Assembly (NCBI GenBank): GCA_030706735.1 | Contig: JAUZNZ010000009.1 | Location: 1 to 64,000 of the forward strand | Origin: Bacteroidota bacterium | Lineage (GTDB): Bacteria > Bacteroidota > Bacteroidia > Chitinophagales > Chitinophagaceae | Length of the DNA: 64,000 bases | Direction of reading: 5' to 3' | In this document: piece after piece, positions 1 to 64,000 of the stretch | How positions within the stretch are numbered: the first letter of the stretch is position 1 | How the letters are laid out: each line of letters begins with the position of its first letter | Position numbers and translations under genes: made by a program | The notes under the pieces: model-generated | Databases searched by the model: none | What the model was told of the DNA's origin: nothing | The model's input: only the letters and a program-made list of their open reading frames with translations

Positions 1-2600
1 ACAAAGGCATCCGAATAGACCAGATCGACGCGCTTTCCGTTGAACTCATAATTATCCGGGTTCGAGTTGTTCACCCATTTACGGATATAAGTAGCAAAAT
101 TTGCGATGATGCTCCAGCTGAAACCATTGGGGTTTACGATAGGGTGGCCGGTCAAAACAGCCTCCCAGCCGTCATTGGTATATATATTGCCGTTGGTCAG
201 GTATGAGGAATAACCCGAAGAGGCGGAAGTGCCCTGGTTGACGATCCCCGTGTTCTTATAATGATAATGGGTCAGATCGAGTCCGATCCGGTTGTTCAAG
301 AAACGGATGTCTGCTCCGAATTCCGTAGCCTTACGCTCCGACGTGAAGATGCTCTTGCTGACTGTTTGATCGGTAAAGGTCGCGCTGTTTTGGTTGGAAT
401 AAGTCGGCGAAAGGCGATAGGTCTGCGCGAACTGGTAAGCCGGACCTCCGTAGGGGGAGGCCCAGAAATAGCCATAGCCGCTTGCCGGCGTCGCGCTTAC
501 ATTCGGAGAGAACAAGGGACTGGTGCCGCCGCTCTTGCTCTCTGCATAGGATGCCCTCAGCTTGAAAAACGAGATTGCACGGGGCAACTGGACGTAATCG
601 GATATCACCGTGGCCAGGTTAAAGGAAGGATAAAAATAGCTGTTCGTATTGGCGGGCAGGGCCGAAGATTTATCGACGCGGCCCGTAACGTTAGCCGTCA
701 CATACGATTTGTATCCCAGATCTACTGAGTAGTAGGCGCTCAGGACAAGCATGTCCGAATGGAAGCTGGTACCTGACAGTGGGTTGAGCGTATTGGTAAA
801 GGAATAAATGCCCGGAACGTTCAGGTAATTCGTAGACTCGAAATTGGAGTTGAAATTCAGGCTCCGGACCGTCGCTCCGCCCAGAGCGGCTAAATTCAGG
901 ACGCCGGCTATATTGCTTTTGTGGTATCTGGCCTGCAGGTCCTCATTGGATTCGAACAGGTTCCTCCTGTCTTCACGGTAATCCCCCTGGCGAAGCTCAC
1001 GACCATATACGTCCGCCGAATAGGGCAGTTTTTCCGAATTGAACATATCATAGGTGGAAATGCTGGGCCTGAATTGGAAATCGAAATTCTCATTGAGCTT
1101 ATAGTTCAGAGATACATACCCGTATTCATTGTTCTGGTAATGGCCGCGCAGCCATTCGTCGGACATGAAATACGGGTTGTTATACCGGTAGTATTCTTCG
1201 TAATTCTGCTGCACGCCTACCTTGCCAGGCTGCCAGTAATTACGCATATCCTTCATGGCCCAATCGGCGCCGCCCCAGATGATGATGTTGTAAATGATGC
1301 TGTTTGGGCCATACGTGACGTCAGGAACATTTGGCGATGACTGCCTGCTGTAGTTGAAATAGGCGGTCATGTTGAACTTATTATTGAATCGTTGTACCAG
1401 ACTGGCTGTAAAGTTGGCATCATTCAGCTTGGTATTCGGAACGATCCCTTGCTGATAGGTGTTCCCAAGAGAAAGCCGGAAATCGGTATTTTCCGTGGAA
1501 GAACTCACGGAGAGACTGTTCGCTGACAACATGCCCGTCTGAATAAACTTCTTCAGATTGTCCCTGCCCCGGGCGATCCAGGGAGTCGGAGCTACATGAC
1601 CGGTGTAGGTGCTGCCGTCCGCAAAAGTAGTTGTGTAGTTCTGAGTGGGGTCATATTTTCCGTCGTACTGCGGGATCAATTGTCCCCGGAACTGAGGCCC
1701 CCATACGTCGTAGTCATAGTCATTGACCCCAACACCCACGGCGCCGCTACCGAAATAGGACGCCGGGCTGGAACCGCCGCCTCCGTAGGCATATTTTCCA
1801 TTATCGCCCGGCCCATACTCGTCATTGTATTTTGGCAGGGCGATAAATCCTTTGTTGATCTGCGTGCTGGAATTGAAATTGATAACAAGCCCCTTACCTT
1901 TCGAGCCTTTCTTGGTCGAGATAATGATCGCCCCGTTCTTTCCCTGGAAACCATAGAGAGCGGCGGCACTCGGGCCCTTCAAGATCGTGAACGACTCGAT
2001 GTCGTCGGGGTTCAGATTATAGGTATCGGAGCTGATCGGAACCCCATCCACGACGAACATGGGCCGGTCACTCGGGTCATTCTCTCCGCGGATGATCACA
2101 TCAGGCGCGTGCCCGAGCTCCTGGTTGATGTTTATTTCCAGACCGGCCGAATTGCCCTTCAGCGAATTGATCGGATCTCCTTCCCTGGCTTGAGTAAGGG
2201 TCGACGCATCGATCGTCTGAACTGCATACCCGATGCGCTTTGCCTCCTTCTTGATACCCGTCGCCGTCACTACTACCTCATTCAGGTTTTTAGCGTTGAC
2301 GCCGACCGCAATAACGACGTTGCCACTTTGCCCGACGGTAAATTCCCGGGTTGCAATACCCACGCCAGTCAAAACGAGGACATCGCCCGTCTTCGCCTTT
2401 ATGGCAAAACGGCCATCAAGACCTGTGGAGGCTCCGATCTTACTTCCTTTGACGGAAACGGTCGCACCGGCAACAGGAGACTGATCGGCATTGGAAATGA
2501 CTTGTCCGTTGAACAAAGACTGCGAAAAGGCGAGAACAGGCATGCATGCCGCTATCAGAAATGCCCAAACCTTAAAGGGAAGAGTAACACTTTTACTCAT
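1..2600 (-). CDS. SusC/RagA-family TonB-linked outer membrane receptor (3' end outside window)
   Basis: An open frame of about 866 codons runs from an ATG at 2600 off the left edge, so the C-terminal strands of the barrel are missing. The N-terminus is a signal peptide ending near AFSQ (residue 27). A carboxypeptidase-regulatory-like beta domain follows (about 30-105), then the NEVVVTATG segment and a plug domain containing VVDGVPI and LYGFQGKNGAIIISTKKG, hallmarks of the SusC family. The rest is Tyr/Asn-rich barrel. Such proteins import oligosaccharides, peptides or other large ligands with TonB energy, usually with a SusD lipoprotein encoded just downstream, which here would lie outside the window. 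The substrate cannot be read from the sequence. The promoter region is shared with the divergent metallophosphoesterase and carries a PHO-box-like repeat. Confidence 0.93.
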   Translation of the reverse strand, partial: MSKSVTLPFKVWAFLIAACMPVLAFSQSLFNGQVISNADQSPVAGATVSVKGSKIGASTGLDGRFAIKAKTGDVLVLTGVGIATREFTVGQSGNVVIAVGVNAKNLNEVVVTATGIKKEAKRIGYAVQTIDASTLTQAREGDPINSLKGNSAGLEININQELGHAPDVIIRGENDPSDRPMFVVDGVPISSDTYNLNPDDIESFTILKGPSAAALYGFQGKNGAIIISTKKGSKGKGLVINFNSSTQINKGFIALPKYNDEYGPGDNGKYAYGGGGSSPASYFGSGAVGVGVNDYDYDVWGPQFRGQLIPQYDGKYDPTQNYTTTFADGSTYTGHVAPTPWIARGRDNLKKFIQTGMLSANSLSVSSSTENTDFRLSLGNTYQQGIVPNTKLNDANFTASLVQRFNNKFNMTAYFNYSRQSSPNVPDVTYGPNSIIYNIIIWGGADWAMKDMRNYWQPGKVGVQQNYEEYYRYNNPYFMSDEWLRGHYQNNEYGYVSLNYKLNENFDFQFRPSISTYDMFNSEKLPYSADVYGRELRQGDYREDRRNLFESNEDLQARYHKSNIAGVLNLAALGGATVRSLNFNSNFESTNYLNVPGIYSFTNTLNPLSGTSFHSDMLVLSAYYSVDLGYKSYVTANVTGRVDKSSALPANTNSYFYPSFNLATVISDYVQLPRAISFFKLRASYAESKSGGTSPLFSPNVSATPASGYGYFWASPYGGPAYQFAQTYRLSPTYSNQNSATFTDQTVSKSIFTSERKATEFGADIRFLNNRIGLDLTHYHYKNTGIVNQGTSASSGYSSYLTNGNIYTNDGWEAVLTGHPIVNPNGFSWSIIANFATYIRKWVNNSNPDNYEFNGKRVDLVYSDAF

Positions 2601-2672
2601 AAACAGTAAGTTTTTAGTTGAGGAAAACGGGGATTAACCGGAGGCGAAATTATCCGGGCAATGTGAAGCGAA

Positions 2673-2701
2673 GGTTAGCATGCGTTTAAGGAAACGTTAA
2701 C
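2673..2701. promoter_or_regulatory. PHO-box-like 11-bp direct repeat (site A)
   Basis: Three related heptamers, GGTTAGC, GTTTAAG and CGTTAAC, start at 2673, 2684 and 2695, exactly 11 bp apart. This is the geometry of PhoB/PhoP-type boxes (7-bp half sites with 4-bp spacers). The site lies in the 206-bp divergent region, 73 bp upstream of the SusC-like start and 106 bp upstream of the metallophosphoesterase start. Similar arrays occur at 10759 and 28631. The binding protein is inferred; no phoB/phoR is encoded in the window. Confidence 0.5.
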
Positions 2702-2806
2702 AGTTCGGGCTTTCGGTAATATTCCGTTCATAAATACCTCACAATTTGTTAACCAATGGATAAAACTGGGGTAATAGTATATATAGACCTTTGAAAAACC
2801 ACAAGA

Positions 2807-3646
2807 ATGGAAAAGCGATCCGTCGATGTCGTCGTGCTATCCGACATTCACCTGGGTACTTACGGATGCAGGGCCAGGGAGCTGACCAACTATCTCAGGA
2901 GCATCTCACCAAACATCCTCATTCTGAACGGAGATATTATCGACGGGTGGCAGTTCACCAAACGTTATTTTCCGGCCGCACACATGCTTGTCCTGAAGGA
3001 GATCATCAATTTGATCACTCAGGGAGCGCGGGTGTTCTATATCACGGGCAACCATGATGAAATGCTCCGGCGTTACACCGACATCCAAATAGGCAACTTT
3101 ACCCTGACTGACAAATTGGTCCTTGAGATTGACAATAAGATGACCTGGATATTCCATGGCGATGTCTTTGACAATACCACGAAAGGAAGCGCGAGGATAC
3201 TGGCCAAGCTCGGGAGCAGGGGCTATCAAGTGCTTATCCGGTTTAACCGCTGCATAAATTACGTGCTCAACCTTTTTGGACAGGAGCGTGTATCGATCTC
3301 TAAAAGAGTGATGGCAGGGGTGAACAAAGCGGTTAGCAAAGTGAACGACTTCGAACTGATAGCTGCCGAACTGGCCATCGAGAAAAAGTACGACTATGTG
3401 ATTTGCGGTCATATCCATCAGCCGCAAAAGAAGCTGGTCGAGACGAAGGCGGGAAAAGTGACCTATTTGAATTCCGGGGACTGGGTGGAGCATTTGACAG
3501 CCCTGGAGTACCAGCAGAACGAATGGACCATTTTCGAATACCAGGATAAGAACTTCCCCGCGACACAGACGGTTGAAATGAGGCCGTCACTCAGCGTTTT
3601 AACGGATGAGATCAATTTTTATATTAATTCTCTGGCTGCTATCTAA
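2807..3646 (+). CDS. PlcP-like metallophosphoesterase (UDP-2,3-diacylglucosamine diphosphatase family)
   Basis: 279 aa calcineurin-like phosphoesterase with the full metal set: SDIHLG (12-17), GDIIDGW (42-48), GNHDE (81-85), HGD (118-120) and GHIH (201-204). The family (COG2908) includes LpxH and the phosphate-starvation phospholipase C PlcP. The segments GTYGCR, GDIIDGW, HGDVFD and NSGDWVE match, from memory, the PlcP-type subgroup of Sinorhizobium better than E. coli LpxH. There is no signal peptide, so it should act at the cytoplasmic face. It sits 10 bp before a glycosyltransferase, downstream of a PHO-box-like repeat and next to the pst operon. This supports cleavage of phospholipid to diacylglycerol under phosphate limitation. 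A lipid A (LpxH) role is the alternative. Confidence 0.85.
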   Translation: MEKRSVDVVVLSDIHLGTYGCRARELTNYLRSISPNILILNGDIIDGWQFTKRYFPAAHMLVLKEIINLITQGARVFYITGNHDEMLRRYTDIQIGNFTLTDKLVLEIDNKMTWIFHGDVFDNTTKGSARILAKLGSRGYQVLIRFNRCINYVLNLFGQERVSISKRVMAGVNKAVSKVNDFELIAAELAIEKKYDYVICGHIHQPQKKLVETKAGKVTYLNSGDWVEHLTALEYQQNEWTIFEYQDKNFPATQTVEMRPSLSVLTDEINFYINSLAAI

Positions 3647-3656
3647 ACTTACTACC

Positions 3657-4694
3657 ATGAAAATTCTTTATTCAGTGCAAGCAACCGGAAATGGCCATAT
3701 CAGCAGGGCCATGGAGATTTTGCCCTATATCGAGCGCTATGGGCAGGTTGACGTTTTCCTCAGCGGCGCGAACTACACGCTGGAACTCGATGCCCCGGTC
3801 AAATACCGCAGTAAAGGACTTTGTCTGTTCTACACGAACAGTGGGGGGTTGAACTATCTGGAGATGATCAGAAAGTTCGCGCCCCTGCGGATCCTGCGAG
3901 AGGTGAGGGACCTGCCCGTCGAAAAATACGATCTGGTCATCAACGATTTTGAAAGCATCACGGCCCTCGCCTGTGCGTTCAAAAAAGTGCCGTCCGTAAA
4001 TTTCGGCCACCAGGCCAGCTTTGTTTCGCCCAAAACGCCACGCCCAACGCACCGCGACCGCATGGGAGAATGGATATTGCGGAACTATGCGCGGGCAACC
4101 AAATATATCGGGCTTCATTTCAGGCAATATGACGATTTCATCCTTCCGCCGGTGATTAAAAAAGAGATTCTGCAGGCCGACCCCACAGACAGGGGCCATA
4201 TCACCGTCTATCTTTCCTCCTATGATGACATGACGGTCGGCAGCTATCTGGCGCCACTGAAAGACCACCGGTTCGAGGTCTTTTCGAAAGAAGTGAGCTC
4301 ACCAGTGCGGGAGGGCAATATCCTATTTCTTCCGGTCGGCGGGTCGGCCTTCAACAAAAGCCTGATCCGATGCAAGGCCATAATCACCGGGGCAGGCTTC
4401 GAAACGCCGGCAGAAGCGCTATACATGGGCAAAAAATTACTGGTTCTCCCGATCCGCGGTCAATATGAACAGTTCTGCAATGCCGCCGCTCTGCAAAAAA
4501 TGGGGGTTCCGGTCCTGGAGGCCTTGGGGCCCGACTTTGCAAATACCTTCTCTGCCTGGATGGCAGACCAAAAAAGACCATCGCTGACCCTCGATCACTC
4601 GACTGATTCCATTGTGAGCTATGTCATGCAGCATGCCGGGAGTCAGGACAAGAACATGCTGGACATGCTCTACCCCGATTGCGTGTTCAACTAG
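3657..4694 (+). CDS. GT28-like (GT-B fold) glycosyltransferase
   Basis: 345 aa from the ATG at 3657. A longer frame opens at 3606 but would overlap the preceding gene, which stops at 3646. The N-terminal GNGHISRA resembles the glycine-rich acceptor loop of MurG and MGDG synthases. The C-terminal ITGAGFETPAEALYMGKKLLVLPI followed by QYEQFCNA is the nucleotide-sugar site typical of GT28 and related families. No signal peptide or clear membrane span is seen, as expected for a peripheral membrane enzyme. It is probably co-transcribed with the PlcP-like gene 10 bp upstream. By analogy with PlcP-Agt pairs it may glycosylate the diacylglycerol released by PlcP. The sugar and acceptor are inferred, not seen. 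Confidence 0.8.
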   Translation: MKILYSVQATGNGHISRAMEILPYIERYGQVDVFLSGANYTLELDAPVKYRSKGLCLFYTNSGGLNYLEMIRKFAPLRILREVRDLPVEKYDLVINDFESITALACAFKKVPSVNFGHQASFVSPKTPRPTHRDRMGEWILRNYARATKYIGLHFRQYDDFILPPVIKKEILQADPTDRGHITVYLSSYDDMTVGSYLAPLKDHRFEVFSKEVSSPVREGNILFLPVGGSAFNKSLIRCKAIITGAGFETPAEALYMGKKLLVLPIRGQYEQFCNAAALQKMGVPVLEALGPDFANTFSAWMADQKRPSLTLDHSTDSIVSYVMQHAGSQDKNMLDMLYPDCVFN

Positions 4695-4706
4695 GCGATC
4701 TCGTTC

Positions 4707-4740
4707 GGGCGCGCGGCATTTTTCGCAGAAGAGCGCGCCC
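4707..4740 (+). terminator. GC-rich hairpin after the glycosyltransferase gene
   Basis: GGGCGCGC (4707-4714) and GCGCGCCC (4733-4740) form a perfect 8-bp stem with an 18-nt loop, 12 bp after the glycosyltransferase stop. No T-run follows, so it is either a weak terminator or a 3'-end stabilising hairpin. The remaining intergenic sequence to 4934 also holds a small GGTCAG/CTGACC inverted repeat (4905-4923) just beyond the phoU stop. Confidence 0.45.
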
Positions 4741-4934
4741 CTAAATAAAAGAGCCGCCATCATGGATATGAAGCGGCGTCTGCATGAGAAAATTCAACTC
4801 TACATATATAACCATCGATTAACAAGCGACTAACCAATTAATCTAAGGCAAATATAGAGGGTCAGTATTATGAGGAGTTTATTGAATCGTTATGCTTGTA
4901 TTAAGGTCAGGGATACGCTGACCGGAGTGAACGT

Positions 4935-5597
4935 TCAATGCTTTTTATTGTGTTTAAGCACCTTTGCCTCCAGATAGAAGATGATCTCTTCGGCAATATT
5001 TTTCGATTGATCACCGACCCTCTCCAGCCGGCGGATGATCGAGAGGATCCATAACGCCTGCAGGGTATCTTCCGGATGGTCCTTAAGGTACTTGTCCAGG
5101 ATACCCGTTGCGCCGAGATTGATATTATCCAGGAACTCATCCTTTTTGAAGACCCCGCGTGCCAATATGGTGTCCTCCTGCTCAAAGGCATTCTGCGTGT
5201 CATCAAGGATGACAACGGATTCGTCATACATTTGGAGGATCCGGCTGACTTCCAGCAACTCCTTCTTGAATGGCCCGTCCGCTTTGATGACATATTTGGC
5301 GATTCCATCGGCAATGTCCCCGATACGTTCAAGGTTCGAGTTGATCTTTAAAACGGCAAGGAGGAAGCGAAGGTCGATCGCCACCGGACAGAATAAGGCA
5401 AAGATGTTCTCGCAATCCCGGTCAATCTTCAATTCTGTCGCATTCACCCTTTTTTCCTTTTGTGTCACTTCGCGCGCCAGGTCCTTGTCGAAATTCACGA
5501 AGGCAAGACGGGCATTGCTCAATTGGGAACGAACGAGCGTATACATGTAAGTGACTTCAACCTTGAGGAGCTGCAATTCTGTTTCGATTTGTGCCAT
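4935..5597 (-). CDS. phoU: Phosphate signalling complex protein PhoU
   Basis: 220 aa, all helical, with the duplicated PhoU motif: NSNLERIGDIADGIAKY in the first half and IRRLERVGDQSKNIAEEI in the second, the E/D residues that bind metal clusters. Length fits the family (about 215-240 aa). PhoU restrains signalling from PstSCAB to the PhoR kinase when phosphate is plentiful and limits phosphate uptake. It is the last gene of the porin-pstSCAB-phoU operon, 38 bp after pstB. Confidence 0.96.
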   Translation of the reverse strand: MAQIETELQLLKVEVTYMYTLVRSQLSNARLAFVNFDKDLAREVTQKEKRVNATELKIDRDCENIFALFCPVAIDLRFLLAVLKINSNLERIGDIADGIAKYVIKADGPFKKELLEVSRILQMYDESVVILDDTQNAFEQEDTILARGVFKKDEFLDNINLGATGILDKYLKDHPEDTLQALWILSIIRRLERVGDQSKNIAEEIIFYLEAKVLKHNKKH

Positions 5598-5635
5598 AGT
5601 TGATCGTATGTATATAAATATAGTTGACTCCGCCG

Positions 5636-6412
5636 TTAACTGAACCGGCCGGTAATATAATTTTGGGTTCTGTTGTCCTTGGGATTGGTGAACATTGTTT
5701 TCGTCTCGTCATATTCGACGAGCTCGCCGAGGTAAAAAAAAGCCGTACGGTCGCTGACACGGGCTGCCTGTTGCATATTGTGTGTCACGATGATCAGGGT
5801 GTAATTGGTCTTGAGCTCATGGAACAGTTCCTCTACCGTTGAGGTAGATATCGGATCCAGGGCTGAAGTAGGTTCGTCGAAAAGCAGAACTTCCGGTTCC
5901 ATCGCAACAGCCCTTGCGATACAAAGGCGCTGCTGCTGGCCGCCCGAGAGGAAGGATCCCTTCTTATTTAACGAATCCTTGACCTCATTCCAGAGGGCCA
6001 CGCGGGTCAGGGAATGCTCCACAATGCGGTCCCGCTCCGTGCGGGCCAACTTGATGCCGTTCAATTTGTATCCTGCAATGACATTGTCATAGATGCTCAG
6101 GTTAGGAAAGGGATTGGGACGCTGGAAGACCATACCGATCTTTAAACGCACAAATATGGGATGCATTTCATAGATATCCTCGTCATTGATCTTCATTTCC
6201 CCCCTGGAACTGGCCCCGGGGATCAGCTCATGCATTCTGTTTATGCAACGCAGGTAGGTAGTTTTTCCGCATCCGGAAGGTCCCATGACCGCGACAACCT
6301 GGTTCCGGGGAATATCGATATTTACGTTCTTCACAACATGGTTCGTACCGAAATACGCATTGAAATCCCTGCTCTTGATGACCACACTGTCTTTTACAAT
6401 TGTACTTTCCAT
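5636..6412 (-). CDS. pstB: Phosphate ABC transporter ATP-binding protein
   Basis: 258 aa ATPase. Walker A GPSGCGKTT (44-52), Q-loop region MVFQRPNPFP, ABC signature LSGGQQQR (155-162) and Walker B LLFDEPTSALD (176-186) are all intact. The frame stays open upstream to 6484, but the ATG at 6412 gives the usual PstB N-terminus and overlaps the end of pstA by 19 bp, consistent with translational coupling. It powers high-affinity phosphate import through PstC and PstA. Confidence 0.97.
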   Translation of the reverse strand: MESTIVKDSVVIKSRDFNAYFGTNHVVKNVNIDIPRNQVVAVMGPSGCGKTTYLRCINRMHELIPGASSRGEMKINDEDIYEMHPIFVRLKIGMVFQRPNPFPNLSIYDNVIAGYKLNGIKLARTERDRIVEHSLTRVALWNEVKDSLNKKGSFLSGGQQQRLCIARAVAMEPEVLLFDEPTSALDPISTSTVEELFHELKTNYTLIIVTHNMQQAARVSDRTAFFYLGELVEYDETKTMFTNPKDNRTQNYITGRFS

Positions 6413-7242
6413 TTTCTTGTTATCAGCTTGGTAAAAATATTCAGTAGTAGGACCCACATCAGCAGGATAAGGGACGCGCCCCATGCGAGGTCATGCCAGT
6501 CGTTATAAGGGCTGGTAGCATAATTGAATATCAATAGCGGCAGGCTATGCATGGGTTTGGTGATATTTGTCGTCAGGTAAGGATTTCCAAATGCGGTGAA
6601 CAGCAGCGGCGCGGTTTCTCCGGTTATTCTCGCTATAGACAGCATGACGCCGGATAGAATGCCGCTGATTCCGCATGGAACGATAACCTTAAAAATGACG
6701 CGATGAAAAGGCATACCCAGGGCATAAGCCGCCTCCTTCAAGGAATCAGGCAGCAACTTCAGCGTCTCTTCCGTGGAACGGACTACGATGGGCAGCATCA
6801 TGATGGCCAGGGCCACGCTGCCGGACAATGCCGAAAACCCGCGAAGCGGCTTAACCAGCCAGAAATAAGCAATGATGCCGATCACGATCGAAGGTACTCC
6901 TTGCAGGATGTCTACGGACAAACGGCTCCAATAAGCCAGCTTGCTTTTCCGGTTCTCGCTGAGAAAGATCCCGGTCATGATGCCGATGGGGACCGCAATG
7001 ACCGAAGCCACAAGAATAATGATCACGCTACCGACCAGCGCATTGGCGATGCCCCCTCCTATTTCCCCGACGGGCTTGGGGACATTGACCAAAAAATGCC
7101 AGTTGATCTTCGTGATCCCCGCTTTAACAATGTAAAAGAGGATGGCCAATAGCGGTACCACACAGGCAAACGCGAACAATATAGTCGCCAGCTGAAATCC
7201 GATGCTTTTACCGATCCGGTAATTAACGCTGCCTATATTCAT
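6394..7242 (-). CDS. pstA: Phosphate ABC transporter permease PstA
   Basis: 282 aa, about six membrane segments, with the ABC permease EAA loop (EAAYALGMPFHRVIFKVIVP) and the TGETAPLLFTA segment characteristic of PstA. It forms the inner-membrane channel together with PstC. It lies 6 bp after pstC and its 3' end overlaps pstB. Confidence 0.97.
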   Translation of the reverse strand: MNIGSVNYRIGKSIGFQLATILFAFACVVPLLAILFYIVKAGITKINWHFLVNVPKPVGEIGGGIANALVGSVIIILVASVIAVPIGIMTGIFLSENRKSKLAYWSRLSVDILQGVPSIVIGIIAYFWLVKPLRGFSALSGSVALAIMMLPIVVRSTEETLKLLPDSLKEAAYALGMPFHRVIFKVIVPCGISGILSGVMLSIARITGETAPLLFTAFGNPYLTTNITKPMHSLPLLIFNYATSPYNDWHDLAWGASLILLMWVLLLNIFTKLITRKWKVQL

Positions 7243-7248
7243 ATACCC

Positions 7249-8238
7249 TTATTCGGTTGTAAATCGATCTATTATTTTCTTTCCGATCATATTGATCACG
7301 ACCGTCACCAGGAACAGCACCAGTCCCAATTCGATGAGCGCAGAGAGGTAAACCGCCTTATCGGCCTCTGTGAACTCATTGGCGATGACGGACGCCATCG
7401 TGTTCCCCGGTGAAAAAATGTTCTTTGGGATGATACTGGTATTCCCGATCACCATGGTGACCGCCATTGTCTCACCGAGAGCCCGCCCCAGGGACAATAG
7501 GATACCGGCGAACAACCCGGATTTCGTATACGGCAGGACTACGCTTCGGATCACCTCCCACCTGGTAGCGCCTAATCCGTAGGCGGCCTCCTTAAGGGTG
7601 GAAGGCACCATTTGGATCATTGAGCGGCCGAGGGAGGCGGCATAGGGAATGATCATCACGGCCAGGATGAGGGAGGAACTGAAGATCCCCACGCCCACCG
7701 GCTGGACGCCGATCTTGTTCTCGAAATTTCGCACGATCGGAACCAACACGGCCAGTCCCCAGAAGCCATAAATGACCGATGGCACCGCGGCGATCAACTC
7801 GACGGTGTTCTTTAACAGGTTCGGGAGCCAGCCTTTGGGATAATATTCACCCAGGAATATGGCTACAGCAATGGAAAAGGGTATGGAAATGAACAAGGCC
7901 AGGAAAGAGCTGATCAATGTGCCCAGAAGGAAGGGCCATGCCCCGTAGATATCCTGTACGGGATCCCAGACCTTACCCCAAAGATATTTAGGGCCCAGTG
8001 CTTTGATGGAAGGCAGGGACTGCACGACCAGGGTCAGCAGGATGCCGAGGACCAGAATGACCATGAGAATTCCCATGATCACCAGCGTACGTTTAAAGAC
8101 ATTCTCGGTGCGTATCTGCCGAAAAGGTCGCCTTGTTTTCGCCTTCGCTTTCACCAATTGCCCGGCTCCCGCAGAACTAATTACCCGCAGTGAAAGGTCG
8201 CTGCGGGTAATTGCATCATTCTCAACAGATCTGTCCAT
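7249..8238 (-). CDS. pstC: Phosphate ABC transporter permease PstC
   Basis: 329 aa. The ATG at 8238 is preferred over an upstream in-frame start at 8277 because a perfect GGAGG lies 8 nt before it and the upstream start would lie inside pstS. An unusual basic cytoplasmic N-tail (about 50 residues) precedes six membrane segments. The EAA loop EAAYGLGATRWEVIRSVVLP and the LGRALGETMAVTMVIGN segment identify PstC. It is the partner of PstA. Confidence 0.97.
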   Translation of the reverse strand: MDRSVENDAITRSDLSLRVISSAGAGQLVKAKAKTRRPFRQIRTENVFKRTLVIMGILMVILVLGILLTLVVQSLPSIKALGPKYLWGKVWDPVQDIYGAWPFLLGTLISSFLALFISIPFSIAVAIFLGEYYPKGWLPNLLKNTVELIAAVPSVIYGFWGLAVLVPIVRNFENKIGVQPVGVGIFSSSLILAVMIIPYAASLGRSMIQMVPSTLKEAAYGLGATRWEVIRSVVLPYTKSGLFAGILLSLGRALGETMAVTMVIGNTSIIPKNIFSPGNTMASVIANEFTEADKAVYLSALIELGLVLFLVTVVINMIGKKIIDRFTTE

Positions 8239-8254
8239 AAAGGTTCCTCCATAA

Positions 8255-9364
8255 TTATTGCAAGATCGGCTTACCATCGTAGGTCGCCGATTTCAGGATC
8301 GCATCACCTACACTCACGGCGGCAGGTGAAAGGGGTGCATAGTTGAGTGCACCGCTGTATTGCTGGCCGTCATGGATCATCCAGGATATAAGTTTAAGTA
8401 ATTTAGTGGTCTTGTCGGCCGTACGATCGCCATATTTCTGTTCTTTGTAGATCAGCACCCAGGAGAACCCGGAAATGGGGTATCCATCAGCAGCATCTGT
8501 ATTGGTCAGGGATACTTTCGAATCCGCCGGGATCTGGATGTTGGCAGCAGCCGTTACGCTGGCAATGCTGGGCGTAATAAAATTACCTGCCTTATTTTGC
8601 ACCTTGGCAAAAGCCATATTATTCTGGATCGCATAAGCGATCTCAATATACCCGATCGCCCCGGGGGTTTGCTTGATCAACCCGGCCACACCTTCGCTGC
8701 CTTTTCCGCCCAACCCTGCGGGCCAATTGACCGAGGAACCTTTCCCAACCTTGGTATTCCATTCCGGGCTGACTTTGGCGAGATAGGTCGTGAAAATATT
8801 CGTGGTTCCACTGCCGTCGGAACGGTGCGCGATCAGGATTGAGGTAGCGGGTAATTTGGCCCCTTTGTTGATCGCGGCAATTTTCGGATCGTTCCACTTG
8901 GTGATCTTCCCGAGAAAAATATCGGCCAGGACACCTGGAGTCAATAATAGCGTATCCTTTACCTCTGGCAGATTGTAGCTCATTACGACAGCGCCGGCCG
9001 TAATCGGGATATGGATCACGGGGGAGGAAACAGCCGAGTCCTGCTTGCCATTCATCGGCGCATCCGAAGCGCCAAAGTCGACCGTCTTACTGGTCAGCTG
9101 GGCAATTCCCGCGCCTGATCCCACTGACTGATAATTCACCTTCAGCCCATTCAATTTGTTGTACTCCGAAAACATTTTGGAGAACAACGGATTATCGAAG
9201 GAGCTGCCTGCCCCGATGATGGCTTCGTCATTGCTTGCGGATGAAGCCGTACTGTCGCTGCCCGAGGCGCTGCCTCCACCGCCACCGCACGACAGGAGGC
9301 TGAGGGAAACAAAGATCAAACTCGCTGTGCAGAAGCTTTTAAAGCTGAAAAGGATCGTTTTCAT
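8255..9364 (-). CDS. pstS: Phosphate-binding lipoprotein PstS
   Basis: 369 aa with a lipoprotein signal peptide whose lipobox is LLSCGG (cysteine near residue 26), then a Gly/Ser-rich tether. The mature domain has the PstS phosphate-site segments GAGSSFDNPLFSKM, VDFGASDAPM and HRSDGSGTT. It captures periplasmic phosphate and hands it to PstCA. It is the second gene of the operon, 25 bp after the porin, with no room for its own promoter. Confidence 0.96.
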   Translation of the reverse strand: MKTILFSFKSFCTASLIFVSLSLLSCGGGGGSASGSDSTASSASNDEAIIGAGSSFDNPLFSKMFSEYNKLNGLKVNYQSVGSGAGIAQLTSKTVDFGASDAPMNGKQDSAVSSPVIHIPITAGAVVMSYNLPEVKDTLLLTPGVLADIFLGKITKWNDPKIAAINKGAKLPATSILIAHRSDGSGTTNIFTTYLAKVSPEWNTKVGKGSSVNWPAGLGGKGSEGVAGLIKQTPGAIGYIEIAYAIQNNMAFAKVQNKAGNFITPSIASVTAAANIQIPADSKVSLTNTDAADGYPISGFSWVLIYKEQKYGDRTADKTTKLLKLISWMIHDGQQYSGALNYAPLSPAAVSVGDAILKSATYDGKPILQ

Positions 9365-9389
9365 GATGATCTGGTTATTGAGTTATAGG

Positions 9390-10670
9390 TTAACGAGCAA
9401 AAGGATAATAAGAATAGCTCGGGTTCGCGAAGAGCTTTCCAAAGGTAAAATAAAAGGTCAGCCTGTACACCACGTCATAATCATGTGCGGCTGCTCCGGT
9501 CAGGTTTGCCTGCTGGCCGATATACTTATTATACCAGATATTGGGGATAAAATGTATATTATTGACCGGGGAATAGTCGAATCCCGCGGACAGGAACCTT
9601 TCCTTGTTATTCGGTTCATAAGCAGTACCAAGCGAATAGAGTGCCGAATATTTGGTATAGGTCGTATTATCGTATTTCGTATTGGGATTGTAAAAATCGT
9701 ACCTGAAGAAGGCGCGGAGCTTGGACCCAACAATATTGGCATGCGCATATAAGGTTAATCCCGTTGCCCGGCCATCCAACGTATCCTTAACTGCACCGGC
9801 GGTGCCAACCTCGGCCTGTTTCAGCCCATTTGTGTACCCCTCGATGCCGATCGTGAACTTCTTGTCGACCCAGATCAATGCGCCCTTCGTCATTTGACGG
9901 GCGGAATGTCCATGCGTGCCAGGCACCCAATTTTGTCTTTGATAATCTGCGTAAAGATCGAGAATGAGGTGACGCTGAAGGAACCCCACGAAAACGTCTC
10001 CATAGAACCATTTGTAAAGGTTGGTGTTCAGGGCCTGCGGTTTGGCGCTCGACCCGTTCGCTACAAGGAGATTGTACCCGTAGAAGGCAGATTTATCCTT
10101 GGAGTTGAACCTTCCCTGCAGGCCGGCCCCGAAATCGAAGGAAGGGGTCCTGCGTATATCTGTAATGGTTCTTTCCACCGGCCGGGAAAAGGTGAATAGA
10201 TTTTCGGTCATATACGGAAAGGCGGGTGTAGGTTGTAACCCGATAACGAGGTCGTTGCCGTTAAAAAGGAAATCTTTCCAACGGACATTGGCAAATTTAA
10301 TGTAGGGAGTGAATTTATTGTCCGAAAGCACATCTCCCGTCCCGGTGAAATCGTCCTCAGCGGCAAAAAGGAACTCGGCAGAGAATTTTTTGCTTATGTT
10401 GTAATCATACCCGATATATATCCGGCGAAATTGAAATTCATCCAGACCTTTTTTTACATTGGTATATTGGTTATTTCCTCCCCGATTTAAGGAATCACTA
10501 TGGCCCTTATGGAAATAATCCCCGAAAACATAGCCCCAAAGCCTCCCGGAGTTGGGCACGCCGGCCTTAAAAGCGGAATCGGAGTTCCATAGGTACTGGG
10601 CCTTTAGAGAGATGGCAGAAAATGATAAGAGCGCAAGAAAAAAATAAGGCAGAATAATTCTCCTTTTCAT
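9390..10670 (-). CDS. Outer membrane porin, OprO/OprP-like, leading the pst operon
   Basis: 426 aa with a signal peptide (cleavage near LKAQ, residue 25) and a beta-barrel with alternating aromatic strands ending in YPFAR. Features such as EFQFRRIYIGYDYNISKKFSAEFLFAAE and late strands with SAGFDYSPVNNIHFIPNIWYNKY resemble the phosphate-selective porin O/P superfamily. As first gene of the pst operon it is probably the outer-membrane entry route for phosphate. Selectivity is inferred from position. A PHO-box-like repeat starts 89 bp upstream. Confidence 0.85.
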   Translation of the reverse strand: MKRRIILPYFFLALLSFSAISLKAQYLWNSDSAFKAGVPNSGRLWGYVFGDYFHKGHSDSLNRGGNNQYTNVKKGLDEFQFRRIYIGYDYNISKKFSAEFLFAAEDDFTGTGDVLSDNKFTPYIKFANVRWKDFLFNGNDLVIGLQPTPAFPYMTENLFTFSRPVERTITDIRRTPSFDFGAGLQGRFNSKDKSAFYGYNLLVANGSSAKPQALNTNLYKWFYGDVFVGFLQRHLILDLYADYQRQNWVPGTHGHSARQMTKGALIWVDKKFTIGIEGYTNGLKQAEVGTAGAVKDTLDGRATGLTLYAHANIVGSKLRAFFRYDFYNPNTKYDNTTYTKYSALYSLGTAYEPNNKERFLSAGFDYSPVNNIHFIPNIWYNKYIGQQANLTGAAAHDYDVVYRLTFYFTFGKLFANPSYSYYPFAR

Positions 10671-10758
10671 AAAAGTCTTGGTTGATTAGAAAATAGTTTT
10701 GTCAACAGTAGAGCTGAAACGATTCGGATGCAAAGCAATACCTATGCAATGACCCCAA

Positions 10759-10787
10759 TGTTACCGGAATGTTACCTTAATGTTAAC
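10759..10787. promoter_or_regulatory. PHO-box-like 11-bp direct repeat (site B)
   Basis: Near-identical heptamers TGTTACC, TGTTACC and TGTTAAC start at 10759, 10770 and 10781, a perfect 11-bp period. They lie 89-117 bp upstream of the porin start of the pst operon, where a Pho regulator would be expected to bind. On the coding (minus) strand the units read GGTAACA or GTTAACA. The rest of the 254-bp gap between the porin and the AraC gene shows no gene. Confidence 0.62.
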
Positions 10788-10924
10788 AAAAACGGCTGGG
10801 CAGCTTCGCGAGACTTTCATTAAATAGTTGCAAATCAGCAATTCATGTATTATTATGACCGAACCTGGCCAGCCCAGCAGACCGCACGAGACGCTATGTC
10901 CGCTAGAGCGACGGAGGAAGGAGA

Positions 10925-11755
10925 CTATCTCCGAATAGCACGGAACGCCAGAGGTGTAAGCGTAGTGTACCGTTTGAAGTATTTGACGAAGTGTGAAGGG
11001 TCCTTGAAGGAAAGGATAAATGATATTTCCGATATTGTGTTGTCGGAATAGACCAGCAGGCGCCGGGCCTCGTCAATGATGTATTCCGCAATGACCTCGG
11101 CGGCGGATCGGGCAGCCGCTTTACGGCAGACCGCATTTAGGTTCTGCGGCGTAGTGTTGAGCAGGCCGGCATAAAAGGCTATTTTGTTCTTTTTAGGTTG
11201 GTCGTGAATCAGCAATTCGATGAAGGCCCGGTAGAGTCCGGTTTGATGCGGAGTGCGTTCGGCGACGGGACGGGCCAACTGCCATATCTTTACAAACAAG
11301 GCTTTCAATATGCCCTCCATAAAAAAAAGCGAGCTTTCGTTTTGAGCGGCATTTTCGTTTATAAGGAGGGTGAAGAGTTGATGAATGGCCTCATTTTCTT
11401 CCAGGTAGGCACAGGATAGCTTACTGATCCGGGTCAAGAGGAGCTTTAGCTCGCCGTCGAGACTGTTTTCAAACAGGCTTTTTTTCAGTATCAGGACAAA
11501 CCCATCGGGGTCCGTGTCTTCGTCGAGATCCCAATGGTGCACTTGTTCATGACGGATGAAAAAAAGGACGGGTGGTCTGACCTCATATTTCTTATTGTCA
11601 ATCGAGTGATAGCCTTTGCCGGCGGCGAGATAGATGATCTCGAAGTAGCTGTTATGTTTGTGAGGCTCCGTTTTTCTGATGGCCTTCCGGAAAGGGGCGA
11701 CTTTTAAGAAGAGACTATTCTCGCTCTTGTCTTTAATATGCAGGTTGGTGCTCAT
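10925..11755 (-). CDS. AraC-family transcriptional regulator
   Basis: 276 aa from the ATG at 11755, which has AGGGG just upstream. The frame extends to 11806 without such a site. The N-terminal cupin-like sensor domain contains HKHNSYFEIIYLAAGKGYHSID. The C-terminal double helix-turn-helix contains NTTPQNLNAVCRK and SDNTISEISFILSFKDPSHFVKYFKRYTTLTP, the AraC signature. It is transcribed divergently from the TolC-RND-adaptor operon starting at 11858 and is the obvious candidate regulator of it. The ligand is unknown. Confidence 0.9.
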   Translation of the reverse strand: MSTNLHIKDKSENSLFLKVAPFRKAIRKTEPHKHNSYFEIIYLAAGKGYHSIDNKKYEVRPPVLFFIRHEQVHHWDLDEDTDPDGFVLILKKSLFENSLDGELKLLLTRISKLSCAYLEENEAIHQLFTLLINENAAQNESSLFFMEGILKALFVKIWQLARPVAERTPHQTGLYRAFIELLIHDQPKKNKIAFYAGLLNTTPQNLNAVCRKAAARSAAEVIAEYIIDEARRLLVYSDNTISEISFILSFKDPSHFVKYFKRYTTLTPLAFRAIRR

Positions 11756-11857
11756 GTTCCCCTTGAGAATTTTCAAATCTACCATTAATATACTGATTTC
11801 TACCATACTCTTGCGTGGCCGCTAGCCTACTTTTACTATTAGTCAGTAAATACCATC

Positions 11858-13252
11858 ATGGCTTTTAATTGTTTATGCGCTAAACGCAAGGTACTTTTCA
11901 CGACTTGCTCTTGTCTTCTGATCCCTGTGTTTATGCTTGCCCAAAAAAGGGTGCTTTCGATCAGGGACGTGTTGGCCCTGGTAGAGTCCGGGCAACCCCA
12001 ACTCCGGGCCTATCGCGAGCAGTTGGCAGCCGCGAGGTATAATGTCAACCTGGCCAAAAATACGCTTGTGCCTGACCTGACAGCAGGCTATCAGGCCGGG
12101 TATGCCACCGACAATAATATCACGGGCATGAGTTATCCGGGGTTATTAATGCCCATTTCGGGTCCGGTATTCGCGGGTAATTCTTATAGCCTGGTCCCGG
12201 GGACGGCTTTGACCGCGTATTTGCAATGGACGCCGCTTACTTTCGGGCAGAGAGCGGCGGCAGTCGAGAGGGCGACCGCGCAGTTCAAAGTGGCGGGGAG
12301 TTATTATGACAACGCGCTTTTTGGGCAGCGATACGCAGCTATCCTGGTGTATCTGGATCTGGTCTATCTTCAACGAATACTGGCGAGTCAGCAGGCGAAC
12401 ATGGATCGAACGGCAGCGGGTCTGCGGCAATCTCTGGCTCTCGCCAAGGAAGGCTTGCGACCAGGGTTGGATTCCGTCCAGTTCCAGTCCCTGTTTGCCC
12501 AGGCCATGATGGAATTTCTCAACACGCAGCGCCAGTTCCAATCCCAGGCGTTGGAACTTTGCCGGCTGACCGGGCTGCCGGGCACTCCGGACGAGTTGGT
12601 ATTCTCTGATACGTTAATGGCCGCGCAATTGCCTTTGCTCCCGGATACTTCGGGAGGATATGCGCAAAACCCCGGCTACCTTTATCAACAGGCACAGATG
12701 GCGGTTAGCGCCGCGAACCTGAAAGAAGCGGACCGAGCCTGGAGGCCAAAACTGGATCTTTGGGCCAATGCGTATTCCCGGGGATCGGGCATCGGGCCCG
12801 ATGGAACGATCAACAAAGCCGATGGTTGGACCTTATCCCGTAACAACTACGGCGCAGGCATTCAGTTAAGCTTCCCTATCCTTCAGTTTACGAGAGTGAA
12901 GATCGAGAAGAGGAAATTTGGCGCGCTGTTGCTGGCGGATCAGGAGGAATTGTCGCAGGTATCGATGAACCTCGAACGGCAAGTGGAGACTGCTCAATCC
13001 AATTATCGGCGGAACCTGCAGATCGCGGGCCAGGCGCCGGTTCTGTCCAGGGCGGCACGGCTGTCCTATGAAGGACTGGAATTGAGCTATCAAAATGGAT
13101 TGGTGGATTTTACCCGGTTGACCCAGGGTCAATATCAACTGCTCAACGCGGAAGTAATGGAGGCGGGCGCATTTTTGCAGGTATGGCGATCATTATTGGA
13201 CATCGGCGTAGCTACAGGGAATTTAAACGTTTTTACCGACCAATTGAAATAA
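11858..13252 (+). CDS. TolC-family outer membrane efflux protein (system 1)
   Basis: 464 aa with a signal peptide (cleavage near FMLAQ) and two outer-membrane-efflux repeats of long amphipathic helices plus short strands, for example LNTQRQFQSQALELCRLTGLP in the first half and TAQSNYRRNLQIAGQAP in the second. It forms the outer-membrane duct of a tripartite pump. It starts the plus-strand operon, 12 bp before the RND permease, opposite the AraC regulator. Confidence 0.93.
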   Translation: MAFNCLCAKRKVLFTTCSCLLIPVFMLAQKRVLSIRDVLALVESGQPQLRAYREQLAAARYNVNLAKNTLVPDLTAGYQAGYATDNNITGMSYPGLLMPISGPVFAGNSYSLVPGTALTAYLQWTPLTFGQRAAAVERATAQFKVAGSYYDNALFGQRYAAILVYLDLVYLQRILASQQANMDRTAAGLRQSLALAKEGLRPGLDSVQFQSLFAQAMMEFLNTQRQFQSQALELCRLTGLPGTPDELVFSDTLMAAQLPLLPDTSGGYAQNPGYLYQQAQMAVSAANLKEADRAWRPKLDLWANAYSRGSGIGPDGTINKADGWTLSRNNYGAGIQLSFPILQFTRVKIEKRKFGALLLADQEELSQVSMNLERQVETAQSNYRRNLQIAGQAPVLSRAARLSYEGLELSYQNGLVDFTRLTQGQYQLLNAEVMEAGAFLQVWRSLLDIGVATGNLNVFTDQLK

Positions 13253-13264
13253 GCCTGATAGTGT

Positions 13265-16200
13265 ATGATAAAGCTCATTATTTCAGCTCTGCGACATCCT
13301 ATAACAATCCTGGTAACAGTGATTGCTATCGGCTTTTTTTCATGGCTGGCTATCAGCAACTCTAAAATAGATATCTTTCCCCGACTGGGACTTCCGACCG
13401 TATATGTGGCACAACCTTACGGCGGCCTCTCCCCGGAACAAATGGAAGGCTTTGTAACCTCTTATTATGAATACCACTTTCTATATATCACAGGGGTCAA
13501 ATATGTCGATTCCAGAAGCATCCAGGGGGCGGCCCTGATCAAGATTGAATTTAATGAAGGGACGGACATGAGCCAGGCCCTCGCGGAGGTCGTAGGCTAC
13601 GTCAACCGGGCAAGAGCCTTTATGCCTCCGGGAACGGTTCCGCCTTTTATCACCCGCTTCGACGCGGGCAGTGTTCCTGTAGGCCAATTGGTTTTCAGCT
13701 CAGACACTCGCTCATTGGGAGAAATATCGGATCTTGCCTTGTTCCGCGTGCGTCCCATGTTCTCGACCCTGCCCGGCGTTTCGGCCCCTCCCCCATTCGG
13801 CGGCAATCAAAAGACCGTGGTGGTGACCGTGGACCCGGAGAAGCTGCGCGAATATAATCTATCTGCGGACGTGGTGGTCCAGTCGATGGTCCGGTTCAAT
13901 ACCATCACCCCTGCGGGGAATGTGAGCATCGGTGATACCACCTATTTTACTCCTCAGAACAGCGTAATCGAAACCCTGCAGGACCTGCAAAATATTCCGT
14001 TGCAGTTGAATAGCGGTCCGGCCGTATATATCCGGGATATTGCCAACGTGAGCATGGGAACGGATATTACGACCAGCTATGCCCTGGTCAATGGAAAACG
14101 TTCCGTGTATATCCCGGTGACCAAGCGGGCAGACGCCTCTACCTGGGATGTGGTCCGGCGGGTGAAGGCTTCTTTGCCAGACATGCAAGCGGCGATTCCG
14201 TCAGACATCAAAGTGACCTATGAATTTGACCAGTCCGGATATGTGATCAATTCGCTCAAAAGCCTGTTGTTTGAGGGTGGACTGGGGGCGCTCCTCACAG
14301 GTATAATGGTATTACTCTTCCTGGGCGATGTGCGCAGCGCATTGATCGTGATCATGACCATCCCGCTGGCGCTGCTGTCGGCAGCGACTTTCCTTTACCT
14401 CACCGGGCAAACCATCAATATCATGACTCTGGGCGGCCTGGCTCTCTCTGTTGGCATCCTCGTGGATGAGGCAACAGTTACCATTGAAAATATTCACCGG
14501 CATGTGGAAATGGGCAAAGACAAGGCGCGTGCCATCGCGGATGCCTGCAAAGAGATCGCGGGTCCCAAATTATTGATCTTGTTAAGTGTTCTCGCCGTAT
14601 TCGTGCCTGCCTTCTTCATGACTGGCATCCCGCAGGCCATGTTCCTGCCTTTATCATTGGCAGTAGGGTTTGCCATGATCGCCTCGTTCCTGCTTTCCCA
14701 GACATTTGTGCCCGTAATGGCCAATTGGCTATTAAAACATGGGCAGGCAAAGAGCCAGGCTCAAGATAAACGAACCCTTTTTGACCGCGCGAGGGACCGC
14801 TATATGCGGGGTGAGCAAGTGTTCCATAGCAATTATGGTATTTTCACTGTTGTGTTTGTAACTATATCCGCGGGGCTGATCTTTCTATTATTCAGGTCCA
14901 CCGGAACGGAACTATTTCCCCGAACAGATAGTGGCCAAACGCAGGTACGGCTGCGCTTACCGACGGGCATCCGCTTCGAGCGTACGGAAGATGCTACCCG
15001 AAAATTATTGTCCCTTACGGAGCGTATCGCCGGAAAGGCAAATGTGGAAATCACTTCCGGATTCATAGGAACGCAACCATCCAGCTACCCGGTCAACCTG
15101 ATCCATCTATGGACCAGTGGCCCCAATGAATCGGTTACCAAGATCAAGATTCGAACAGGAATAATCCCTATCCAAAGCTTCCGGGAACAGCTTAGGAAGG
15201 CGGTAGCTAATGAAATGCCCGGTGCGAGAGTGTCTTTTGAACCCGGGGACATGGTAGAGCAGGTGCTCAACCTCGGAAACACCAATCCGGTGGAGATAGC
15301 GGTCGTTGACAGGAACCTGGAGGAAGGCAAAAAAACGGCACAGCGCTTATTGCAAAAATTGTCTGCAATTCCGGCGCTACGCGACCTACAGATCGCCACG
15401 CCACTTGACTACCCCGCCATCAGGCTGGATATTGATCGTGTGCGGGCCGGCCAATTGGGTATTTCCGGAACGCAAGCGGCAAATTCGATAGTGGCAGGGA
15501 CCTCCTCCAGCCGTTTCACTACTCCCAGTTATTGGCTGGACAAAACGACCGGTACCGCCTATCAGGTACAAGTGCAATATCCGCCGTATCGCATGAACAG
15601 TACGGCACAACTGGAGGCGATTCCGGTATCTTCCGGAAATGGGGCGGGTACGCATTATCTGAATGAAGTGGCCACCTGGAAACATACGACCGTTCCCGGT
15701 GAATACGACCGTCTGAATCAGCAGCGCTACATCACTATCACCGCAAATATCGAGCAGGACGATCTGGGAGCCGTTTTCAAATCGGTGCGCCAGGCGATCG
15801 AAGACTTGGGTAAATTGCCCAACGGAGCAAAAATCCTGTTGCGCGGCCAGCCGGAACTATTGCAGCAAACTCTTCAAAGCCTGCAATTCGGCTTACTAAT
15901 CGCAGTTGTTGTCATTTTTCTCGCCATGTCAATCTACTTCCAGTCCTTCCGGGTAGCTACAGTCATCCTTTCCGTCGTACCGGCAGTGATTTCGGGGTCG
16001 CTATTGCTGCTCTTCCTTACTGGCAGCACGATGAACATTCAATCCTATATGGGAATGATCATGGCGGTAGGAGTGGCGATCGCCAATGCAGTACTATTTA
16101 TTACCTATGCAGAACATTCCAGGATGGCTCACGCGAAGTCACCACACATCGAAGCAGCAGCCAATCGTTTGCGCCCCATCCTGATGACAAGTACCGCTAT

Positions 16201-16435
16201 GATCGCGGGCATGCTTCCAATGGCCCTTGGGCTTTCCCGGGGAGGCGACCAGACAGCCCCGCTGGGCATTGCCGTGATCGGCGGAATGCTCTTTTCCGCC
16301 TTCAGCGTCCTGTTTTTCCTGCCACGTGTGTATCAGTGGATGGTAGGACGCAAAGAATATGTACCGGTATCCCTGGATCCTGACGACTCTAACAGTAAAA
16401 ACTATGACATCAAACAAGTTGAAATACGTAATTGA
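13265..16435 (+). CDS. RND efflux permease (system 1)
   Basis: 1056 aa, normal for AcrB/CzcA-type permeases, with 12 membrane helices and two periplasmic loops. The proton-relay helix reads GILVDEATVTIEN, with the central Asp and Glu kept. The first periplasmic domain carries FSTLPGVSAPPPFGG. It exports a substrate through TolC by proton antiport. Lack of the DFG motif of metal pumps points away from a classical CzcA role, but the substrate is unknown. It is clearly paralogous to the permease at 18690-21932. Confidence 0.95.
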   Translation: MIKLIISALRHPITILVTVIAIGFFSWLAISNSKIDIFPRLGLPTVYVAQPYGGLSPEQMEGFVTSYYEYHFLYITGVKYVDSRSIQGAALIKIEFNEGTDMSQALAEVVGYVNRARAFMPPGTVPPFITRFDAGSVPVGQLVFSSDTRSLGEISDLALFRVRPMFSTLPGVSAPPPFGGNQKTVVVTVDPEKLREYNLSADVVVQSMVRFNTITPAGNVSIGDTTYFTPQNSVIETLQDLQNIPLQLNSGPAVYIRDIANVSMGTDITTSYALVNGKRSVYIPVTKRADASTWDVVRRVKASLPDMQAAIPSDIKVTYEFDQSGYVINSLKSLLFEGGLGALLTGIMVLLFLGDVRSALIVIMTIPLALLSAATFLYLTGQTINIMTLGGLALSVGILVDEATVTIENIHRHVEMGKDKARAIADACKEIAGPKLLILLSVLAVFVPAFFMTGIPQAMFLPLSLAVGFAMIASFLLSQTFVPVMANWLLKHGQAKSQAQDKRTLFDRARDRYMRGEQVFHSNYGIFTVVFVTISAGLIFLLFRSTGTELFPRTDSGQTQVRLRLPTGIRFERTEDATRKLLSLTERIAGKANVEITSGFIGTQPSSYPVNLIHLWTSGPNESVTKIKIRTGIIPIQSFREQLRKAVANEMPGARVSFEPGDMVEQVLNLGNTNPVEIAVVDRNLEEGKKTAQRLLQKLSAIPALRDLQIATPLDYPAIRLDIDRVRAGQLGISGTQAANSIVAGTSSSRFTTPSYWLDKTTGTAYQVQVQYPPYRMNSTAQLEAIPVSSGNGAGTHYLNEVATWKHTTVPGEYDRLNQQRYITITANIEQDDLGAVFKSVRQAIEDLGKLPNGAKILLRGQPELLQQTLQSLQFGLLIAVVVIFLAMSIYFQSFRVATVILSVVPAVISGSLLLLFLTGSTMNIQSYMGMIMAVGVAIANAVLFITYAEHSRMAHAKSPHIEAAANRLRPILMTSTAMIAGMLPMALGLSRGGDQTAPLGIAVIGGMLFSAFSVLFFLPRVYQWMVGRKEYVPVSLDPDDSNSKNYDIKQVEIRN

Positions 16436-17543
16436 TCTTAGGTCAATATTCTTTGGGGCACTGTCAACTCTCCTGATCTCTTGCAGTGACAGCGGAAGGC
16501 AGGACGCAACTACGCATTCGAATGATGCTCCAACGATGGATACCGTTCCGGTATTCGTACTTCGGGCCGATACGCTTAAGAAGACGGTTGAATTGCCCGG
16601 AGAATTGATCCCTTATGAGCAAACGGATCTTTATGCTAAGGTGTCGGGCTTCGTGCGAACCATGAAAGTGGACATCGGAGACCGGGTACATAAAGGGCAG
16701 ACCCTGGCGGTCATTGAAGCGCCGGAAATAAATACTCAGTTTGTACAAGCTGAGTCTGCTATCCAATCTGCAAAAGCGAAATGGGTGGCCAGCAAAGACA
16801 ATTTTGACCGTTTATTCAGGGCTTCCCAGAGTCCTTCTCCGGGGATCGTAGCCCCCGTTGACCTGGAACGAAGCCGCAACCAGGAAATAGCCGACAGCGC
16901 CTCCTATGAGGCTGTCCGGCAACAGGCCAAAGCCTACAAAGAAGTATCCGGCTATCTCTATATCACCGCCCCCTTTGACGGCGTGGTAACCACAAGAAAA
17001 GCAGATCCAGGCGCTTTAGTGGGCTCTAATGCCATGCTTCTGACAGTGCAAAATAACAACAAGCTGCGCTTGCGCATAGCTGTTCCTGAAATGTATGTGT
17101 CATCTGCCAGTGCTGCCCGCAAAGTTCAGTTCAGCGTCGACGCATATCCTGAGCGGGTTTTTACGGGCGTCCTTACCCGCAAAACAGAAACGGTTGATCC
17201 CGCTACACGCACGGAACTCTGGGAGTATGGCGTAGACAACAGCAATCATTTGCTCAAGGCTGGAGTTTTCGCGAATAGCCGCATCAGCATTGAACGCAGC
17301 GGCCCCTCGTTTATCATTCCTGTTTCAGCCATTGCAACCACTCTCGAAAAAAAATTCGTCATAAAAGTGACGCAGGGGAAGGCAGACTGGATAGACATCC
17401 GCCAGGGGATCAACACGGATTCCGGCATGGAAGTGTTCGGTAAACTGGCACCAGGAGATACACTGCTGGTGAAAGGCACAGACGAACGAAAACCCGGCAC
17501 GACGGCTTATTGGAAAATTATCCCGGCAAATAATCTGCGGTAA
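16404..17543 (+). CDS. RND efflux periplasmic adaptor lipoprotein (system 1)
   Basis: 379 aa from the ATG at 16404, overlapping the permease gene by 32 bp. An in-frame ATG at 16359 lies deeper in the permease gene. The lipobox is LLISCSD. The lipoyl/barrel-sandwich hybrid is visible as GFVRTMKVDIGDRVHKGQTLAVIEAPE and TAPFDGVVTTRKADPGALVG, flanking an alpha-helical hairpin. The protein bridges the permease and TolC. The stop is only 5 bp from the convergent adaptor of system 2. Confidence 0.93.
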   Translation: MTSNKLKYVIDLRSIFFGALSTLLISCSDSGRQDATTHSNDAPTMDTVPVFVLRADTLKKTVELPGELIPYEQTDLYAKVSGFVRTMKVDIGDRVHKGQTLAVIEAPEINTQFVQAESAIQSAKAKWVASKDNFDRLFRASQSPSPGIVAPVDLERSRNQEIADSASYEAVRQQAKAYKEVSGYLYITAPFDGVVTTRKADPGALVGSNAMLLTVQNNNKLRLRIAVPEMYVSSASAARKVQFSVDAYPERVFTGVLTRKTETVDPATRTELWEYGVDNSNHLLKAGVFANSRISIERSGPSFIIPVSAIATTLEKKFVIKVTQGKADWIDIRQGINTDSGMEVFGKLAPGDTLLVKGTDERKPGTTAYWKIIPANNLR

Positions 17544-17548
17544 ATCGT

Positions 17549-18664
17549 TTAACGGATGATCGCTCCATCCTTGATCTCGTCATTGGCATTGATGATGATA
17601 TGGTCGTGAGGATGAAGGTCGCCGAATACTTCGATCGAATCATGGCGGGAATTACCTTTCGTAACGTCCATCCAATGTGCCTTATCGCCCTGGATGCAGA
17701 TCACATACTGCTTTTCCTGGGAGGTGACGACGGCCGAAGCAGGCACGATCAGGGAGTTCGTATTACGGCTGACTGGCAATTCCACCTCCGCGAACATACC
17801 CGGCTTGAGGAGGCGGTCGGCATTATTGACATCCACTTCGATGGGCTCGGAGCGGTATTTCATATTCAGCGAACCCGCCGAACGGCTGATGGTACCCTGG
17901 AAGGTCTTTCCCGGCAAGGTGCTGACATGGAACCGCACAAGCGAATGACCTGATAACTGATTGCTGTACACCTCCGGGACATCGATCACCAATCTCAGCT
18001 TATTCTGCTGTTCGAGGACAAGCATCGGCCGGTCCTCCGCCTTCTGTGCCGGTCCAACCAGAGCCCCGGGATGCACATTCCGTTCGGTGATCACCCCGTT
18101 GAATGGCGCTGTCACCCTGAGATATCCGCTCGTAGCTTCCAGGGCCCTGTAATTGGCGATCTCGCCCTGTGCCGATGCGCTATCGGCGACCATTTTGGCG
18201 TGCGCCAGTTCCAGGTCATGCGCGGAGACGGTACCAGGTAGTCTATTGGCCACCACCAGGCGGTCATAGTCATCTTTACTCGCGAGGTACAAAGAGTACA
18301 CCTGGAGGTATTTGGCCTTGGCGGAATAGAATTGCTGCTCGATCTCGGGCGCCTCCAGCCTGACGAGCAGTTGCCCCGTATGCACTTCGGATCCGCGATC
18401 AACCGGAATGTCTTTGATAAAACCGTTCACCTTGGGATAAATGTCCACCCGTTCGAAGGGTTTCAGTACAGCAGGCAGATTGGCGGTGGAACCCAACCTG
18501 CCTTCAGCGACCTCGCCAATCTGGTATTTTGGTGACGACGCGCTGTCCTTCGGGGCCGGATCCCTGTCCGTGGACCCTTTATCGTCATGGCTGCAGGCCG
18601 TGAATAACGTTGCGGCGGCAAATGCCGTCAGCAGGATAATGAATGGAATTCTGATAGATAACAT
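17549..18664 (-). CDS. RND efflux periplasmic adaptor lipoprotein (system 2)
   Basis: 371 aa with lipobox LFTACSH. The barrel-sandwich halves are GFIKDIPVDRGSEVHTGQLLVRLEAPE and TAPFNGVITERNVHPGALVG. Both are closely similar to the system 1 adaptor, so the two are paralogues. It is the last gene of the minus-strand operon, 25 bp after its permease, and converges with the system 1 adaptor with a 5-bp gap. No room remains for a terminator between them. Confidence 0.93.
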   Translation of the reverse strand: MLSIRIPFIILLTAFAAATLFTACSHDDKGSTDRDPAPKDSASSPKYQIGEVAEGRLGSTANLPAVLKPFERVDIYPKVNGFIKDIPVDRGSEVHTGQLLVRLEAPEIEQQFYSAKAKYLQVYSLYLASKDDYDRLVVANRLPGTVSAHDLELAHAKMVADSASAQGEIANYRALEATSGYLRVTAPFNGVITERNVHPGALVGPAQKAEDRPMLVLEQQNKLRLVIDVPEVYSNQLSGHSLVRFHVSTLPGKTFQGTISRSAGSLNMKYRSEPIEVDVNNADRLLKPGMFAEVELPVSRNTNSLIVPASAVVTSQEKQYVICIQGDKAHWMDVTKGNSRHDSIEVFGDLHPHDHIIINANDEIKDGAIIR

Positions 18665-18689
18665 AAATTAGTCTTTATTTTCGCAGTGA

Positions 18690-21600
18690 TTAACTTTCAT
18701 TTGTCGCCAAAGAAGACTGTTCTTGCAATTCAGGCATCAATGCAGGCGATTCATAGGTGGCCTTCTTCATGAGAAGCGAATACACCTGGGGCAGTACAAG
18801 CAGGGCGGACAAGGTCGAGAAGAGCAATCCTCCGATCACCGCCCTGCCCAGGGGCGCAGTTTGGTCGCCCGCCTCGCCCAGGCCGGAAGCCATGGGGATC
18901 ATGCCTGCGATCATCGCCAGGCTGGTCATCAGGATGGGCCGCAACCGGATCGATGCACCGACTACCGCCGCCCTGGTCGCGTCCCGGTATTCAAGCCTCA
19001 GCTTCTCGGCATTGGTGACGATGAGGATCGCATTGGCCACCGACACGCCGGTGGACATGATCATGCCCATATAGGATTGGAGATTAAGCGTAGAGCCCGT
19101 CAATAACAACGCGGTGAGCGAGCCCAGAATGACCGCCGGAACGGTCGTCAACACTGCCAGGGACAATTTGAAGGATTGGTAGTTGGCGGCCAGCAGCAGA
19201 AATATCACCACAATGGCGACGATAAGTCCGGTCTGCAGGCCATCCAGGGTTTCCACCAGTAAGTTCGAAGTACCCTTTAATTGCGCTACAAGCCCTCTGG
19301 GGGGTTCTCCCAGGCTGGCAATCGCTTTTTGAACGTCCTGTGTGGCTGCCCCCAGGTCTTTCCCTCGGATATTGGCGCTTACGGTTACAAATCGCCTGGG
19401 ACCAACGCGGTCATATTCGCCCGGCATGGTGTCGATGGAAAAATCGGCCACCTCCTGCAGGACAGGCCGCGACTGGCCTTTTACCAACGGGATCTCTTTC
19501 AAGTCATTCACTTCGTTCATAATGTATTCGGGAATTTCCACCTGTACCTGATAGGTATAAGCGGCTCTTTCATCCAGCCACTGAATTTTCTCCGTAAAAC
19601 GGCTGGAGGAGGTGGCCGCAGTAACGGACCTGGCAAGGCTGCTCACGTCCAGGCCCATCTGTGCAACCTTCAGGCGATCCAGGGTAATATTTATTACCGG
19701 GTATTTCAAGGGCTGCGCGATCTGTACGTCCCGCAAATAAGGCAATTCTTTCATCTTGTCCACCAATCTATCGGCATATCCTTCTATTTGTTTCATATCC
19801 TTGCCGGCAACACGAACTTCGATGGGTGTGGCCGCTCCCTGGCTCATGATCTTCTCCGTCAGGTCAATCGGTTCGAAAGAAAGCCGGATGCCAGGAATCC
19901 TGTTGCTGATCTTCTGCCTAAGCTCGTCTTTCAACGCCTCGATATTTACCTTATAGTCATGATCCAACTCCACCTGCAGCACGGCCTCATGCGTACCGCT
20001 ATTGAAAACATAGAGGTTACTGGTTCCATAACTGCTGGGAACAAGCCCCACATAAGCGGAGCTGATGGCGACATGACCGCTGACCGTGCTATCCACAATA
20101 CGTAAGATCTGGTGCACAGCCGCCTCGGTTCTTTCCAGCCTGGTGCCATCGGGTTCCTTGATGCGCAATTGGAACTGACCCGCATTGATCTTTGGCATCA
20201 GGTCCTTGCCGATCCCGTAGAATGCGATCCCGGTCAAGCCGAATACCAGCAGCAGATACAGCGCTACGGTGAGCCGCCGGCTGCGCATAAGCCGTTCGAC
20301 TCGCCTGGAATAGGCCATTTTGAAACGCTCGAAGCGACTATTCTTTTCCGGCACCGTCCGTTCATTGCTAAAATGCAGGCTCACCTCGTCGACTTCGGCT
20401 GCGTCCAGGGCCTGAACAGCATGAGGATGTTTGTGACCGTGCCGGTACATGAACTTTTCCGCTTTCAGCATCCAATTCGACAAAACAGGGACCAGGGCCT
20501 GGGCAAGGAAATAAGAGGCGATCATCGCGAACCCGATCGCCAGGGACAGGGGTAGGAACATGGCCTTGGGAACTCCCGTCATGATGAGGGCGGGAGCGAA
20601 TACGGCCAGGATGCATAACAAGATCAGTAATAAAGGAAAAGAGATTTCCTCGCAGGCGTCATAGATGGCTTGCCGCTTGGACTTACCCATCTCCAGGTGC
20701 TGGTGGATATTCTCGATGGTAACCGTCGCCTGATCGACAAGGATACCGATGGCCAGGGCGAGCCCGCTGAGGGTCATGATGTTAATGGTCTGTCCCGCGA
20801 GCTTCAGCAACATCACCGCGCTTAGAATGGAAACCGGGATCGTGATGATCACGATGAGGCTGCTGCGGAGATCCTGTAGGAAGAGCAGCACCATCAGGCC
20901 GGTTAGAATGGCTCCCAAAATGCCTTCGGTCATGAGGCTCTTTACCGCATTGATCACGAATACGGACTGATCGAATTCATAACTGAGGTGTACGTCCTCC
21001 GGCAAAAGACTTTGCATTTCAGGGATCCTGGCTTTCAGGTTCTTTACGACATCCCAGGTCGAGGCATCGGCCGTTTTCACCACAGGCATATAAACCGATC
21101 GTTTGCCGTTGACTAGGGCATAGTCCACTGTCACATCGGACGCATCCGTTACCGTCCCTATATCATGTATGAACACCGTGTTGGTGCCGTTGGTGATAAT
21201 GGGAATGTCCCCAAAATCCTTCACCTTCGATTCGAGTGAATTGATAGTGGTCACATACATCGTATTATTGATTCGAATATTCCCGGACGGGGTCATGACA
21301 TTGTCCTTTGCGATCGCTTCCACCACCTCGTCGGGTGTAAGGTTATAGCTCCGCAATTTTACGGGGTCCGCACTGACCACGATCGAGCGGGAGTTAGCCC
21401 CAAACGGCGGAGGAGCGGAAAGTCCCCTTACCGTCGAGAACATGGGCCTCACCCGGGTAGTGGCCAGGTCATAGATCTCTTTCATTGACCGATTAGGACT
21501 GCTAAAGACCAATTCCCCCACCGGCAAAGACGAGGCGTCATAACGAATCACCTGGGGCGGCAATGCGCCCGGAGGAAAGAACTTCATCGCCCTATTGACC

Positions 21601-21932
21601 TGCAGGGCGACCTCTGCGGACGCTTCGGCCATGTTGGCGTCTTCAAAAAAAGTCAGCTTCAACATGCTGAGGCCCTGGATATTCTTGCTGGAAATATTCT
21701 GGATACCCGTTACATACAGGAATTGGTCCTGCAGCCGGGTGGCGAAGAACCCCTCCATTTGTTGCGCCGACATCCCCCCGTATGGTTCGATCACGTAGAT
21801 CGTGGGAAGATTGAGCTTCGGAAAGATATCAATGGGGATAGTGAATATCGCGAGCACCGAGAACAGCAGCACCCCGAAGGTGACCACTATGACGGCGATC
21901 GGTTTTTTCAACCCGCTCGACACTAAAGACAT
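18690..21932 (-). CDS. RND efflux permease (system 2)
   Basis: 1080 aa with 12 predicted membrane helices. The relay helix reads GILVDQATVTIENIHQH and the first periplasmic domain has FSTVRGLSAPPPFGA, both near matches to system 1. A longer His-containing cytoplasmic loop (YRHGHKHPHAVQALDAAEVDEVSLHF, about residue 500-525) separates the two halves and is absent from the paralogue. Function is proton-driven export; the substrate is unknown. It lies 7 bp after its TolC gene. Confidence 0.95.
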   Translation of the reverse strand: MSLVSSGLKKPIAVIVVTFGVLLFSVLAIFTIPIDIFPKLNLPTIYVIEPYGGMSAQQMEGFFATRLQDQFLYVTGIQNISSKNIQGLSMLKLTFFEDANMAEASAEVALQVNRAMKFFPPGALPPQVIRYDASSLPVGELVFSSPNRSMKEIYDLATTRVRPMFSTVRGLSAPPPFGANSRSIVVSADPVKLRSYNLTPDEVVEAIAKDNVMTPSGNIRINNTMYVTTINSLESKVKDFGDIPIITNGTNTVFIHDIGTVTDASDVTVDYALVNGKRSVYMPVVKTADASTWDVVKNLKARIPEMQSLLPEDVHLSYEFDQSVFVINAVKSLMTEGILGAILTGLMVLLFLQDLRSSLIVIITIPVSILSAVMLLKLAGQTINIMTLSGLALAIGILVDQATVTIENIHQHLEMGKSKRQAIYDACEEISFPLLLILLCILAVFAPALIMTGVPKAMFLPLSLAIGFAMIASYFLAQALVPVLSNWMLKAEKFMYRHGHKHPHAVQALDAAEVDEVSLHFSNERTVPEKNSRFERFKMAYSRRVERLMRSRRLTVALYLLLVFGLTGIAFYGIGKDLMPKINAGQFQLRIKEPDGTRLERTEAAVHQILRIVDSTVSGHVAISSAYVGLVPSSYGTSNLYVFNSGTHEAVLQVELDHDYKVNIEALKDELRQKISNRIPGIRLSFEPIDLTEKIMSQGAATPIEVRVAGKDMKQIEGYADRLVDKMKELPYLRDVQIAQPLKYPVINITLDRLKVAQMGLDVSSLARSVTAATSSSRFTEKIQWLDERAAYTYQVQVEIPEYIMNEVNDLKEIPLVKGQSRPVLQEVADFSIDTMPGEYDRVGPRRFVTVSANIRGKDLGAATQDVQKAIASLGEPPRGLVAQLKGTSNLLVETLDGLQTGLIVAIVVIFLLLAANYQSFKLSLAVLTTVPAVILGSLTALLLTGSTLNLQSYMGMIMSTGVSVANAILIVTNAEKLRLEYRDATRAAVVGASIRLRPILMTSLAMIAGMIPMASGLGEAGDQTAPLGRAVIGGLLFSTLSALLVLPQVYSLLMKKATYESPALMPELQEQSSLATNES

Positions 21933-21939
21933 AATCGAA

Positions 21940-23433
21940 TTATTTTAATGTGGACAAAAGTTGATAGATGCCATTCCCGGCATATGCTTTTTGAACAATG
22001 GCCCGCCAGACGCCGTTGCGGGTATTGATCATATCGATCTGTGCCCGATTAAGGACGTCCAGCGCGTTGGTCAGATCAATGATATTGGCCAGGCCTGCAT
22101 TGTACTGCGTGAGCCTTTGGCGGTAAGCATCCGTCGCAGCGCCCAGTTGGATCGGGATCTCGTTGAACTTGGCAAGGGCCGTGCTGAGATCCACTGAAGC
22201 GTGAAGATTTGCATTCGCCAGAGATTGCTTTTGTTGCTCGTAGGTATGCAAAGCCGCCTCCGTCTCGAATCTCTGCACGTTTATCCTATCTTTCTCCCGT
22301 CGGAGATTGAACAGGTCATAGGTTATGCCTACGCCGGCCAGATAATTGGACCGGGTATATCCAAGTCCGGAAGAAAGATCCTTGTCGAAACTGCCGTCGG
22401 TATTGATGCTGGAACCCTTTATCCAACCTGCACCCAGGACATATACCCTGGGGAGGTAAGATCTGCGGATCAATTGCTCGCGGGCAAGCCCATTTTCATA
22501 GATCGAACGATAATAATTCAGATAAGGATGGCTTGAAAAGGACGAATCCGTTCCGGGTACCTGAGTGATCGACGCCAACAACAATTCGCCGTTGTTCAGG
22601 TCGGGTTGTATCACGGACGTATCGAGAGCCGTGAGCAAGGACAGTTGCACCTTGGACTGGCTGAATTGATTGGAAATATCCAGGAAATTCAGCCTGGCCT
22701 TTGAATATTCCGCCGCTGCCAGGCTGCTATCCACGCCGGGCCGAAGACCGCTAAGTACATAGTTGCGGATAGCGGATCGAATGGTATCCGCCCTTTGCAG
22801 GTTCTGCCATTGCACAAGGCTCAGCTCATAATTCCTGATCAGGTCGAGATAGGATTGCAGCACGACGAATGCGATATAGAACTGCTCTCTCGACACATCC
22901 ATGCTATCCACCTTTAACCGGGAATAGGCCTCATTCATTTCGGCCTTAAATCCGCCAAAATTCGTCAAAAGCCACTGCAGATAGGCCACCCCAACATTGC
23001 CCGAAGAGACGGTGCCCAGGTTTTCGGGCCTGGCACTCACCCCGGAAATGGAAGGCACAATGCCTGCTGAAAAGTAGGCGGAGCCGAGATTATTGCTGGT
23101 ACCGCCGTCGATCTGTTCATATAGATTCAGGGATGGCAGACGGTGATCCCTCGTTTCCACGATGGAAGCCTGGCTTGACCGGACCCGCGCCTGCCTGGCG
23201 AGAATAGACGGGTAGTTCTGAACGGCCAATTCAATGGCTTTGTTAAGGCTCAGAGGATTAAGCTTTAAGGAATCGCCGGGAGACGCCGGAACCTTCCCCT
23301 GTCCCTGAGCAAGAACAGGGATCACCGCGATGAACGCGACAACGATCAACCTGGTCAACCAGGATGGCCTGCCCTTTTCATATAAGACACCCGGGCACAA
23401 ATTGCTCGGAGAACGCAAATTTTCCTTTTGCAT
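21940..23433 (-). CDS. TolC-family outer membrane efflux protein (system 2)
   Basis: 497 aa. An N-terminal basic stretch of about 28 residues precedes a hydrophobic signal segment (LIVVAFIAVIPVLAQGQG), so the true start may be internal. Two helical OEP repeats follow, with NPLSLNKAIELAVQNYPSI at the entry and NAGLANIIDLTNALDVLNRAQ near the end. It heads the minus-strand operon TolC-permease-adaptor, the same gene order as system 1 but in mirror orientation. Confidence 0.92.
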   Translation of the reverse strand: MQKENLRSPSNLCPGVLYEKGRPSWLTRLIVVAFIAVIPVLAQGQGKVPASPGDSLKLNPLSLNKAIELAVQNYPSILARQARVRSSQASIVETRDHRLPSLNLYEQIDGGTSNNLGSAYFSAGIVPSISGVSARPENLGTVSSGNVGVAYLQWLLTNFGGFKAEMNEAYSRLKVDSMDVSREQFYIAFVVLQSYLDLIRNYELSLVQWQNLQRADTIRSAIRNYVLSGLRPGVDSSLAAAEYSKARLNFLDISNQFSQSKVQLSLLTALDTSVIQPDLNNGELLLASITQVPGTDSSFSSHPYLNYYRSIYENGLAREQLIRRSYLPRVYVLGAGWIKGSSINTDGSFDKDLSSGLGYTRSNYLAGVGITYDLFNLRREKDRINVQRFETEAALHTYEQQKQSLANANLHASVDLSTALAKFNEIPIQLGAATDAYRQRLTQYNAGLANIIDLTNALDVLNRAQIDMINTRNGVWRAIVQKAYAGNGIYQLLSTLK

Positions 23434-23520
23434 ATTTCATTTCATATTATGACTGTAAAATATTCCGACCTCGGCCGGAAAGGCAAGGATACAGATTAGG
23501 AAGAATAGGCAGTAAGTGAA

Positions 23521-23922
23521 TTACCAAACGGGGGGACCACGAAGAAAAAGAGGACTAAGGTACCTCCGGATGCAGCCGCCCGGAAAATAGGCACAAAAGT
23601 TCTTATTACAATAAAAGAACGGAATGGAAGGCGCGGAAAAATCAATGATGATAGCCTGGCTGACCAGGGTCTTTCCATGTCGTTTCTCCTTATGGTTAGT
23701 CTTGTGCGAAGAAGTACGGTAGGAAGGGATCGAAGACTGGAAATGATCTGCGGCCAAAGAAACTATCGCATGATCGCATCGTATATTGTCCTGCAATGGC
23801 TTGTCTTGCGAGAGTGAGGGAGAGGCCAGGTCCACCTGCCTGAGCCCACCTGCTGAAACCGATGCCAGACCCGTCAGAGAGAGGGATAGGATCGCCAACA
23901 TTATGGGCAAATTTCGCTTCAT
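23521..23922 (-). CDS. Hypothetical secreted peptide (doubtful)
   Basis: 133 codons. The first 25 form a convincing signal peptide (two positive charges, LAILSLSLTGLASVSAGG). The remainder shows no domain I recognise and ends in low-complexity Pro/Leu/Arg sequence, so it may be a degenerate or frameshifted remnant. It occupies most of the 585-bp gap between TolC (23433) and the TauE gene (24019), where nothing else is apparent. No clear ribosome binding site. Confidence 0.35.
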   Translation of the reverse strand: MKRNLPIMLAILSLSLTGLASVSAGGLRQVDLASPSLSQDKPLQDNIRCDHAIVSLAADHFQSSIPSYRTSSHKTNHKEKRHGKTLVSQAIIIDFSAPSIPFFYCNKNFCAYFPGGCIRRYLSPLFLRGPPVW

Positions 23923-24018
23923 GCACCGCGAAGGTAGAACATCCGTCCATAGGTCGGCCCGCTTTTTCCTGAAAAAATCCTTAACTTTTCATAAATGGAG
24001 CTTGTTTGATTCCTTGTT

Positions 24019-24855
24019 ATGACCATCCTCCTGTTCACTCTGGTACTTTTCGGGGGAGCGCTAATCGCCGGTTTGCTGGGATCCCTTACGGGTCTCGGCG
24101 GGGGGGTGGTTATCATTCCATTGCTTACGATCGTGCTTAAGGTCGATATTCACTATGCGATCGGCGCCTCCTTAATGAGCGTGATAGCCACATCCTCGGG
24201 CGCTGCTTCAGCCTATGTTAAAGAAGGCATCACCAATCTCCGCCTGGGCATGTTCCTGGAATTGGCCACGACACTTGGAGCCGTTGGAGGTGCCTGGCTT
24301 GCGACATTTTTGCCTACATCCGTTATTGCGGTGATTTTTGGCGCAATACTGTTCGGTTCGGCCTTCATGTCATTATTCCATATACCCGATCATATTGAAA
24401 CAAGGCCGCAAAGCCGGCTATCCCGGAAATTAAAGCTGAATGGCAGCTATCCATCCGGGGAAGGAACCACCTCCTATGCCGTCCGCAACGTTATCGGAGG
24501 TTTTTTCATGATGAACCTGGCAGGGATCATATCCGGACTCTTAGGTATCGGATCAGGCGCACTGAAAGTAATCGCCATGGATAGCATCATGCACGTGCCC
24601 TTCAAAGCGTCTTCCGCCACCAGTAATTTTATGATCGGCGTTACGGCGGCCGCTAGTGTGGGCATCTACTTGCGGAGAGGATACATCGATCCCGGGCTTT
24701 CCATGCCCATTGTACTGGGCGTGCTCATCGGCGCATTCCTCGGTTCCAAAATGCTATTCACCGCCAAAACGGGCAGTCTCAAGAAACTGTTTGCCCTCGT
24801 AGTTTTTGCGCTTGCCCTGGAAATGATCTACAATGGGCTGCATCATAAAATCTGA
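24019..24855 (+). CDS. TauE/SafE-family anion (sulfite) exporter
   Basis: 278 aa with about eight membrane segments. It has the duplicated family motif: GLLGSLTGLGGGVVIIPLL near the N-terminus and GLLGIGSGALKVIAMD in the second half. The family (PF01925) moves sulfite, sulfonates or other small organic anions across the inner membrane. It is followed 2 bp later by a DUF1634 gene, a frequent partner. The substrate here is unknown. Confidence 0.92.
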   Translation: MTILLFTLVLFGGALIAGLLGSLTGLGGGVVIIPLLTIVLKVDIHYAIGASLMSVIATSSGAASAYVKEGITNLRLGMFLELATTLGAVGGAWLATFLPTSVIAVIFGAILFGSAFMSLFHIPDHIETRPQSRLSRKLKLNGSYPSGEGTTSYAVRNVIGGFFMMNLAGIISGLLGIGSGALKVIAMDSIMHVPFKASSATSNFMIGVTAAASVGIYLRRGYIDPGLSMPIVLGVLIGAFLGSKMLFTAKTGSLKKLFALVVFALALEMIYNGLHHKI

Positions 24856-24857
24856 TC

Positions 24858-25238
24858 ATGACCACAACGAATCAAAAATCAGACGACTCGAGGATGGGCA
24901 AGATCATCGGCAACCTTCTCCGGTTTGGCGTCCTGATAGCGTCAGTTATCGTCCTGACGGGCGGGACCTTCTATCTGTTTCGACATGGAAAGGAATATCC
25001 CCATTATCGGAAATTTGCAGCTGGCTCGCAAGCCACATCAATAATAAGTAATTCGTTTGCGGATGCCTTGCACGGGAAGGGGCGATCAATTATCCTACTC
25101 GGATTACTCGTTCTGGTCGCTACGCCCATCATGCGAATAGCCGCATCGGTGATCGGATATTTACTGGAAAAGGATTATTTGTATCTGCTATTGACGCTGG
25201 CGGTCCTGGCGATCGTAATTTCGGGTTTTTGGAGCTGA
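24858..25238 (+). CDS. DUF1634 membrane protein
   Basis: 126 aa with three membrane segments (about 23-44, 78-98, 106-124) and the segment RSIILLGLLVLVATPIMRIAASV typical of DUF1634. These proteins are commonly encoded directly after TauE/SafE transporters, as here with a 2-bp gap, and are presumed accessory subunits. The molecular role is not known. Confidence 0.85.
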   Translation: MTTTNQKSDDSRMGKIIGNLLRFGVLIASVIVLTGGTFYLFRHGKEYPHYRKFAAGSQATSIISNSFADALHGKGRSIILLGLLVLVATPIMRIAASVIGYLLEKDYLYLLLTLAVLAIVISGFWS

Positions 25239-25277
25239 TCGACCAATGGGGGGAGACGTCCAGACTGGAAATGAAGC

Positions 25278-25303
25278 GGCCGCGTCCTCATCGGAACGCG
25301 GCC
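25278..25303. terminator. Hairpin between convergent genes
   Basis: GGCCGCGT (25278-25285) and ACGCGGCC (25296-25303) form a perfect 8-bp GC-rich stem with a 10-nt loop between the DUF1634 stop (25238) and the stop of the Lys-rich gene (25325). It probably acts as a shared transcription end. There is no strong T-run on either side. Confidence 0.5.
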
Positions 25304-25324
25304 ATATGATCATCTTGAGATGAA

Positions 25325-25597
25325 TTAATGATCGGACTTCTGCGCGGACTTATCGTTTGCGGATTTGACACGCTTGGCCTTTGGCACTACTGACTTCTTT
25401 GTCTTTTGCCGTTGACGCCTGGTAGCCTTTTCTAGATCCCGGCTAATTAGCTTGCTCGCTTTTTTAACCCTTGTGGCGAGTTTCTTTTCTCCCAATTCCT
25501 GCTTGTATTCGGCCAGGGCTCCGGAGAGTTTTTCGAATATTTCCTTTCGGACCTGCTTTTTAGAAGGGAGGGTGACTTCTGTTCCTTGCTGATTCAT
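25325..25597 (-). CDS. Small Lys/Arg-rich basic protein, unknown function
   Basis: 90 aa, very basic, with a helical N-terminal half (KKQVRKEIFEKLSGALAEYKQELGEKK) and a C-terminal tail of Lys/Arg/Ser/Ala resembling histone-H1-like bacterial tails. No signal peptide or membrane segment. The composition would suit nucleic-acid binding, which is inference only. It is read in the same direction as the RRM protein upstream but 163 bp away. Confidence 0.65.
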   Translation of the reverse strand: MNQQGTEVTLPSKKQVRKEIFEKLSGALAEYKQELGEKKLATRVKKASKLISRDLEKATRRQRQKTKKSVVPKAKRVKSANDKSAQKSDH

Positions 25598-25759
25598 ACG
25601 AAAAATGTTTTAATAATAAGGTGATTGCCTAAAATTAACCATTAAATAATACACGCAATGTTAAGTTTTGCGGCAATGAGAGGATTGGGCAGGGAGCCCG
25701 CACATTCGTATGAGTTAGTAAGATTCAGCTATACTTTTGTTCTGCGACAGGATGCCGGA

Positions 25760-26164
25760 TCAATATCTTCTGCCGCCACCGCCGCCGCCGCGATCGCCGC
25801 CACCCCGGTATCCACCGCCACCGCCACGATCGCCACCACCCCGGTATCCACCGCCGCCGCCGCCGCGATCCCCACCGCCACGATAGCCGCCGCCGCCACC
25901 GCGATCGCCGCCACCTCCACCGGGCTTATTTTCAGCCTCTTTCACCGAAAGTTTTTTTCCTTTCAGGCCAGCGCCATCAAGCGTTTCGATAGCCTGCCGG
26001 GCTTCATTGTCGTCGGGCATATCTACAAATCCGAAGCCCCTGCTTTTGCCGGTCTCTCTGTCAAGGATGACCTTGGCCGAGTTCACCTCACCATACAGCT
26101 CGAACATTTCCTTAAGATCCACATCATCAAGATCACTCGAAAGGCCTGCGACAAAAAGCTTCAT
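25760..26164 (-). CDS. RRM RNA-binding protein with glycine-rich tail
   Basis: 134 aa from the ATG at 26164; an in-frame ATG at 26194 would add ten unlikely residues. Residues 1-80 are one RRM with RNP2 LFVAGL and RNP1 KSRGFGFVDM. Residues 84-134 are Gly/Arg/Tyr repeats (GGDRGGGGGYRG type). This matches the cold-inducible glycine-rich RNA-binding proteins of cyanobacteria and many Bacteroidota, which bind single-stranded RNA and may act as RNA chaperones. The tail could drive self-association. Confidence 0.92.
   Translation of the reverse strand: MKLFVAGLSSDLDDVDLKEMFELYGEVNSAKVILDRETGKSRGFGFVDMPDDNEARQAIETLDGAGLKGKKLSVKEAENKPGGGGGDRGGGGGYRGGGDRGGGGGGYRGGGDRGGGGGYRGGGDRGGGGGGRRY
25763..25920 (-). 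repeat. GC-rich tandem coding repeat (RGG-type tail)
   Basis: Imperfect units of about 36-39 bp encode alternating GGGDR and GGGGYR blocks at the C-terminus of the RRM protein. Four DR-containing blocks are visible. The repeat is of low complexity and so prone to length change by slippage. Confidence 0.7.
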
Positions 26165-26232
26165 GATTATATTCTTTATGCGGTAAATGTACAAAGAAAG
26201 ACCACAAGTAATAGAATAACCCCGACTATATT

Positions 26233-27999
26233 TTATTTCGAAACCTGGTCGCGGGACGCCCCTCCCGAACTATCACCGAGCTTGATAAGGAACCAGGCAT
26301 CCAGCGCATGTGGCCTTGTCCGCCAGTCGAAGAAACCGGCAGTCAGCCCGCTGACGTGAAAGTTGGGGAATCGCCTCAATGCCTGTATGTTATATCCCCT
26401 GGACCGGAGCGAGTCCATGTAAGTCGAAGACAGGAAAACCCAAACTGGACCGGCACCTGCATTAATCCGTAGGCTGTCCATCGGCAGGTACCGTATCGTT
26501 CCGGGACAATAAAAGGTAAATGAATAATTCGAAGGCGCCTCGCGAAGCATATAGACTTCCTGTGGCGGAATGCCATCCCGGCTTCGCAGGCTTTTGCCGG
26601 CCACCATACCTGCCTGATAATGCATCATGGCAGGATAAAGGCAGAAATTGAGGAAGGCATAGGCGATGAGGGCCAGCCAAAAACTGCGCATAACGGCAGT
26701 TTGAAGTTTCCCTACAGCCCCTTTGTCCATTTTCATACGGGGAGAAACCAGGAATGCCGCAAGGCCGGATAGAGCGAGCAACAAGACAATCAGACCCTTA
26801 TAAGCCGTGAAGTGGAACCACCAGGCCAGCTCGCACAGGAGTATGGCCGTCAGCAGAGCAATTCCATTCTGGATCATGGTAAAGGCCCGGCGAGATACCT
26901 GGCCTTCAAGGTGATCCAACTTTTCGGCAGTCAAAATGGAGAAAAAGGGGAACAGGATATTCAAATAATGGGGCAGCTGGAATTTGGATAGAGAAAACAT
27001 TGAAAAACTGATCAGGGCGGCTCCCAGGCAAAGGAAATCCCCCGGTACGGGGGCTCTGTTGGCGACCCGCCATTTGCAGCTTTTGTGAACGATGGCGTAA
27101 TACAACAAAATAGACCAGGGTGCAAAGGCCCAAAGCAGGGTGTGAAGAAAGAAGAAGGGGTTTCCGCTGCCTCGTATGGGTCCATTGTTCATAAACCGGC
27201 CGAATTGGCTATCCCATAGGAACCATCGGATGCCAGACACGTTTTGCCGGCCAAAAATTAATTTTTCCGGGTGCATATCGAACTGTCGATACAGGCAATA
27301 CAGCTCCGGACTAATAAAAATGGCGATCAGGACAAGAGCGAGCCACCAGCGGGGCAGCAGGAACTGTCGCCAATCCCTTGTCCTTACGCAGTCAACTAAT
27401 AGCCCGGCGCCTATGGTAACCAGGACAAACGGCCCTTTGGTCATTGTCGCGCAGGCAGCCAGGGCCGATCCCGCCACGATATGCAATCCACCTCCTTTGC
27501 TCCTATTGCGGGAGGCCCTGAAGAAATGATAGACGGCGCCGGCGATTAATCCGGTAAGATATGGCTCCGCACGGACGTCATTGTTCGAGATCACGAGATG
27601 TGCGGCAGAAACGTAGATCAAAACGGCAAAGCGGGCCACAGACCTGCCATACAGGACAAGAGCGAGGCGCCAGGTATAATAGCCGCCGGCTGCCCAGAAA
27701 AGCAGGGCCGGAAACTTATAAGCGAAGCTATTTATGCCGAAAGCGCGAAAGCTCAGGGCCGCCACCCAGAAAGGGAAATGAGGCTTATCGAGCCAGTCGC
27801 TCCCCCCGACCCTCAAATCGATGAAATCCCCCGCCTGTGCCATGGAGCGGGCAATGGTTGCATAGAGAGCTCCATCCGGTTCAAGAATAGGTATAAACAA
27901 AGCGCCGGCATTGACCATGATAGCTGCCCCGAGAAGCCAGCCAAAGCCTTTATACCATTTGTTCCACCCATCGATAGGATATGTCAGATCAGTATTCAA
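26233..27999 (-). CDS. ArnT-like glycosyltransferase (GT39/GT83 family)
   Basis: 588 aa with about 12 membrane segments in the N-terminal 420 residues and a soluble periplasmic C-terminal domain. The first loop holds EPDGALYATIARSM, with the catalytic acidic residue typical of PMT/ArnT enzymes, and GSDWLDKPHFPFW. The family moves a sugar from a polyprenyl-phosphate donor to lipid A or another periplasmic acceptor. It overlaps the PAP2 phosphatase gene upstream by 11 bp, so the two are coupled. The transferred sugar is unknown. Confidence 0.88.
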   Translation of the reverse strand: MNTDLTYPIDGWNKWYKGFGWLLGAAIMVNAGALFIPILEPDGALYATIARSMAQAGDFIDLRVGGSDWLDKPHFPFWVAALSFRAFGINSFAYKFPALLFWAAGGYYTWRLALVLYGRSVARFAVLIYVSAAHLVISNNDVRAEPYLTGLIAGAVYHFFRASRNRSKGGGLHIVAGSALAACATMTKGPFVLVTIGAGLLVDCVRTRDWRQFLLPRWWLALVLIAIFISPELYCLYRQFDMHPEKLIFGRQNVSGIRWFLWDSQFGRFMNNGPIRGSGNPFFFLHTLLWAFAPWSILLYYAIVHKSCKWRVANRAPVPGDFLCLGAALISFSMFSLSKFQLPHYLNILFPFFSILTAEKLDHLEGQVSRRAFTMIQNGIALLTAILLCELAWWFHFTAYKGLIVLLLALSGLAAFLVSPRMKMDKGAVGKLQTAVMRSFWLALIAYAFLNFCLYPAMMHYQAGMVAGKSLRSRDGIPPQEVYMLREAPSNYSFTFYCPGTIRYLPMDSLRINAGAGPVWVFLSSTYMDSLRSRGYNIQALRRFPNFHVSGLTAGFFDWRTRPHALDAWFLIKLGDSSGGASRDQVSK

Positions 28000-28597
28000 G
28001 GACCAATTCCCCGCTTAAGCGCCCGGTATCCTGGCGGTTCCACAAATAAGCAAAGATCCTGGACATCCCTATTCCGGTCAGGAGCCCGAAGATGGATCCG
28101 GCCACAATATCCAGGGGATAGTGTTTCCCTACATAGACCTGTGCATACCCGATGGCCCCGGCCCAGAACCATAGCCAGGTCCATCGTTTCCCGGTCATCG
28201 TCCTTATGGAAAAATACCAGAAGGCCGCCAGACCGACATGGTTGGCCGCGTGACTGGAAGGCATTGAATACAAGCCGCCACAGTCCACCAGGCCCCGGAG
28301 CAGCGTACTGAGTTCCGGCTCGTAGCAAGGCCGGGGGCGCTCAAAAAGAGGTTTCAATAGCTGCGCACTGACACTGTCGGTGATCGCAAAGGTCAGCAAA
28401 CTTAGCATTATAAAGATCCATGCTTTCTTCCTCCCCTTCCTGATCCCATAGTAAAGCAACAGCGCGTAGAGAGGGATCCACGTATAAGGATCGCGCAACA
28501 CCGGCATGATCCTGTCCAAAACGGGATGGTCTGAGTCGTGTTGGATCAGTACAAAGAGCAATTTATCCAGGTGATCCAGCCAATTGAGCAGTGACAT
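27989..28597 (-). CDS. PAP2-family membrane phosphatase
   Basis: 202 aa, six membrane segments, with the complete acid-phosphatase triad: K82 to RP (KPLFERPRP), PSSHAANH (113-120) and VGKHYPLDI (156-164). It would remove phosphate from a lipid such as undecaprenyl pyrophosphate, phosphatidylglycerophosphate or lipid A on the periplasmic side. It is the first gene of a two-gene unit with the ArnT-like transferase. Its start lies 34 bp from a PHO-box-like array shared with the divergent DUF47-PiT genes. Confidence 0.9.
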   Translation of the reverse strand: MSLLNWLDHLDKLLFVLIQHDSDHPVLDRIMPVLRDPYTWIPLYALLLYYGIRKGRKKAWIFIMLSLLTFAITDSVSAQLLKPLFERPRPCYEPELSTLLRGLVDCGGLYSMPSSHAANHVGLAAFWYFSIRTMTGKRWTWLWFWAGAIGYAQVYVGKHYPLDIVAGSIFGLLTGIGMSRIFAYLWNRQDTGRLSGELVLEY

Positions 28598-28630
28598 GTG
28601 GCTCTAGTTTAGATAAAGCTACAAGTCCGG

Positions 28631-28670
28631 GTTTACCGCTATGTTGCCGGGAGGTTACGGTTAGGTTAAA
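28631..28670. promoter_or_regulatory. PHO-box-like 11-bp direct repeat (site C)
   Basis: Four related heptamers start at 28631 (GTTTACC), 28642 (TGTTGCC), 28653 (GGTTACG) and 28664 (GGTTAAA), each exactly 11 bp apart. The array sits in the 136-bp divergent region between the PAP2 gene (start 28597) and the DUF47-PiT phosphate genes (start 28734). Regulation by a PhoB-like protein is inferred. Confidence 0.58.
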
Positions 28671-28710
28671 GATCCGTGAACGATGGCATGAGATTATCCT
28701 TTAATAGTTC

Positions 28711-28718
28711 TATTTTTG
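28711..28718 (+). promoter_or_regulatory. Candidate Bacteroidota -7 element (DUF47-PiT)
   Basis: TATTTTTG fits the TAnnTTTG consensus of the primary sigma factor in Bacteroidota. It lies 15 bp before the DUF47 start and 40 bp after the 11-bp repeat array. No convincing TTG -33 element is seen at the usual distance, consistent with activator dependence. Confidence 0.4.
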
Positions 28719-28733
28719 CCCAAATTTTTTGAC

Positions 28734-29381
28734 ATGGCATTTAATTCTTTCATGAAATTGTTCACCCCGAAGGACAGGGTGTTTTACTCCCTGTTCGAGG
28801 AAGTGGCGGATAGTGTGGGGAAGATGGGGAGATTGATGAAAGAGGTGGTTGCGGAACCCGATTTCGACAAAAGGGCCGCTGTAATCTCGCAGGTGGAGGA
28901 TCAGGAGCATGTCAATGACGACCTTACTCACCGGATCTTCACTGAGTTAGGCAGGAATTTCATCACTCCGTTCGATCGGGAGGACATTCATTACCTGGCC
29001 AGCGCCCTGGACGATATATGCGATTATATCTATGCCACCGCCAAGAAGATCAATTTCTATAAGGTCAACCCCAACGACAGCGGCATTCAGAAAATGGCCG
29101 ACCTCATCGAGCAAAGTGCCGCCCAGATCCGCATTGCGGTCATGGAACTGCGAAACATGCGGGATATGCGCAAGATCACAGACGCACTTGTCAAGGTAAA
29201 CAGTATCGAGAACCAGGCCGACGACATTTTCGATCTGAGTATCGAGCGGCTCTTCGAGACGGAACCGGACGCCAAGGAGGTAATCAAGAAAAGGGAGATC
29301 TACCAGGTCATGGAGATCGTCACCGATAAATGCGAAGACGCGGGCAATGTCATCGAATCCATTATTATTAAATATGCGTAG
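28734..29381 (+). CDS. DUF47 / PhoU-like phosphate transport regulator
   Basis: 215 aa from the ATG at 28734; a TTG at 28716 is in frame but overlaps the -7 element. The helical protein has PhoU-like features: SALDDICDYIYATAKKINFY and EIVTDKCEDAGNVIESIIIKYA, the conserved D/E residues of DUF47. Such proteins are encoded with PiT transporters and are thought to control their activity. The PiT gene follows 117 bp downstream. Confidence 0.93.
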   Translation: MAFNSFMKLFTPKDRVFYSLFEEVADSVGKMGRLMKEVVAEPDFDKRAAVISQVEDQEHVNDDLTHRIFTELGRNFITPFDREDIHYLASALDDICDYIYATAKKINFYKVNPNDSGIQKMADLIEQSAAQIRIAVMELRNMRDMRKITDALVKVNSIENQADDIFDLSIERLFETEPDAKEVIKKREIYQVMEIVTDKCEDAGNVIESIIIKYA

Positions 29382-29387
29382 GGAGAT

Positions 29388-29477
29388 AGCCGCAGGCTTT
29401 AAGCTACAAGCTGGGGGCGGGACTTACATACCATTAGCATCCTCAATTTATAATATGAGCCGGTTTGTAGCTTGCGG
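29388..29477. repeat. Imperfect long inverted repeat between DUF47 and PiT genes
   Basis: Left arm begins AGCCGCA (29388) and continues to AAGCTACAA (29401-29409). Right arm has TTGTAGCTT (29465-29473) followed by GCGGCT. The AAGCTACAA arms pair perfectly and the AGCCGC blocks pair outside them, with a 7-nt bulge on the left. The loop is about 55 nt. It may be a copy of a dispersed intergenic element or a processing/attenuation hairpin within the operon. Confidence 0.5.
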
Positions 29478-29498
29478 CTTGCCCCTCGACGCTTCACT

Positions 29499-30536
29499 AT
29501 GACATTTTTGATCATAATTATCATTCTTGCCCTTGTCTTCGACTATATTAACGGATTTCATGACGCAGCCAATTCAATCGCCACGATTGTTTCCACAAAA
29601 GTGCTGACCCCCTTTCAAGCAGTGCTCTGGGCAGCCCTTTTCAACTTTGGGGCGTTTTTCATGGCTAAATATGTTCTCAAGGAATTCAAGATCGGCAATA
29701 CCATCGCCAGTTCGGTCAACCCGGAATTCATCAACCTGGATGTGATCTTCTCGGGACTTATCGCAGCCATCTGCTGGAATCTGCTTACCTGGTGGTTTGG
29801 TATCCCTTCGAGTTCCTCCCATACCTTGCTGGGCGGCTTTATGGGGGCGGCCCTGGCGCATGCGGGGGCTTTGAGCCAGCATGGCCTCGCCGTGATCAAT
29901 TATGCCAAGGTCGTACCCACTTTCCTGTTTATCTTCGTCGCCCCGTTCATTGGCATGCTTACCGGTTTCCTTATCTGCGTGCTCATTATCAATATATGCC
30001 GGAGGACCAACCCATACCGTGCCGATAACTGGTTCCGCCGATTGCAGCTCCTGTCTTCCGCCCTCCTTAGCCTGGGGCACGGCAGCAATGATGCACAAAA
30101 GGTAATGGGGATCATCGGGGCGGCTATCATCTTTTACCATAAGTCGTTGGGCCATAGCATGACTTTTATGCAGTTCATTAATGGCAACATGTGGGTGCCG
30201 TTGGCCAGCTTTTCGGCAATTGCCCTCGGAACGATGAGCGGAGGTTGGAAGATCGTCAAGACCATGGGAACGAGGATCACGAAGGTCACGCCGCTGGAAG
30301 GCGTCAGCGCAGAAACCGCAGGAGCGCTGACTCTGTTTCTGTCGGACAAACTGGGCATTCCGGTTTCCACTACACATACGATCTCCGGTTCCATCATCGG
30401 GGTCGGGGCGACGCGCCGTCTCTCCGCCGTGCGGTGGGGGGTAACCATCAACCTGCTCTGGGCCTGGATCCTGACCATTCCTGTGAGCGCCTTACTGGCT
30501 GCATTCGTCTATTTTGTAGTTCACCTGTTCCGGTAA
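29499..30536 (+). CDS. PiT-family inorganic phosphate transporter
   Basis: 345 aa, about ten membrane segments, from the ATG at 29499. The duplicated PiT signature is present: DYINGFHDAANSIATIVSTK with GIPSSSSHTL in the first half, and SLGHGSNDAQKVMGII with GIPVSTTHTISGSI in the second. It is a low-affinity phosphate symporter of the inner membrane. Paired with DUF47 and a candidate PHO box, it complements the PstSCAB system in the same window. Confidence 0.96.
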   Translation: MTFLIIIIILALVFDYINGFHDAANSIATIVSTKVLTPFQAVLWAALFNFGAFFMAKYVLKEFKIGNTIASSVNPEFINLDVIFSGLIAAICWNLLTWWFGIPSSSSHTLLGGFMGAALAHAGALSQHGLAVINYAKVVPTFLFIFVAPFIGMLTGFLICVLIINICRRTNPYRADNWFRRLQLLSSALLSLGHGSNDAQKVMGIIGAAIIFYHKSLGHSMTFMQFINGNMWVPLASFSAIALGTMSGGWKIVKTMGTRITKVTPLEGVSAETAGALTLFLSDKLGIPVSTTHTISGSIIGVGATRRLSAVRWGVTINLLWAWILTIPVSALLAAFVYFVVHLFR

Positions 30537-30597
30537 AAGATCATTAGTTGGCTTATCTTTATCATATTAAATCCAAATTGCAAACAATAAACCATCC

Positions 30598-31461
30598 ATG
30601 AAGGGAATCATCCTGGCCGGGGGGTCCGGTACGCGTCTGCATCCAATTACCTATGCCATCAGCAAGCAGATCATGCCCGTTTATGATAAGCCGATGATCT
30701 ATTATCCGTTGTCCACCTTATTGCTGGCGGGCATTCGGGAAATATTGATTATTTCAACTCCGCATGACCTGCCTCTTTTCAAACGATTGTTTGGAGATGG
30801 TTCAGGCCTGGGCCTCGAGTTCCACTATGCGGAGCAGCCCAAGCCAAACGGGTTGGCGCAAGCCTTCGTCATCGGAGCCGATTTTATAGGAAACGATCCG
30901 GTGGCCTTGGTGCTCGGCGATAATATTTTCTATGGAGCCGGATTGGGCAAGCAACTGGAAAAGAATACGCGACCAGACGGCGGCATTGTGTTTGCCTATC
31001 AGGTAAGCGACCCGGAACGGTATGGTGTCGTGGAATTCGACAAGGATATGAACGCCGTTTCCATTGAAGAAAAGCCGGCGCACCCCAAGAGCAATTATGC
31101 TGTACCCGGCCTGTACTTCTATGATAATGACGTGGTGCGCATTGCGAAGGAATTGAAACCAAGCGCCCGGGGTGAATACGAGATCACCGATGTAAATAAA
31201 GAATATTTGCGAACAGGCAGGCTGAAGGTTTCGATCCTGGACAGGGGCACGGCGTGGCTGGATACGGGCACTTTCGATTCGTTGATGCAGGCGGGACAAT
31301 TCGTGCAGGTGATCGAGCAACGACAGGGGATCAAGATCGCGTGCATCGAAGAGATCGCCTGGCGAAAGGGTTTCATCACCCGGGAGCAGGTAGAAGTAAT
31401 GGCACAGCCTCTTTTGAAAAGTGGTTATGGACAGTATTTGATCAATATCATCAATCAATAA
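30598..31461 (+). CDS. rfbA: Glucose-1-phosphate thymidylyltransferase
   Basis: 287 aa nucleotidyltransferase with [30 protein letters not shown] (signature and catalytic Lys), [10 protein letters not shown] and the late [13 protein letters not shown] motif of RmlA. It makes dTDP-glucose from dTTP and glucose-1-phosphate, the first step to dTDP-rhamnose and related sugars for surface glycans. The usual rfbBCD partners are not here; galE follows after 4 bp, so the pair serves nucleotide-sugar supply. Confidence 0.95.
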
Positions 31462-31465
31462 ATAA

Positions 31466-32524
31466 ATGCAAAAGATTCTGGTAACCGGGGGATGTGGATA
31501 CATCGGTTCGCACACGATCGTGGATCTCATCGAGAACGGATTCGAAGTGATCTGCGTCGATAATAATGCCCGCTCGTCCTCCAGGATATTGGAGGGAGTC
31601 GAAAAGATCACCGGAAGGAAGATCAAGAATTATAAGGTCGACCTGTGCAACTACGACGACACGTTCGCGATCTTCCAGGAAAATGAGAATATCGCCGGCA
31701 TCATTCATTTCGCAGCCTACAAGGCGGTCGGAGAATCCGTGGAGCAGCCCCTTATGTATTTCGAGAACAACCTCCTGTCCCTGATCAACCTCCTGAAATG
31801 CGTGCAGGAATTTGGCATTCCTTATTTTGTATTTTCCTCTTCCTGCACTGTCTATGGCAACCCGGATTCCATACCGGTCACAGAACTGACGCCTCCCAAA
31901 CCTGCGGAATCGCCATATGGGTATACCAAGCAAATGGGCGAACAGATCATCAACGAGTTTGCAAAGGCGACCACGCACAGCAAATGCATCCTGCTCCGCT
32001 ATTTCAATCCGGTTGGCGCGCATCCCAGCATCCTGATCGGGGAAATGATCCTTGGCCGGCCGGCAAATCTGGTGCCCGCAATCACTCAAACCGCCATCGG
32101 AAGGATTCCCCTGATGACCGTACATGGCAATGACTATAATACCAGGGACGGCTCCTGCATCCGGGATTTCATCCATGTCTGCGATATAGCCCATGCGCAT
32201 ACCCTGGGCCTTAAATATTTACTGGAAAAGAAGGGGACGAAGAAATGCGAAGTTTTCAATCTGGGGACCGGCAATGGCGTTACGGTACTGGAAGCGATCC
32301 GCGCTTTTGAAAAGGTCAGCGGCATCAGGCTGAACTACACGATCGGTCCCAGGCGGACCGGCGATGTGATCGCTATTTATGCAAACAACGACCTGGCCAA
32401 ACGACAGTTGGGATGGCAGCCTCAATATTCGCTCGAGGACATGATGGCCACAGCCTGGAAATGGGAGCAGAAATTAAAAGCGGACGAAAAATTCTATAAC
32501 GGCAAATTTTCGGAGTTGAATTGA
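31466..32524 (+). CDS. galE: UDP-glucose 4-epimerase
   Basis: 352 aa short-chain dehydrogenase-type epimerase. NAD-binding GGCGYIGSH (8-16), FAAYKAVGESVEQP, SSSCTVYG and the YGYTK (YxxxK) catalytic pair are intact, as is the late RRTGDVIAIYANNDLAKRQLGW segment. It interconverts UDP-glucose and UDP-galactose. Transcribed with rfbA 4 bp upstream. Confidence 0.95.
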   Translation: MQKILVTGGCGYIGSHTIVDLIENGFEVICVDNNARSSSRILEGVEKITGRKIKNYKVDLCNYDDTFAIFQENENIAGIIHFAAYKAVGESVEQPLMYFENNLLSLINLLKCVQEFGIPYFVFSSSCTVYGNPDSIPVTELTPPKPAESPYGYTKQMGEQIINEFAKATTHSKCILLRYFNPVGAHPSILIGEMILGRPANLVPAITQTAIGRIPLMTVHGNDYNTRDGSCIRDFIHVCDIAHAHTLGLKYLLEKKGTKKCEVFNLGTGNGVTVLEAIRAFEKVSGIRLNYTIGPRRTGDVIAIYANNDLAKRQLGWQPQYSLEDMMATAWKWEQKLKADEKFYNGKFSELN

Positions 32525-32596
32525 GAATGAAAACTTCTCCTTTACTTTGCAGTCCGTTCACTGAAACGATCTACTAAATCATTCAACAATCGATCC

Positions 32597-33556
32597 ATGT
32601 TAAAAGAGATACTGGTCACCGGTCAGAAAGATACACGCAGCGGCTTTGGAGATGGGATTGTAGAAATAGCCCGGAAGAACCCCAATATTGTTGCGTTAAC
32701 GGCAGACCTTGCCGGATCGATGAAGCTTCAGCAATTCATCAAGGAATTTCCGGAGCGGTATGTACAATGCGGGATCCAGGAGGCCAATATGATCGGTGTG
32801 GCGGCGGGTATGACCGTAGGTGGAATGATCCCCTATACGACGACCTTCGCAAATTTTTCAACCGGCCGTGTCTATGACCAGATCCGTCAATCGGTTGCTT
32901 ATTCCGGCAAGAACGTGAAGATTTGCGCCTCTCATGCCGGGGTCACCTTGGGTGAAGACGGGGCTACCCACCAGATCCTGGAAGACATCGGCATGATGAA
33001 GATGCTTCCGGGGATGATGGTGGTCGTTCCGTGTGATTATAGCCAAACGAAGGCGGCCACCATGGCGATCGCCGATCATGTCGGACCGGTTTACCTGCGA
33101 TTCGGGCGCCCTGTCTGGCCAATTTTCACGGAAGGGATGAAATTCGAACTGGGAAAGGCCCAAGTCTTTTCAGAGGGATCGGATATCTCGATATTCGCTT
33201 GCGGCCATATGGTATGGAAGGCGATCGAAGCCGGGAAGATACTCCAGGAGAAAGGCGTTTCGGTGGAACTCGTCAACATCCACACGATCAAGCCGCTTGA
33301 CGGCGAGGCCGTTCTGCGCTCGATCAGCAAGACGCGCTGTGCGGTCACAGCCGAAGAACATAATGTCATTGGCGGGTTGGGGGACGCCATCGCACAGGTG
33401 GCGGCCAGGAATTTGCCGATTCCAATAGAATACGTTGGCACCAAGGATACTTTCGGCGAGAGCGGGACGCCGACGCAACTATTGCAGAAATACGGGCTCG
33501 ACACCCCTGATATTTTGGCGGCGGCCGAAAAGGCTTTGTCACGAAAAAATAAATAA
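32597..33556 (+). CDS. Transketolase, C-terminal (pyrimidine-binding) subunit
   Basis: 319 aa, corresponding to the Pyr and C-terminal domains of transketolase: GDGIVEIARKNPNIVALTADLAGSMKLQQF, CGIQEANMIGVAAGMTVGG (catalytic Glu), ASHAGVTLGEDGATHQ and the C-terminal TAEEHNVIGGLGDAIAQ. The TPP pyrophosphate-binding N-terminal half, which in split enzymes is a separate gene usually next door, is absent from this window. The half must partner with a remote subunit to act in the pentose phosphate pathway. Confidence 0.92.
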   Translation: MLKEILVTGQKDTRSGFGDGIVEIARKNPNIVALTADLAGSMKLQQFIKEFPERYVQCGIQEANMIGVAAGMTVGGMIPYTTTFANFSTGRVYDQIRQSVAYSGKNVKICASHAGVTLGEDGATHQILEDIGMMKMLPGMMVVVPCDYSQTKAATMAIADHVGPVYLRFGRPVWPIFTEGMKFELGKAQVFSEGSDISIFACGHMVWKAIEAGKILQEKGVSVELVNIHTIKPLDGEAVLRSISKTRCAVTAEEHNVIGGLGDAIAQVAARNLPIPIEYVGTKDTFGESGTPTQLLQKYGLDTPDILAAAEKALSRKNK

Positions 33557-33630
33557 ACATTAATTTAGGTGTTTTAAACTCAGAAGGCCGGTTTTGGTCT
33601 GAGGCTATTGTTAATAAAATTGCTAACCGA

Positions 33631-34182
33631 ATGGGGGTGATCATCCAAGACACGGAATTGTTAATTCAATTCAGGGACCCTGACACCAAGGAAAAAGCCT
33701 TCACTGCTATCATTAAGAAATACCAGGAAAAACTATACTGGCATGTCCGCAGGATGGTCATCGAACATGAGGACGCCAATGATGTATTACAAAATGTTTT
33801 TATACGAGTTTGGAACGGCCTTGAAAACTTTCGGGAGGATTCCCAGCTATACACCTGGCTGTACCGGATCGCCACTAACGAGTGCCTGAGCTACCTGGAG
33901 CAGCAAAAAAAGAAGTCCACGCTATCTCTCGATGACGGCGAAAGCAACCTCTCCAACAAGGTCATTGCGGACAAACATTTCGATCCAGTCAAACTGGAGT
34001 GGAAGCTTCAATTAGCAATTCAGCAATTACCTGAAAAACAAAGAGTTGTATTCAATTTACGGTACTATGACGAGATGCCCTACGAGGAGATGAGCCGGGT
34101 ACTGGATACGTCAGAAGGTTCGTTAAAGGCGTCTTACCACCACGCGGTGAAAAAAGTTGAGGATTATATACTGAATCATTAA
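33631..34182 (+). CDS. ECF-type RNA polymerase sigma factor
   Basis: 183 aa with region 2 (YQEKLYWHVRRMVIEHEDANDVLQNVFIRVWNGLENFR and TWLYRIATNECLSYL) and region 4 (QLPEKQRVVFNLRYYDEMPYEEMSRVLDTSEGSLKASYHHAVKKVEDYI). It redirects RNA polymerase to a stress regulon. It is followed within 35 bp by a one-TM protein and then a secreted protein, the layout of a sigma/anti-sigma/sensor unit. Confidence 0.95.
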   Translation: MGVIIQDTELLIQFRDPDTKEKAFTAIIKKYQEKLYWHVRRMVIEHEDANDVLQNVFIRVWNGLENFREDSQLYTWLYRIATNECLSYLEQQKKKSTLSLDDGESNLSNKVIADKHFDPVKLEWKLQLAIQQLPEKQRVVFNLRYYDEMPYEEMSRVLDTSEGSLKASYHHAVKKVEDYILNH

Positions 34183-34216
34183 ACTTTGCTCATGCAAAGG
34201 GGTCTGACAGAAGGAC

Positions 34217-35086
34217 ATGCAGAACAAGGATGACATATTTGAAGAATTGAGACTTATCAGCGAGTTGGTGGCCGGCCTTGACCGGAGGACGCCTTATGGG
34301 ATCCCTGAGGGGTATTTTGATGGTTTGAGCGAAAAGGTCTTGGGACGAGTCAGGCAGACTCCTTATAGCGTTCCGGAAGGGTATTTTTCCGGTTTTGCCG
34401 ACAAGCTGATGGCTCGCATAAAAGCCGGTCAGGAAGACTCTGCCGGTGTTGAATTAGCTGGTTTGTCTTCCTTGTTGAGCAAGCTGGATAAGAAGGTTCC
34501 CTTTCAGGTGCCGGAAGGATATTTCGGTGAATTGACCGGGAATATATTATCAGGCGTACACGCCGGCGATTTGGTGCGTCAAGACCCGGAAGATCTTTCT
34601 GATCTGATGACCAGACTTCAGCATGTAAATGTCTATGAAGTGCCCAATGGCTATTTCGACGGCGTTCCCGAGGCGGTACTTACTGTCATTAAAGACCCTG
34701 TTGTGCCGGTTATCTCCATAGGGAGACAAGCCCGGGTCGTTTCGATCGGCAGAAGCCGGAAATGGCTGCAGATTGCTTCGGCGGCGATCGTGGCAGGATT
34801 GATCCTGACGGCCGGGTGGCTTCGGTTTAACCGGTCCGGGAATTTGATCGGGGACAATCAGGATCCGACCGTTGGTCTATTGTCTAAAGCCAGCGATCAG
34901 GAGATCGAAAGTTATCTGGATAACCAGCATATCTCCTTATCTGAGGTCCTTGCAGGCAACAACGTCACGTCTACCCTGGATATCAGTGATTCGGATGTCA
35001 AGAATATTCTGGGGGATGTATCGGATGATGAACTACAACATTACCTTGAAGACAATGGATCTCCAAAAGATCTGGTAACGAATTGA
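34217..35086 (+). CDS. Anti-sigma factor candidate with four PEGYF repeats
   Basis: 289 aa. The cytoplasmic part carries four copies of a roughly 21-residue unit with core VPEGYFxGL followed by a hydrophobic helix start, at about 25-45, 48-68, 94-114 and 138-158 (the last reads VPNGYF). A single membrane segment follows at about 184-202, then a short acidic periplasmic tail (SDSDVKNILGDVSDDELQHYLED). No classical zinc anti-sigma motif is seen. Position directly after an ECF sigma gene and before a periplasmic sensor-like gene supports an anti-sigma role. The repeats may be sigma-binding or self-association units. Confidence 0.8.
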   Translation: MQNKDDIFEELRLISELVAGLDRRTPYGIPEGYFDGLSEKVLGRVRQTPYSVPEGYFSGFADKLMARIKAGQEDSAGVELAGLSSLLSKLDKKVPFQVPEGYFGELTGNILSGVHAGDLVRQDPEDLSDLMTRLQHVNVYEVPNGYFDGVPEAVLTVIKDPVVPVISIGRQARVVSIGRSRKWLQIASAAIVAGLILTAGWLRFNRSGNLIGDNQDPTVGLLSKASDQEIESYLDNQHISLSEVLAGNNVTSTLDISDSDVKNILGDVSDDELQHYLEDNGSPKDLVTN

Positions 35087-35088
35087 TC

Positions 35089-35538
35089 ATGCGAAAGTCA
35101 GCATATTTATTGGTGATGACTATCTGGCTTACTTTGTCGTGTCTGGCCCAGGGAGGAGGCGATTTGCCTCAGCCGGGTCCAGGGGGCGGCGGTATGCTCG
35201 AATCCGCGCATATCGGCTATATTACCCAAAGGCTGAACTTGTCCCCTGTGGAAGCTCAGCGTTTTTGGCCGATCTATAATCAATATGCGGCGGAGATGCG
35301 CCAGGCGCGTGTAAACTACCGGATCAATAAGGACGAACTGGCTTTCGACGAGGCGAGGCTGGTGATCAAAAAGAAGTATAGCCTTGAGTTCGGAAGGGCT
35401 CTCTCTCCAGCCCGGGCGAATCAATTTTTCATCATTGAAAATGATTTTGCGGCTTTTGTACAAAGGGAATGGATTCAGCGCAAACAATTGCGAATGCAAC
35501 AGCGAAGGGGCGGACGAATAAACGGGCCATATAAGTAG
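35089..35538 (+). CDS. Periplasmic Spy/CpxP-like sensor candidate of the ECF unit
   Basis: 149 aa from the ATG at 35089, two nucleotides after the preceding stop. A signal peptide (LVMTIWLTLSCLAQ) is followed by a Gly/Pro-rich stretch and a helical domain, YITQRLNLSPVEAQRFWPIYNQYAAEMRQAR, then basic helices. The LSPxEAxxFWPxYNxY motif is typical of proteins annotated in Bacteroidota as sensors of ECF sigma factors and resembles Spy/CpxP helices. It probably senses envelope stress and signals to the anti-sigma candidate. The Cys near the cleavage site could make it a lipoprotein. Confidence 0.8.
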   Translation: MRKSAYLLVMTIWLTLSCLAQGGGDLPQPGPGGGGMLESAHIGYITQRLNLSPVEAQRFWPIYNQYAAEMRQARVNYRINKDELAFDEARLVIKKKYSLEFGRALSPARANQFFIIENDFAAFVQREWIQRKQLRMQQRRGGRINGPYK

Positions 35539-35717
35539 CGACAAGGCGGGACTGAGTCTCACCATTTCATAGGCAACCAAGAACCGTTCGACAAAAAACG
35601 GACGAATAGACCCCGATATTTTGCTGTTTTACCGATTAATTTCAGCACCCACCCGGGTTATAACGATATTTGAACTTGGTGTTTTTCATAGGTTAGCAAC
35701 GGCCGGCTCTTTCCAGG

Positions 35718-35737
35718 GCAGGCCTTTTTTGGCCTGC
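35718..35737. terminator. Hairpin with T6 loop in the 35539-35759 gap
   Basis: GCAGGCC (35718-35724) and GGCCTGC (35731-35737) form a 7-bp stem closed by a six-T loop, between the convergent sensor gene and the MBL hydrolase gene. No long T-run follows on either strand. The rest of the 221-bp gap is AT-rich with no gene. Confidence 0.4.
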
Positions 35738-35759
35738 GATCAAAAATATTAAAATTTGA

Positions 35760-36482
35760 TTAAAAACTAAAAACTGGCGTTTTGATATCGTGGTAAAATA
35801 AAAAGATCCAGCCTTCGATCTTTCCTCTTTCCGTCCATTCCTGCCTCAATTCCATGCTTTTTCTTCCGTCATGATCATATTTTGCTACCACGCGGCTTTT
35901 CATTTGCTGCAGCTGCGGCGCCACGTCGCCTCCAAAAAATAGGGTTGATCCTCCGTCGACGATCCAGAAGACCTGGTGGTAAGGGCAGTGCGCGCCGGTC
36001 ATTTCATATTTGATATATCCGTCCACAACCCCATCTCCGTCCAGTAGAACGACCTGGGGGGAATCCCGCAAAACAGCCAATTCATCCGTATGGTAAGAAG
36101 AAGGCCCCTTTTCGAAAGCATATTCGAGCTCCTTTCGCTGGACGTAATATCGGGCATTGGGGAATGACAGCCTACCCGCCATGCTGACGCCTCCGGCGTG
36201 ATCCTTGTGGAGGTGGCTGAGCAATACCTTGGTGACCCTGGACGGATCGATGCCGGCATTGATCAGGTTTTGATGGATCTGCAATCGCCCGGCTTTTTCA
36301 GAACCAAGTCCTGTGTCAAGCACCAGGATATCTTCCGGGCCGACCAGAGCAAATGGTTGTACTTCGACCAGGAGGCTGCCGGTAGGCCGATGCTGAAGAT
36401 CGTCTGAATCCAGGTTGAAAGGAACAAATTGTTTGGTCTTATCGATGGTGAAGGCGCCTTCGGACAGGGGAATGATCTTCAT
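35760..36482 (-). CDS. MBL-fold metallohydrolase
   Basis: 240 aa with the metallo-beta-lactamase metal site: LLSHLHKDHAGG (HxHxDH), a later GAHCPYHQ histidine, FFGGDVAP (bridging Asp) and a final YHD histidine. The opening segment VLDTGLGS is also typical. Family members hydrolyse esters, lactones or thioesters. Nothing in the neighbourhood fixes the substrate. It lies 16 bp from the rodA gene end and reads the same way, so it may be the distal gene of the mre operon's transcript. Confidence 0.9.
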   Translation of the reverse strand: MKIIPLSEGAFTIDKTKQFVPFNLDSDDLQHRPTGSLLVEVQPFALVGPEDILVLDTGLGSEKAGRLQIHQNLINAGIDPSRVTKVLLSHLHKDHAGGVSMAGRLSFPNARYYVQRKELEYAFEKGPSSYHTDELAVLRDSPQVVLLDGDGVVDGYIKYEMTGAHCPYHQVFWIVDGGSTLFFGGDVAPQLQQMKSRVVAKYDHDGRKSMELRQEWTERGKIEGWIFLFYHDIKTPVFSF

Positions 36483-36498
36483 CGGGCAAATTTACGCG

Positions 36499-37854
36499 CT
36501 ATCGCAATACCATTTGCCGATCCGCATCGAGACGGACCAGGATGAACAGCATGATGCTGAATGTCATCAGGGATGTTCCGCCATAACTGACAAAGGGCAG
36601 GGGGATGCCGATCACCGGCGCCAGCCCGATGGTCATGCAGATATTGATCACGATGTGAAAAAAAAGAACGCTGGCGACGCCATAGGCATAACACCTGCTG
36701 AATACGCTCCGTTGTCGTTCGGCGACGGCTACGATCCTCATAAGCAGCAGCATATATATCCCAAGGAACAGCATGCTGCCCACGAACCCGAATCCCTCCC
36801 CGATAGTGCAGAAAATGAAGTCTGTTCGTTGCTCCGGCACGAAGTCAAAACGGGTTTGCGTCCCTTTGAGCAGGCCCTTGCCGATAAGCCCACCGCTGCC
36901 GATCGCGATCTTGCTTTGCTTGACATTATAATTATTGTTGTTGCTGTTCCTTCGAGTGATGTTTTTCTGCTCGTCTTCGAGCGCCACCTCTGTGGCTTGG
37001 TCCTTTGGCACATAGTCCTTGCCAATAAGGGCGTAGATACGCTGGACCTGATAAGGCTTGAAAACATGTTCGAATAGGAATGGAACCACAAAGCGTTGAA
37101 CGCCGACACAAACGAACCAGATGCTTGCGACAAGCATAAAAACGCCCTTGCTGCGTTTGATCTGCTTTCGCAGGATATAGATAGCCAGCAATGCAACTCC
37201 GGTTAGCGCGAGTGCGAGCGTATTTGGTTCTACCAGCAGGGTAGCGACCACCAGAACGGCAAAGGAGAATCCAATGATCAGCACCGACGAAGGAAGGCCT
37301 TCACGGAACATCACCAGGAAAAAGGAGAAATAGACGAGCGCAAGACCCATTTCGCTTTGCATGATGCTGAACATGGCCGGGGTCAGAGCGATGACAACTG
37401 CTATGATCTGTGAACGCGGACGCGTAAAGTTCGTCTCCACCCGGGACAGGTACTTTGCGAGAGCCAGGTTGACAAATATCTTGCACATATCGGCCGGTTG
37501 GAGATTGAACGCCGAACCAAACTTGATGATCGACTCCGTACCCTTTATCCGCGAGTGAAAAGGGAACACTAGCAGAAGCAGCAAGATGCCAAACGCATAG
37601 CCGAGGTTCGCCGTAGCGGTAAAGAACTTACTGTCCGTAAGCAGGATGAAAATCCCCGCGATGCCGCCCAGAATAAAGAAGAGAAGTTGGCGGCTGTAGT
37701 CTGTTTTAAGGGAAATAAAGCCCTGGAGAACGATATCGCCGTCCCGGTAACTGGCGGCAAAGATACTCATGATCCCCAGGCTGCAAAGGATGAACCAGAT
37801 CCAGACGAGGGACCAGTCGACACCTTTCGATATGGCGGGGTTGCGTTGGCTCAT
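36499..37854 (-). CDS. rodA: Rod-shape peptidoglycan polymerase RodA (SEDS family)
   Basis: 451 aa with ten or so membrane segments. The SEDS signatures SIMQSEMGLALVYF, KQSKIAIGSGGLIGKGLLKGTQT and GIPLPFVSYGGTSL are intact. It polymerises glycan strands from lipid II together with PBP2. An Asn-rich stretch (NSNNNNYN, 303-310) enlarges the extracytoplasmic loop just before KQSKIAIGSG. It lies 1 bp after mrdA. Confidence 0.96.
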   Translation of the reverse strand: MSQRNPAISKGVDWSLVWIWFILCSLGIMSIFAASYRDGDIVLQGFISLKTDYSRQLLFFILGGIAGIFILLTDSKFFTATANLGYAFGILLLLLVFPFHSRIKGTESIIKFGSAFNLQPADMCKIFVNLALAKYLSRVETNFTRPRSQIIAVVIALTPAMFSIMQSEMGLALVYFSFFLVMFREGLPSSVLIIGFSFAVLVVATLLVEPNTLALALTGVALLAIYILRKQIKRSKGVFMLVASIWFVCVGVQRFVVPFLFEHVFKPYQVQRIYALIGKDYVPKDQATEVALEDEQKNITRRNSNNNNYNVKQSKIAIGSGGLIGKGLLKGTQTRFDFVPEQRTDFIFCTIGEGFGFVGSMLFLGIYMLLLMRIVAVAERQRSVFSRCYAYGVASVLFFHIVINICMTIGLAPVIGIPLPFVSYGGTSLMTFSIMLFILVRLDADRQMVLR

Positions 37855-37855
37855 A

Positions 37856-39967
37856 CTATCTTGTTGAATCGCCGGCCCCTTTTACCGGTAGTTCAGGTTT
37901 GGGGGTTGGCGTTTGTTTCGGCTTATCCGCAGGCATTTTCGGCTGCACGGGGATGAAGGTATGGATCTTGTGCATGGTATCCAGCAATGCCGCGCGACTG
38001 GCGCGATTGGTATATTTCTGAAGGCGGGTACTGTCTCCTGTCTGCAAGGCCCATGTCGCGGCGCGGATGGAATCGGCAAGGAATTGCGCTCTGACCAGAT
38101 AAGTGGGCATCAGATCACTACTGGCAATCGACTCCACTTTTTCCCTGCTCTCCGCACGCAATGTGTCATTTAGATATTTTTCAACGATCAAAGAAGCGAT
38201 CGGCGCCGCATAGGTTCCGCCGTACCCCACATTTTCCACCACGACGGCGACCGCGATACGGGGATTGTCGCGAGGCGCAAAGCACACGAAGACGGCATTG
38301 TTCCTGAGTTTTATTCTTTTCCCTTCGAAAATGCGGTAGTTTTCCGCGGTTCCCGTTTTGCCGCACATGTCGATCCCGGGTATCCTGGCCGGACGTCCCG
38401 TTCCGATCTCAACAACGTCCTGCATTCCGCTCTGTACAACCTCATAGTTTGCATCGGGAATATGGGTCAGTACTTCATGTCTCTGACGGAAGCGGTTTAA
38501 TATAGTATCGTCCTCCCCAGCACCATCGATCTTCTCGACAAAGTGGGGTGTATAAAAATATCCCTTATTCGCTACAATGCACATGGTGTTCGCCATCTGC
38601 AGGGGGGTGACTGTCATCTTATCCTGGCCGATGCCCATCGTGTACATGGTACAGGAATTCCAGGACCGGTGGTACTCCTTGTCATATACCGCCGTATCGG
38701 GGATATTACCGGCATCTTCGCTGGGCAGGTCCACTCCGATGCGGTGTCCCAGGCCGAAGGCATTGACATATTCCTTCCATTTCATCAGGCCTGCGCGCGA
38801 ACTGTGAAATTCGGAATTATCAACCTCCAACCGGAAGGCGTTTATAAAAAACGAGTTGCAGGAGTTGGCGATGGCCAGGCGCAGGTTGGCGGCGTGTCCG
38901 GGCTTGTGTTCATCGCACTTCACGGGCCGGGCGCATCCGGTGTACAGGCCAAGGCAGGGATAACCGCTGGCCGGCGAGATGACTCCTTCGTCGAGCCCGA
39001 TCAGGGCGCCGAGCGGCTTATAGGTGGACCCCGGTTGATACTGCCCTTTGATGGCGCGATTCAGCAGGGGGCCGGAGACGTCGAGCGCAAGGCGGCCATA
39101 ATTTTCCTGCTTTGCCGGTCCCGTCAGCGAATTGGGATTATAACCCGGGCCGGAAGCCATGGCCAGGATACCGCCCGTGCGCGGTTCGATGGCTACGATG
39201 GCGCCCACCTTGCCTGCGAGCAATCTTTCGGCAAGCTGTTGCAATTCGATGTCCATATAAGTGCGCAGATTCTTCCCTGCGACGGCCGGGGTATCGAGCG
39301 CCTTGTTCTGGTAGTGATCTACCAGCCTGTTGCGGTTATCCTTGAGCCAGAACTCGATCCCGCGCTGACCCATCAGTTCCCGTTCGTAGGATTGTTCCAG
39401 GCCGCTACGGCCTACATAGTCGCCCAACTGGTAGAAATTATTGGACCTTTTCAGGATCGCCGAGTCGACTTCCCCCACGTAGCCCATGATATGGGCCGCC
39501 GCGTCAAAGGGATAGGTGCGGACCGGCCGCTCCTGCAGGTTGAAACCTGGAAATTTCCAGATATTCTCTTCCAGGCGGGCATACATATCGGGCGGCAACA
39601 GGTCCTCGAAGATGGAAGGCCTGAAGGGACCATTTTTAAACCGTGCATCCAGGATGCGGCTGCGGAATTCCGCCGTATCGATGCCCAGCAGCTGACAAAA
39701 GTAAGCGGTGTCGATATTCCTGACCTGTGAAGGAGTGATCATCAGGTCGTACATGATCGTATTGTTGAGGATCGACCGGCCTTTCCGGTCGTAAATGATC
39801 CCTCGCGTGGGATAGATGCTCTTTCGGAAGAGGGCATTCTCTTCGGCCAGTTTTTTATACTTGCCCGAAATGATCTGCAGGTGAAATAATTGAGCGGCAA
39901 TGACGAGGAACATGCCCGCGAAGATCAGGCGGATGATATTGCTACGGGACTGATTGAATACAGACAT
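37856..39967 (-). CDS. mrdA: Penicillin-binding protein 2 (peptidoglycan transpeptidase)
   Basis: 703 aa. One N-terminal membrane anchor (11-31), a dimerisation domain with PTRGIIYDRKGRSIL, and a transpeptidase domain with STYK (314-317, catalytic Ser), SCN (369-371) and KTG (537-539). The C-terminal tail is Pro/Lys-rich (about 675-703). It crosslinks the lateral wall and pairs with RodA encoded 1 bp downstream. An 85-bp AT-rich gap separates it from mreD and could hold an internal promoter. Confidence 0.97.
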   Translation of the reverse strand: MSVFNQSRSNIIRLIFAGMFLVIAAQLFHLQIISGKYKKLAEENALFRKSIYPTRGIIYDRKGRSILNNTIMYDLMITPSQVRNIDTAYFCQLLGIDTAEFRSRILDARFKNGPFRPSIFEDLLPPDMYARLEENIWKFPGFNLQERPVRTYPFDAAAHIMGYVGEVDSAILKRSNNFYQLGDYVGRSGLEQSYERELMGQRGIEFWLKDNRNRLVDHYQNKALDTPAVAGKNLRTYMDIELQQLAERLLAGKVGAIVAIEPRTGGILAMASGPGYNPNSLTGPAKQENYGRLALDVSGPLLNRAIKGQYQPGSTYKPLGALIGLDEGVISPASGYPCLGLYTGCARPVKCDEHKPGHAANLRLAIANSCNSFFINAFRLEVDNSEFHSSRAGLMKWKEYVNAFGLGHRIGVDLPSEDAGNIPDTAVYDKEYHRSWNSCTMYTMGIGQDKMTVTPLQMANTMCIVANKGYFYTPHFVEKIDGAGEDDTILNRFRQRHEVLTHIPDANYEVVQSGMQDVVEIGTGRPARIPGIDMCGKTGTAENYRIFEGKRIKLRNNAVFVCFAPRDNPRIAVAVVVENVGYGGTYAAPIASLIVEKYLNDTLRAESREKVESIASSDLMPTYLVRAQFLADSIRAATWALQTGDSTRLQKYTNRASRAALLDTMHKIHTFIPVQPKMPADKPKQTPTPKPELPVKGAGDSTR

Positions 39968-40052
39968 ACAACAGGTACTACATACAATTTACGAAGTACG
40001 GATGTTTAACGCGTAAAGACTAAAATATACTATGCGAAATAAGGTATTTAAT

Positions 40053-40586
40053 TTAGATCGTATTCGTCCGGAATTTTTGCTTTCTGTAAAACAGGAGTTC
40101 GGTTAATAAGACGAGGAGCAGGCTCACGGCGGTTGAGGCGATGACCTTTCCGGCAAAATAGATGAACGAACCAAATGACATCCATTCAAGGAAGACCAGG
40201 TAGATATGGTGAAGCAGCGTCAATACGAGTACATACGTGGCATAGGGCGCCCATCCCATGCTCACCATGGAAGGAGATATATAGTTCTTATCGGCGCCCT
40301 CCTGTGAGATCAGCAGCCCGATGATAAAAGGGCGCACGTAGGCGATCAGCGTGCACGCCGCCGCGTGAAGGCCGGGCGTTTTGCTGAAGAAATCCAGGCT
40401 AAGTCCGAATACGAAGCTGATAAAGGTCAGGGAACTCCTGGACAGGCTGAAGGGCAGCCAGAGGACGAACAGGTAATAGAGATAAGGCGTGATGAACCGA
40501 TGGAGCGGCGGCATCTTGAACAAGATGAATACCTGGACCAGGATAAACAGGACAAAACGGATACTATTTTTCAACAGCTCACTCAT
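40053..40586 (-). CDS. mreD: Rod shape-determining protein MreD
   Basis: 177 aa with five or six membrane segments and no other domain, as usual for the poorly conserved MreD. The identification rests on size, topology and position: it overlaps mreC by 4 bp and precedes mrdA-rodA. It forms the elongasome membrane core with MreC. Confidence 0.88.
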   Translation of the reverse strand: MSELLKNSIRFVLFILVQVFILFKMPPLHRFITPYLYYLFVLWLPFSLSRSSLTFISFVFGLSLDFFSKTPGLHAAACTLIAYVRPFIIGLLISQEGADKNYISPSMVSMGWAPYATYVLVLTLLHHIYLVFLEWMSFGSFIYFAGKVIASTAVSLLLVLLTELLFYRKQKFRTNTI

Positions 40587-41437
40587 TGGATCGTTTTGCG
40601 GGTAGAGTCCTCCAGCTTTTTTTGCTCATCATATTGTTGATTATCAATTACATACACGTACTCGATATTAAAAAAATTGGTCGCCGGCCGGATTTTCAAC
40701 ACGTAGAAATTGCTGGTATTGTCCTCTACGATCTCATATACTGTGCCGACAAGGATACCTGCCGGGAATTTGGAGGAGGTCTGACTGGTGACAATCGAAT
40801 CCCCCTTGGCGACCTTCGCGCTCTTGGGGATATCCTTGAGGGTGACGAAGAGCGGACTGAGGCCATCCCACTCTACCGTCCCGCGTTCGCCTCCGTTCTT
40901 CAGCTTGACCACCACCTTGTATTGACGGTGGAGCAGGCTCATCACGGTCGCGAAATTTGAGCTGACATTGATCACGGTGCCTACGATGCCTTGCGGGCTG
41001 ATGACGCCCATATTGGGGCGTACCCCTTCGTCTGTTCCGCGGTGAATGGTCAGGTAGTTGGTTTGGGAGGCGGTCGTGCTGTTCACCACCTTGGCCTCCA
41101 GGATGCGGTACTTCACTATCGAACGGGCCGAATCGACTTTTACCGTATCCATGATCAGCCGTTTGGCTGAATCGGGCGCCTCATAATTCTCCTTTAGCAA
41201 CTGTCTCAGACGTTGGTTCTCTTTCAGCAGGGATTCGTTTGTCTTCTTGAGCTGGAAATAATATTCGATCGTGTTGTACTTTTCGTTGATCCTGCCGGTA
41301 ATTTCCGTGCTGGCATTCATAAAGATCGCTTCATGGAACTTGTTGTAACGGAAGAGGATGGAAAGGGCGATGATCTGCAGCACCAGGAAAAAGAGGAAGT
41401 TGGTATGCCTTCTGATGAAGAGGAAAACGTTACGCAC
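40583..41437 (-). CDS. mreC: Rod shape-determining protein MreC
   Basis: 284 aa: N-terminal membrane anchor (about 12-30), a coiled coil (about 55-85, YFQLKKTNESLLKENQRLRQLL), then the beta-barrel MreC domain with GTDEGVRPNMGVISPQGIVGTVINVS and KGDSIVTSQTSSKFPAGILVG. It scaffolds PBP2 and RodA in the periplasm. It follows mreB by 26 bp. Confidence 0.95.
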   Translation of the reverse strand: MRNVFLFIRRHTNFLFFLVLQIIALSILFRYNKFHEAIFMNASTEITGRINEKYNTIEYYFQLKKTNESLLKENQRLRQLLKENYEAPDSAKRLIMDTVKVDSARSIVKYRILEAKVVNSTTASQTNYLTIHRGTDEGVRPNMGVISPQGIVGTVINVSSNFATVMSLLHRQYKVVVKLKNGGERGTVEWDGLSPLFVTLKDIPKSAKVAKGDSIVTSQTSSKFPAGILVGTVYEIVEDNTSNFYVLKIRPATNFFNIEYVYVIDNQQYDEQKKLEDSTRKTIQ

Positions 41438-41463
41438 CTGGTTTCGAGTTTAGCATCTTGGAA

Positions 41464-42489
41464 CTATCGCATGACGAACGGATACCGGTCATAATTCTTC
41501 AGGGCGATACCCGTTCCGCGGACGACGCTCTTTAACGGGTCGTCGGCTATATGTACCGGCAATTTGATCTTTTGGCTCAGGCGCTTGTCCAGTCCCCGAA
41601 GGAGGGCTCCGCCGCCGGTGAGGTAGAGGCCTCGACGGTAAATGTCCCCTGCCAGTTCCGGTGGCGTCGTTTCCAGGGCCTTCAGAATGGCCTCTTCGAT
41701 CTTGAATATGCTCTTGTCCAGGGCTTCGGCGATCTCCTGGAAGCTAACCATGATCTGTTTGGGGATGCCCGTGACGAGGTCCCGGCCGTTTACAGGAATG
41801 TCATCGGGAGGGTTGTCCAGGTCTTTTAGCGCCGCTCCGATCTGAATCTTGATCTGTTCAGCGGTCCGTTCTCCGATCAACAGGCTATGGTACCGGCGCA
41901 AAGCCTCCATGATATCTGCGGTAAACTCATCTCCGGCGATCCGGATGGATTGGTCGCAGACGATGCCCGCCAGGGCGATAACCGTGATACCCGTCGTGCC
42001 GCCGCCGATATCGATGATCATATTGCCTACGGGTTCTTCCACGTCGATGCCGATGCCCAGCGCCGCGGCCATAGGTTCGTGGATCAGGTAAACTTCCTTG
42101 GCGCCCGCCTGTTCCGCGCTATCGCGAACCGCTCTCTTTTCGACCTCGGTAATGCTGGAAGGAATGCAGATCATCATGCGCCAGCTCGGAGGGAACAGCG
42201 GCTTCTTCGGGTAGATCATTTTGATCATCTCTCTGATCATCAGCTCAGCCGCATTGAAATCGGCGATCACCCCGTCCTTAAGGGGCCGTACCGTGCGAAT
42301 GCTTTCATGGGTCTTTTCGTGCATCATGAGCGCCCGTTTGCCAACTGCCAGCACAGTTTTGGGGTTGTTACGGTCGAGGGCTACGATGCTCGGTTCATTC
42401 ACCACTATTTCGTCGTTATGTATGATGAGGGTATTGGCGGTACCCAGGTCCATGGCTATTTCTTGTGTAAGGAAATTGAATAATCCCAT
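41464..42489 (-). CDS. mreB: Rod shape-determining protein MreB (bacterial actin)
   Basis: 341 aa actin-fold ATPase: phosphate-1 loop AMDLGTANTLI, phosphate-2 DIGGGTTGI and the adenosine loop LTGGGALLRGLD are intact. The start MGLFNFLTQEIAMDLG is typical for Bacteroidota. It polymerises under the inner membrane and guides the elongasome. It is the first gene of mreB-mreC-mreD-mrdA-rodA, with a 155-bp upstream gap before kynA. Confidence 0.97.
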   Translation of the reverse strand: MGLFNFLTQEIAMDLGTANTLIIHNDEIVVNEPSIVALDRNNPKTVLAVGKRALMMHEKTHESIRTVRPLKDGVIADFNAAELMIREMIKMIYPKKPLFPPSWRMMICIPSSITEVEKRAVRDSAEQAGAKEVYLIHEPMAAALGIGIDVEEPVGNMIIDIGGGTTGITVIALAGIVCDQSIRIAGDEFTADIMEALRRYHSLLIGERTAEQIKIQIGAALKDLDNPPDDIPVNGRDLVTGIPKQIMVSFQEIAEALDKSIFKIEEAILKALETTPPELAGDIYRRGLYLTGGGALLRGLDKRLSQKIKLPVHIADDPLKSVVRGTGIALKNYDRYPFVMR

Positions 42490-42644
42490 TTTAAATAAAG
42501 GTCAGATTTATAGTGTTGATTTATAATGTCAGCAAAATTGAAGGAAATAATTCGAATTAACAAGGTAGAACGCTTGATTTGGTGCATTATTTTCCACAAA
42601 GGCTCAACCCAGGAAATATTTTTGAAACGCTGAGCGGTCCTGGT

Positions 42645-43706
42645 TCAGGCGATGAACCCAAGACGTTTTTCCATTTCGGGGCTCAGTGGCGGAAGTCTTC
42701 TTCGTTCGATCAGAAAACTGGTGAGACCGGCGATCTCCTTGAACAAATGATGGCTCTCCAGCGCTGCTTTCAGGTAATCCTTCCCCGTGCTGCCTCCTGT
42801 TCCGATGCGTGTGCCGATCATCCGGTGTACCATGCTCATGTGCCTGTACCTCCAGGTGCTAAGCTGTTCGTCGATCTCGAGTAGCTGATGGAGCAATTGA
42901 AAAGGCAGTTGCAGGATCGGGTAACCGCGATAGAGCATAATGAACAAGGCCGAGCGGCAAGCGGCGGGAGACAATGAACGCGTGGTCCGGGGTTTGTCTT
43001 CTCCGGCCGGCACCGGCTGTCCGGAACCCTCCGGATAGAATACGGCATCGAACAGGGACAGGTTATCCTTTTCCCGGTCGGCCAGGCTTTCCTGGTATCG
43101 GAGCCGGTATTCCGACCAGAACGGATCGGGACCCTTGTTCACGAAATGCTCCCAATTAGTGGATTCGTTGAAAAAAGGCATGCGTTCCAACCATTCGTTC
43201 AGCAATTGGAGCAGGGATTTTTCCTTTTCGGCCGTTTTGATCCTGTTTATCTCCGGCTGGCGAAGTTGGGAGATATAGTACTCCTGTCCATATCGATGTT
43301 CGTATTTCAGACCCAACCTGGCCTCCAGCAGCTTGAATTGCCAGCTTTGAAAGCCTGACGCAGGCCGCAGCATATCCCTGAAGTCCAGAAAGTCCATCGG
43401 AGTCATGGTTTCCATGATGTCGATCTGGTGTACGAGGACTTTCAGAATGGTCGCGCAGCGGCCCAGGCGGTGAACGACGGTCTGCAATTCGGGCGAATTG
43501 TCGTCCAGGGCCGGCGACTGCATGATGTCGATCACCGATCCGGTCTCCACCAGGAGCTGCTTGAACCATAGTTCGTAGGTCTGATGGATGACGATGAACA
43601 ACGTTTCGTCATGGGCCGCCAAACCGAGTTCCGCGCTCTCCGGGCGCTGGGCGCTGAGGATCTTGTCCAATTGCAGGTAATCGCTATAGTGAACCTCTTT
43701 CGGCAT
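42645..43706 (-). CDS. kynA: Tryptophan 2,3-dioxygenase
   Basis: 353 aa from the ATG at 43706, which yields the usual N-terminus (VHYSDYLQLDKIL). An in-frame ATG at 43760 directly abuts the purD stop and would add 18 basic residues. Substrate and heme signatures are clear: FIVIHQTYELWFKQLL, the proximal His in HRMIGTRIGTGGSTG, and FQSWQFKLLEARLG. It opens the indole ring of tryptophan to N-formylkynurenine, the start of the kynurenine route. Other kynurenine genes are not in the window; nadC at 56314 uses quinolinate, the route's end product. Confidence 0.95.
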   Translation of the reverse strand: MPKEVHYSDYLQLDKILSAQRPESAELGLAAHDETLFIVIHQTYELWFKQLLVETGSVIDIMQSPALDDNSPELQTVVHRLGRCATILKVLVHQIDIMETMTPMDFLDFRDMLRPASGFQSWQFKLLEARLGLKYEHRYGQEYYISQLRQPEINRIKTAEKEKSLLQLLNEWLERMPFFNESTNWEHFVNKGPDPFWSEYRLRYQESLADREKDNLSLFDAVFYPEGSGQPVPAGEDKPRTTRSLSPAACRSALFIMLYRGYPILQLPFQLLHQLLEIDEQLSTWRYRHMSMVHRMIGTRIGTGGSTGKDYLKAALESHHLFKEIAGLTSFLIERRRLPPLSPEMEKRLGFIA

Positions 43707-43760
43707 TACTTGGTTTGACGGTGAGCGACGGTTTGTCCGAACGCGGCTGTGCCCGGCCAT

Positions 43761-45068
43761 TCAGAGGAATTCGTACCCGATATCCCTCCTGTAGTATATC
43801 CCTTCGAAATGTATCTTTTCGAGAACGTCCCTGGATTTGTCGACGGCTTCGTACACCGTTTCGGCAAAAGAGGTCACGCAGAGGACCCGCCCGCCGCTGG
43901 TGACAATGCCCTCTTTTTGCCATTTTGTACCTGCATGAAAGATCAGGCTGTCTGCCCCACCCGGCCTCTCCGGCGTATTGGAGGCGCCGGGGCCTTCGAC
44001 GCCTGTAATGGGCAACCCCTTTTCATAGCTGCCCGGATATCCGCCGCTTACGGCCATCACGGTGCAGGCGATGCGGTCGTCCTTTTCTATCCTGACCTCA
44101 TTCAGACGACCTGCGGCCATCGATTGAAACAAGGCTACCAGGTCATTCTTCAACCGGGGCATCACCACCTCTGTTTCCGGATCGCCCAGGCGGCAATTGT
44201 ATTCGATTACAAAGGGGTCTTCTCCCACTTTTATGATGCCGGCGAAAATGAATCCCTTATAGTCGATATTTTCCTTCTTCAGGCCTTCGACGGTAGGCAC
44301 GATCACACGCTCGGTGATCTTTTGCATGAAGGCCTCATCCGCAAAAGGGACCGGACTAACCGCTCCCATGCCGCCGGTGTTCAGGCCGGTGTCGCCCTCT
44401 CCGATCCGTTTATAGTCCTTTGCTTCCGGAAGGATCACGAAATGCTGCCCGTCCGTCAGCACGAAGACTGACAATTCAATCCCTTTCAGGAACTCTTCCA
44501 CGACCACCTTGCTGCCGGCTTCACCAAATTTATGGCCCTGCAGCATCAATTCGAATTCGGCGACTGCCTCGACATGGCTCTGGCAGATGACTACCCCCTT
44601 GCCTGCGGCCAGGCCGTCCGCTTTGAGGACGATCGGAAGCCGATGTTGCTGCAGGTAGGCGATCCCGTCTGCATAATTCGTGACATCGAATTCCCGGTAG
44701 GAAGCCGTAGGGATCTTGTAACGTTCCATGAACTTCTTCGAAAAAGCCTTGCTGCCTTCCAGCCTTGCTCCCCTGGCCGACGGGCCGACGACGGAAATCT
44801 TCCTGAGGGCCGCATCCGCCGCGAAATAATCGACGATACCCCTAACCAGGGGTTCCTCAGGGCCGACCACCACCATGCCGATCTTTTCTTTGGTACAGAG
44901 CTTCTTGATGCCTTCAAAATCCGTGGGCGACAAGTCGATATTCGTCCCGCATTGCATGGTCCCGGCATTGCCCGGGGCAATGAACAGCCGCGTGCAAAGA
45001 GGGCTTTGAATGAGTTTCCAGGCCAGTGCGTGTTCGCGCCCTCCAGAGCCTAACAGTAAAATATTCAT
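43761..45068 (-). CDS. purD: Phosphoribosylamine-glycine ligase (GARS)
   Basis: 435 aa ATP-grasp enzyme. N-terminal LLLGSGGREHALAWKL, ATP-grasp segments VLKADGLAAGKGVVI and EEFLKGIELSVFVLTDG, the metal-site EYNCRLGDPETEVVMPRL and the C-terminal IFHAGT are all present. It makes GAR in purine synthesis. A Gly/Pro-rich insertion (EGPGASNTPERPGGAD) precedes the C-terminal strand. kynA follows with no gap. Confidence 0.96.
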   Translation of the reverse strand: MNILLLGSGGREHALAWKLIQSPLCTRLFIAPGNAGTMQCGTNIDLSPTDFEGIKKLCTKEKIGMVVVGPEEPLVRGIVDYFAADAALRKISVVGPSARGARLEGSKAFSKKFMERYKIPTASYREFDVTNYADGIAYLQQHRLPIVLKADGLAAGKGVVICQSHVEAVAEFELMLQGHKFGEAGSKVVVEEFLKGIELSVFVLTDGQHFVILPEAKDYKRIGEGDTGLNTGGMGAVSPVPFADEAFMQKITERVIVPTVEGLKKENIDYKGFIFAGIIKVGEDPFVIEYNCRLGDPETEVVMPRLKNDLVALFQSMAAGRLNEVRIEKDDRIACTVMAVSGGYPGSYEKGLPITGVEGPGASNTPERPGGADSLIFHAGTKWQKEGIVTSGGRVLCVTSFAETVYEAVDKSRDVLEKIHFEGIYYRRDIGYEFL

Positions 45069-45225
45069 TTTCGTTTATTGTTGCTACGTCCTCGTTTGCG
45101 GACCCGAAATTCGAATTTCATACGGACATTCTGAAATGAATTTTCTGAGAGGTGGAAGCGAAAATTCTTCCGGGGGCGCATGCTATGCTATTTATCTGTA
45201 CTTTAGGTGCTGATTTTTCCGCAAT

Positions 45226-46899
45226 ATGAATGAACCCATCAAAGCGGGCCGTCACCCCAAGGCCTTATATGTGCTCTTCCTGACGGAGATGTGGGAACGT
45301 TTTGCCTATTATCTGATCGCGGGCATCCTGCTGATCTACCTGATCGACAATAAGGGCGGTAAGGGAATGGACGAAAAGACCGCCGCGGACATTGCGGGCA
45401 GCTTTTTCGCCCTGATCTGGCTTCCCTTGTTCATCGGCGGCTATATTGCAGACAGGTACCTGGGCTATATCAGATCCATTTTCCTCGGAGGAGGCCTGCT
45501 GGCTGCAGGTTACTTCGGCCTTGCGTTGCCGGGGAACACCGCCATGTACGTCTCGCTGGGGCTGATCGTCGTGGGCAACGGGTTCTTTAAGCCCAATATC
45601 AGTACGCTCCTGGGGAATATCTACAACCGGGAAGATCTCAAGCCGTTAAAGAACAATGCGTACAACATCTTTTATATGGGGATCAATATCGGATCCCTGT
45701 TGTGCAATTTTGCGGCCGCCTACTTACGGAACAAATATGGCTGGGGCGCCGCGTTCAGCGCGGCCGGCGCCGGCATTGTGATCGGCCTGATCACGCTGGG
45801 CGCAAACCTGAAGAAAATAAGGGTGGGGGATGTGAGAAAGGAGCCGCAAAAAGAAGATATGCCTTTATCGAAAATACTGGCCTATGTTTTCTTACCCGGC
45901 TTCCTGGCCGCGGTGGTTGGCTATTTTCTGCCTTCGAAGGTCTTTCACACCACGATCATGGGCAGTCCATCGAGCGATGCCTTTGTCTTCGCCTGTGTTC
46001 CGGTGGTCTCGTTCTTCATTTCCATTTGGGTGCGGGCCAGGGGGCAGGATAAACGAGGGATCGGGGCATTGCTGTTCATTTTTTCCATATCGGTCATCTT
46101 TTGGGCGATCTTTTACCAGAATTTCACGGCCTACACGCTGTGGGCGGAAAAGCATACCGACCGTACCATTTCCTGGAGCGTGACCGAAAAATTAGCCGAT
46201 AACATGCACTTGCTGCAAAAGGTAAATACGCAGCCCCGGGAAGTCACGCAGGTTGATTCCAATCTCGTGGAGATGAAGGATAGTGCGGGAAATATGCTCA
46301 AGACCGTCGGTCCCGATCCATATTTCAATAATGTTCCCAAAGCGAATTGGCCCCCGCCCGGCGTCGACCTGAAATTGTCCAATTCGGAATTGTATCAATC
46401 CATCGGACCTCTGTTTATCGTGACGCTGACCCCTCTCCTGGTGCTGCTGTTCAGCTGGCTGCGGAAAAGGGGGAAAGAGCCGACCACGGCGTCCAAATTC
46501 GGTATCGCCTTATTCTTATCCGCGATGTCCTCGTTGGTGATGGTGTTTGCCGTGTTGTCCGTCGCATCGATCTATCACTACAAGGTTTCCTCGCTATGGT
46601 TATGGGGCACTTATCTGATGATCACGCTCGCCGAGATCTTCCTGAGCCCGATGGGTCTTTCCCTGACCTCGAAGCTGGCGCCTGCAAGGCTTACCTCGCT
46701 GATGATGGGTGGCTGGTTCCTTACGATGTCCCTGGGCAGTAAGGTGGCCGGGTTGATGACGAGTTCCTGGAATAAATTCCCTGATAAGAAAATCTATTTC
46801 CTGGTATGGATCGTGGCCGCCGTGATCGGGGGCGTGTTGATCTTTTCGAGGGTGAAATCGCTCAACCGGATCCTGGTTGAAAAGACGGGAACCACGTAA
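45226..46899 (+). CDS. POT/PTR-family peptide transporter
   Basis: 557 aa MFS-type carrier with 12-14 helices. The family signatures are FLTEMWERFAYY, which carries the ExxER proton-coupling motif, and GNGFFKPNISTLLGN, followed by YNIFYMGINIGSLLCN (PTR2 motif). A large extracytoplasmic insertion (about 310-385) separates the later helices. It imports di- and tripeptides with protons. The OPT-family gene follows 39 bp downstream, suggesting a peptide-uptake pair. Confidence 0.93.
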   Translation: MNEPIKAGRHPKALYVLFLTEMWERFAYYLIAGILLIYLIDNKGGKGMDEKTAADIAGSFFALIWLPLFIGGYIADRYLGYIRSIFLGGGLLAAGYFGLALPGNTAMYVSLGLIVVGNGFFKPNISTLLGNIYNREDLKPLKNNAYNIFYMGINIGSLLCNFAAAYLRNKYGWGAAFSAAGAGIVIGLITLGANLKKIRVGDVRKEPQKEDMPLSKILAYVFLPGFLAAVVGYFLPSKVFHTTIMGSPSSDAFVFACVPVVSFFISIWVRARGQDKRGIGALLFIFSISVIFWAIFYQNFTAYTLWAEKHTDRTISWSVTEKLADNMHLLQKVNTQPREVTQVDSNLVEMKDSAGNMLKTVGPDPYFNNVPKANWPPPGVDLKLSNSELYQSIGPLFIVTLTPLLVLLFSWLRKRGKEPTTASKFGIALFLSAMSSLVMVFAVLSVASIYHYKVSSLWLWGTYLMITLAEIFLSPMGLSLTSKLAPARLTSLMMGGWFLTMSLGSKVAGLMTSSWNKFPDKKIYFLVWIVAAVIGGVLIFSRVKSLNRILVEKTGTT

Positions 46900-46938
46900 A
46901 GCGCGCAGGCACAGGCACTGAAACGCTAAATCCAACAT

Positions 46939-48996
46939 ATGGCTGAAAAAAAGTTCCAACCTTTTGTCCCTGCGGAAACGCAAATGAAGGAATTTACCTT
47001 CAAGGCCCTGGCGATGGGGAGCGTATTCGGTATCCTGTTCGGGGCTTCCACCGTCTATCTCGCCCTGAAGGCCGGGCTTACCGTTTCCGCATCGATCCCG
47101 ATCGCCGTTCTGGCTATCACGTTGGGCAGGAAATTATTCCGCACGACCATTCTGGAAAACAATATCATTCAAACGACGGGCAGCGCCAGCGAAAGCATCG
47201 CAGCGGGCGTGGTATTCACCCTTCCGGGCTTTTTATTCCTTTCTACCACGGATGCCGCCAATTATTTCGATTACGGGGTCATCTTCATCCTCGCCATTTT
47301 CGGCGGCATGCTGGGCACGCTGATGATGATCCCTTTGCGCCGCTCGCTGATCGTAAAGGAACACGAGACGTTGCCTTATCCGGAAGGAACAGCCTGTGCT
47401 TCCGTGCTGAAGGCGGGAGAAAAGGGCGGGTCGTTTGCCAGGACGGCTTTTACCGGCCTTGGGTTTGCATTTGTCTATGCCTTGCTTCAAAGAATGTTTA
47501 AAGTAGTTGTTGATACTCCACTGTTCGACACGGTGAACAATAAGGCGTTAAACAAAATATTTCCTTCCGCGCAGGTCTCCGCAGATATCACGCCTGAATA
47601 TATGGGAGTCGGTTATATTATCGGTCCGCGGATCGCGGGAATCCTGGTGGCGGGCAGCGTGCTGAGTTGGCTGGTGCTGCAACCTCTGCTGGCGTCCCTG
47701 ATCGACCCGATCAATATCGCATTGCAACAGGTGAAACTGGGCTTTCTTACCGATATTCATAAGGCTGGTGGACAGGGGGGCTGGAATCCATTGACCCATA
47801 CTTTTGCCGATCCCGCGACGGCTATTTACCGCGCATACGTAAGGCAGATCGGCGCCGGCGCGGTGGCGATGGGCGGCTTTATCACCCTGATAAAGACTAT
47901 CCCTACGATAATATCGTCCTTCAAGGAGAGCATCGGCGGAGTCAGAGAAAAGGGCGGGGATAGCCGAATACGGACGGAGCGCGATCTGAGCATGAAGGTG
48001 GTGTTGTTTGGCAGCATCGGCCTTGTGGTTCTAATCAGTTTGCTTTCCATTATACCTGGTGATTCGATACTTAACCGCGCGCTGATCGGGATACTGATCG
48101 TGGTCTTTGGCGCCTTTTTCGTGACGGTCTCCTCGCGCATCGTGGGGCTGATCGGAAATTCCAATAACCCGATCTCCGGGATGACCATTGCCACCGTGAT
48201 GAGCACCTGCCTTATCTTTCTGGCAATCGGCTGGGGAGGAAAAGCCTATGAAGCCATGGCGCTTGTCGTGGGCGGGATGGTCTGTATCGCCGCGGCCAAT
48301 GCAGGCGCTACGTCACAGGATCTGAAGACAGGCTATTTAGTCGGGGCCACCCCACGTTATCAACAGTTGGCCCTCTTTATAGGCGTGATCGTTTCGGCCA
48401 TCGCGATCGGGTTTACGATCAAGGCTCTCGACGTGCCGACGGCCGACCAGGCCGCCAAAGGGATCCACCATGCGATCGGAACTACCTACAATGCACCGCA
48501 GGCTACAATGATGGCGACGATCATCAATGGAATACAGACGGGGAACCTGGACTGGAATTTCGTACTGGCCGGCGTCTTTCTTGCCTTTGTCATGGAACTT
48601 TGCGGGGTCAGGGCGCTCAGTTTCGCGATCGGCGTTTACCTGCCGATCTCGACGACGCTGCCAATCTTTATTGGCGGCGCAATTCGGGGTATGGTTGACC
48701 GGTTGAAGAAGAAGCGCGGGATCAAGAGCCGTGAAGGAGAAGAGGATCTGGAGAAGGGCAATCTCTATGCAACGGGCCTGGTGGCCGGCGGGGCGTTGAT
48801 GGGCGTGGTATTCGCGCTTCTGGGGCAGTGGAAATGGGTTGCGGACGGGTTGAAAAAGCTGAGCGCACAGAAGTTCCTGACGGACTGGCTGGGGACTCCG
48901 GGTTATTTCGTGCTGGGGCTTGGCTTTTTTGCATTGATGGGCTATATGCTGTACCGCACGGGGATGCAACGTGACGAGTTGCCGGAAGAGGCTTGA
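46939..48996 (+). CDS. OPT-family oligopeptide transporter
   Basis: 685 aa with about 14-16 membrane segments. It begins with the family's FTFKALAMGSVFGILFGASTVYLALKAGLTVSASIPIAVLAI and has EHETLPYPEGTACASVLKAGE and GNSNNPISGMTIATVM. The family moves oligopeptides or metal-siderophore-like chelates. It is probably co-transcribed with the POT gene upstream. Confidence 0.92.
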   Translation: MAEKKFQPFVPAETQMKEFTFKALAMGSVFGILFGASTVYLALKAGLTVSASIPIAVLAITLGRKLFRTTILENNIIQTTGSASESIAAGVVFTLPGFLFLSTTDAANYFDYGVIFILAIFGGMLGTLMMIPLRRSLIVKEHETLPYPEGTACASVLKAGEKGGSFARTAFTGLGFAFVYALLQRMFKVVVDTPLFDTVNNKALNKIFPSAQVSADITPEYMGVGYIIGPRIAGILVAGSVLSWLVLQPLLASLIDPINIALQQVKLGFLTDIHKAGGQGGWNPLTHTFADPATAIYRAYVRQIGAGAVAMGGFITLIKTIPTIISSFKESIGGVREKGGDSRIRTERDLSMKVVLFGSIGLVVLISLLSIIPGDSILNRALIGILIVVFGAFFVTVSSRIVGLIGNSNNPISGMTIATVMSTCLIFLAIGWGGKAYEAMALVVGGMVCIAAANAGATSQDLKTGYLVGATPRYQQLALFIGVIVSAIAIGFTIKALDVPTADQAAKGIHHAIGTTYNAPQATMMATIINGIQTGNLDWNFVLAGVFLAFVMELCGVRALSFAIGVYLPISTTLPIFIGGAIRGMVDRLKKKRGIKSREGEEDLEKGNLYATGLVAGGALMGVVFALLGQWKWVADGLKKLSAQKFLTDWLGTPGYFVLGLGFFALMGYMLYRTGMQRDELPEEA

Positions 48997-49036
48997 TGTA
49001 AAGTGGGGGTCCGATAGGCGCCAACGATGGGCCGAC

Positions 49037-49426
49037 TCAATTCATCTTGAACGGAACGATCATCTCGAAGAGGGGGATATTGACGTCGAAGCTCTTTTGA
49101 TTATTGGTGTTCTCCATCGTATAGCAGCCGTGCATCTTGCCCATTTCCGTGCGCAGGTTGCAGCCGCTCACATACTGGTACCGTTCGCCGGGGCTAAGGA
49201 TGGGTTGAATCCCGACCACTCCTTCCCCTTCGACCTCGCGATGGCTGCCGTTGCTGTCGAAGATGTGCCAGTGGCGGCGGTGAAGCTTAACAGAAAAGGG
49301 GTTGTGGTTTTCGATGGTGATGCGATAGGCAAACATATACTCTCCGGACAGGGGATTAGAGTAATCCGGCTGGTAGAACGTTTCCACGCTCACTTCGACT
49401 CCGTCTGAGATCTTGTTTGTCATCAT
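49037..49426 (-). CDS. apaG: ApaG-domain protein
   Basis: 129 aa fibronectin-III-like fold, the full ApaG length, with FAYRITIENHNPFSVKLHRRHWHIFDSNG, VEGEGVVGIQPILSPGERYQYVSGCNL and GKMHGCYTM. Single-domain ApaG was linked to Co2+/Mg2+ resistance and diadenosine tetraphosphate levels in enterobacteria; its biochemical role is unsettled. It stands alone, convergent with the OPT gene. Confidence 0.94.
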   Translation of the reverse strand: MMTNKISDGVEVSVETFYQPDYSNPLSGEYMFAYRITIENHNPFSVKLHRRHWHIFDSNGSHREVEGEGVVGIQPILSPGERYQYVSGCNLRTEMGKMHGCYTMENTNNQKSFDVNIPLFEMIVPFKMN

Positions 49427-49599
49427 AACAAATTTATCTAAAAATAATCAAAAACGCTTCTGTTTTGGCCTGATCTGGAAATTTTAACTGTTTTATACTT
49501 ATTAGCGGGTATTTTTGGGTGAAATGTCTAAAATTTTGGATTTTTTACGATTTTTTCAGGTTAAGGCGCTTAAAAAACGTACATATAAATATTTTTGAT

Positions 49600-51051
49600 A
49601 TGAAAATTGCAGTTGCGAAGGGAGATGGAATAGGGCCGGAGATCATGGAAGCCGTACTGAAGATCTTTAATGCTGCCAGGGTTCCCCTGGAATATGAATT
49701 TGTGGATATGGGCAAGTGGGTATTCGACAAAGGCTTTTCCAACGGGATGACTCCCGAGGCCAAACACAGCATCGAGGAACTGGGCATCCTGTTCAAAGGC
49801 CCGATGGAAACCCCGAAGGGAAAAGGGGTAAAGAGCGTGAATGTGACGGCGCGCAAGACCTGGAACACCTATGCCAACAAGCGGGTCTTTCAGACCCTGC
49901 ACGGCGTGGACACCGTCTTTTCCAAGGCGGGAATACCCATCGACATCACGATCGTCCGGGAGAATATCGAAGACACTTACGGCGGCATCGAGCATATGCT
50001 GACGCAGGATGTCGCCCTGAGTCGCCGCTTCATCACCCGCCCGGGGAGCCTGCAGGTGATCAAGTATGCCTTTGAAATGGCGAAGAAGAAAGGCACCCGA
50101 CGGATCACCTGCGCTCACAAGGCTAATATCATGAAGCTTACGGACGGGCTGTTCCTGGAATGCTTTCACGAAGTGGCCAAAGAATATCCGGATCTCCGGT
50201 CTGACGATATCATCGTGGATGATCTAGCCATGAAACTGGTGGTCCGGCCTCAGGAATTCGATGTCGTCGTATTGACCAATCTCCAGGGCGACATCATCTC
50301 CGATCTTTGCGCGGGTCTGGTCGGGGGGCTGGGGTTTGCTCCGTCGGCGAATATCGGGGATCATATCGCCATCTTTGAGGCCGTTCACGGTACGGCGCCC
50401 GACATTGCCGGCAAGAATATCGCCAACCCCACGGCCCTCCTGCTGAGCGGGATCACCATGTTGCGGCACCTGGGTTTTATGCAAAGCGCCAGCATTATCG
50501 AGAATGCGTTGCTTTTTACCCTGGAACAGGGGATACATACCGGCGATTTCGGCGATAAGACCACGGCTCCATTAAATACCAGCCAGTTCGCCGAAGCGAT
50601 CATAGGAAATTTTGGAAAGACGCCCGAGCTCGGCGCCAAGCCCGTAGTAAAGGATATGACACCCACGCCGACCGCCTTTAAGCTGACCCGGAATGAGATG
50701 ATGGTATCCGATGAAATGGAAAAGGAGGTCATTTTCGGAGTGGATCTGTTCATCGAGAGCGCGGAGCAACCTGAAACGATTGCCAGGAAGTGTCAGCGGC
50801 ACGCCGGGGTGAAATTCAACCTCATCAGTATCAGTAACCGCGGCACCCAGGTCTGGCCGACAGGATCCGTGTATACCAACCTGGTCAATCAATACAATGC
50901 CCGTTTTGAGAGCCTGGATGGGATGCCCTTGCATCAGCAGGATATCCTGGGATTGTATGTCAGCCTCAGTGGGGATTTTAAGATATGTTCCTCCGAATTA
51001 CTCAATATGTGGGGAGGCAAGAAAGCGTACTCGCTTGCCCAGGGTCAATAA
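49600..51051 (+). CDS. Isocitrate dehydrogenase, Thermus-type long form
   Basis: 483 aa from the ATG at 49600; the open frame upstream to 49519 is AT-rich and unlikely to be coding. The decarboxylating dehydrogenase fold is clear: AVAKGDGIGPEIMEAV, substrate site IVRENIEDTYGGIEH, TCAHKANIMKLTDGLF, NLQGDIISDLCAGLVGGLGFAPSANIG and AVHGTAPDIAGKNIANP. An extra C-terminal domain of about 140 residues (from TPTAFKLTRNEMM) resembles that of Thermus isocitrate dehydrogenase, about 496 aa. It makes 2-oxoglutarate in the TCA cycle. The cofactor is not certain from sequence alone. Confidence 0.9.
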   Translation: MKIAVAKGDGIGPEIMEAVLKIFNAARVPLEYEFVDMGKWVFDKGFSNGMTPEAKHSIEELGILFKGPMETPKGKGVKSVNVTARKTWNTYANKRVFQTLHGVDTVFSKAGIPIDITIVRENIEDTYGGIEHMLTQDVALSRRFITRPGSLQVIKYAFEMAKKKGTRRITCAHKANIMKLTDGLFLECFHEVAKEYPDLRSDDIIVDDLAMKLVVRPQEFDVVVLTNLQGDIISDLCAGLVGGLGFAPSANIGDHIAIFEAVHGTAPDIAGKNIANPTALLLSGITMLRHLGFMQSASIIENALLFTLEQGIHTGDFGDKTTAPLNTSQFAEAIIGNFGKTPELGAKPVVKDMTPTPTAFKLTRNEMMVSDEMEKEVIFGVDLFIESAEQPETIARKCQRHAGVKFNLISISNRGTQVWPTGSVYTNLVNQYNARFESLDGMPLHQQDILGLYVSLSGDFKICSSELLNMWGGKKAYSLAQGQ

Positions 51052-51226
51052 GGCCTCATTTCTGCCCGAATCTACCATATATTGACCCGATGGGGCCATG
51101 CCGGATGCCCTCCCGGGCCCCTTGGCACGGAATTAGCTCCATGGTTCCCACAGCTCGTTCCTTTTAGAACCCTCCCTGCCTATTCCGTGAATTCCTGTTA
51201 AGCCTTCATTGGTCAATTTATCAATT

Positions 51227-52612
51227 ATGAAAGAATTTTACCGGTTCTGTTCACGGGCATTTTTTTGTCTGTGCCTGTCCGCAGGCATGGTTCAATATGC
51301 GGGTGCACAGGTGCAGACCGCCCGTTTCATTTCCACCAGTGCAAACAGCAATGGCTTTTATGAATATCTGCCGGCGGGATACGGCAGCGGTTCGCAAACC
51401 TATCCCCTGATGGTCTTCCTGCATGGGGCAGGGGAAGTTGGCAATGGGGGGTCGGATCTTCCGCTGGTCCTCCGCAACGGTCCGCCGAAATTGATCAATG
51501 CCGGGACATTCCCTACCTCCTTTACGGTGAATGGGAACAGTTTCTCGTTTATTGTCTTGTCACCCCAGTTCATCGATTGGCCCTCGGAAGACGATGTCGA
51601 CGCCGTCATTAACTATGCCATAGCACATTACCGGGTCGATGCCACCCGCATTTACCTTACCGGCCTGAGCATGGGTGGAGGGGCAACCTGGGATTATCCC
51701 GCCTATGGCGGAACCAATGGTTCCTTTGCTATGAAGATTGCAGCGATCTTGCCCGTTTCCGGAGCCGATACGTTGTATAGAGATGGCTCAGGGACGATCG
51801 CTGCGGCCAACCTCCCCGTGTACGCCACCCATAACCAGGACGATCCGATCGTTCCCTCCCGATATACGGTCGCCAACGTCATCGACATCAACAATTCCAA
51901 TCCTCCGCCTGCTACGCGGGCCATTGACACCATCTTTGCGGTCAGCGGCCATGACGCGTGGGACAAGACCTATGACCCGGCATTCACCAATCCCCGCATC
52001 GGCAACCTCAACGTATATCAGTGGCTGCTCCAGTTTACCCGCAACTCCGTCATATTGCCCGTTACCCTGATCTCCTTCACGGCCACCCTATCCCAGGATC
52101 AATCACAGGTCGACCTGAACTGGAACACGGCCAGGGAACAGAACAATAAATTCTTTACCCTGGAAAGGTCGGCGGACGGCCAGCATTTTACGGTCCTTGA
52201 TACGGTCCCTTCCGCAGGTCAGGACGGTCCGCGGCAATACGCCTTCGTCGATAAGACGCCGTTGCCGGGGAAGGATTTTTATCGGTTATCCCAAACCGAT
52301 ATCGACGGAAAGACAACCTATTTTTCAACCCTCGAGGTGAGCCTGCCTGCCGGCGCCCTGGTCACAGCCTTGCGCATCAGCCCCAATCCGGCGAGAACCA
52401 GCATCTTGCTGGAGTTGACCGGCCGCGAGCAGGGAACACTCCGGGTTAGACTATCTGACGCGCAGGGCAAGCTGATCAGGACCTCGATATTCAACAAGCA
52501 GGGGCCGGTCTGGGACCAGCTCCTGGATATTTCCGGACTAGCGGCGGGAAATTATTTCATCGATGTGCAAGGGTCTTCGATCCATGCGGCGTCGCAATTT
52601 GTCAAAGAGTAA
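51227..52612 (+). CDS. Secreted esterase/PHB-depolymerase-like hydrolase with T9SS sorting domain (copy 1)
   Basis: 461 aa: signal peptide (cleavage near YAGAQ, residue 28), alpha/beta-hydrolase domain with oxyanion LMVFLHGAGEVG, nucleophile GLSMG (146-150), an NQDDPIVP acid region and SGHDAW histidine. A linker/beta domain follows (VDLNWNTAREQNNKFFTLERSADG), ending in the type A T9SS sorting domain (LRISPNPARTSILLEL to ASQFVKE). It is exported to the surface or medium by the type IX system. The substrate, perhaps a plant or microbial ester, is unknown. A paralogue follows 22 bp later. Confidence 0.9.
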   Translation: MKEFYRFCSRAFFCLCLSAGMVQYAGAQVQTARFISTSANSNGFYEYLPAGYGSGSQTYPLMVFLHGAGEVGNGGSDLPLVLRNGPPKLINAGTFPTSFTVNGNSFSFIVLSPQFIDWPSEDDVDAVINYAIAHYRVDATRIYLTGLSMGGGATWDYPAYGGTNGSFAMKIAAILPVSGADTLYRDGSGTIAAANLPVYATHNQDDPIVPSRYTVANVIDINNSNPPPATRAIDTIFAVSGHDAWDKTYDPAFTNPRIGNLNVYQWLLQFTRNSVILPVTLISFTATLSQDQSQVDLNWNTAREQNNKFFTLERSADGQHFTVLDTVPSAGQDGPRQYAFVDKTPLPGKDFYRLSQTDIDGKTTYFSTLEVSLPAGALVTALRISPNPARTSILLELTGREQGTLRVRLSDAQGKLIRTSIFNKQGPVWDQLLDISGLAAGNYFIDVQGSSIHAASQFVKE

Positions 52613-52634
52613 ACAACCAGAAAAAAACCCTGAC

Positions 52635-54056
52635 ATGAAACGTTACCATCCGATCGGGCGCAGGAACTCGTTCTTTTTTTTGTTCTCCCTTTTTATCCCC
52701 TTTTCCTTGTTCTCCCAGACGCGAACCCAGACGGCAAGGAGCAATACCGTGATCGATGCCTTCTGCCATGGATTTTACGAGTCGCTGCCTCCGGATTATA
52801 ACAGCACGTCGAAGAAATATCCCCTGATGGTGTTTCTGCATGGTCAGGGGGAGATCGGGGACGGAAGTCCGGCCCAACTGCCCAGTGTCCTCGTCAACGG
52901 TCCTCCCATGAAGATCAACAACGGGACCTTCCCCGATCCGGTGACGGTCAATGGCCAATCTTATAATTTCATCGTCATTTCGCCCCAGCTCAATACATGG
53001 CCTGTCTGGGGCGATGAGCAAACAGCGGTGAATGATATCATCAATTACGCCATTGCCCATTATCGGGTAGACACCAGCAGGATGTATCTGACCGGGCTGA
53101 GCATGGGCGGGGGCATTGCCTGGGAATATGCGAGTTACAACGATGGCACCGTCGATTACGTCAAGCGATTGGCGGGCTTGCTGGTCGTCGCCGGCGCGTC
53201 CTATCCCGAATCGGAGCGGGCCGCCGCGATGGCCCAGGATCACCTGCCGGTATGGGCCACGAACAACCAGGATGACCCTACCGTTCCTGCTTACTATTCG
53301 ATCGATTATGTCCAGGAGATGAATGATGACGGCGCGAATCCTGCGGCCGCGGTGACTATCTTTCCAGTCAGCGGGCATGGAGGATGGGTACAGACGTATA
53401 ATACGCTGACCAACGCATCCGGCCTGACGGTTTACCAATGGATGCTGCAATTTCAGCGTGTCGGGAATAATGTCGTCATCGGAGGCAGCATCCTGCCGGT
53501 CGAGCTGACCTCTTATACCGCCGCCTTGTCGCCGGATCGATCGCAGGTCGACGTCAATTGGAGCACAGCGAAGGAAGAGAACAACAGGTATTTTACTTTG
53601 GAAAGGTCTTCGGACGGCAGGCAGTTCAATACGGTCGATACGGTCGGCGCCACGAACCAAGCCGGTGCACAAAGCTATTCCTATGTGGATCGGTCTCCTC
53701 TTGCCGGAAAGAATTATTACCGGCTGTCCCAGACCGATATGGATGGGAAGACGACGTATTTTTCCATTCTCGAAGTGACGGTACCGGGTCAGACCACCGC
53801 GCTACGCGTCAGCCCCAATCCCGCCAGGAACAGCATCACGCTTTCGATGGCCGGCAGCGGAATGGGCTCGTCGCAGGGGTCCGTGCAAGTCACGTTATCC
53901 GATGCACAAGGCAAAACGGTGCGTGTATGGAAGTTAGCCGGGCAGAACGGGGCCTTGAACCAGGTTTTGGACATTACGGGGCTTCCGTCAGGGAGCTATT
54001 TTGTAAGTGTGACAGGATCTTCGGCCCGGGCGACGGCGCAGTTTGTTAAGGAGTGA
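52635..54056 (+). CDS. Secreted esterase/PHB-depolymerase-like hydrolase with T9SS sorting domain (copy 2)
   Basis: 473 aa, the same architecture as copy 1: signal peptide (ending FSLFSQ), LMVFLHGQGEIGDG, GLSMGG (154-159), NQDDPTVPAYYS, SGHGGW, ERSSDGRQF linker and a terminal sorting domain (LRVSPNPARNSITLSM to ATAQFVKE). Spacing and similarity indicate a tandem duplication that has diverged in the catalytic-domain loops. Its 3' end overlaps the convergent methyltransferase gene by 11 bp. Confidence 0.9.
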   Translation: MKRYHPIGRRNSFFFLFSLFIPFSLFSQTRTQTARSNTVIDAFCHGFYESLPPDYNSTSKKYPLMVFLHGQGEIGDGSPAQLPSVLVNGPPMKINNGTFPDPVTVNGQSYNFIVISPQLNTWPVWGDEQTAVNDIINYAIAHYRVDTSRMYLTGLSMGGGIAWEYASYNDGTVDYVKRLAGLLVVAGASYPESERAAAMAQDHLPVWATNNQDDPTVPAYYSIDYVQEMNDDGANPAAAVTIFPVSGHGGWVQTYNTLTNASGLTVYQWMLQFQRVGNNVVIGGSILPVELTSYTAALSPDRSQVDVNWSTAKEENNRYFTLERSSDGRQFNTVDTVGATNQAGAQSYSYVDRSPLAGKNYYRLSQTDMDGKTTYFSILEVTVPGQTTALRVSPNPARNSITLSMAGSGMGSSQGSVQVTLSDAQGKTVRVWKLAGQNGALNQVLDITGLPSGSYFVSVTGSSARATAQFVKE

Positions 54057-54732
54057 GGGGTGCCTGCCCAGGGTTCTTCCGGACCTGTAAATACTCGGCA
54101 AAGCCGAGCAGGTCCCAAAAGATATTGCCGCGCAGATGACCGGTGCGGACCAACGAATTCAGCATTCTTGCCGGTGTCGCTATGATATTCCATATACTTC
54201 TTCTGGTACCCGCAGCAAGGACAGTGCAACCTTCCGCTTCGAATATTTTTCGCAATTCCGCGACGGAATAGACCCGCACATGCGTGGGATCATCCTTAAA
54301 ATTCAGCGTACCGCGCATCGAGGGCAGGCTAAGGCTCTTTGCGCCGGGATACTCGATATAGAAATATCCACCAGGCTTCAATTTTGTCAGCAAGCGAGGA
54401 AGCACTTCGTCGCCGTTGGGCAGATGCTCAATGACATGCGCCATCAGCATGCCGTCAAAATAGCGGTCCGGTATGACCGAATAGTCCAGACGAGTGAGGT
54501 CGAGCTCGAAAAAACCCTTCATAGCACGGAAGTCGCCGTCGTCATTATTATACTGCCTGTCCATGTCCAGGCCATAATATTCGCAATTAGGGAAAAGAGC
54601 GGTGACCTTTGCCGCAGAATGGTTTCCGGCCCCGACATCAAGCAATCTGAATGGCTGCTTTCCGAAATATTTCCGGAGAAAGCTGAACTTGGGATTGACA
54701 ATGCGCCTGACCGGGTTTAGGCCTTTGATCAT
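54046..54732 (-). CDS. Class I SAM-dependent methyltransferase
   Basis: 228 aa with the Rossmann SAM-binding motif LLDVGAGNHSAAKVTALFP, acidic residue YGLDMD, and LMAHVIEHLPNGDEVLPRLLTKLKPGGYFYIEYPG (motifs III-IV). These methyltransferases are frequent in surface-glycan and lipid loci. The acceptor is unknown and no glycan genes adjoin it here. Confidence 0.88.
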   Translation of the reverse strand: MIKGLNPVRRIVNPKFSFLRKYFGKQPFRLLDVGAGNHSAAKVTALFPNCEYYGLDMDRQYNNDDGDFRAMKGFFELDLTRLDYSVIPDRYFDGMLMAHVIEHLPNGDEVLPRLLTKLKPGGYFYIEYPGAKSLSLPSMRGTLNFKDDPTHVRVYSVAELRKIFEAEGCTVLAAGTRRSIWNIIATPARMLNSLVRTGHLRGNIFWDLLGFAEYLQVRKNPGQAPLTP

Positions 54733-54795
54733 GCTGCAATTTACTTCTTTCCTGTTAATGAAAAGAAGCGGTCGGGTTGACGAAGTGAGTAGGCG

Positions 54796-55674
54796 CTATT
54801 GGGTCAATTGGCCGAGTTGGTTAATTGCAGACTGCGAAAGCGCCCGGTTATAGATCCGTATTTCATCGATCGCTCCATTAAAAGCATAGGGGAAGGGCCC
54901 AAAATTGCTTATCCCGATGAAGAGATCCTGAGAATTGGCGGTAAACGAGGCGCTCTTCTGACTCGTAGTCTTCAATTTGCCGTTTAAATATAATTTGGAT
55001 GTGATCCCATCATAGGTAAACACAACAGAATACCATGTTCCAGCGTGTATGACCGAGGTATCGATGAGGCCAGCCGCATTTCCCTGCGGAACATCGTCTC
55101 CATAAGAGGCAGTAAAGTACTCATGTGCGCTGTCGATCGAAGGCGCAGAGCAGACGGTTGGAGGTTCAAAACGCAATAGGTACAATCCATTGACGGGGTC
55201 AGGCTCGCCTTTTTGAATGACATCATTGGCATTGCAGTTCGTTGCGGTATTAAATGCACCCACCCTTATGATGGCCATCAAGGTAATACCATCCGCGGGG
55301 TTGAGCGTAGGGCTGTTATGCACCTGCATGTAGGTCGTCGAGCCGTTGAATTGAAAGGCATTGTTGCTTCTGCCGAAACGGTCAGCAGTCAGGGTCGCTC
55401 CGTTGTTCAGGACGATATCGTTGCCGTTGCCACTGCTATCATGCAGGTTTCCACCATTGAAATTATAATAAGCGACTAACCCGGTCGTAATATCATAGAC
55501 CGTATCAATCTTTATCGTGGTATCGTGGACATGGGTTATGGTCGTGTCATGTATGTGAACGATCGTCGTATCGTGTTCAATGCTGTGTTTGGTGCAGGAT
55601 CCGAGGGGGGAAGAACCAGAGAGGATCAAAAAATAGAGGACGAGGGAACCGGCGATTAGTTTAACATATTTCAT
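54796..55674 (-). CDS. LamG-domain surface lipoprotein
   Basis: 292 aa from the ATG at 55674; an upstream in-frame start at 55716 would add an unlikely prefix. Lipobox LGSCT (Cys about residue 24). The tether carries three HDTTI units, then a concanavalin/LamG-like jellyroll begins at GLVAYYNFNGGNLHDSSGNGNDIVLNNG and ends NGAIDEIRIYNRALS, typical of LamG carbohydrate-binding folds. It probably binds glycans at the cell surface; the ligand is unknown. Confidence 0.85.
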   Translation of the reverse strand: MKYVKLIAGSLVLYFLILSGSSPLGSCTKHSIEHDTTIVHIHDTTITHVHDTTIKIDTVYDITTGLVAYYNFNGGNLHDSSGNGNDIVLNNGATLTADRFGRSNNAFQFNGSTTYMQVHNSPTLNPADGITLMAIIRVGAFNTATNCNANDVIQKGEPDPVNGLYLLRFEPPTVCSAPSIDSAHEYFTASYGDDVPQGNAAGLIDTSVIHAGTWYSVVFTYDGITSKLYLNGKLKTTSQKSASFTANSQDLFIGISNFGPFPYAFNGAIDEIRIYNRALSQSAINQLGQLTQ

Positions 55675-55746
55675 AGAAGGCTTATTGCGTAGACCCCAAA
55701 AGTGCGACAAAAACATGAGGAATACAAGATTACCCTTATCTATTTC

Positions 55747-55947
55747 TCATTTCAGGCGATTGGACAGTTGGATCAGGATCATTACGCCGAATGCGACAAA
55801 AAACGTCAGGGAGGCAAAATGAACGGAACGGTAGCGCGCCTCCTTGCGCTCCTGTTCGTGCATCCGGGCCTGAACATAAAGCACGAAACTGACCAGGCTC
55901 ACCAGCCCGCTCAGGATGCACAAGGCCACATTTATGAAAAAGAACAT
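55747..55947 (-). CDS. Small two-TM membrane protein, unknown function
   Basis: 66 aa: membrane segment 2-26, a charged middle (RMHEQERKEARYRS) and a second segment 44-60. Its ATG immediately follows the stop of the SUI1 gene, a sign of translational coupling. No domain recognised. Confidence 0.65.
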   Translation of the reverse strand: MFFFINVALCILSGLVSLVSFVLYVQARMHEQERKEARYRSVHFASLTFFVAFGVMILIQLSNRLK

Positions 55948-56289
55948 TTAGCATTGTTTGGTGGAGGAAAATCCATTCTTCCCCAGCCATTGCTTCACTT
56001 TTTCCCGCTGGTCGCCCTGGATGATGATCAGGCCGTCCTTGACCGAGCCGCCTGTTCCGCAATGGGCCTTCAATTTCCTGCCCAATTCGTCGAGATCGGC
56101 CGTAGTCCCTATGAATCCTTCGACCAGGGTCACCGCCTTGCCCGCGCGTTGTTTGGTATCCAACCTGATCTGAAGCTTCTGCTGCGACGGGGCCAGGGTC
56201 ACCTGCGGGCTCTCCTCTTCGGACTCGGGGCTGAATCCGGGATCTGTGGAATAGACAATACCATCGCGTTCGGGTTTCTTTTTTTGCAT
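55948..56289 (-). CDS. SUI1/eIF1-like translation factor (YciH family)
   Basis: 113 aa. An acidic flexible N-terminus (about 1-38) precedes the SUI1 fold: LQIRLDTKQRAGKAVTLVEGFIGTTADLDELGRKLKAHCGTGGSVKDGLIIIQGDQREKV. Bacterial members are related to eIF1 and may help start-site selection or stress translation. It reads with nadC, 24 bp downstream of it. Confidence 0.92.
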   Translation of the reverse strand: MQKKKPERDGIVYSTDPGFSPESEEESPQVTLAPSQQKLQIRLDTKQRAGKAVTLVEGFIGTTADLDELGRKLKAHCGTGGSVKDGLIIIQGDQREKVKQWLGKNGFSSTKQC

Positions 56290-56313
56290 GAGCTGATTAT
56301 GGATGCATGATGG

Positions 56314-57225
56314 TTATGAGTGAGGGATCACGATGGCCTTCAGGCTCATGTCCAGGCTTTGTGCCTGGTGGATAAGCGCGCCGATACTGACAAAGTCTAC
56401 GCCGGTCCTCGCATATTCCTCGATGTTGTCCAGATGGATACCCCCGCTGGCCTCGGTCTCGTATCTGCCGCCGATGAGCGTTAAAGCGTCTTCCACCTGA
56501 CGCGGGGTGAAATTATCCAGCATGATGCGGTCGACGCCGCCGGTGGAGAGCACGCGACGCACGTCGTCCAGGCTGCGTGTCTCCACCTCTATTTTCAGCT
56601 CCGGACGGGATTCATCGCGGTAACGAATGGCCTCCCCGATAGCCGTCTCGATGCCGCCGCAAAAATCGATATGGTTATCCTTCAGCATGATCATATCAAA
56701 AAGGCCAAAACGATGATTGACGCCGCCGCCGATGCGGACCGCCTCTTTCTCGAGCAGCCGGAAATTGGGCGTGCTCTTGCGGGTATCCAGGACGCGGGTA
56801 TGGTATCCTTGCAACCTATCGACGTATTGGCGGGTGAGCGTGGCTATGCCGCTCATTCGTTGCATGCAATTCAGGATCAGGCGCTCGCATTGGAGAAGGG
56901 TATGTATGCCAGCTTCCGCTTCGAAGGCCTTCTCTCCGGCCTGCATGGGCCTGCCATCCTCTTTGAACGCGGTGAACAAGGCGGATGGCTCTTTATGCCT
57001 CAGGATCTTTTCGGCTATGTCCATTCCGGCCATGATCCCAGCCTGCTTGATCTTCAGAACGGCCTTCCCCCTGGCGTCAGGAGGAATACAGCAGAGGGTG
57101 GAATGGTCCCCATCGCCGATGTCTTCTTTCAGTGCCGCCTCCAGGAGGAAGAACAGGCGTTCGTCACTTTCCGGGGCGATTGGCTGAGAACGGGCTGGAT
57201 AGGAATCCGGGGATCGCATAGGCAA
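56314..57225 (-). CDS. nadC: Nicotinate-nucleotide pyrophosphorylase (carboxylating)
   Basis: 303 aa. Signatures include LKEDIGDGDHSTLCCIP, NCMQRMSGIATLTRQYVD, LDTRKSTPNFRLLEKEAVRIGGGVNHRFGLFDMIMLKDNH and the late EASGGIHLDNIEEYARTGVDFVSIGAL. It converts quinolinate and PRPP to nicotinate mononucleotide in NAD synthesis. An 84-bp gap holding the upstream terminator separates it from DUF4783. Confidence 0.96.
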   Translation of the reverse strand: MPMRSPDSYPARSQPIAPESDERLFFLLEAALKEDIGDGDHSTLCCIPPDARGKAVLKIKQAGIMAGMDIAEKILRHKEPSALFTAFKEDGRPMQAGEKAFEAEAGIHTLLQCERLILNCMQRMSGIATLTRQYVDRLQGYHTRVLDTRKSTPNFRLLEKEAVRIGGGVNHRFGLFDMIMLKDNHIDFCGGIETAIGEAIRYRDESRPELKIEVETRSLDDVRRVLSTGGVDRIMLDNFTPRQVEDALTLIGGRYETEASGGIHLDNIEEYARTGVDFVSIGALIHQAQSLDMSLKAIVIPHS

Positions 57226-57231
57226 ATCTAC

Positions 57232-57266
57232 AAAAAAAAGACCCTCCGGCTATCAGCGGGAGGGTC
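57232..57266 (-). terminator. Rho-independent terminator after the DUF4783 gene
   Basis: GACCCTCC (57240-57247) pairs with GGAGGGTC (57259-57266) around an 11-nt loop. On the minus strand the stem is followed by a run of eight T (57232-57239). It lies downstream of the DUF4783 stop at 57309 and before nadC. A T6 run on the plus side (57272-57277) could let it work in both directions. Confidence 0.8.
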
Positions 57267-57308
57267 GGCGGTTTTTTAAAGAATAATGCTCTTTGTAATA
57301 ATGCTCTT

Positions 57309-57752
57309 TTATTGCGCGAGCTGGAACCTAAGTTCCTGCAATAGTTGCCTGTCGCCTTTTTGTTTCATGAATAATGTAGTCCGGTAGTCGCCGTTCTTGG
57401 TTTGCAAGATGCCCACACAGTACTCCGATCCGCCGTTCTCTCCCTTATGCCTGATCTGGAAATTCTGCACTCCATTGGTGCTGAAAAAATCGCGGATGAT
57501 CATTTCGGCCTGGCTCTTACTGTACGTGTCACTCTTTTCAGGGAGGGATATATCAACCCGGGTATCCAGGTACTGTGATAACTGACCTGCATTCCCCGAC
57601 CGCATCGCCACCGCCACATCATCCAGGTTATAGTTCGCTGGGTACGAATGATCAGTATGCGAATGACCAGGGTACAAATGATAGTAGTCAGGGCGGAAAG
57701 AAACAAGGACAAGCGACAAGGTTAAAACCGCTAATCCAAGGATGCTCTTCAT
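57309..57752 (-). CDS. DUF4783 secreted protein
   Basis: 147 aa with an N-terminal signal segment (LAVLTLSLVLVSF) and a small alpha+beta domain starting LDDVAVAMRSGNAGQLSQYLDTRVDISLPEKSDTYSKSQAEMIIRDFF, as in DUF4783 (NTF2/SnoaL-like). A short His/Tyr/Asp-rich stretch lies just after the signal. The gene is often next to nadC in Bacteroidota, as here. Function unknown. Confidence 0.88.
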   Translation of the reverse strand: MKSILGLAVLTLSLVLVSFRPDYYHLYPGHSHTDHSYPANYNLDDVAVAMRSGNAGQLSQYLDTRVDISLPEKSDTYSKSQAEMIIRDFFSTNGVQNFQIRHKGENGGSEYCVGILQTKNGDYRTTLFMKQKGDRQLLQELRFQLAQ

Positions 57753-57886
57753 ATAATAAAATATTGGTCAGCCTCCCTAGTCCCAAAAATATGCCAAACT
57801 GTCGTCCGCCAGGAAAAATACCTCCGATAGGGTATCGATCGACCCTGCCCCGGGCCCGGTCTGGCCGGAATTAAGGGCATTCTTCC

Positions 57887-57894
57887 TACCTTTG
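57887..57894 (+). promoter_or_regulatory. Candidate -7 element upstream of gpmI
   Basis: TACCTTTG matches the TAnnTTTG consensus, 35 bp before the gpmI ATG. The same TACCTTTGCCGCG context recurs at 61835. No good -33 TTG is visible. Confidence 0.5.
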
Positions 57895-57928
57895 CCGCGC
57901 CTGAAACATTGATAATAAACCCTTTTAT

Positions 57929-59452
57929 ATGCCTATCAAGAAAGTGATCCTGGTCATCATGGACGGCTGGGGCCTCGGAAAACAGCGGTCCTCGGACGCC
58001 ATCCAGCATGCCCGCACCCCCTTTGTCAGTTCGCTTTATGCCAAATACCCGAATACGACCCTGGTAACCTGTGGAGAGGCGGTAGGCTTGCCGGAAGGCC
58101 AAATGGGCAATTCTGAAGTGGGCCATTTGAACCTGGGCGCCGGAAGGGTTGTATATCAGGAACTTCAGCGCATCAATGTGGCCATCCGGGACGGATCGTT
58201 CGCCCGAAATGCCGTACTGCTGGATTCCATTGGCCGAGCAAAATCCTCGGGCAGGCCGCTCCATTTGTTAGGACTGGTCAGCGATGGCGGGGTGCATTCT
58301 CACAGCGCCCATTTAAAGGCCATTGTGGACCTTTGCCGTTCCAAAGGGTTGGAAGAGGTCTTTATTCATGCTTTTACAGACGGGCGGGACACCGATCCAA
58401 AGAGCGGCCTGGGATTTATCCGATCACTTCAGCTGCACCTGAACGGCAGTGTCGGAAAGATCGCTACCGTGAGCGGGCGCTATTACGCCATGGACCGGGA
58501 CAAGCGATGGGAAAGGGTAAAACTGGCCTATGACGCCTTGGTGCATGGCATCGGGCCGAAGGCCTCCGATGCGTTGGCCGTTCTTGAACAGAACTATGCC
58601 CATGGTGTCACGGACGAGTTCATCAAGCCGACGGTGATCGTGGATGAAGGGCAGCAGCCGCTGGGAACGATCAGGGACGGGGATTCCGTCATCTGCTTTA
58701 ACTTCCGGACCGACCGCTGCCGGGAGATCACCCAGGTGCTGACCCAAACCGACATGCCGGACCAGGGAATGAAGAAGTTATCGCTGAACTATACGACCAT
58801 GACCCAGTATGACCAACGCTTTGCAGGGGTTCATGTGATCTTCGAAAATGACGACCTGAAGAACACGCTGGGTGAGGTCATCGCCTCCCATGGACTATCC
58901 CAGATACGGATCGCCGAAACCGAAAAATACCCGCATGTGACCTTCTTCTTCAGCGGGGGGCGGGAGACCCCTTTTGCCGGTGAAGAAAGGATCATGATCC
59001 CCTCCCCGAAGGTGGCCACCTACGATCTGCAGCCCGAAATGAGCGCCGTCGAACTGACCGATGCCATCCTTCCCGAGATTGAAAAGGGGACAGCGGCCTT
59101 CATTTGCCTCAATTACGCCAATGCCGACATGGTCGGTCACACAGGAGTCTGGCAAGCCGTGATCAAAGCGGTGGAGACCGTGGATCAATGCGTGGAAAGG
59201 GTAGTCACGGCCGCCCTGAAGAGTGGCTATACGGTATTACTGACTGCCGACCATGGGAATGCGGATTTCATGATCAACGAGGATGGCAGCCCAAATACGG
59301 CCCATAGCCTGAACCCGGTGCCGTTATTCCTTATCGGCAAGGACACCCCGGAAACCCTCCGGCCGGGCAAGCTGGGTGATCTCGCTCCCACGATCCTCCG
59401 CCTGATGGGGATCGCGCCGCCAAAGGAGATGACGGGGGAACTCCTCGTCTAG
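57929..59452 (+). CDS. gpmI: 2,3-bisphosphoglycerate-independent phosphoglycerate mutase
   Basis: 507 aa alkaline-phosphatase-superfamily enzyme. LVIMDGWG binds metal, GQMGNSEVGHLNLGAGR holds the catalytic Ser62, and AFTDGRDTDPKSG, FNFRTDRCREI, NYANADMVGHTG and TADHGNADFM complete the two-Mn site. It interconverts 3- and 2-phosphoglycerate in glycolysis and gluconeogenesis. Single gene with its own promoter-like element. Confidence 0.97.
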   Translation: MPIKKVILVIMDGWGLGKQRSSDAIQHARTPFVSSLYAKYPNTTLVTCGEAVGLPEGQMGNSEVGHLNLGAGRVVYQELQRINVAIRDGSFARNAVLLDSIGRAKSSGRPLHLLGLVSDGGVHSHSAHLKAIVDLCRSKGLEEVFIHAFTDGRDTDPKSGLGFIRSLQLHLNGSVGKIATVSGRYYAMDRDKRWERVKLAYDALVHGIGPKASDALAVLEQNYAHGVTDEFIKPTVIVDEGQQPLGTIRDGDSVICFNFRTDRCREITQVLTQTDMPDQGMKKLSLNYTTMTQYDQRFAGVHVIFENDDLKNTLGEVIASHGLSQIRIAETEKYPHVTFFFSGGRETPFAGEERIMIPSPKVATYDLQPEMSAVELTDAILPEIEKGTAAFICLNYANADMVGHTGVWQAVIKAVETVDQCVERVVTAALKSGYTVLLTADHGNADFMINEDGSPNTAHSLNPVPLFLIGKDTPETLRPGKLGDLAPTILRLMGIAPPKEMTGELLV

Positions 59453-59531
59453 GCCGCCATTATTTTATTTCCGAGGCAGCTTTACATCACAAAAATTGTC
59501 TAAATTACAGAGCAACCAATGCGGTTTCTCT

Positions 59532-60107
59532 ATGACCGAAGATGCCATCCTGCAAGGCTGTTTAAAAAACGAATCGGCTGCTCAACGGGAGTTGTACAAT
59601 AGGTACAGTCCGAAGATGCTTGCGGTTTGTTATCGGTTTGCCCACAATCGGGAGGACGCGGAGGACATGTTGCAGGAAGGTTTCATTAAAGTGTTTTCGC
59701 AGATGCATACCTTCCAGAATAAGGGTGCATTTGAAGGCTGGATCAGGCGGATCATCGTCCATACCTGCATCAACAACCTGAAAAAGAACAAACGGTTCAA
59801 TGAAAGCCTGGATATCGTTCATGCAAGCGGCATCCAGGTGCGCGAGGAAAGCGTTCCTTCGATCGTGCAGGCCAAGCAGATCGTCGAATGCATCCGGATA
59901 TTGCCGATCGGGTATCGGACCGTGTTGAACCTGTACGCTATCGAGGGGTATTCTCATAAAGAGATCTCCGATATGCTCGATATTGAAGAAAGCACCAGTC
60001 GTTCGCAATATACCAGGGCAAAACAAATGCTGGAAGACATCCTGATCAGGAAAAGGATCCTCCAGAAGCCAAGGGAGAAGGCAGAGTGGCTGGTTGCCGT
60101 CAGATAG
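59532..60107 (+). CDS. ECF-type RNA polymerase sigma factor (second unit)
   Basis: 191 aa from the ATG at 59532; a TTG at 59496 is in frame but adds residues unlike the family. Region 2: YNRYSPKMLAVCYRFAHNREDAEDMLQEGFIKVFSQMHTF and GWIRRIIVHTCINNLKKNKRF. Region 4: LPIGYRTVLNLYAIEGYSHKEISDMLDIEESTSRSQYTRAKQML. It precedes a one-TM/barrel protein by 44 bp and forms a unit with it. Confidence 0.95.
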   Translation: MTEDAILQGCLKNESAAQRELYNRYSPKMLAVCYRFAHNREDAEDMLQEGFIKVFSQMHTFQNKGAFEGWIRRIIVHTCINNLKKNKRFNESLDIVHASGIQVREESVPSIVQAKQIVECIRILPIGYRTVLNLYAIEGYSHKEISDMLDIEESTSRSQYTRAKQMLEDILIRKRILQKPREKAEWLVAVR

Positions 60108-60151
60108 CTGATCCATATCCATGAAAAAAAGATCCCAAAACGTTAGCAACG

Positions 60152-61768
60152 ATGGAAAGTAATTTCTATAGTGATGAATTTGAACAACTGATCCGGGAAA
60201 AGACAGAACAATACAAAATGTACCCTTCTGAAAAAGCCTGGAAGGGAGTTTATAGTTCTTTGCACACTAAGAAAAGATGGTTCATCGCCGGTATGTCCGT
60301 ACTCGTCACCGGCATCATCGTCATAGCCGGAAAAGAATTGATCGGGCCGTCAGGCCATGCCGGCAATACGGCCAATACCAAAAAATCCACTCTCGCCTCC
60401 ACTGCTGCCAATACAAGGTCCCCGCAGGAGAATACTGCGTTGCCGGTCGCTTTCTCAGAATACAAGGCGGGACCGCATGCTGACTTTTATCATAACGGAC
60501 AGGGATCAGGGCTCCTGAATGATGAACCTGCCCTCGATGAGGTGAGGAATCTTAGCGTCGTGGATCCTGTAACGGGTCGCCCCGATCCTGATCCGGACGC
60601 CGTCGCTGCGACCGGGGTCGACGGGCCCGTTGTGCTCGTATCCCTCGCGCCATCGGGGCAAGCCAATGAACCAATCGCCGGATCCGGCATACACACTTCC
60701 ACTATTTCCGGCGCTGCAGACAGCAAGCCTGCCGGAGCATACGCCAGATACCTGAGCCGCTTGCGGATGGGCATCGGGGGGCAAGACCCGTTGGCCAGTG
60801 TCGATATGAACCTGGTACCTGATCTCTTCCCCGGAACCAATCCGGCTCCTGGTTTTCAAATCCCTCTTCACCAGTCGGCTTATTCCCGCGCACTGTTTAG
60901 AGCGCGTGCTGCTGAAGAGGCTGAAGCTACCGTGGCAGCCGATGCCGTGGCCGTTATTGTCGATACGGTCTCCGGCCCTCAGCGGATCAACTGGCTGCAG
61001 GATTATGCCGTCTATAGCCTGACTCCGGCCTCGCATAAGAGCGATGACCTTATGGAATTCTTCATTACCCCGACCCTGACCTTCAGAACGCTGGCCGGAG
61101 GCGCTTATCAGAACCCAAAGGCCGCAAACGGGGCTCCGGCACCCCCCAGGCCGACGCTTGGACGTCCGATGACCATTGCCGATTATAAAGTGAATACTCC
61201 CGCACTGGGCTTCGCATCCGGTACTAATCTGGTTCATAAGGTCGGACGCAACCTATCACTGAAAGTGGGTTTGCAATTCAATTACACGCGTTTCTCCCTT
61301 AAGGCCTTCATTGCCGATCCGAAATCATCGAACAGCCTGCCGCCATCGGATTCGGCGGCAAGTGTTACTACCCTGGCCAGTTCAGGAAGCCAGCAGGTGC
61401 AATACCTCCACAATGAATATTACGAACTGTCGGCGCCTATCGGCGTGCAACTTAGAATACTGGGCAATGACCGGTGGCAGCTGAACGTGGCTGCGTCGGT
61501 TCAACCAAGCTATCTGATCAACAACAACTCCTATCTGCTGACACCCGATTACAGTCATTATTCGACCGACCCCGGCACGTTTAGAAAATGGAACGTCAAT
61601 GCAGGGATCGAAACCTTTCTAACCTATCGGATCAACAAAGAGATCAGCATCCTGGCCGGACCCGAATTCCGCTACCAGATCTTCTCGAGCTATTCCAACC
61701 AATACCCCATCCGCGAAAATCTTCAGCAGTATGGTCTGAAGGTCGGGTTCGCCAAGTCGCTCCCCTGA
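60152..61768 (+). CDS. Sigma-linked one-TM protein with C-terminal beta-barrel-like domain
   Basis: 538 aa. A 43-residue cytoplasmic head (YKMYPSEKAWKGVYSSLHTKKRW) precedes one membrane segment (44-60). A long Ala/Pro/Gly-rich periplasmic linker follows (about 62-300). The last 210 residues look like an outer-membrane PorT/OmpA-type barrel (LSLKVGLQFNYTRFSLKAF, YYELSAPIGVQLRILGNDRWQLNVAASVQPSY, ILAGPEFRYQIFSSY). Such genes often follow ECF sigma genes in Chitinophagaceae; the head may act as an anti-sigma domain. That one chain joins an inner-membrane segment to a barrel domain is notable. Confidence 0.8.
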   Translation: MESNFYSDEFEQLIREKTEQYKMYPSEKAWKGVYSSLHTKKRWFIAGMSVLVTGIIVIAGKELIGPSGHAGNTANTKKSTLASTAANTRSPQENTALPVAFSEYKAGPHADFYHNGQGSGLLNDEPALDEVRNLSVVDPVTGRPDPDPDAVAATGVDGPVVLVSLAPSGQANEPIAGSGIHTSTISGAADSKPAGAYARYLSRLRMGIGGQDPLASVDMNLVPDLFPGTNPAPGFQIPLHQSAYSRALFRARAAEEAEATVAADAVAVIVDTVSGPQRINWLQDYAVYSLTPASHKSDDLMEFFITPTLTFRTLAGGAYQNPKAANGAPAPPRPTLGRPMTIADYKVNTPALGFASGTNLVHKVGRNLSLKVGLQFNYTRFSLKAFIADPKSSNSLPPSDSAASVTTLASSGSQQVQYLHNEYYELSAPIGVQLRILGNDRWQLNVAASVQPSYLINNNSYLLTPDYSHYSTDPGTFRKWNVNAGIETFLTYRINKEISILAGPEFRYQIFSSYSNQYPIRENLQQYGLKVGFAKSLP

Positions 61769-61812
61769 TGCTGGACCGATGGTCCCGCGCGTTGCCATTG
61801 ATCCCCCGCGCC

Positions 61813-61842
61813 TTTGGGTGTCCAAAATTTACTTTACCTTTG
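61813..61842 (+). promoter_or_regulatory. Canonical Bacteroidota promoter (TTTG-N18-TACCTTTG)
   Basis: A TTTG -33 element at 61813-61816 and TACCTTTG at 61835-61842 are separated by 18 bp, matching the primary-sigma consensus of the phylum. The lipoprotein gene starts 49 bp downstream; uvrC probably shares this promoter. Confidence 0.65.
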
Positions 61843-61891
61843 CCGCGTGAAACCAAGCTCCTTTCGACCCTTTTCTGCGACTCATTTCCCG

Positions 61892-62521
61892 ATGAAGAAT
61901 GTACTTTGTATTGGCGCTTTGCTCCTGCTGGCAGCCAGCTGCCGAAACAAAAACCCTTCCGCAGCGGATGCCGGAGCTCCTTCCGTGGGTACTGCGTCCC
62001 CCGACGTTACTGACAGCGTCCAAAAAAGTTATTTTCCCGTTGCCGACTATCTCCGTAACGAGATCAGGACAGTGGATTCAACCCCCATCGCCATACTGAA
62101 ATACACGACCCGGAACAACCGGACCGATTCGGCCTTCATCAGCGCCCCCGTATTCGATCAGTTGGCGCAGGAATTCCTTGCCCCGGAACTGGATTCGCCG
62201 GCTTTCGAAAAGCGGTTCTCTGAAACCTCCTTTGCGGATCGGACGACAAATTCCGTGACCTTTACCTATTCTTCGCTGAAGAATGAGCAGCCGGTGCAAA
62301 GGGTCGATATCCTCCTCGATCCGGAGGCCAACAACAGGTTGAAAAGCATCTATATGGAAAAATCGTTCTCCGCAGGCGATACGCTGGTCACGAAGAAAAT
62401 GCTTTGGAAGGCCGGAAGGAACTTTCTTATCATTACCACGCAGCAACTTCCCGGCCAGGCGGCCCTTGTCCGGCAGCTTAAGGTGGTGTGGGACAGCGAT
62501 CCGTCGGGCGTCTCCCAATAA
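61892..62521 (+). CDS. Hypothetical lipoprotein
   Basis: 209 aa from the ATG at 61892, just downstream of the promoter; an in-frame ATG at 61814 falls inside the promoter. Lipobox LLAASCRN (Cys about residue 17). The mature part is a soluble alpha/beta domain with segments YLRNEIRTVDSTPIAILKYT and FTYSSLKNEQPVQRVDILLDPE. I do not recognise the family. It ends 8 bp before uvrC. Confidence 0.85.
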   Translation: MKNVLCIGALLLLAASCRNKNPSAADAGAPSVGTASPDVTDSVQKSYFPVADYLRNEIRTVDSTPIAILKYTTRNNRTDSAFISAPVFDQLAQEFLAPELDSPAFEKRFSETSFADRTTNSVTFTYSSLKNEQPVQRVDILLDPEANNRLKSIYMEKSFSAGDTLVTKKMLWKAGRNFLIITTQQLPGQAALVRQLKVVWDSDPSGVSQ

Positions 62522-62529
62522 AGTTGTCA

Positions 62530-64000
62530 TGAACCAGGAAGAGTTCAGTCATATTGCCCATACGATACCGGGCGAGCCGGGTATATACAAATATTTCGAC
62601 GGAAGTAGGGAGCTGATCTATGTCGGGAAGGCCAAGAACCTGCGAAAGCGGGTTGGCTCCTATTTTACCAAGACCTTTACGACCTACAAGACCCATGAGC
62701 TCGTGCAACGCATCCGCCATATCGAATTTACTATCGTAAGTTCGGAACAGGACGCCTTTCTGCTGGAAAACTCCCTGATCAAGCAATTTCAACCCAGGTT
62801 CAATATCAATCTGAAGGATGATAAGACCTATCCGTATATCGTCATCAAAAAGGAGCCCTTCCCCCGGGTGTTCCTAACCCGCCATCAGATCAATGACGGC
62901 TCTGAATACCTCGGCCCGTTTACCTCGGTCGGGAAGGTCAGGGAATTGTTGGACCTCGTGAAGAACAATATCCAGCTTCGCACCTGCAAGCTCAACCTCA
63001 GCGAAACGAATATCAGAAAAGGCAAGTTCAAGATCTGCCTGGAGTATCATCTGGGGAATTGCAAAGGCCCTTGCGAAGGGCTGCAGACAGAAGAAGACTA
63101 CCGGGAAGGGCTCGAGCAACTTAAGAACATCCTGAAAGGGAATCTGGGCCCGGTATTCCAGCGATTCAGAAGAGAAATGAAGGAATTGGCCGAAAAAATG
63201 GATTTTGAGAAGGCGGAGATCATGCGCAAGAAGATCAGCCACCTCGAAAGCTACCAATCGCGATCGGTCATCGTCAGCAGTCACCTTCGTGACGCTGATG
63301 TCTTTTCGATCGCCCGGGATGGCGACCTCGCCTATATCAACTACCTGATGGTACAGAACGGCACGATCGTTCAGACCCATACCACGGAAGTTGAAACGCA
63401 CCTGGAAGAATCGGATGCGGAGGTGCTCGCTTTTGCCATGGCCAGGCTGCGCGACACGTTCAACAGCACGACCCCGGAGATCGTCGTTCCCTTTGCGGTC
63501 GACTATCCTGAAACAGGCATCCGGCTCACGGTGCCTAAAGGCGGTGATAAAAAGAAGCTGCTCGACCTGTCGGAAAAGAATGTGAGCCATTTCCGGGAAG
63601 AGCTGAAAAAGAAAAAAATGCTGCTACTGGAAGGCAAGAGCCCGGATGAGCGAAAGCAAGTCCTGTATTCGTTGATGGAGGACCTGCAGCTGTCCGACCT
63701 GCCGGTGCATATCGAATGCTTCGATAATTCGAACTTCCAGGGCAGCTTCCCCGTGTCAGCCATGGTCTGCTTCAGAAATGGAGTGGAGAGCAAGAAGGAT
63801 TACCGGCATTTCAATGTAAAGACCGTCCAGGGCATCAACGATTTTGCGACGATGAAGGAGGTCGTCCATCGCCGGTACAAGCGCCTGCTGGATGAGCGGC
63901 AATCCCTGCCCCAGCTGGTGATCATTGACGGCGGGAAGGGACAATTGAGCGCGGCCATGGAAAGCATTGTCGGGCTGGGGCTGACCGGCATGATGACGGT
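62530..64000 (+). CDS. uvrC: Excinuclease ABC subunit C (3' end outside window)
   Basis: 490 codons from the ATG at 62530 to the window edge, out of about 600 expected. GIY-YIG nuclease domain (PGIYKYFDGSRELIYVGKAKNLRKRV), Cys-containing YHLGNCKGPCEG, UVR motif (LAEKMDFEKAEIMRKKISHLES) and the start of the RNase H-like 5' nuclease domain (ECFDNSNFQGSFPVSAMVCF, VIIDGGKGQLSAAM) are all seen. It makes the dual incisions in nucleotide excision repair. The C-terminal HhH domain is not in view. Confidence 0.96.

Follow-up and report, generated by a model that had tools for sequence, protein, structure and literature searches.

How phosphate drives the replacement of phospholipids is understood from proteobacteria, where the enzyme concerned is a glycosyltransferase of the GT4 type. 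A PlcP-Agt pathway with a Pho box has been reported for P. aeruginosa and Pelagibacter (PMC8528852, PMC4796936), and the P. aeruginosa genes PA3219-PA3218 have been described in the same order, plcP and then glycosyltransferase (PMC8528852). In F. johnsoniae, as given in Table 1 of PMC8115612, phosphate depletion raised the transcript of the PlcP gene Fjoh_4577 by an FC of 8.59, its protein being not detected, and that of Fjoh_0541 (pf04101) by an FC of 5.42, with a protein DE of 7.04. Both genes were classed under lipid remodelling, and the idea of a PlcP working with a pf04101 glycosyltransferase was published there (PMC8115612).

The locus analyzed here shares with the PlcP-Agt pathway a PlcP homologue directly followed by a glycosyltransferase, and with F. 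johnsoniae a Bacteroidota PlcP and a related type of glycosyltransferase. It differs from the former in that the partner is a PF13528 enzyme instead of a GT4 enzyme, and in that its PlcP branch lies outside the proteobacterial reference clade. It differs from the latter in that the PF13528 enzyme is encoded beside plcP, whereas in F. johnsoniae plcP and the glycosyltransferase gene are apart and the pf04101 enzyme belongs to the phoBR operon. Judged by its sequence, the pair is a variant form of the known pathway of PlcP and a glycosyltransferase, and the F. johnsoniae study had anticipated it in part.

The window, that is, the whole stretch of 64,000 nucleotides that was analyzed, opens contig C90 of a 5.05-Mb genome. 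The plcP-type metallophosphoesterase gene (2807-3646, plus strand, 279 aa) is followed on the same strand by the gene of a GT-B glycosyltransferase matching PF13528 (3657-4694, 345 aa). The longest open reading frame of the glycosyltransferase begins at 3606; this start was dropped in favor of the ATG at 3657, to which most relatives align, and the intergenic gap is therefore 10 bp, the distance given in the initial annotation for these two reading frames. Tail-to-tail with the pair lies a pst-phoU cluster, entirely on the minus strand, in which the convergent phoU (4935-5597) was assigned by family matches, pstB (5636-6484) by its ABC ATPase domain and gene order, pstA (6394-7242) and pstC (7249-8277) by permease domains and gene order, and pstS (8255-9364) by TIGR00975 (356.9 bits, cut-off 205). 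The first gene of this cluster (9390-10670, minus strand) matched neither a Pfam family at E≤0.01 nor an NCBIfam family at E≤1; of the porin-pstSCAB-phoU neighborhood proposed by the initial annotation, the pst-phoU cluster is confirmed, and the porin label is that annotation's own. On the other side of the pair, a divergent SusC/RagA TonB-dependent receptor gene (3-2600, minus strand), truncated by the contig end, is possibly phosphate-regulated, as a repeat array at 2659-2702 faces it.

The 2807-3646 protein contains a calcineurin-like metallophosphoesterase domain, for which two Pfam models scored above their cut-offs (PF00149, 51.5 bits, cut-off 21.5; PF12850, 46.1 bits, cut-off 27). This fold and its metal-binding motifs are shared with LpxH, and a phosphoesterase acting as an LpxH-like lipid A enzyme would place the pair in lipopolysaccharide synthesis. 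The public annotation of such phosphoesterases as UDP-2,3-diacylglucosamine diphosphatase is in line with this possibility, as are weak matches to LpxH models and the nearest solved structures in a sequence search of the PDB, which were LpxH (best E 5e-6). However, the scores with the LpxH models PRK05340 and TIGR01854 (51.9 and 42.6 bits) are far below the respective cut-offs (134 and 190) and close to those of the plasmid PlcP-type protein of P. aeruginosa (55.1 and 44.5 bits), E. coli LpxH reaching 364 and 389 bits; it is important to mention that the genome's own LpxH (96.3 and 79.9 bits) is below the curated cut-offs as well. Additionally, the stretches GDIIDGW, GNHDE, HGDVFD, GHIHQP and NSGDWVE have similar counterparts in the S. 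meliloti and P. aeruginosa proteins, and the protein is 38.5% identical to the plasmid-borne copy of P. aeruginosa and 30.8% identical to the S. meliloti protein.

A tree of 82 proteins comprised 52 rows on the PlcP side and 30 of LpxH, namely that of E. coli, the one of this genome and 28 from other Bacteroidota. The two groups were split at 100/100, with the 2807-3646 protein among the 52, and this support was unchanged when four rows with long branches, including E. coli LpxH, were removed. The PlcP references from S. meliloti and P. aeruginosa, which were assigned by organism and gene order, are on the same side as the 2807-3646 protein. The S. meliloti reference, which adjoins AHL-synthase and LuxR genes, is presumably SMc00171 beside sinR; the P. 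aeruginosa reference precedes a GT4 gene. These two characterised references form part of a clade of 27 rows, and the branch of the 2807-3646 protein lies outside it; the protein therefore has the side of the tree in common with them and not the clade. The genome encodes a separate LpxH at C90:113418-114275, which falls inside the LpxH clade, and a search with it as the query gave a match at E≤1e-12 in all 28 genomes searched, 21 of which have a strong PlcP form. Given the tree, the genome's own LpxH and the model scores, the LpxH reading of the protein was rejected, and with the PlcP-like motifs and the PHO-box array described below a function of the pair in lipopolysaccharide synthesis appears highly improbable. 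Because the protein is placed on the PlcP side and a separate LpxH exists, it is neither the sole LpxH homologue of the genome nor clustered with LpxH, and the phylogeny and the search for a second, true LpxH, both suggested by the initial annotation, bear out its assignment to the PlcP subgroup. The 2807-3646 gene product is thus a PlcP-type metallophosphoesterase, predicted to cleave phospholipids to diacylglycerol.

PF13528 was the only Pfam match of the 3657-4694 protein at E≤0.01 (109.5 bits, cut-off 25), and TIGR00661, which models the MJ1255/VC2487 subfamily, gave 131.3 bits, below its cut-off of 195.9. On the plasmids of P. aeruginosa and Sphingomonas, plcP has a GT4 enzyme (PF13439 with PF13692) as its partner. 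These two Agt domains are absent from the 3657-4694 protein at E≤0.01, and the P. aeruginosa GT4 partner, used as the query elsewhere in the genome, gave just four partial matches of 24-32 bits. An Agt/GT4 identity of the partner was ruled out by its domains and by the absence of a strong Agt match, and an identity as MGDG synthase was discarded because the whole genome is devoid of the MGDG-synthase domain PF06925. In comparisons with hhalign, the 3657-4694 profile matched a second Bacteroidota glycosyltransferase, itself with a PF04101 match, at E 1e-6 and a probability of 91; the second glycosyltransferase of the window's own genome is encoded at C8:96392-97591. The match to MurG was weak (E 0.01, probability 4), no relation to a GT4 set of three sequences was seen (E 0.47), and the phosphoesterase, used as a negative control, gave E 0.096. 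Two sequence searches of the PDB with the 3657-4694 protein yielded nothing at E≤10 in one and a best E of 0.21 in the other; the closest named relatives among the matches listed came from Puia metagenome assemblies (74 and 72% identity), in keeping with an origin in Chitinophagaceae. The partner had initially been described as of the MGDG/MurG type (GT28-like) rather than GT4. The distinction from GT4 holds, the protein belongs to PF13528 and not formally to GT28, and the wording "MGDG/MurG type" is loose because the partner has no PF04101 match and the genome no PF06925. As far as profile comparison indicates, its kinship to GT28/MurG is distant and runs only via the second, PF04101-matching glycosyltransferase.

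The distribution of the pair was analyzed in a sample of 345 Bacteroidota genomes. A phosphoesterase match at E≤1e-10 was present in 297 of them, a count that includes LpxH-type matches, and the strong PlcP form (E about 1e-81 or better) was present in 102, the window's included. The glycosyltransferase gene is directly downstream on the same strand in 74 of these 102 genomes, again with the window's included; it is at another place in five, and 23 have no strong match to it (E 1e-59 or better). The pair is present in 71 of the best 80 named loci, two of the nine others spanning just 201 and 354 bp upstream, too little for the pair to be scored. Moreover, a PF13528-like gene is next door to plcP in 10 of the 16 loci (L106-L121) of a distant PlcP class. 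This distribution indicates that the plcP-glycosyltransferase pairing is phylum-wide and probably old. The suggestion of an independently assembled pathway is retained in so far as a non-orthologous partner is in use, but the arrangement itself has this wide and probably old distribution, and the idea of lipid remodelling in Bacteroidota by PlcP with a pf04101 glycosyltransferase was published earlier, for F. johnsoniae (PMC8115612).

Genes of the pst cluster are found near the pair here and in six of the best 80 named loci, and linkage to pst, a feature of a few relatives only, was ruled out as a general rule. In raw counts with no random baseline, for which regulators were called by similarity to that of locus L207 and families were checked on L207, at least one phoB/phoR-like, ppk/ppx, PiT/PhoU_div or pst gene was present within the retrieved stretch in 26 of the 80 loci; among the 47 of them that are 18 kb or longer, 16 had a gene of this set and 31 had none of those sought. 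One Parabacteroides pair is situated in 12.7 kb from which phosphate genes are absent.

A Flavobacterium-type genus (group g19, genus name inferred) was represented by 20 genomes, of which 15 lack and five have a strong match to the 3657-4694 protein. Each of the 20 encodes a single strong PF04101 match, which was taken to be MurG, plus one or more other PF04101 proteins. The additional glycosyltransferase that was followed is encoded near phoB-phoR in 15 genomes, near pst in four and near neither in one; in two of the 20, both among the 15 with the phoB-phoR location, it is located directly behind plcP, beside phoBR. The gene order around it (glycosyltransferase, OprP-position gene, PhoR, PhoB, TonB receptor) matches Fjoh_0541 to Fjoh_0545, and we therefore regard this second glycosyltransferase as being of the Fjoh_0541 type.

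These linkages bear on the acceptor of the glycosyltransferase. It is conceivable that PlcP is phosphate-regulated, that its diacylglycerol goes mainly to other phosphorus-free lipids or to turnover, and that the glycosyltransferase acts on another acceptor. In the flavobacterium Dokdonia MED134, a carrier of plcP, phosphate starvation was followed by a loss of phospholipid and the appearance of aminolipids, no glycolipid being shown in the data considered here (PMC4796936); in the same paper, which reports induction, the Dokdonia plcP was among the genes tested by RT-PCR. The 23 genomes that have the strong PlcP form but no strong match to the 3657-4694 protein could likewise be accommodated by another acceptor. 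For Labilibaculum, the data considered here describe a constant lipid make-up without glycolipid (PMC12927429), but at 0.35 mM phosphate, which is hardly starvation. A separate acceptor is made less likely by the close association of the two genes in 74 of 102 genomes, by the location of the related glycosyltransferase near phoBR or pst in the Flavobacterium-type genomes and by the correlated divergence of PlcP and glycosyltransferase (r 0.78 over 70 pairs), part of which is given by shared ancestry alone. We consider a separate acceptor unlikely, although it deserves to be kept in mind, and favor diacylglycerol as the predicted acceptor.

For the analysis of promoters, an 11-bp motif (consensus TGGTAACATTC) was trained on the pst-cluster promoters of four other genomes, which supplied sixteen units, and both strands of the 64 kb were scanned with it. 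The best four-unit site of the window is the PHO-box-like array of its pst cluster (10745-10788, minus strand). Leaving the pst promoter aside, the top four-unit sites are 2659-2702 on the minus strand and 2714-2757 on the plus strand, both in the intergenic region before the pair: the former consists of four 11-bp repeats and faces the SusC/RagA gene, which is divergent, and the latter is part of an array of six 11-bp repeats (2714-2779, plus strand) facing the pair. In the six-unit scan, 2714-2779 scored 27.3 and was second in the 64 kb, the best pst site scoring 28.0. A repeat spacing of 11 scored 16.3, and spacings of 8-10 and 12-15 scored -16.2 to 0.9. When the 200-bp upstream region was subjected to 2000 dinucleotide shuffles, the observed four-unit score was reached by one shuffle and the three-unit score by 11. 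A PHO-box-like repeat had been noted before the pair, and the array at 2714-2779 substantiates it; the repeat nearest 2673, on the other hand, belongs to the minus-strand array that faces the TonB-receptor gene.

The same test was applied to 70 plcP upstream regions (the window's included, and four from genomes that had supplied promoters for training), with 250 control genes selected from 334 of the same loci. The array was detected at p≤0.05 in 61 of 70 plcP regions versus 40 of 250 controls, at p≤0.01 in 51 versus 26, and with a score of at least 10 in 37 versus 15; it was not significant in nine of the 70. Its position before the plcP of relatives is mostly 45-105 bp from the start. The eight top-scoring control genes resemble TonB-receptor genes, one of which was confirmed by Pfam (locus L207). 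Among four further Flavobacterium plcP regions the array was not significant in three (p 0.15-0.45), two of them located before plcP genes that have the second glycosyltransferase behind them, the third before one of two orphan plcP genes. Before the second glycosyltransferase of the Flavobacterium-type genomes it was found at p≤0.05 in five of seven cases, and before glycosyltransferase genes without plcP in front it was positive in three of nine and not significant in six, two of which are at contig edges. The test before the genome's own LpxH gave p 0.18. A genome-wide pattern search allowing up to three mismatches recovered the pst promoter as two overlapping matches without mismatch; since its 11 matches are about as many as the seven of the reversed control, this search does not map the Pho regulon. 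A PhoB-like response regulator gene is present at C31:12881-13555; its product is 70% identical to the regulator of locus L207, the best family match of which is PhoB, below the cut-off (231 of 296 bits).

If the array and the neighboring pst cluster were coincidental, the pair would not be phosphate-regulated and would serve constitutive glycolipid synthesis, as might be imagined from the Parabacteroides pair and from the 31 long loci in which the phosphate genes sought were missing. The rank of 2714-2779 in the six-unit scan and the array before most of the relatives' plcP genes that were examined speak against such a coincidence, and we regard it as very unlikely. The sequence signs of phosphate control suggest instead that the pair is a member of the Pho regulon.

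Taken together, we think it probable that the pair is a two-gene Pho-regulon operon, in which PlcP would free diacylglycerol and the PF13528 glycosyltransferase would turn it into a phosphorus-free glycolipid at low phosphate. At low phosphate, the PhoB-like regulator encoded at C31:12881-13555 would bind the 11-bp repeats at 2714-2779, and the two genes, predicted to be co-transcribed, would be switched on along with the pst cluster. PlcP would then remove the head group of phospholipids, giving diacylglycerol and a phosphorylated head group from which phosphate could be recovered. The glycosyltransferase would move a sugar from a nucleotide sugar onto the diacylglycerol, and the resulting phosphorus-free glycolipid would replace phospholipid in the membrane.

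Among the titles and abstract openings listed from the open-licence literature, searched with terms other than PF13528 and MJ1255, none concerned a Bacteroidota lipid glycosyltransferase of this kind. The papers considered here did not describe the operon partner, how far the pair extends over the phylum, the repeat array in its promoter or the swapping of partner enzymes; the supplementary gene table of PMC4796936 may list Bacteroidota pairs. We lean slightly towards a broader interpretation, in which the PF13528 enzymes encoded behind plcP would form a class of diacylglycerol glycosyltransferases that is new and under phosphate control, and would correspond to Agt throughout the phylum. Bacteroidota would then have built or kept a lipid-remodelling pathway of their own and, within it, swapped the glycosyltransferase between a PF13528 enzyme encoded beside plcP and a related enzyme of the PF04101 type encoded beside phoBR, pst or plcP; such a swap is seen inside a single Flavobacterium-type genus. 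The Bacteroidota rank as major heterotrophs, and the lipid data considered here for them show aminolipids; the conserved pair with its readable promoter code would provide a named candidate gene for the synthesis of phosphorus-free glycolipids in this phylum. The pair can also be found where annotation now reads LpxH and a plain glycosyltransferase, and it would offer a natural case of a single pathway step filled by different enzymes.

Divergently from the plcP-type metallophosphoesterase gene of the pair, a SusC/RagA receptor gene (3-2600, minus strand) has its own PHO-box-like array of 11-bp repeats (2659-2702). Receptors resembling it (E<=1e-30) were found in 5 of the 80 named loci, which are the best 80 from the scan of named genomes. 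This arrangement is reminiscent of Flavobacterium johnsoniae, whose PusC and TonB receptors are phosphate-induced (PMC8115612).

A four-unit PHO-box-like array (28628-28671, minus strand, score 11.9) was also identified 31-74 bp upstream of a PAP2-superfamily phosphatase gene (27989-28597, minus strand). Downstream of the phosphatase gene comes one for a PMT_2-type membrane glycosyltransferase (26233-27999, minus strand), and PhoU_div and PHO4/PiT genes (28716-30536) are divergent from these. The role of this locus is possibly the phosphate-controlled dephosphorylation of lipid or lipid A.

The second glycosyltransferase type, matching PF04101, is encoded in the same genome at C8:96392-97591 (6393-7592 of locus L276), on a different contig from those of pst and the PhoB-like gene. 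The upstream array test gave p 0.002, but the score was low and the position distant from the start.

In the gut anaerobe Parabacteroides distasonis, a distant PlcP-like gene, annotated as LpxH, overlaps a PF13528 gene annotated as a glycosyltransferase family protein (L075, 5974-7895), and phosphate genes were absent from the 12.7 kb stretch covered.

Among the control genes drawn from the loci of relatives, the six highest array scores (29-37; L184, L207, L162, L195, L180 and L222) all belonged to arrays preceding TonB-receptor-like genes (identity checked by Pfam for L207 only), located about 8 kb or less from the pair. These observations suggest phosphate-uptake islands.
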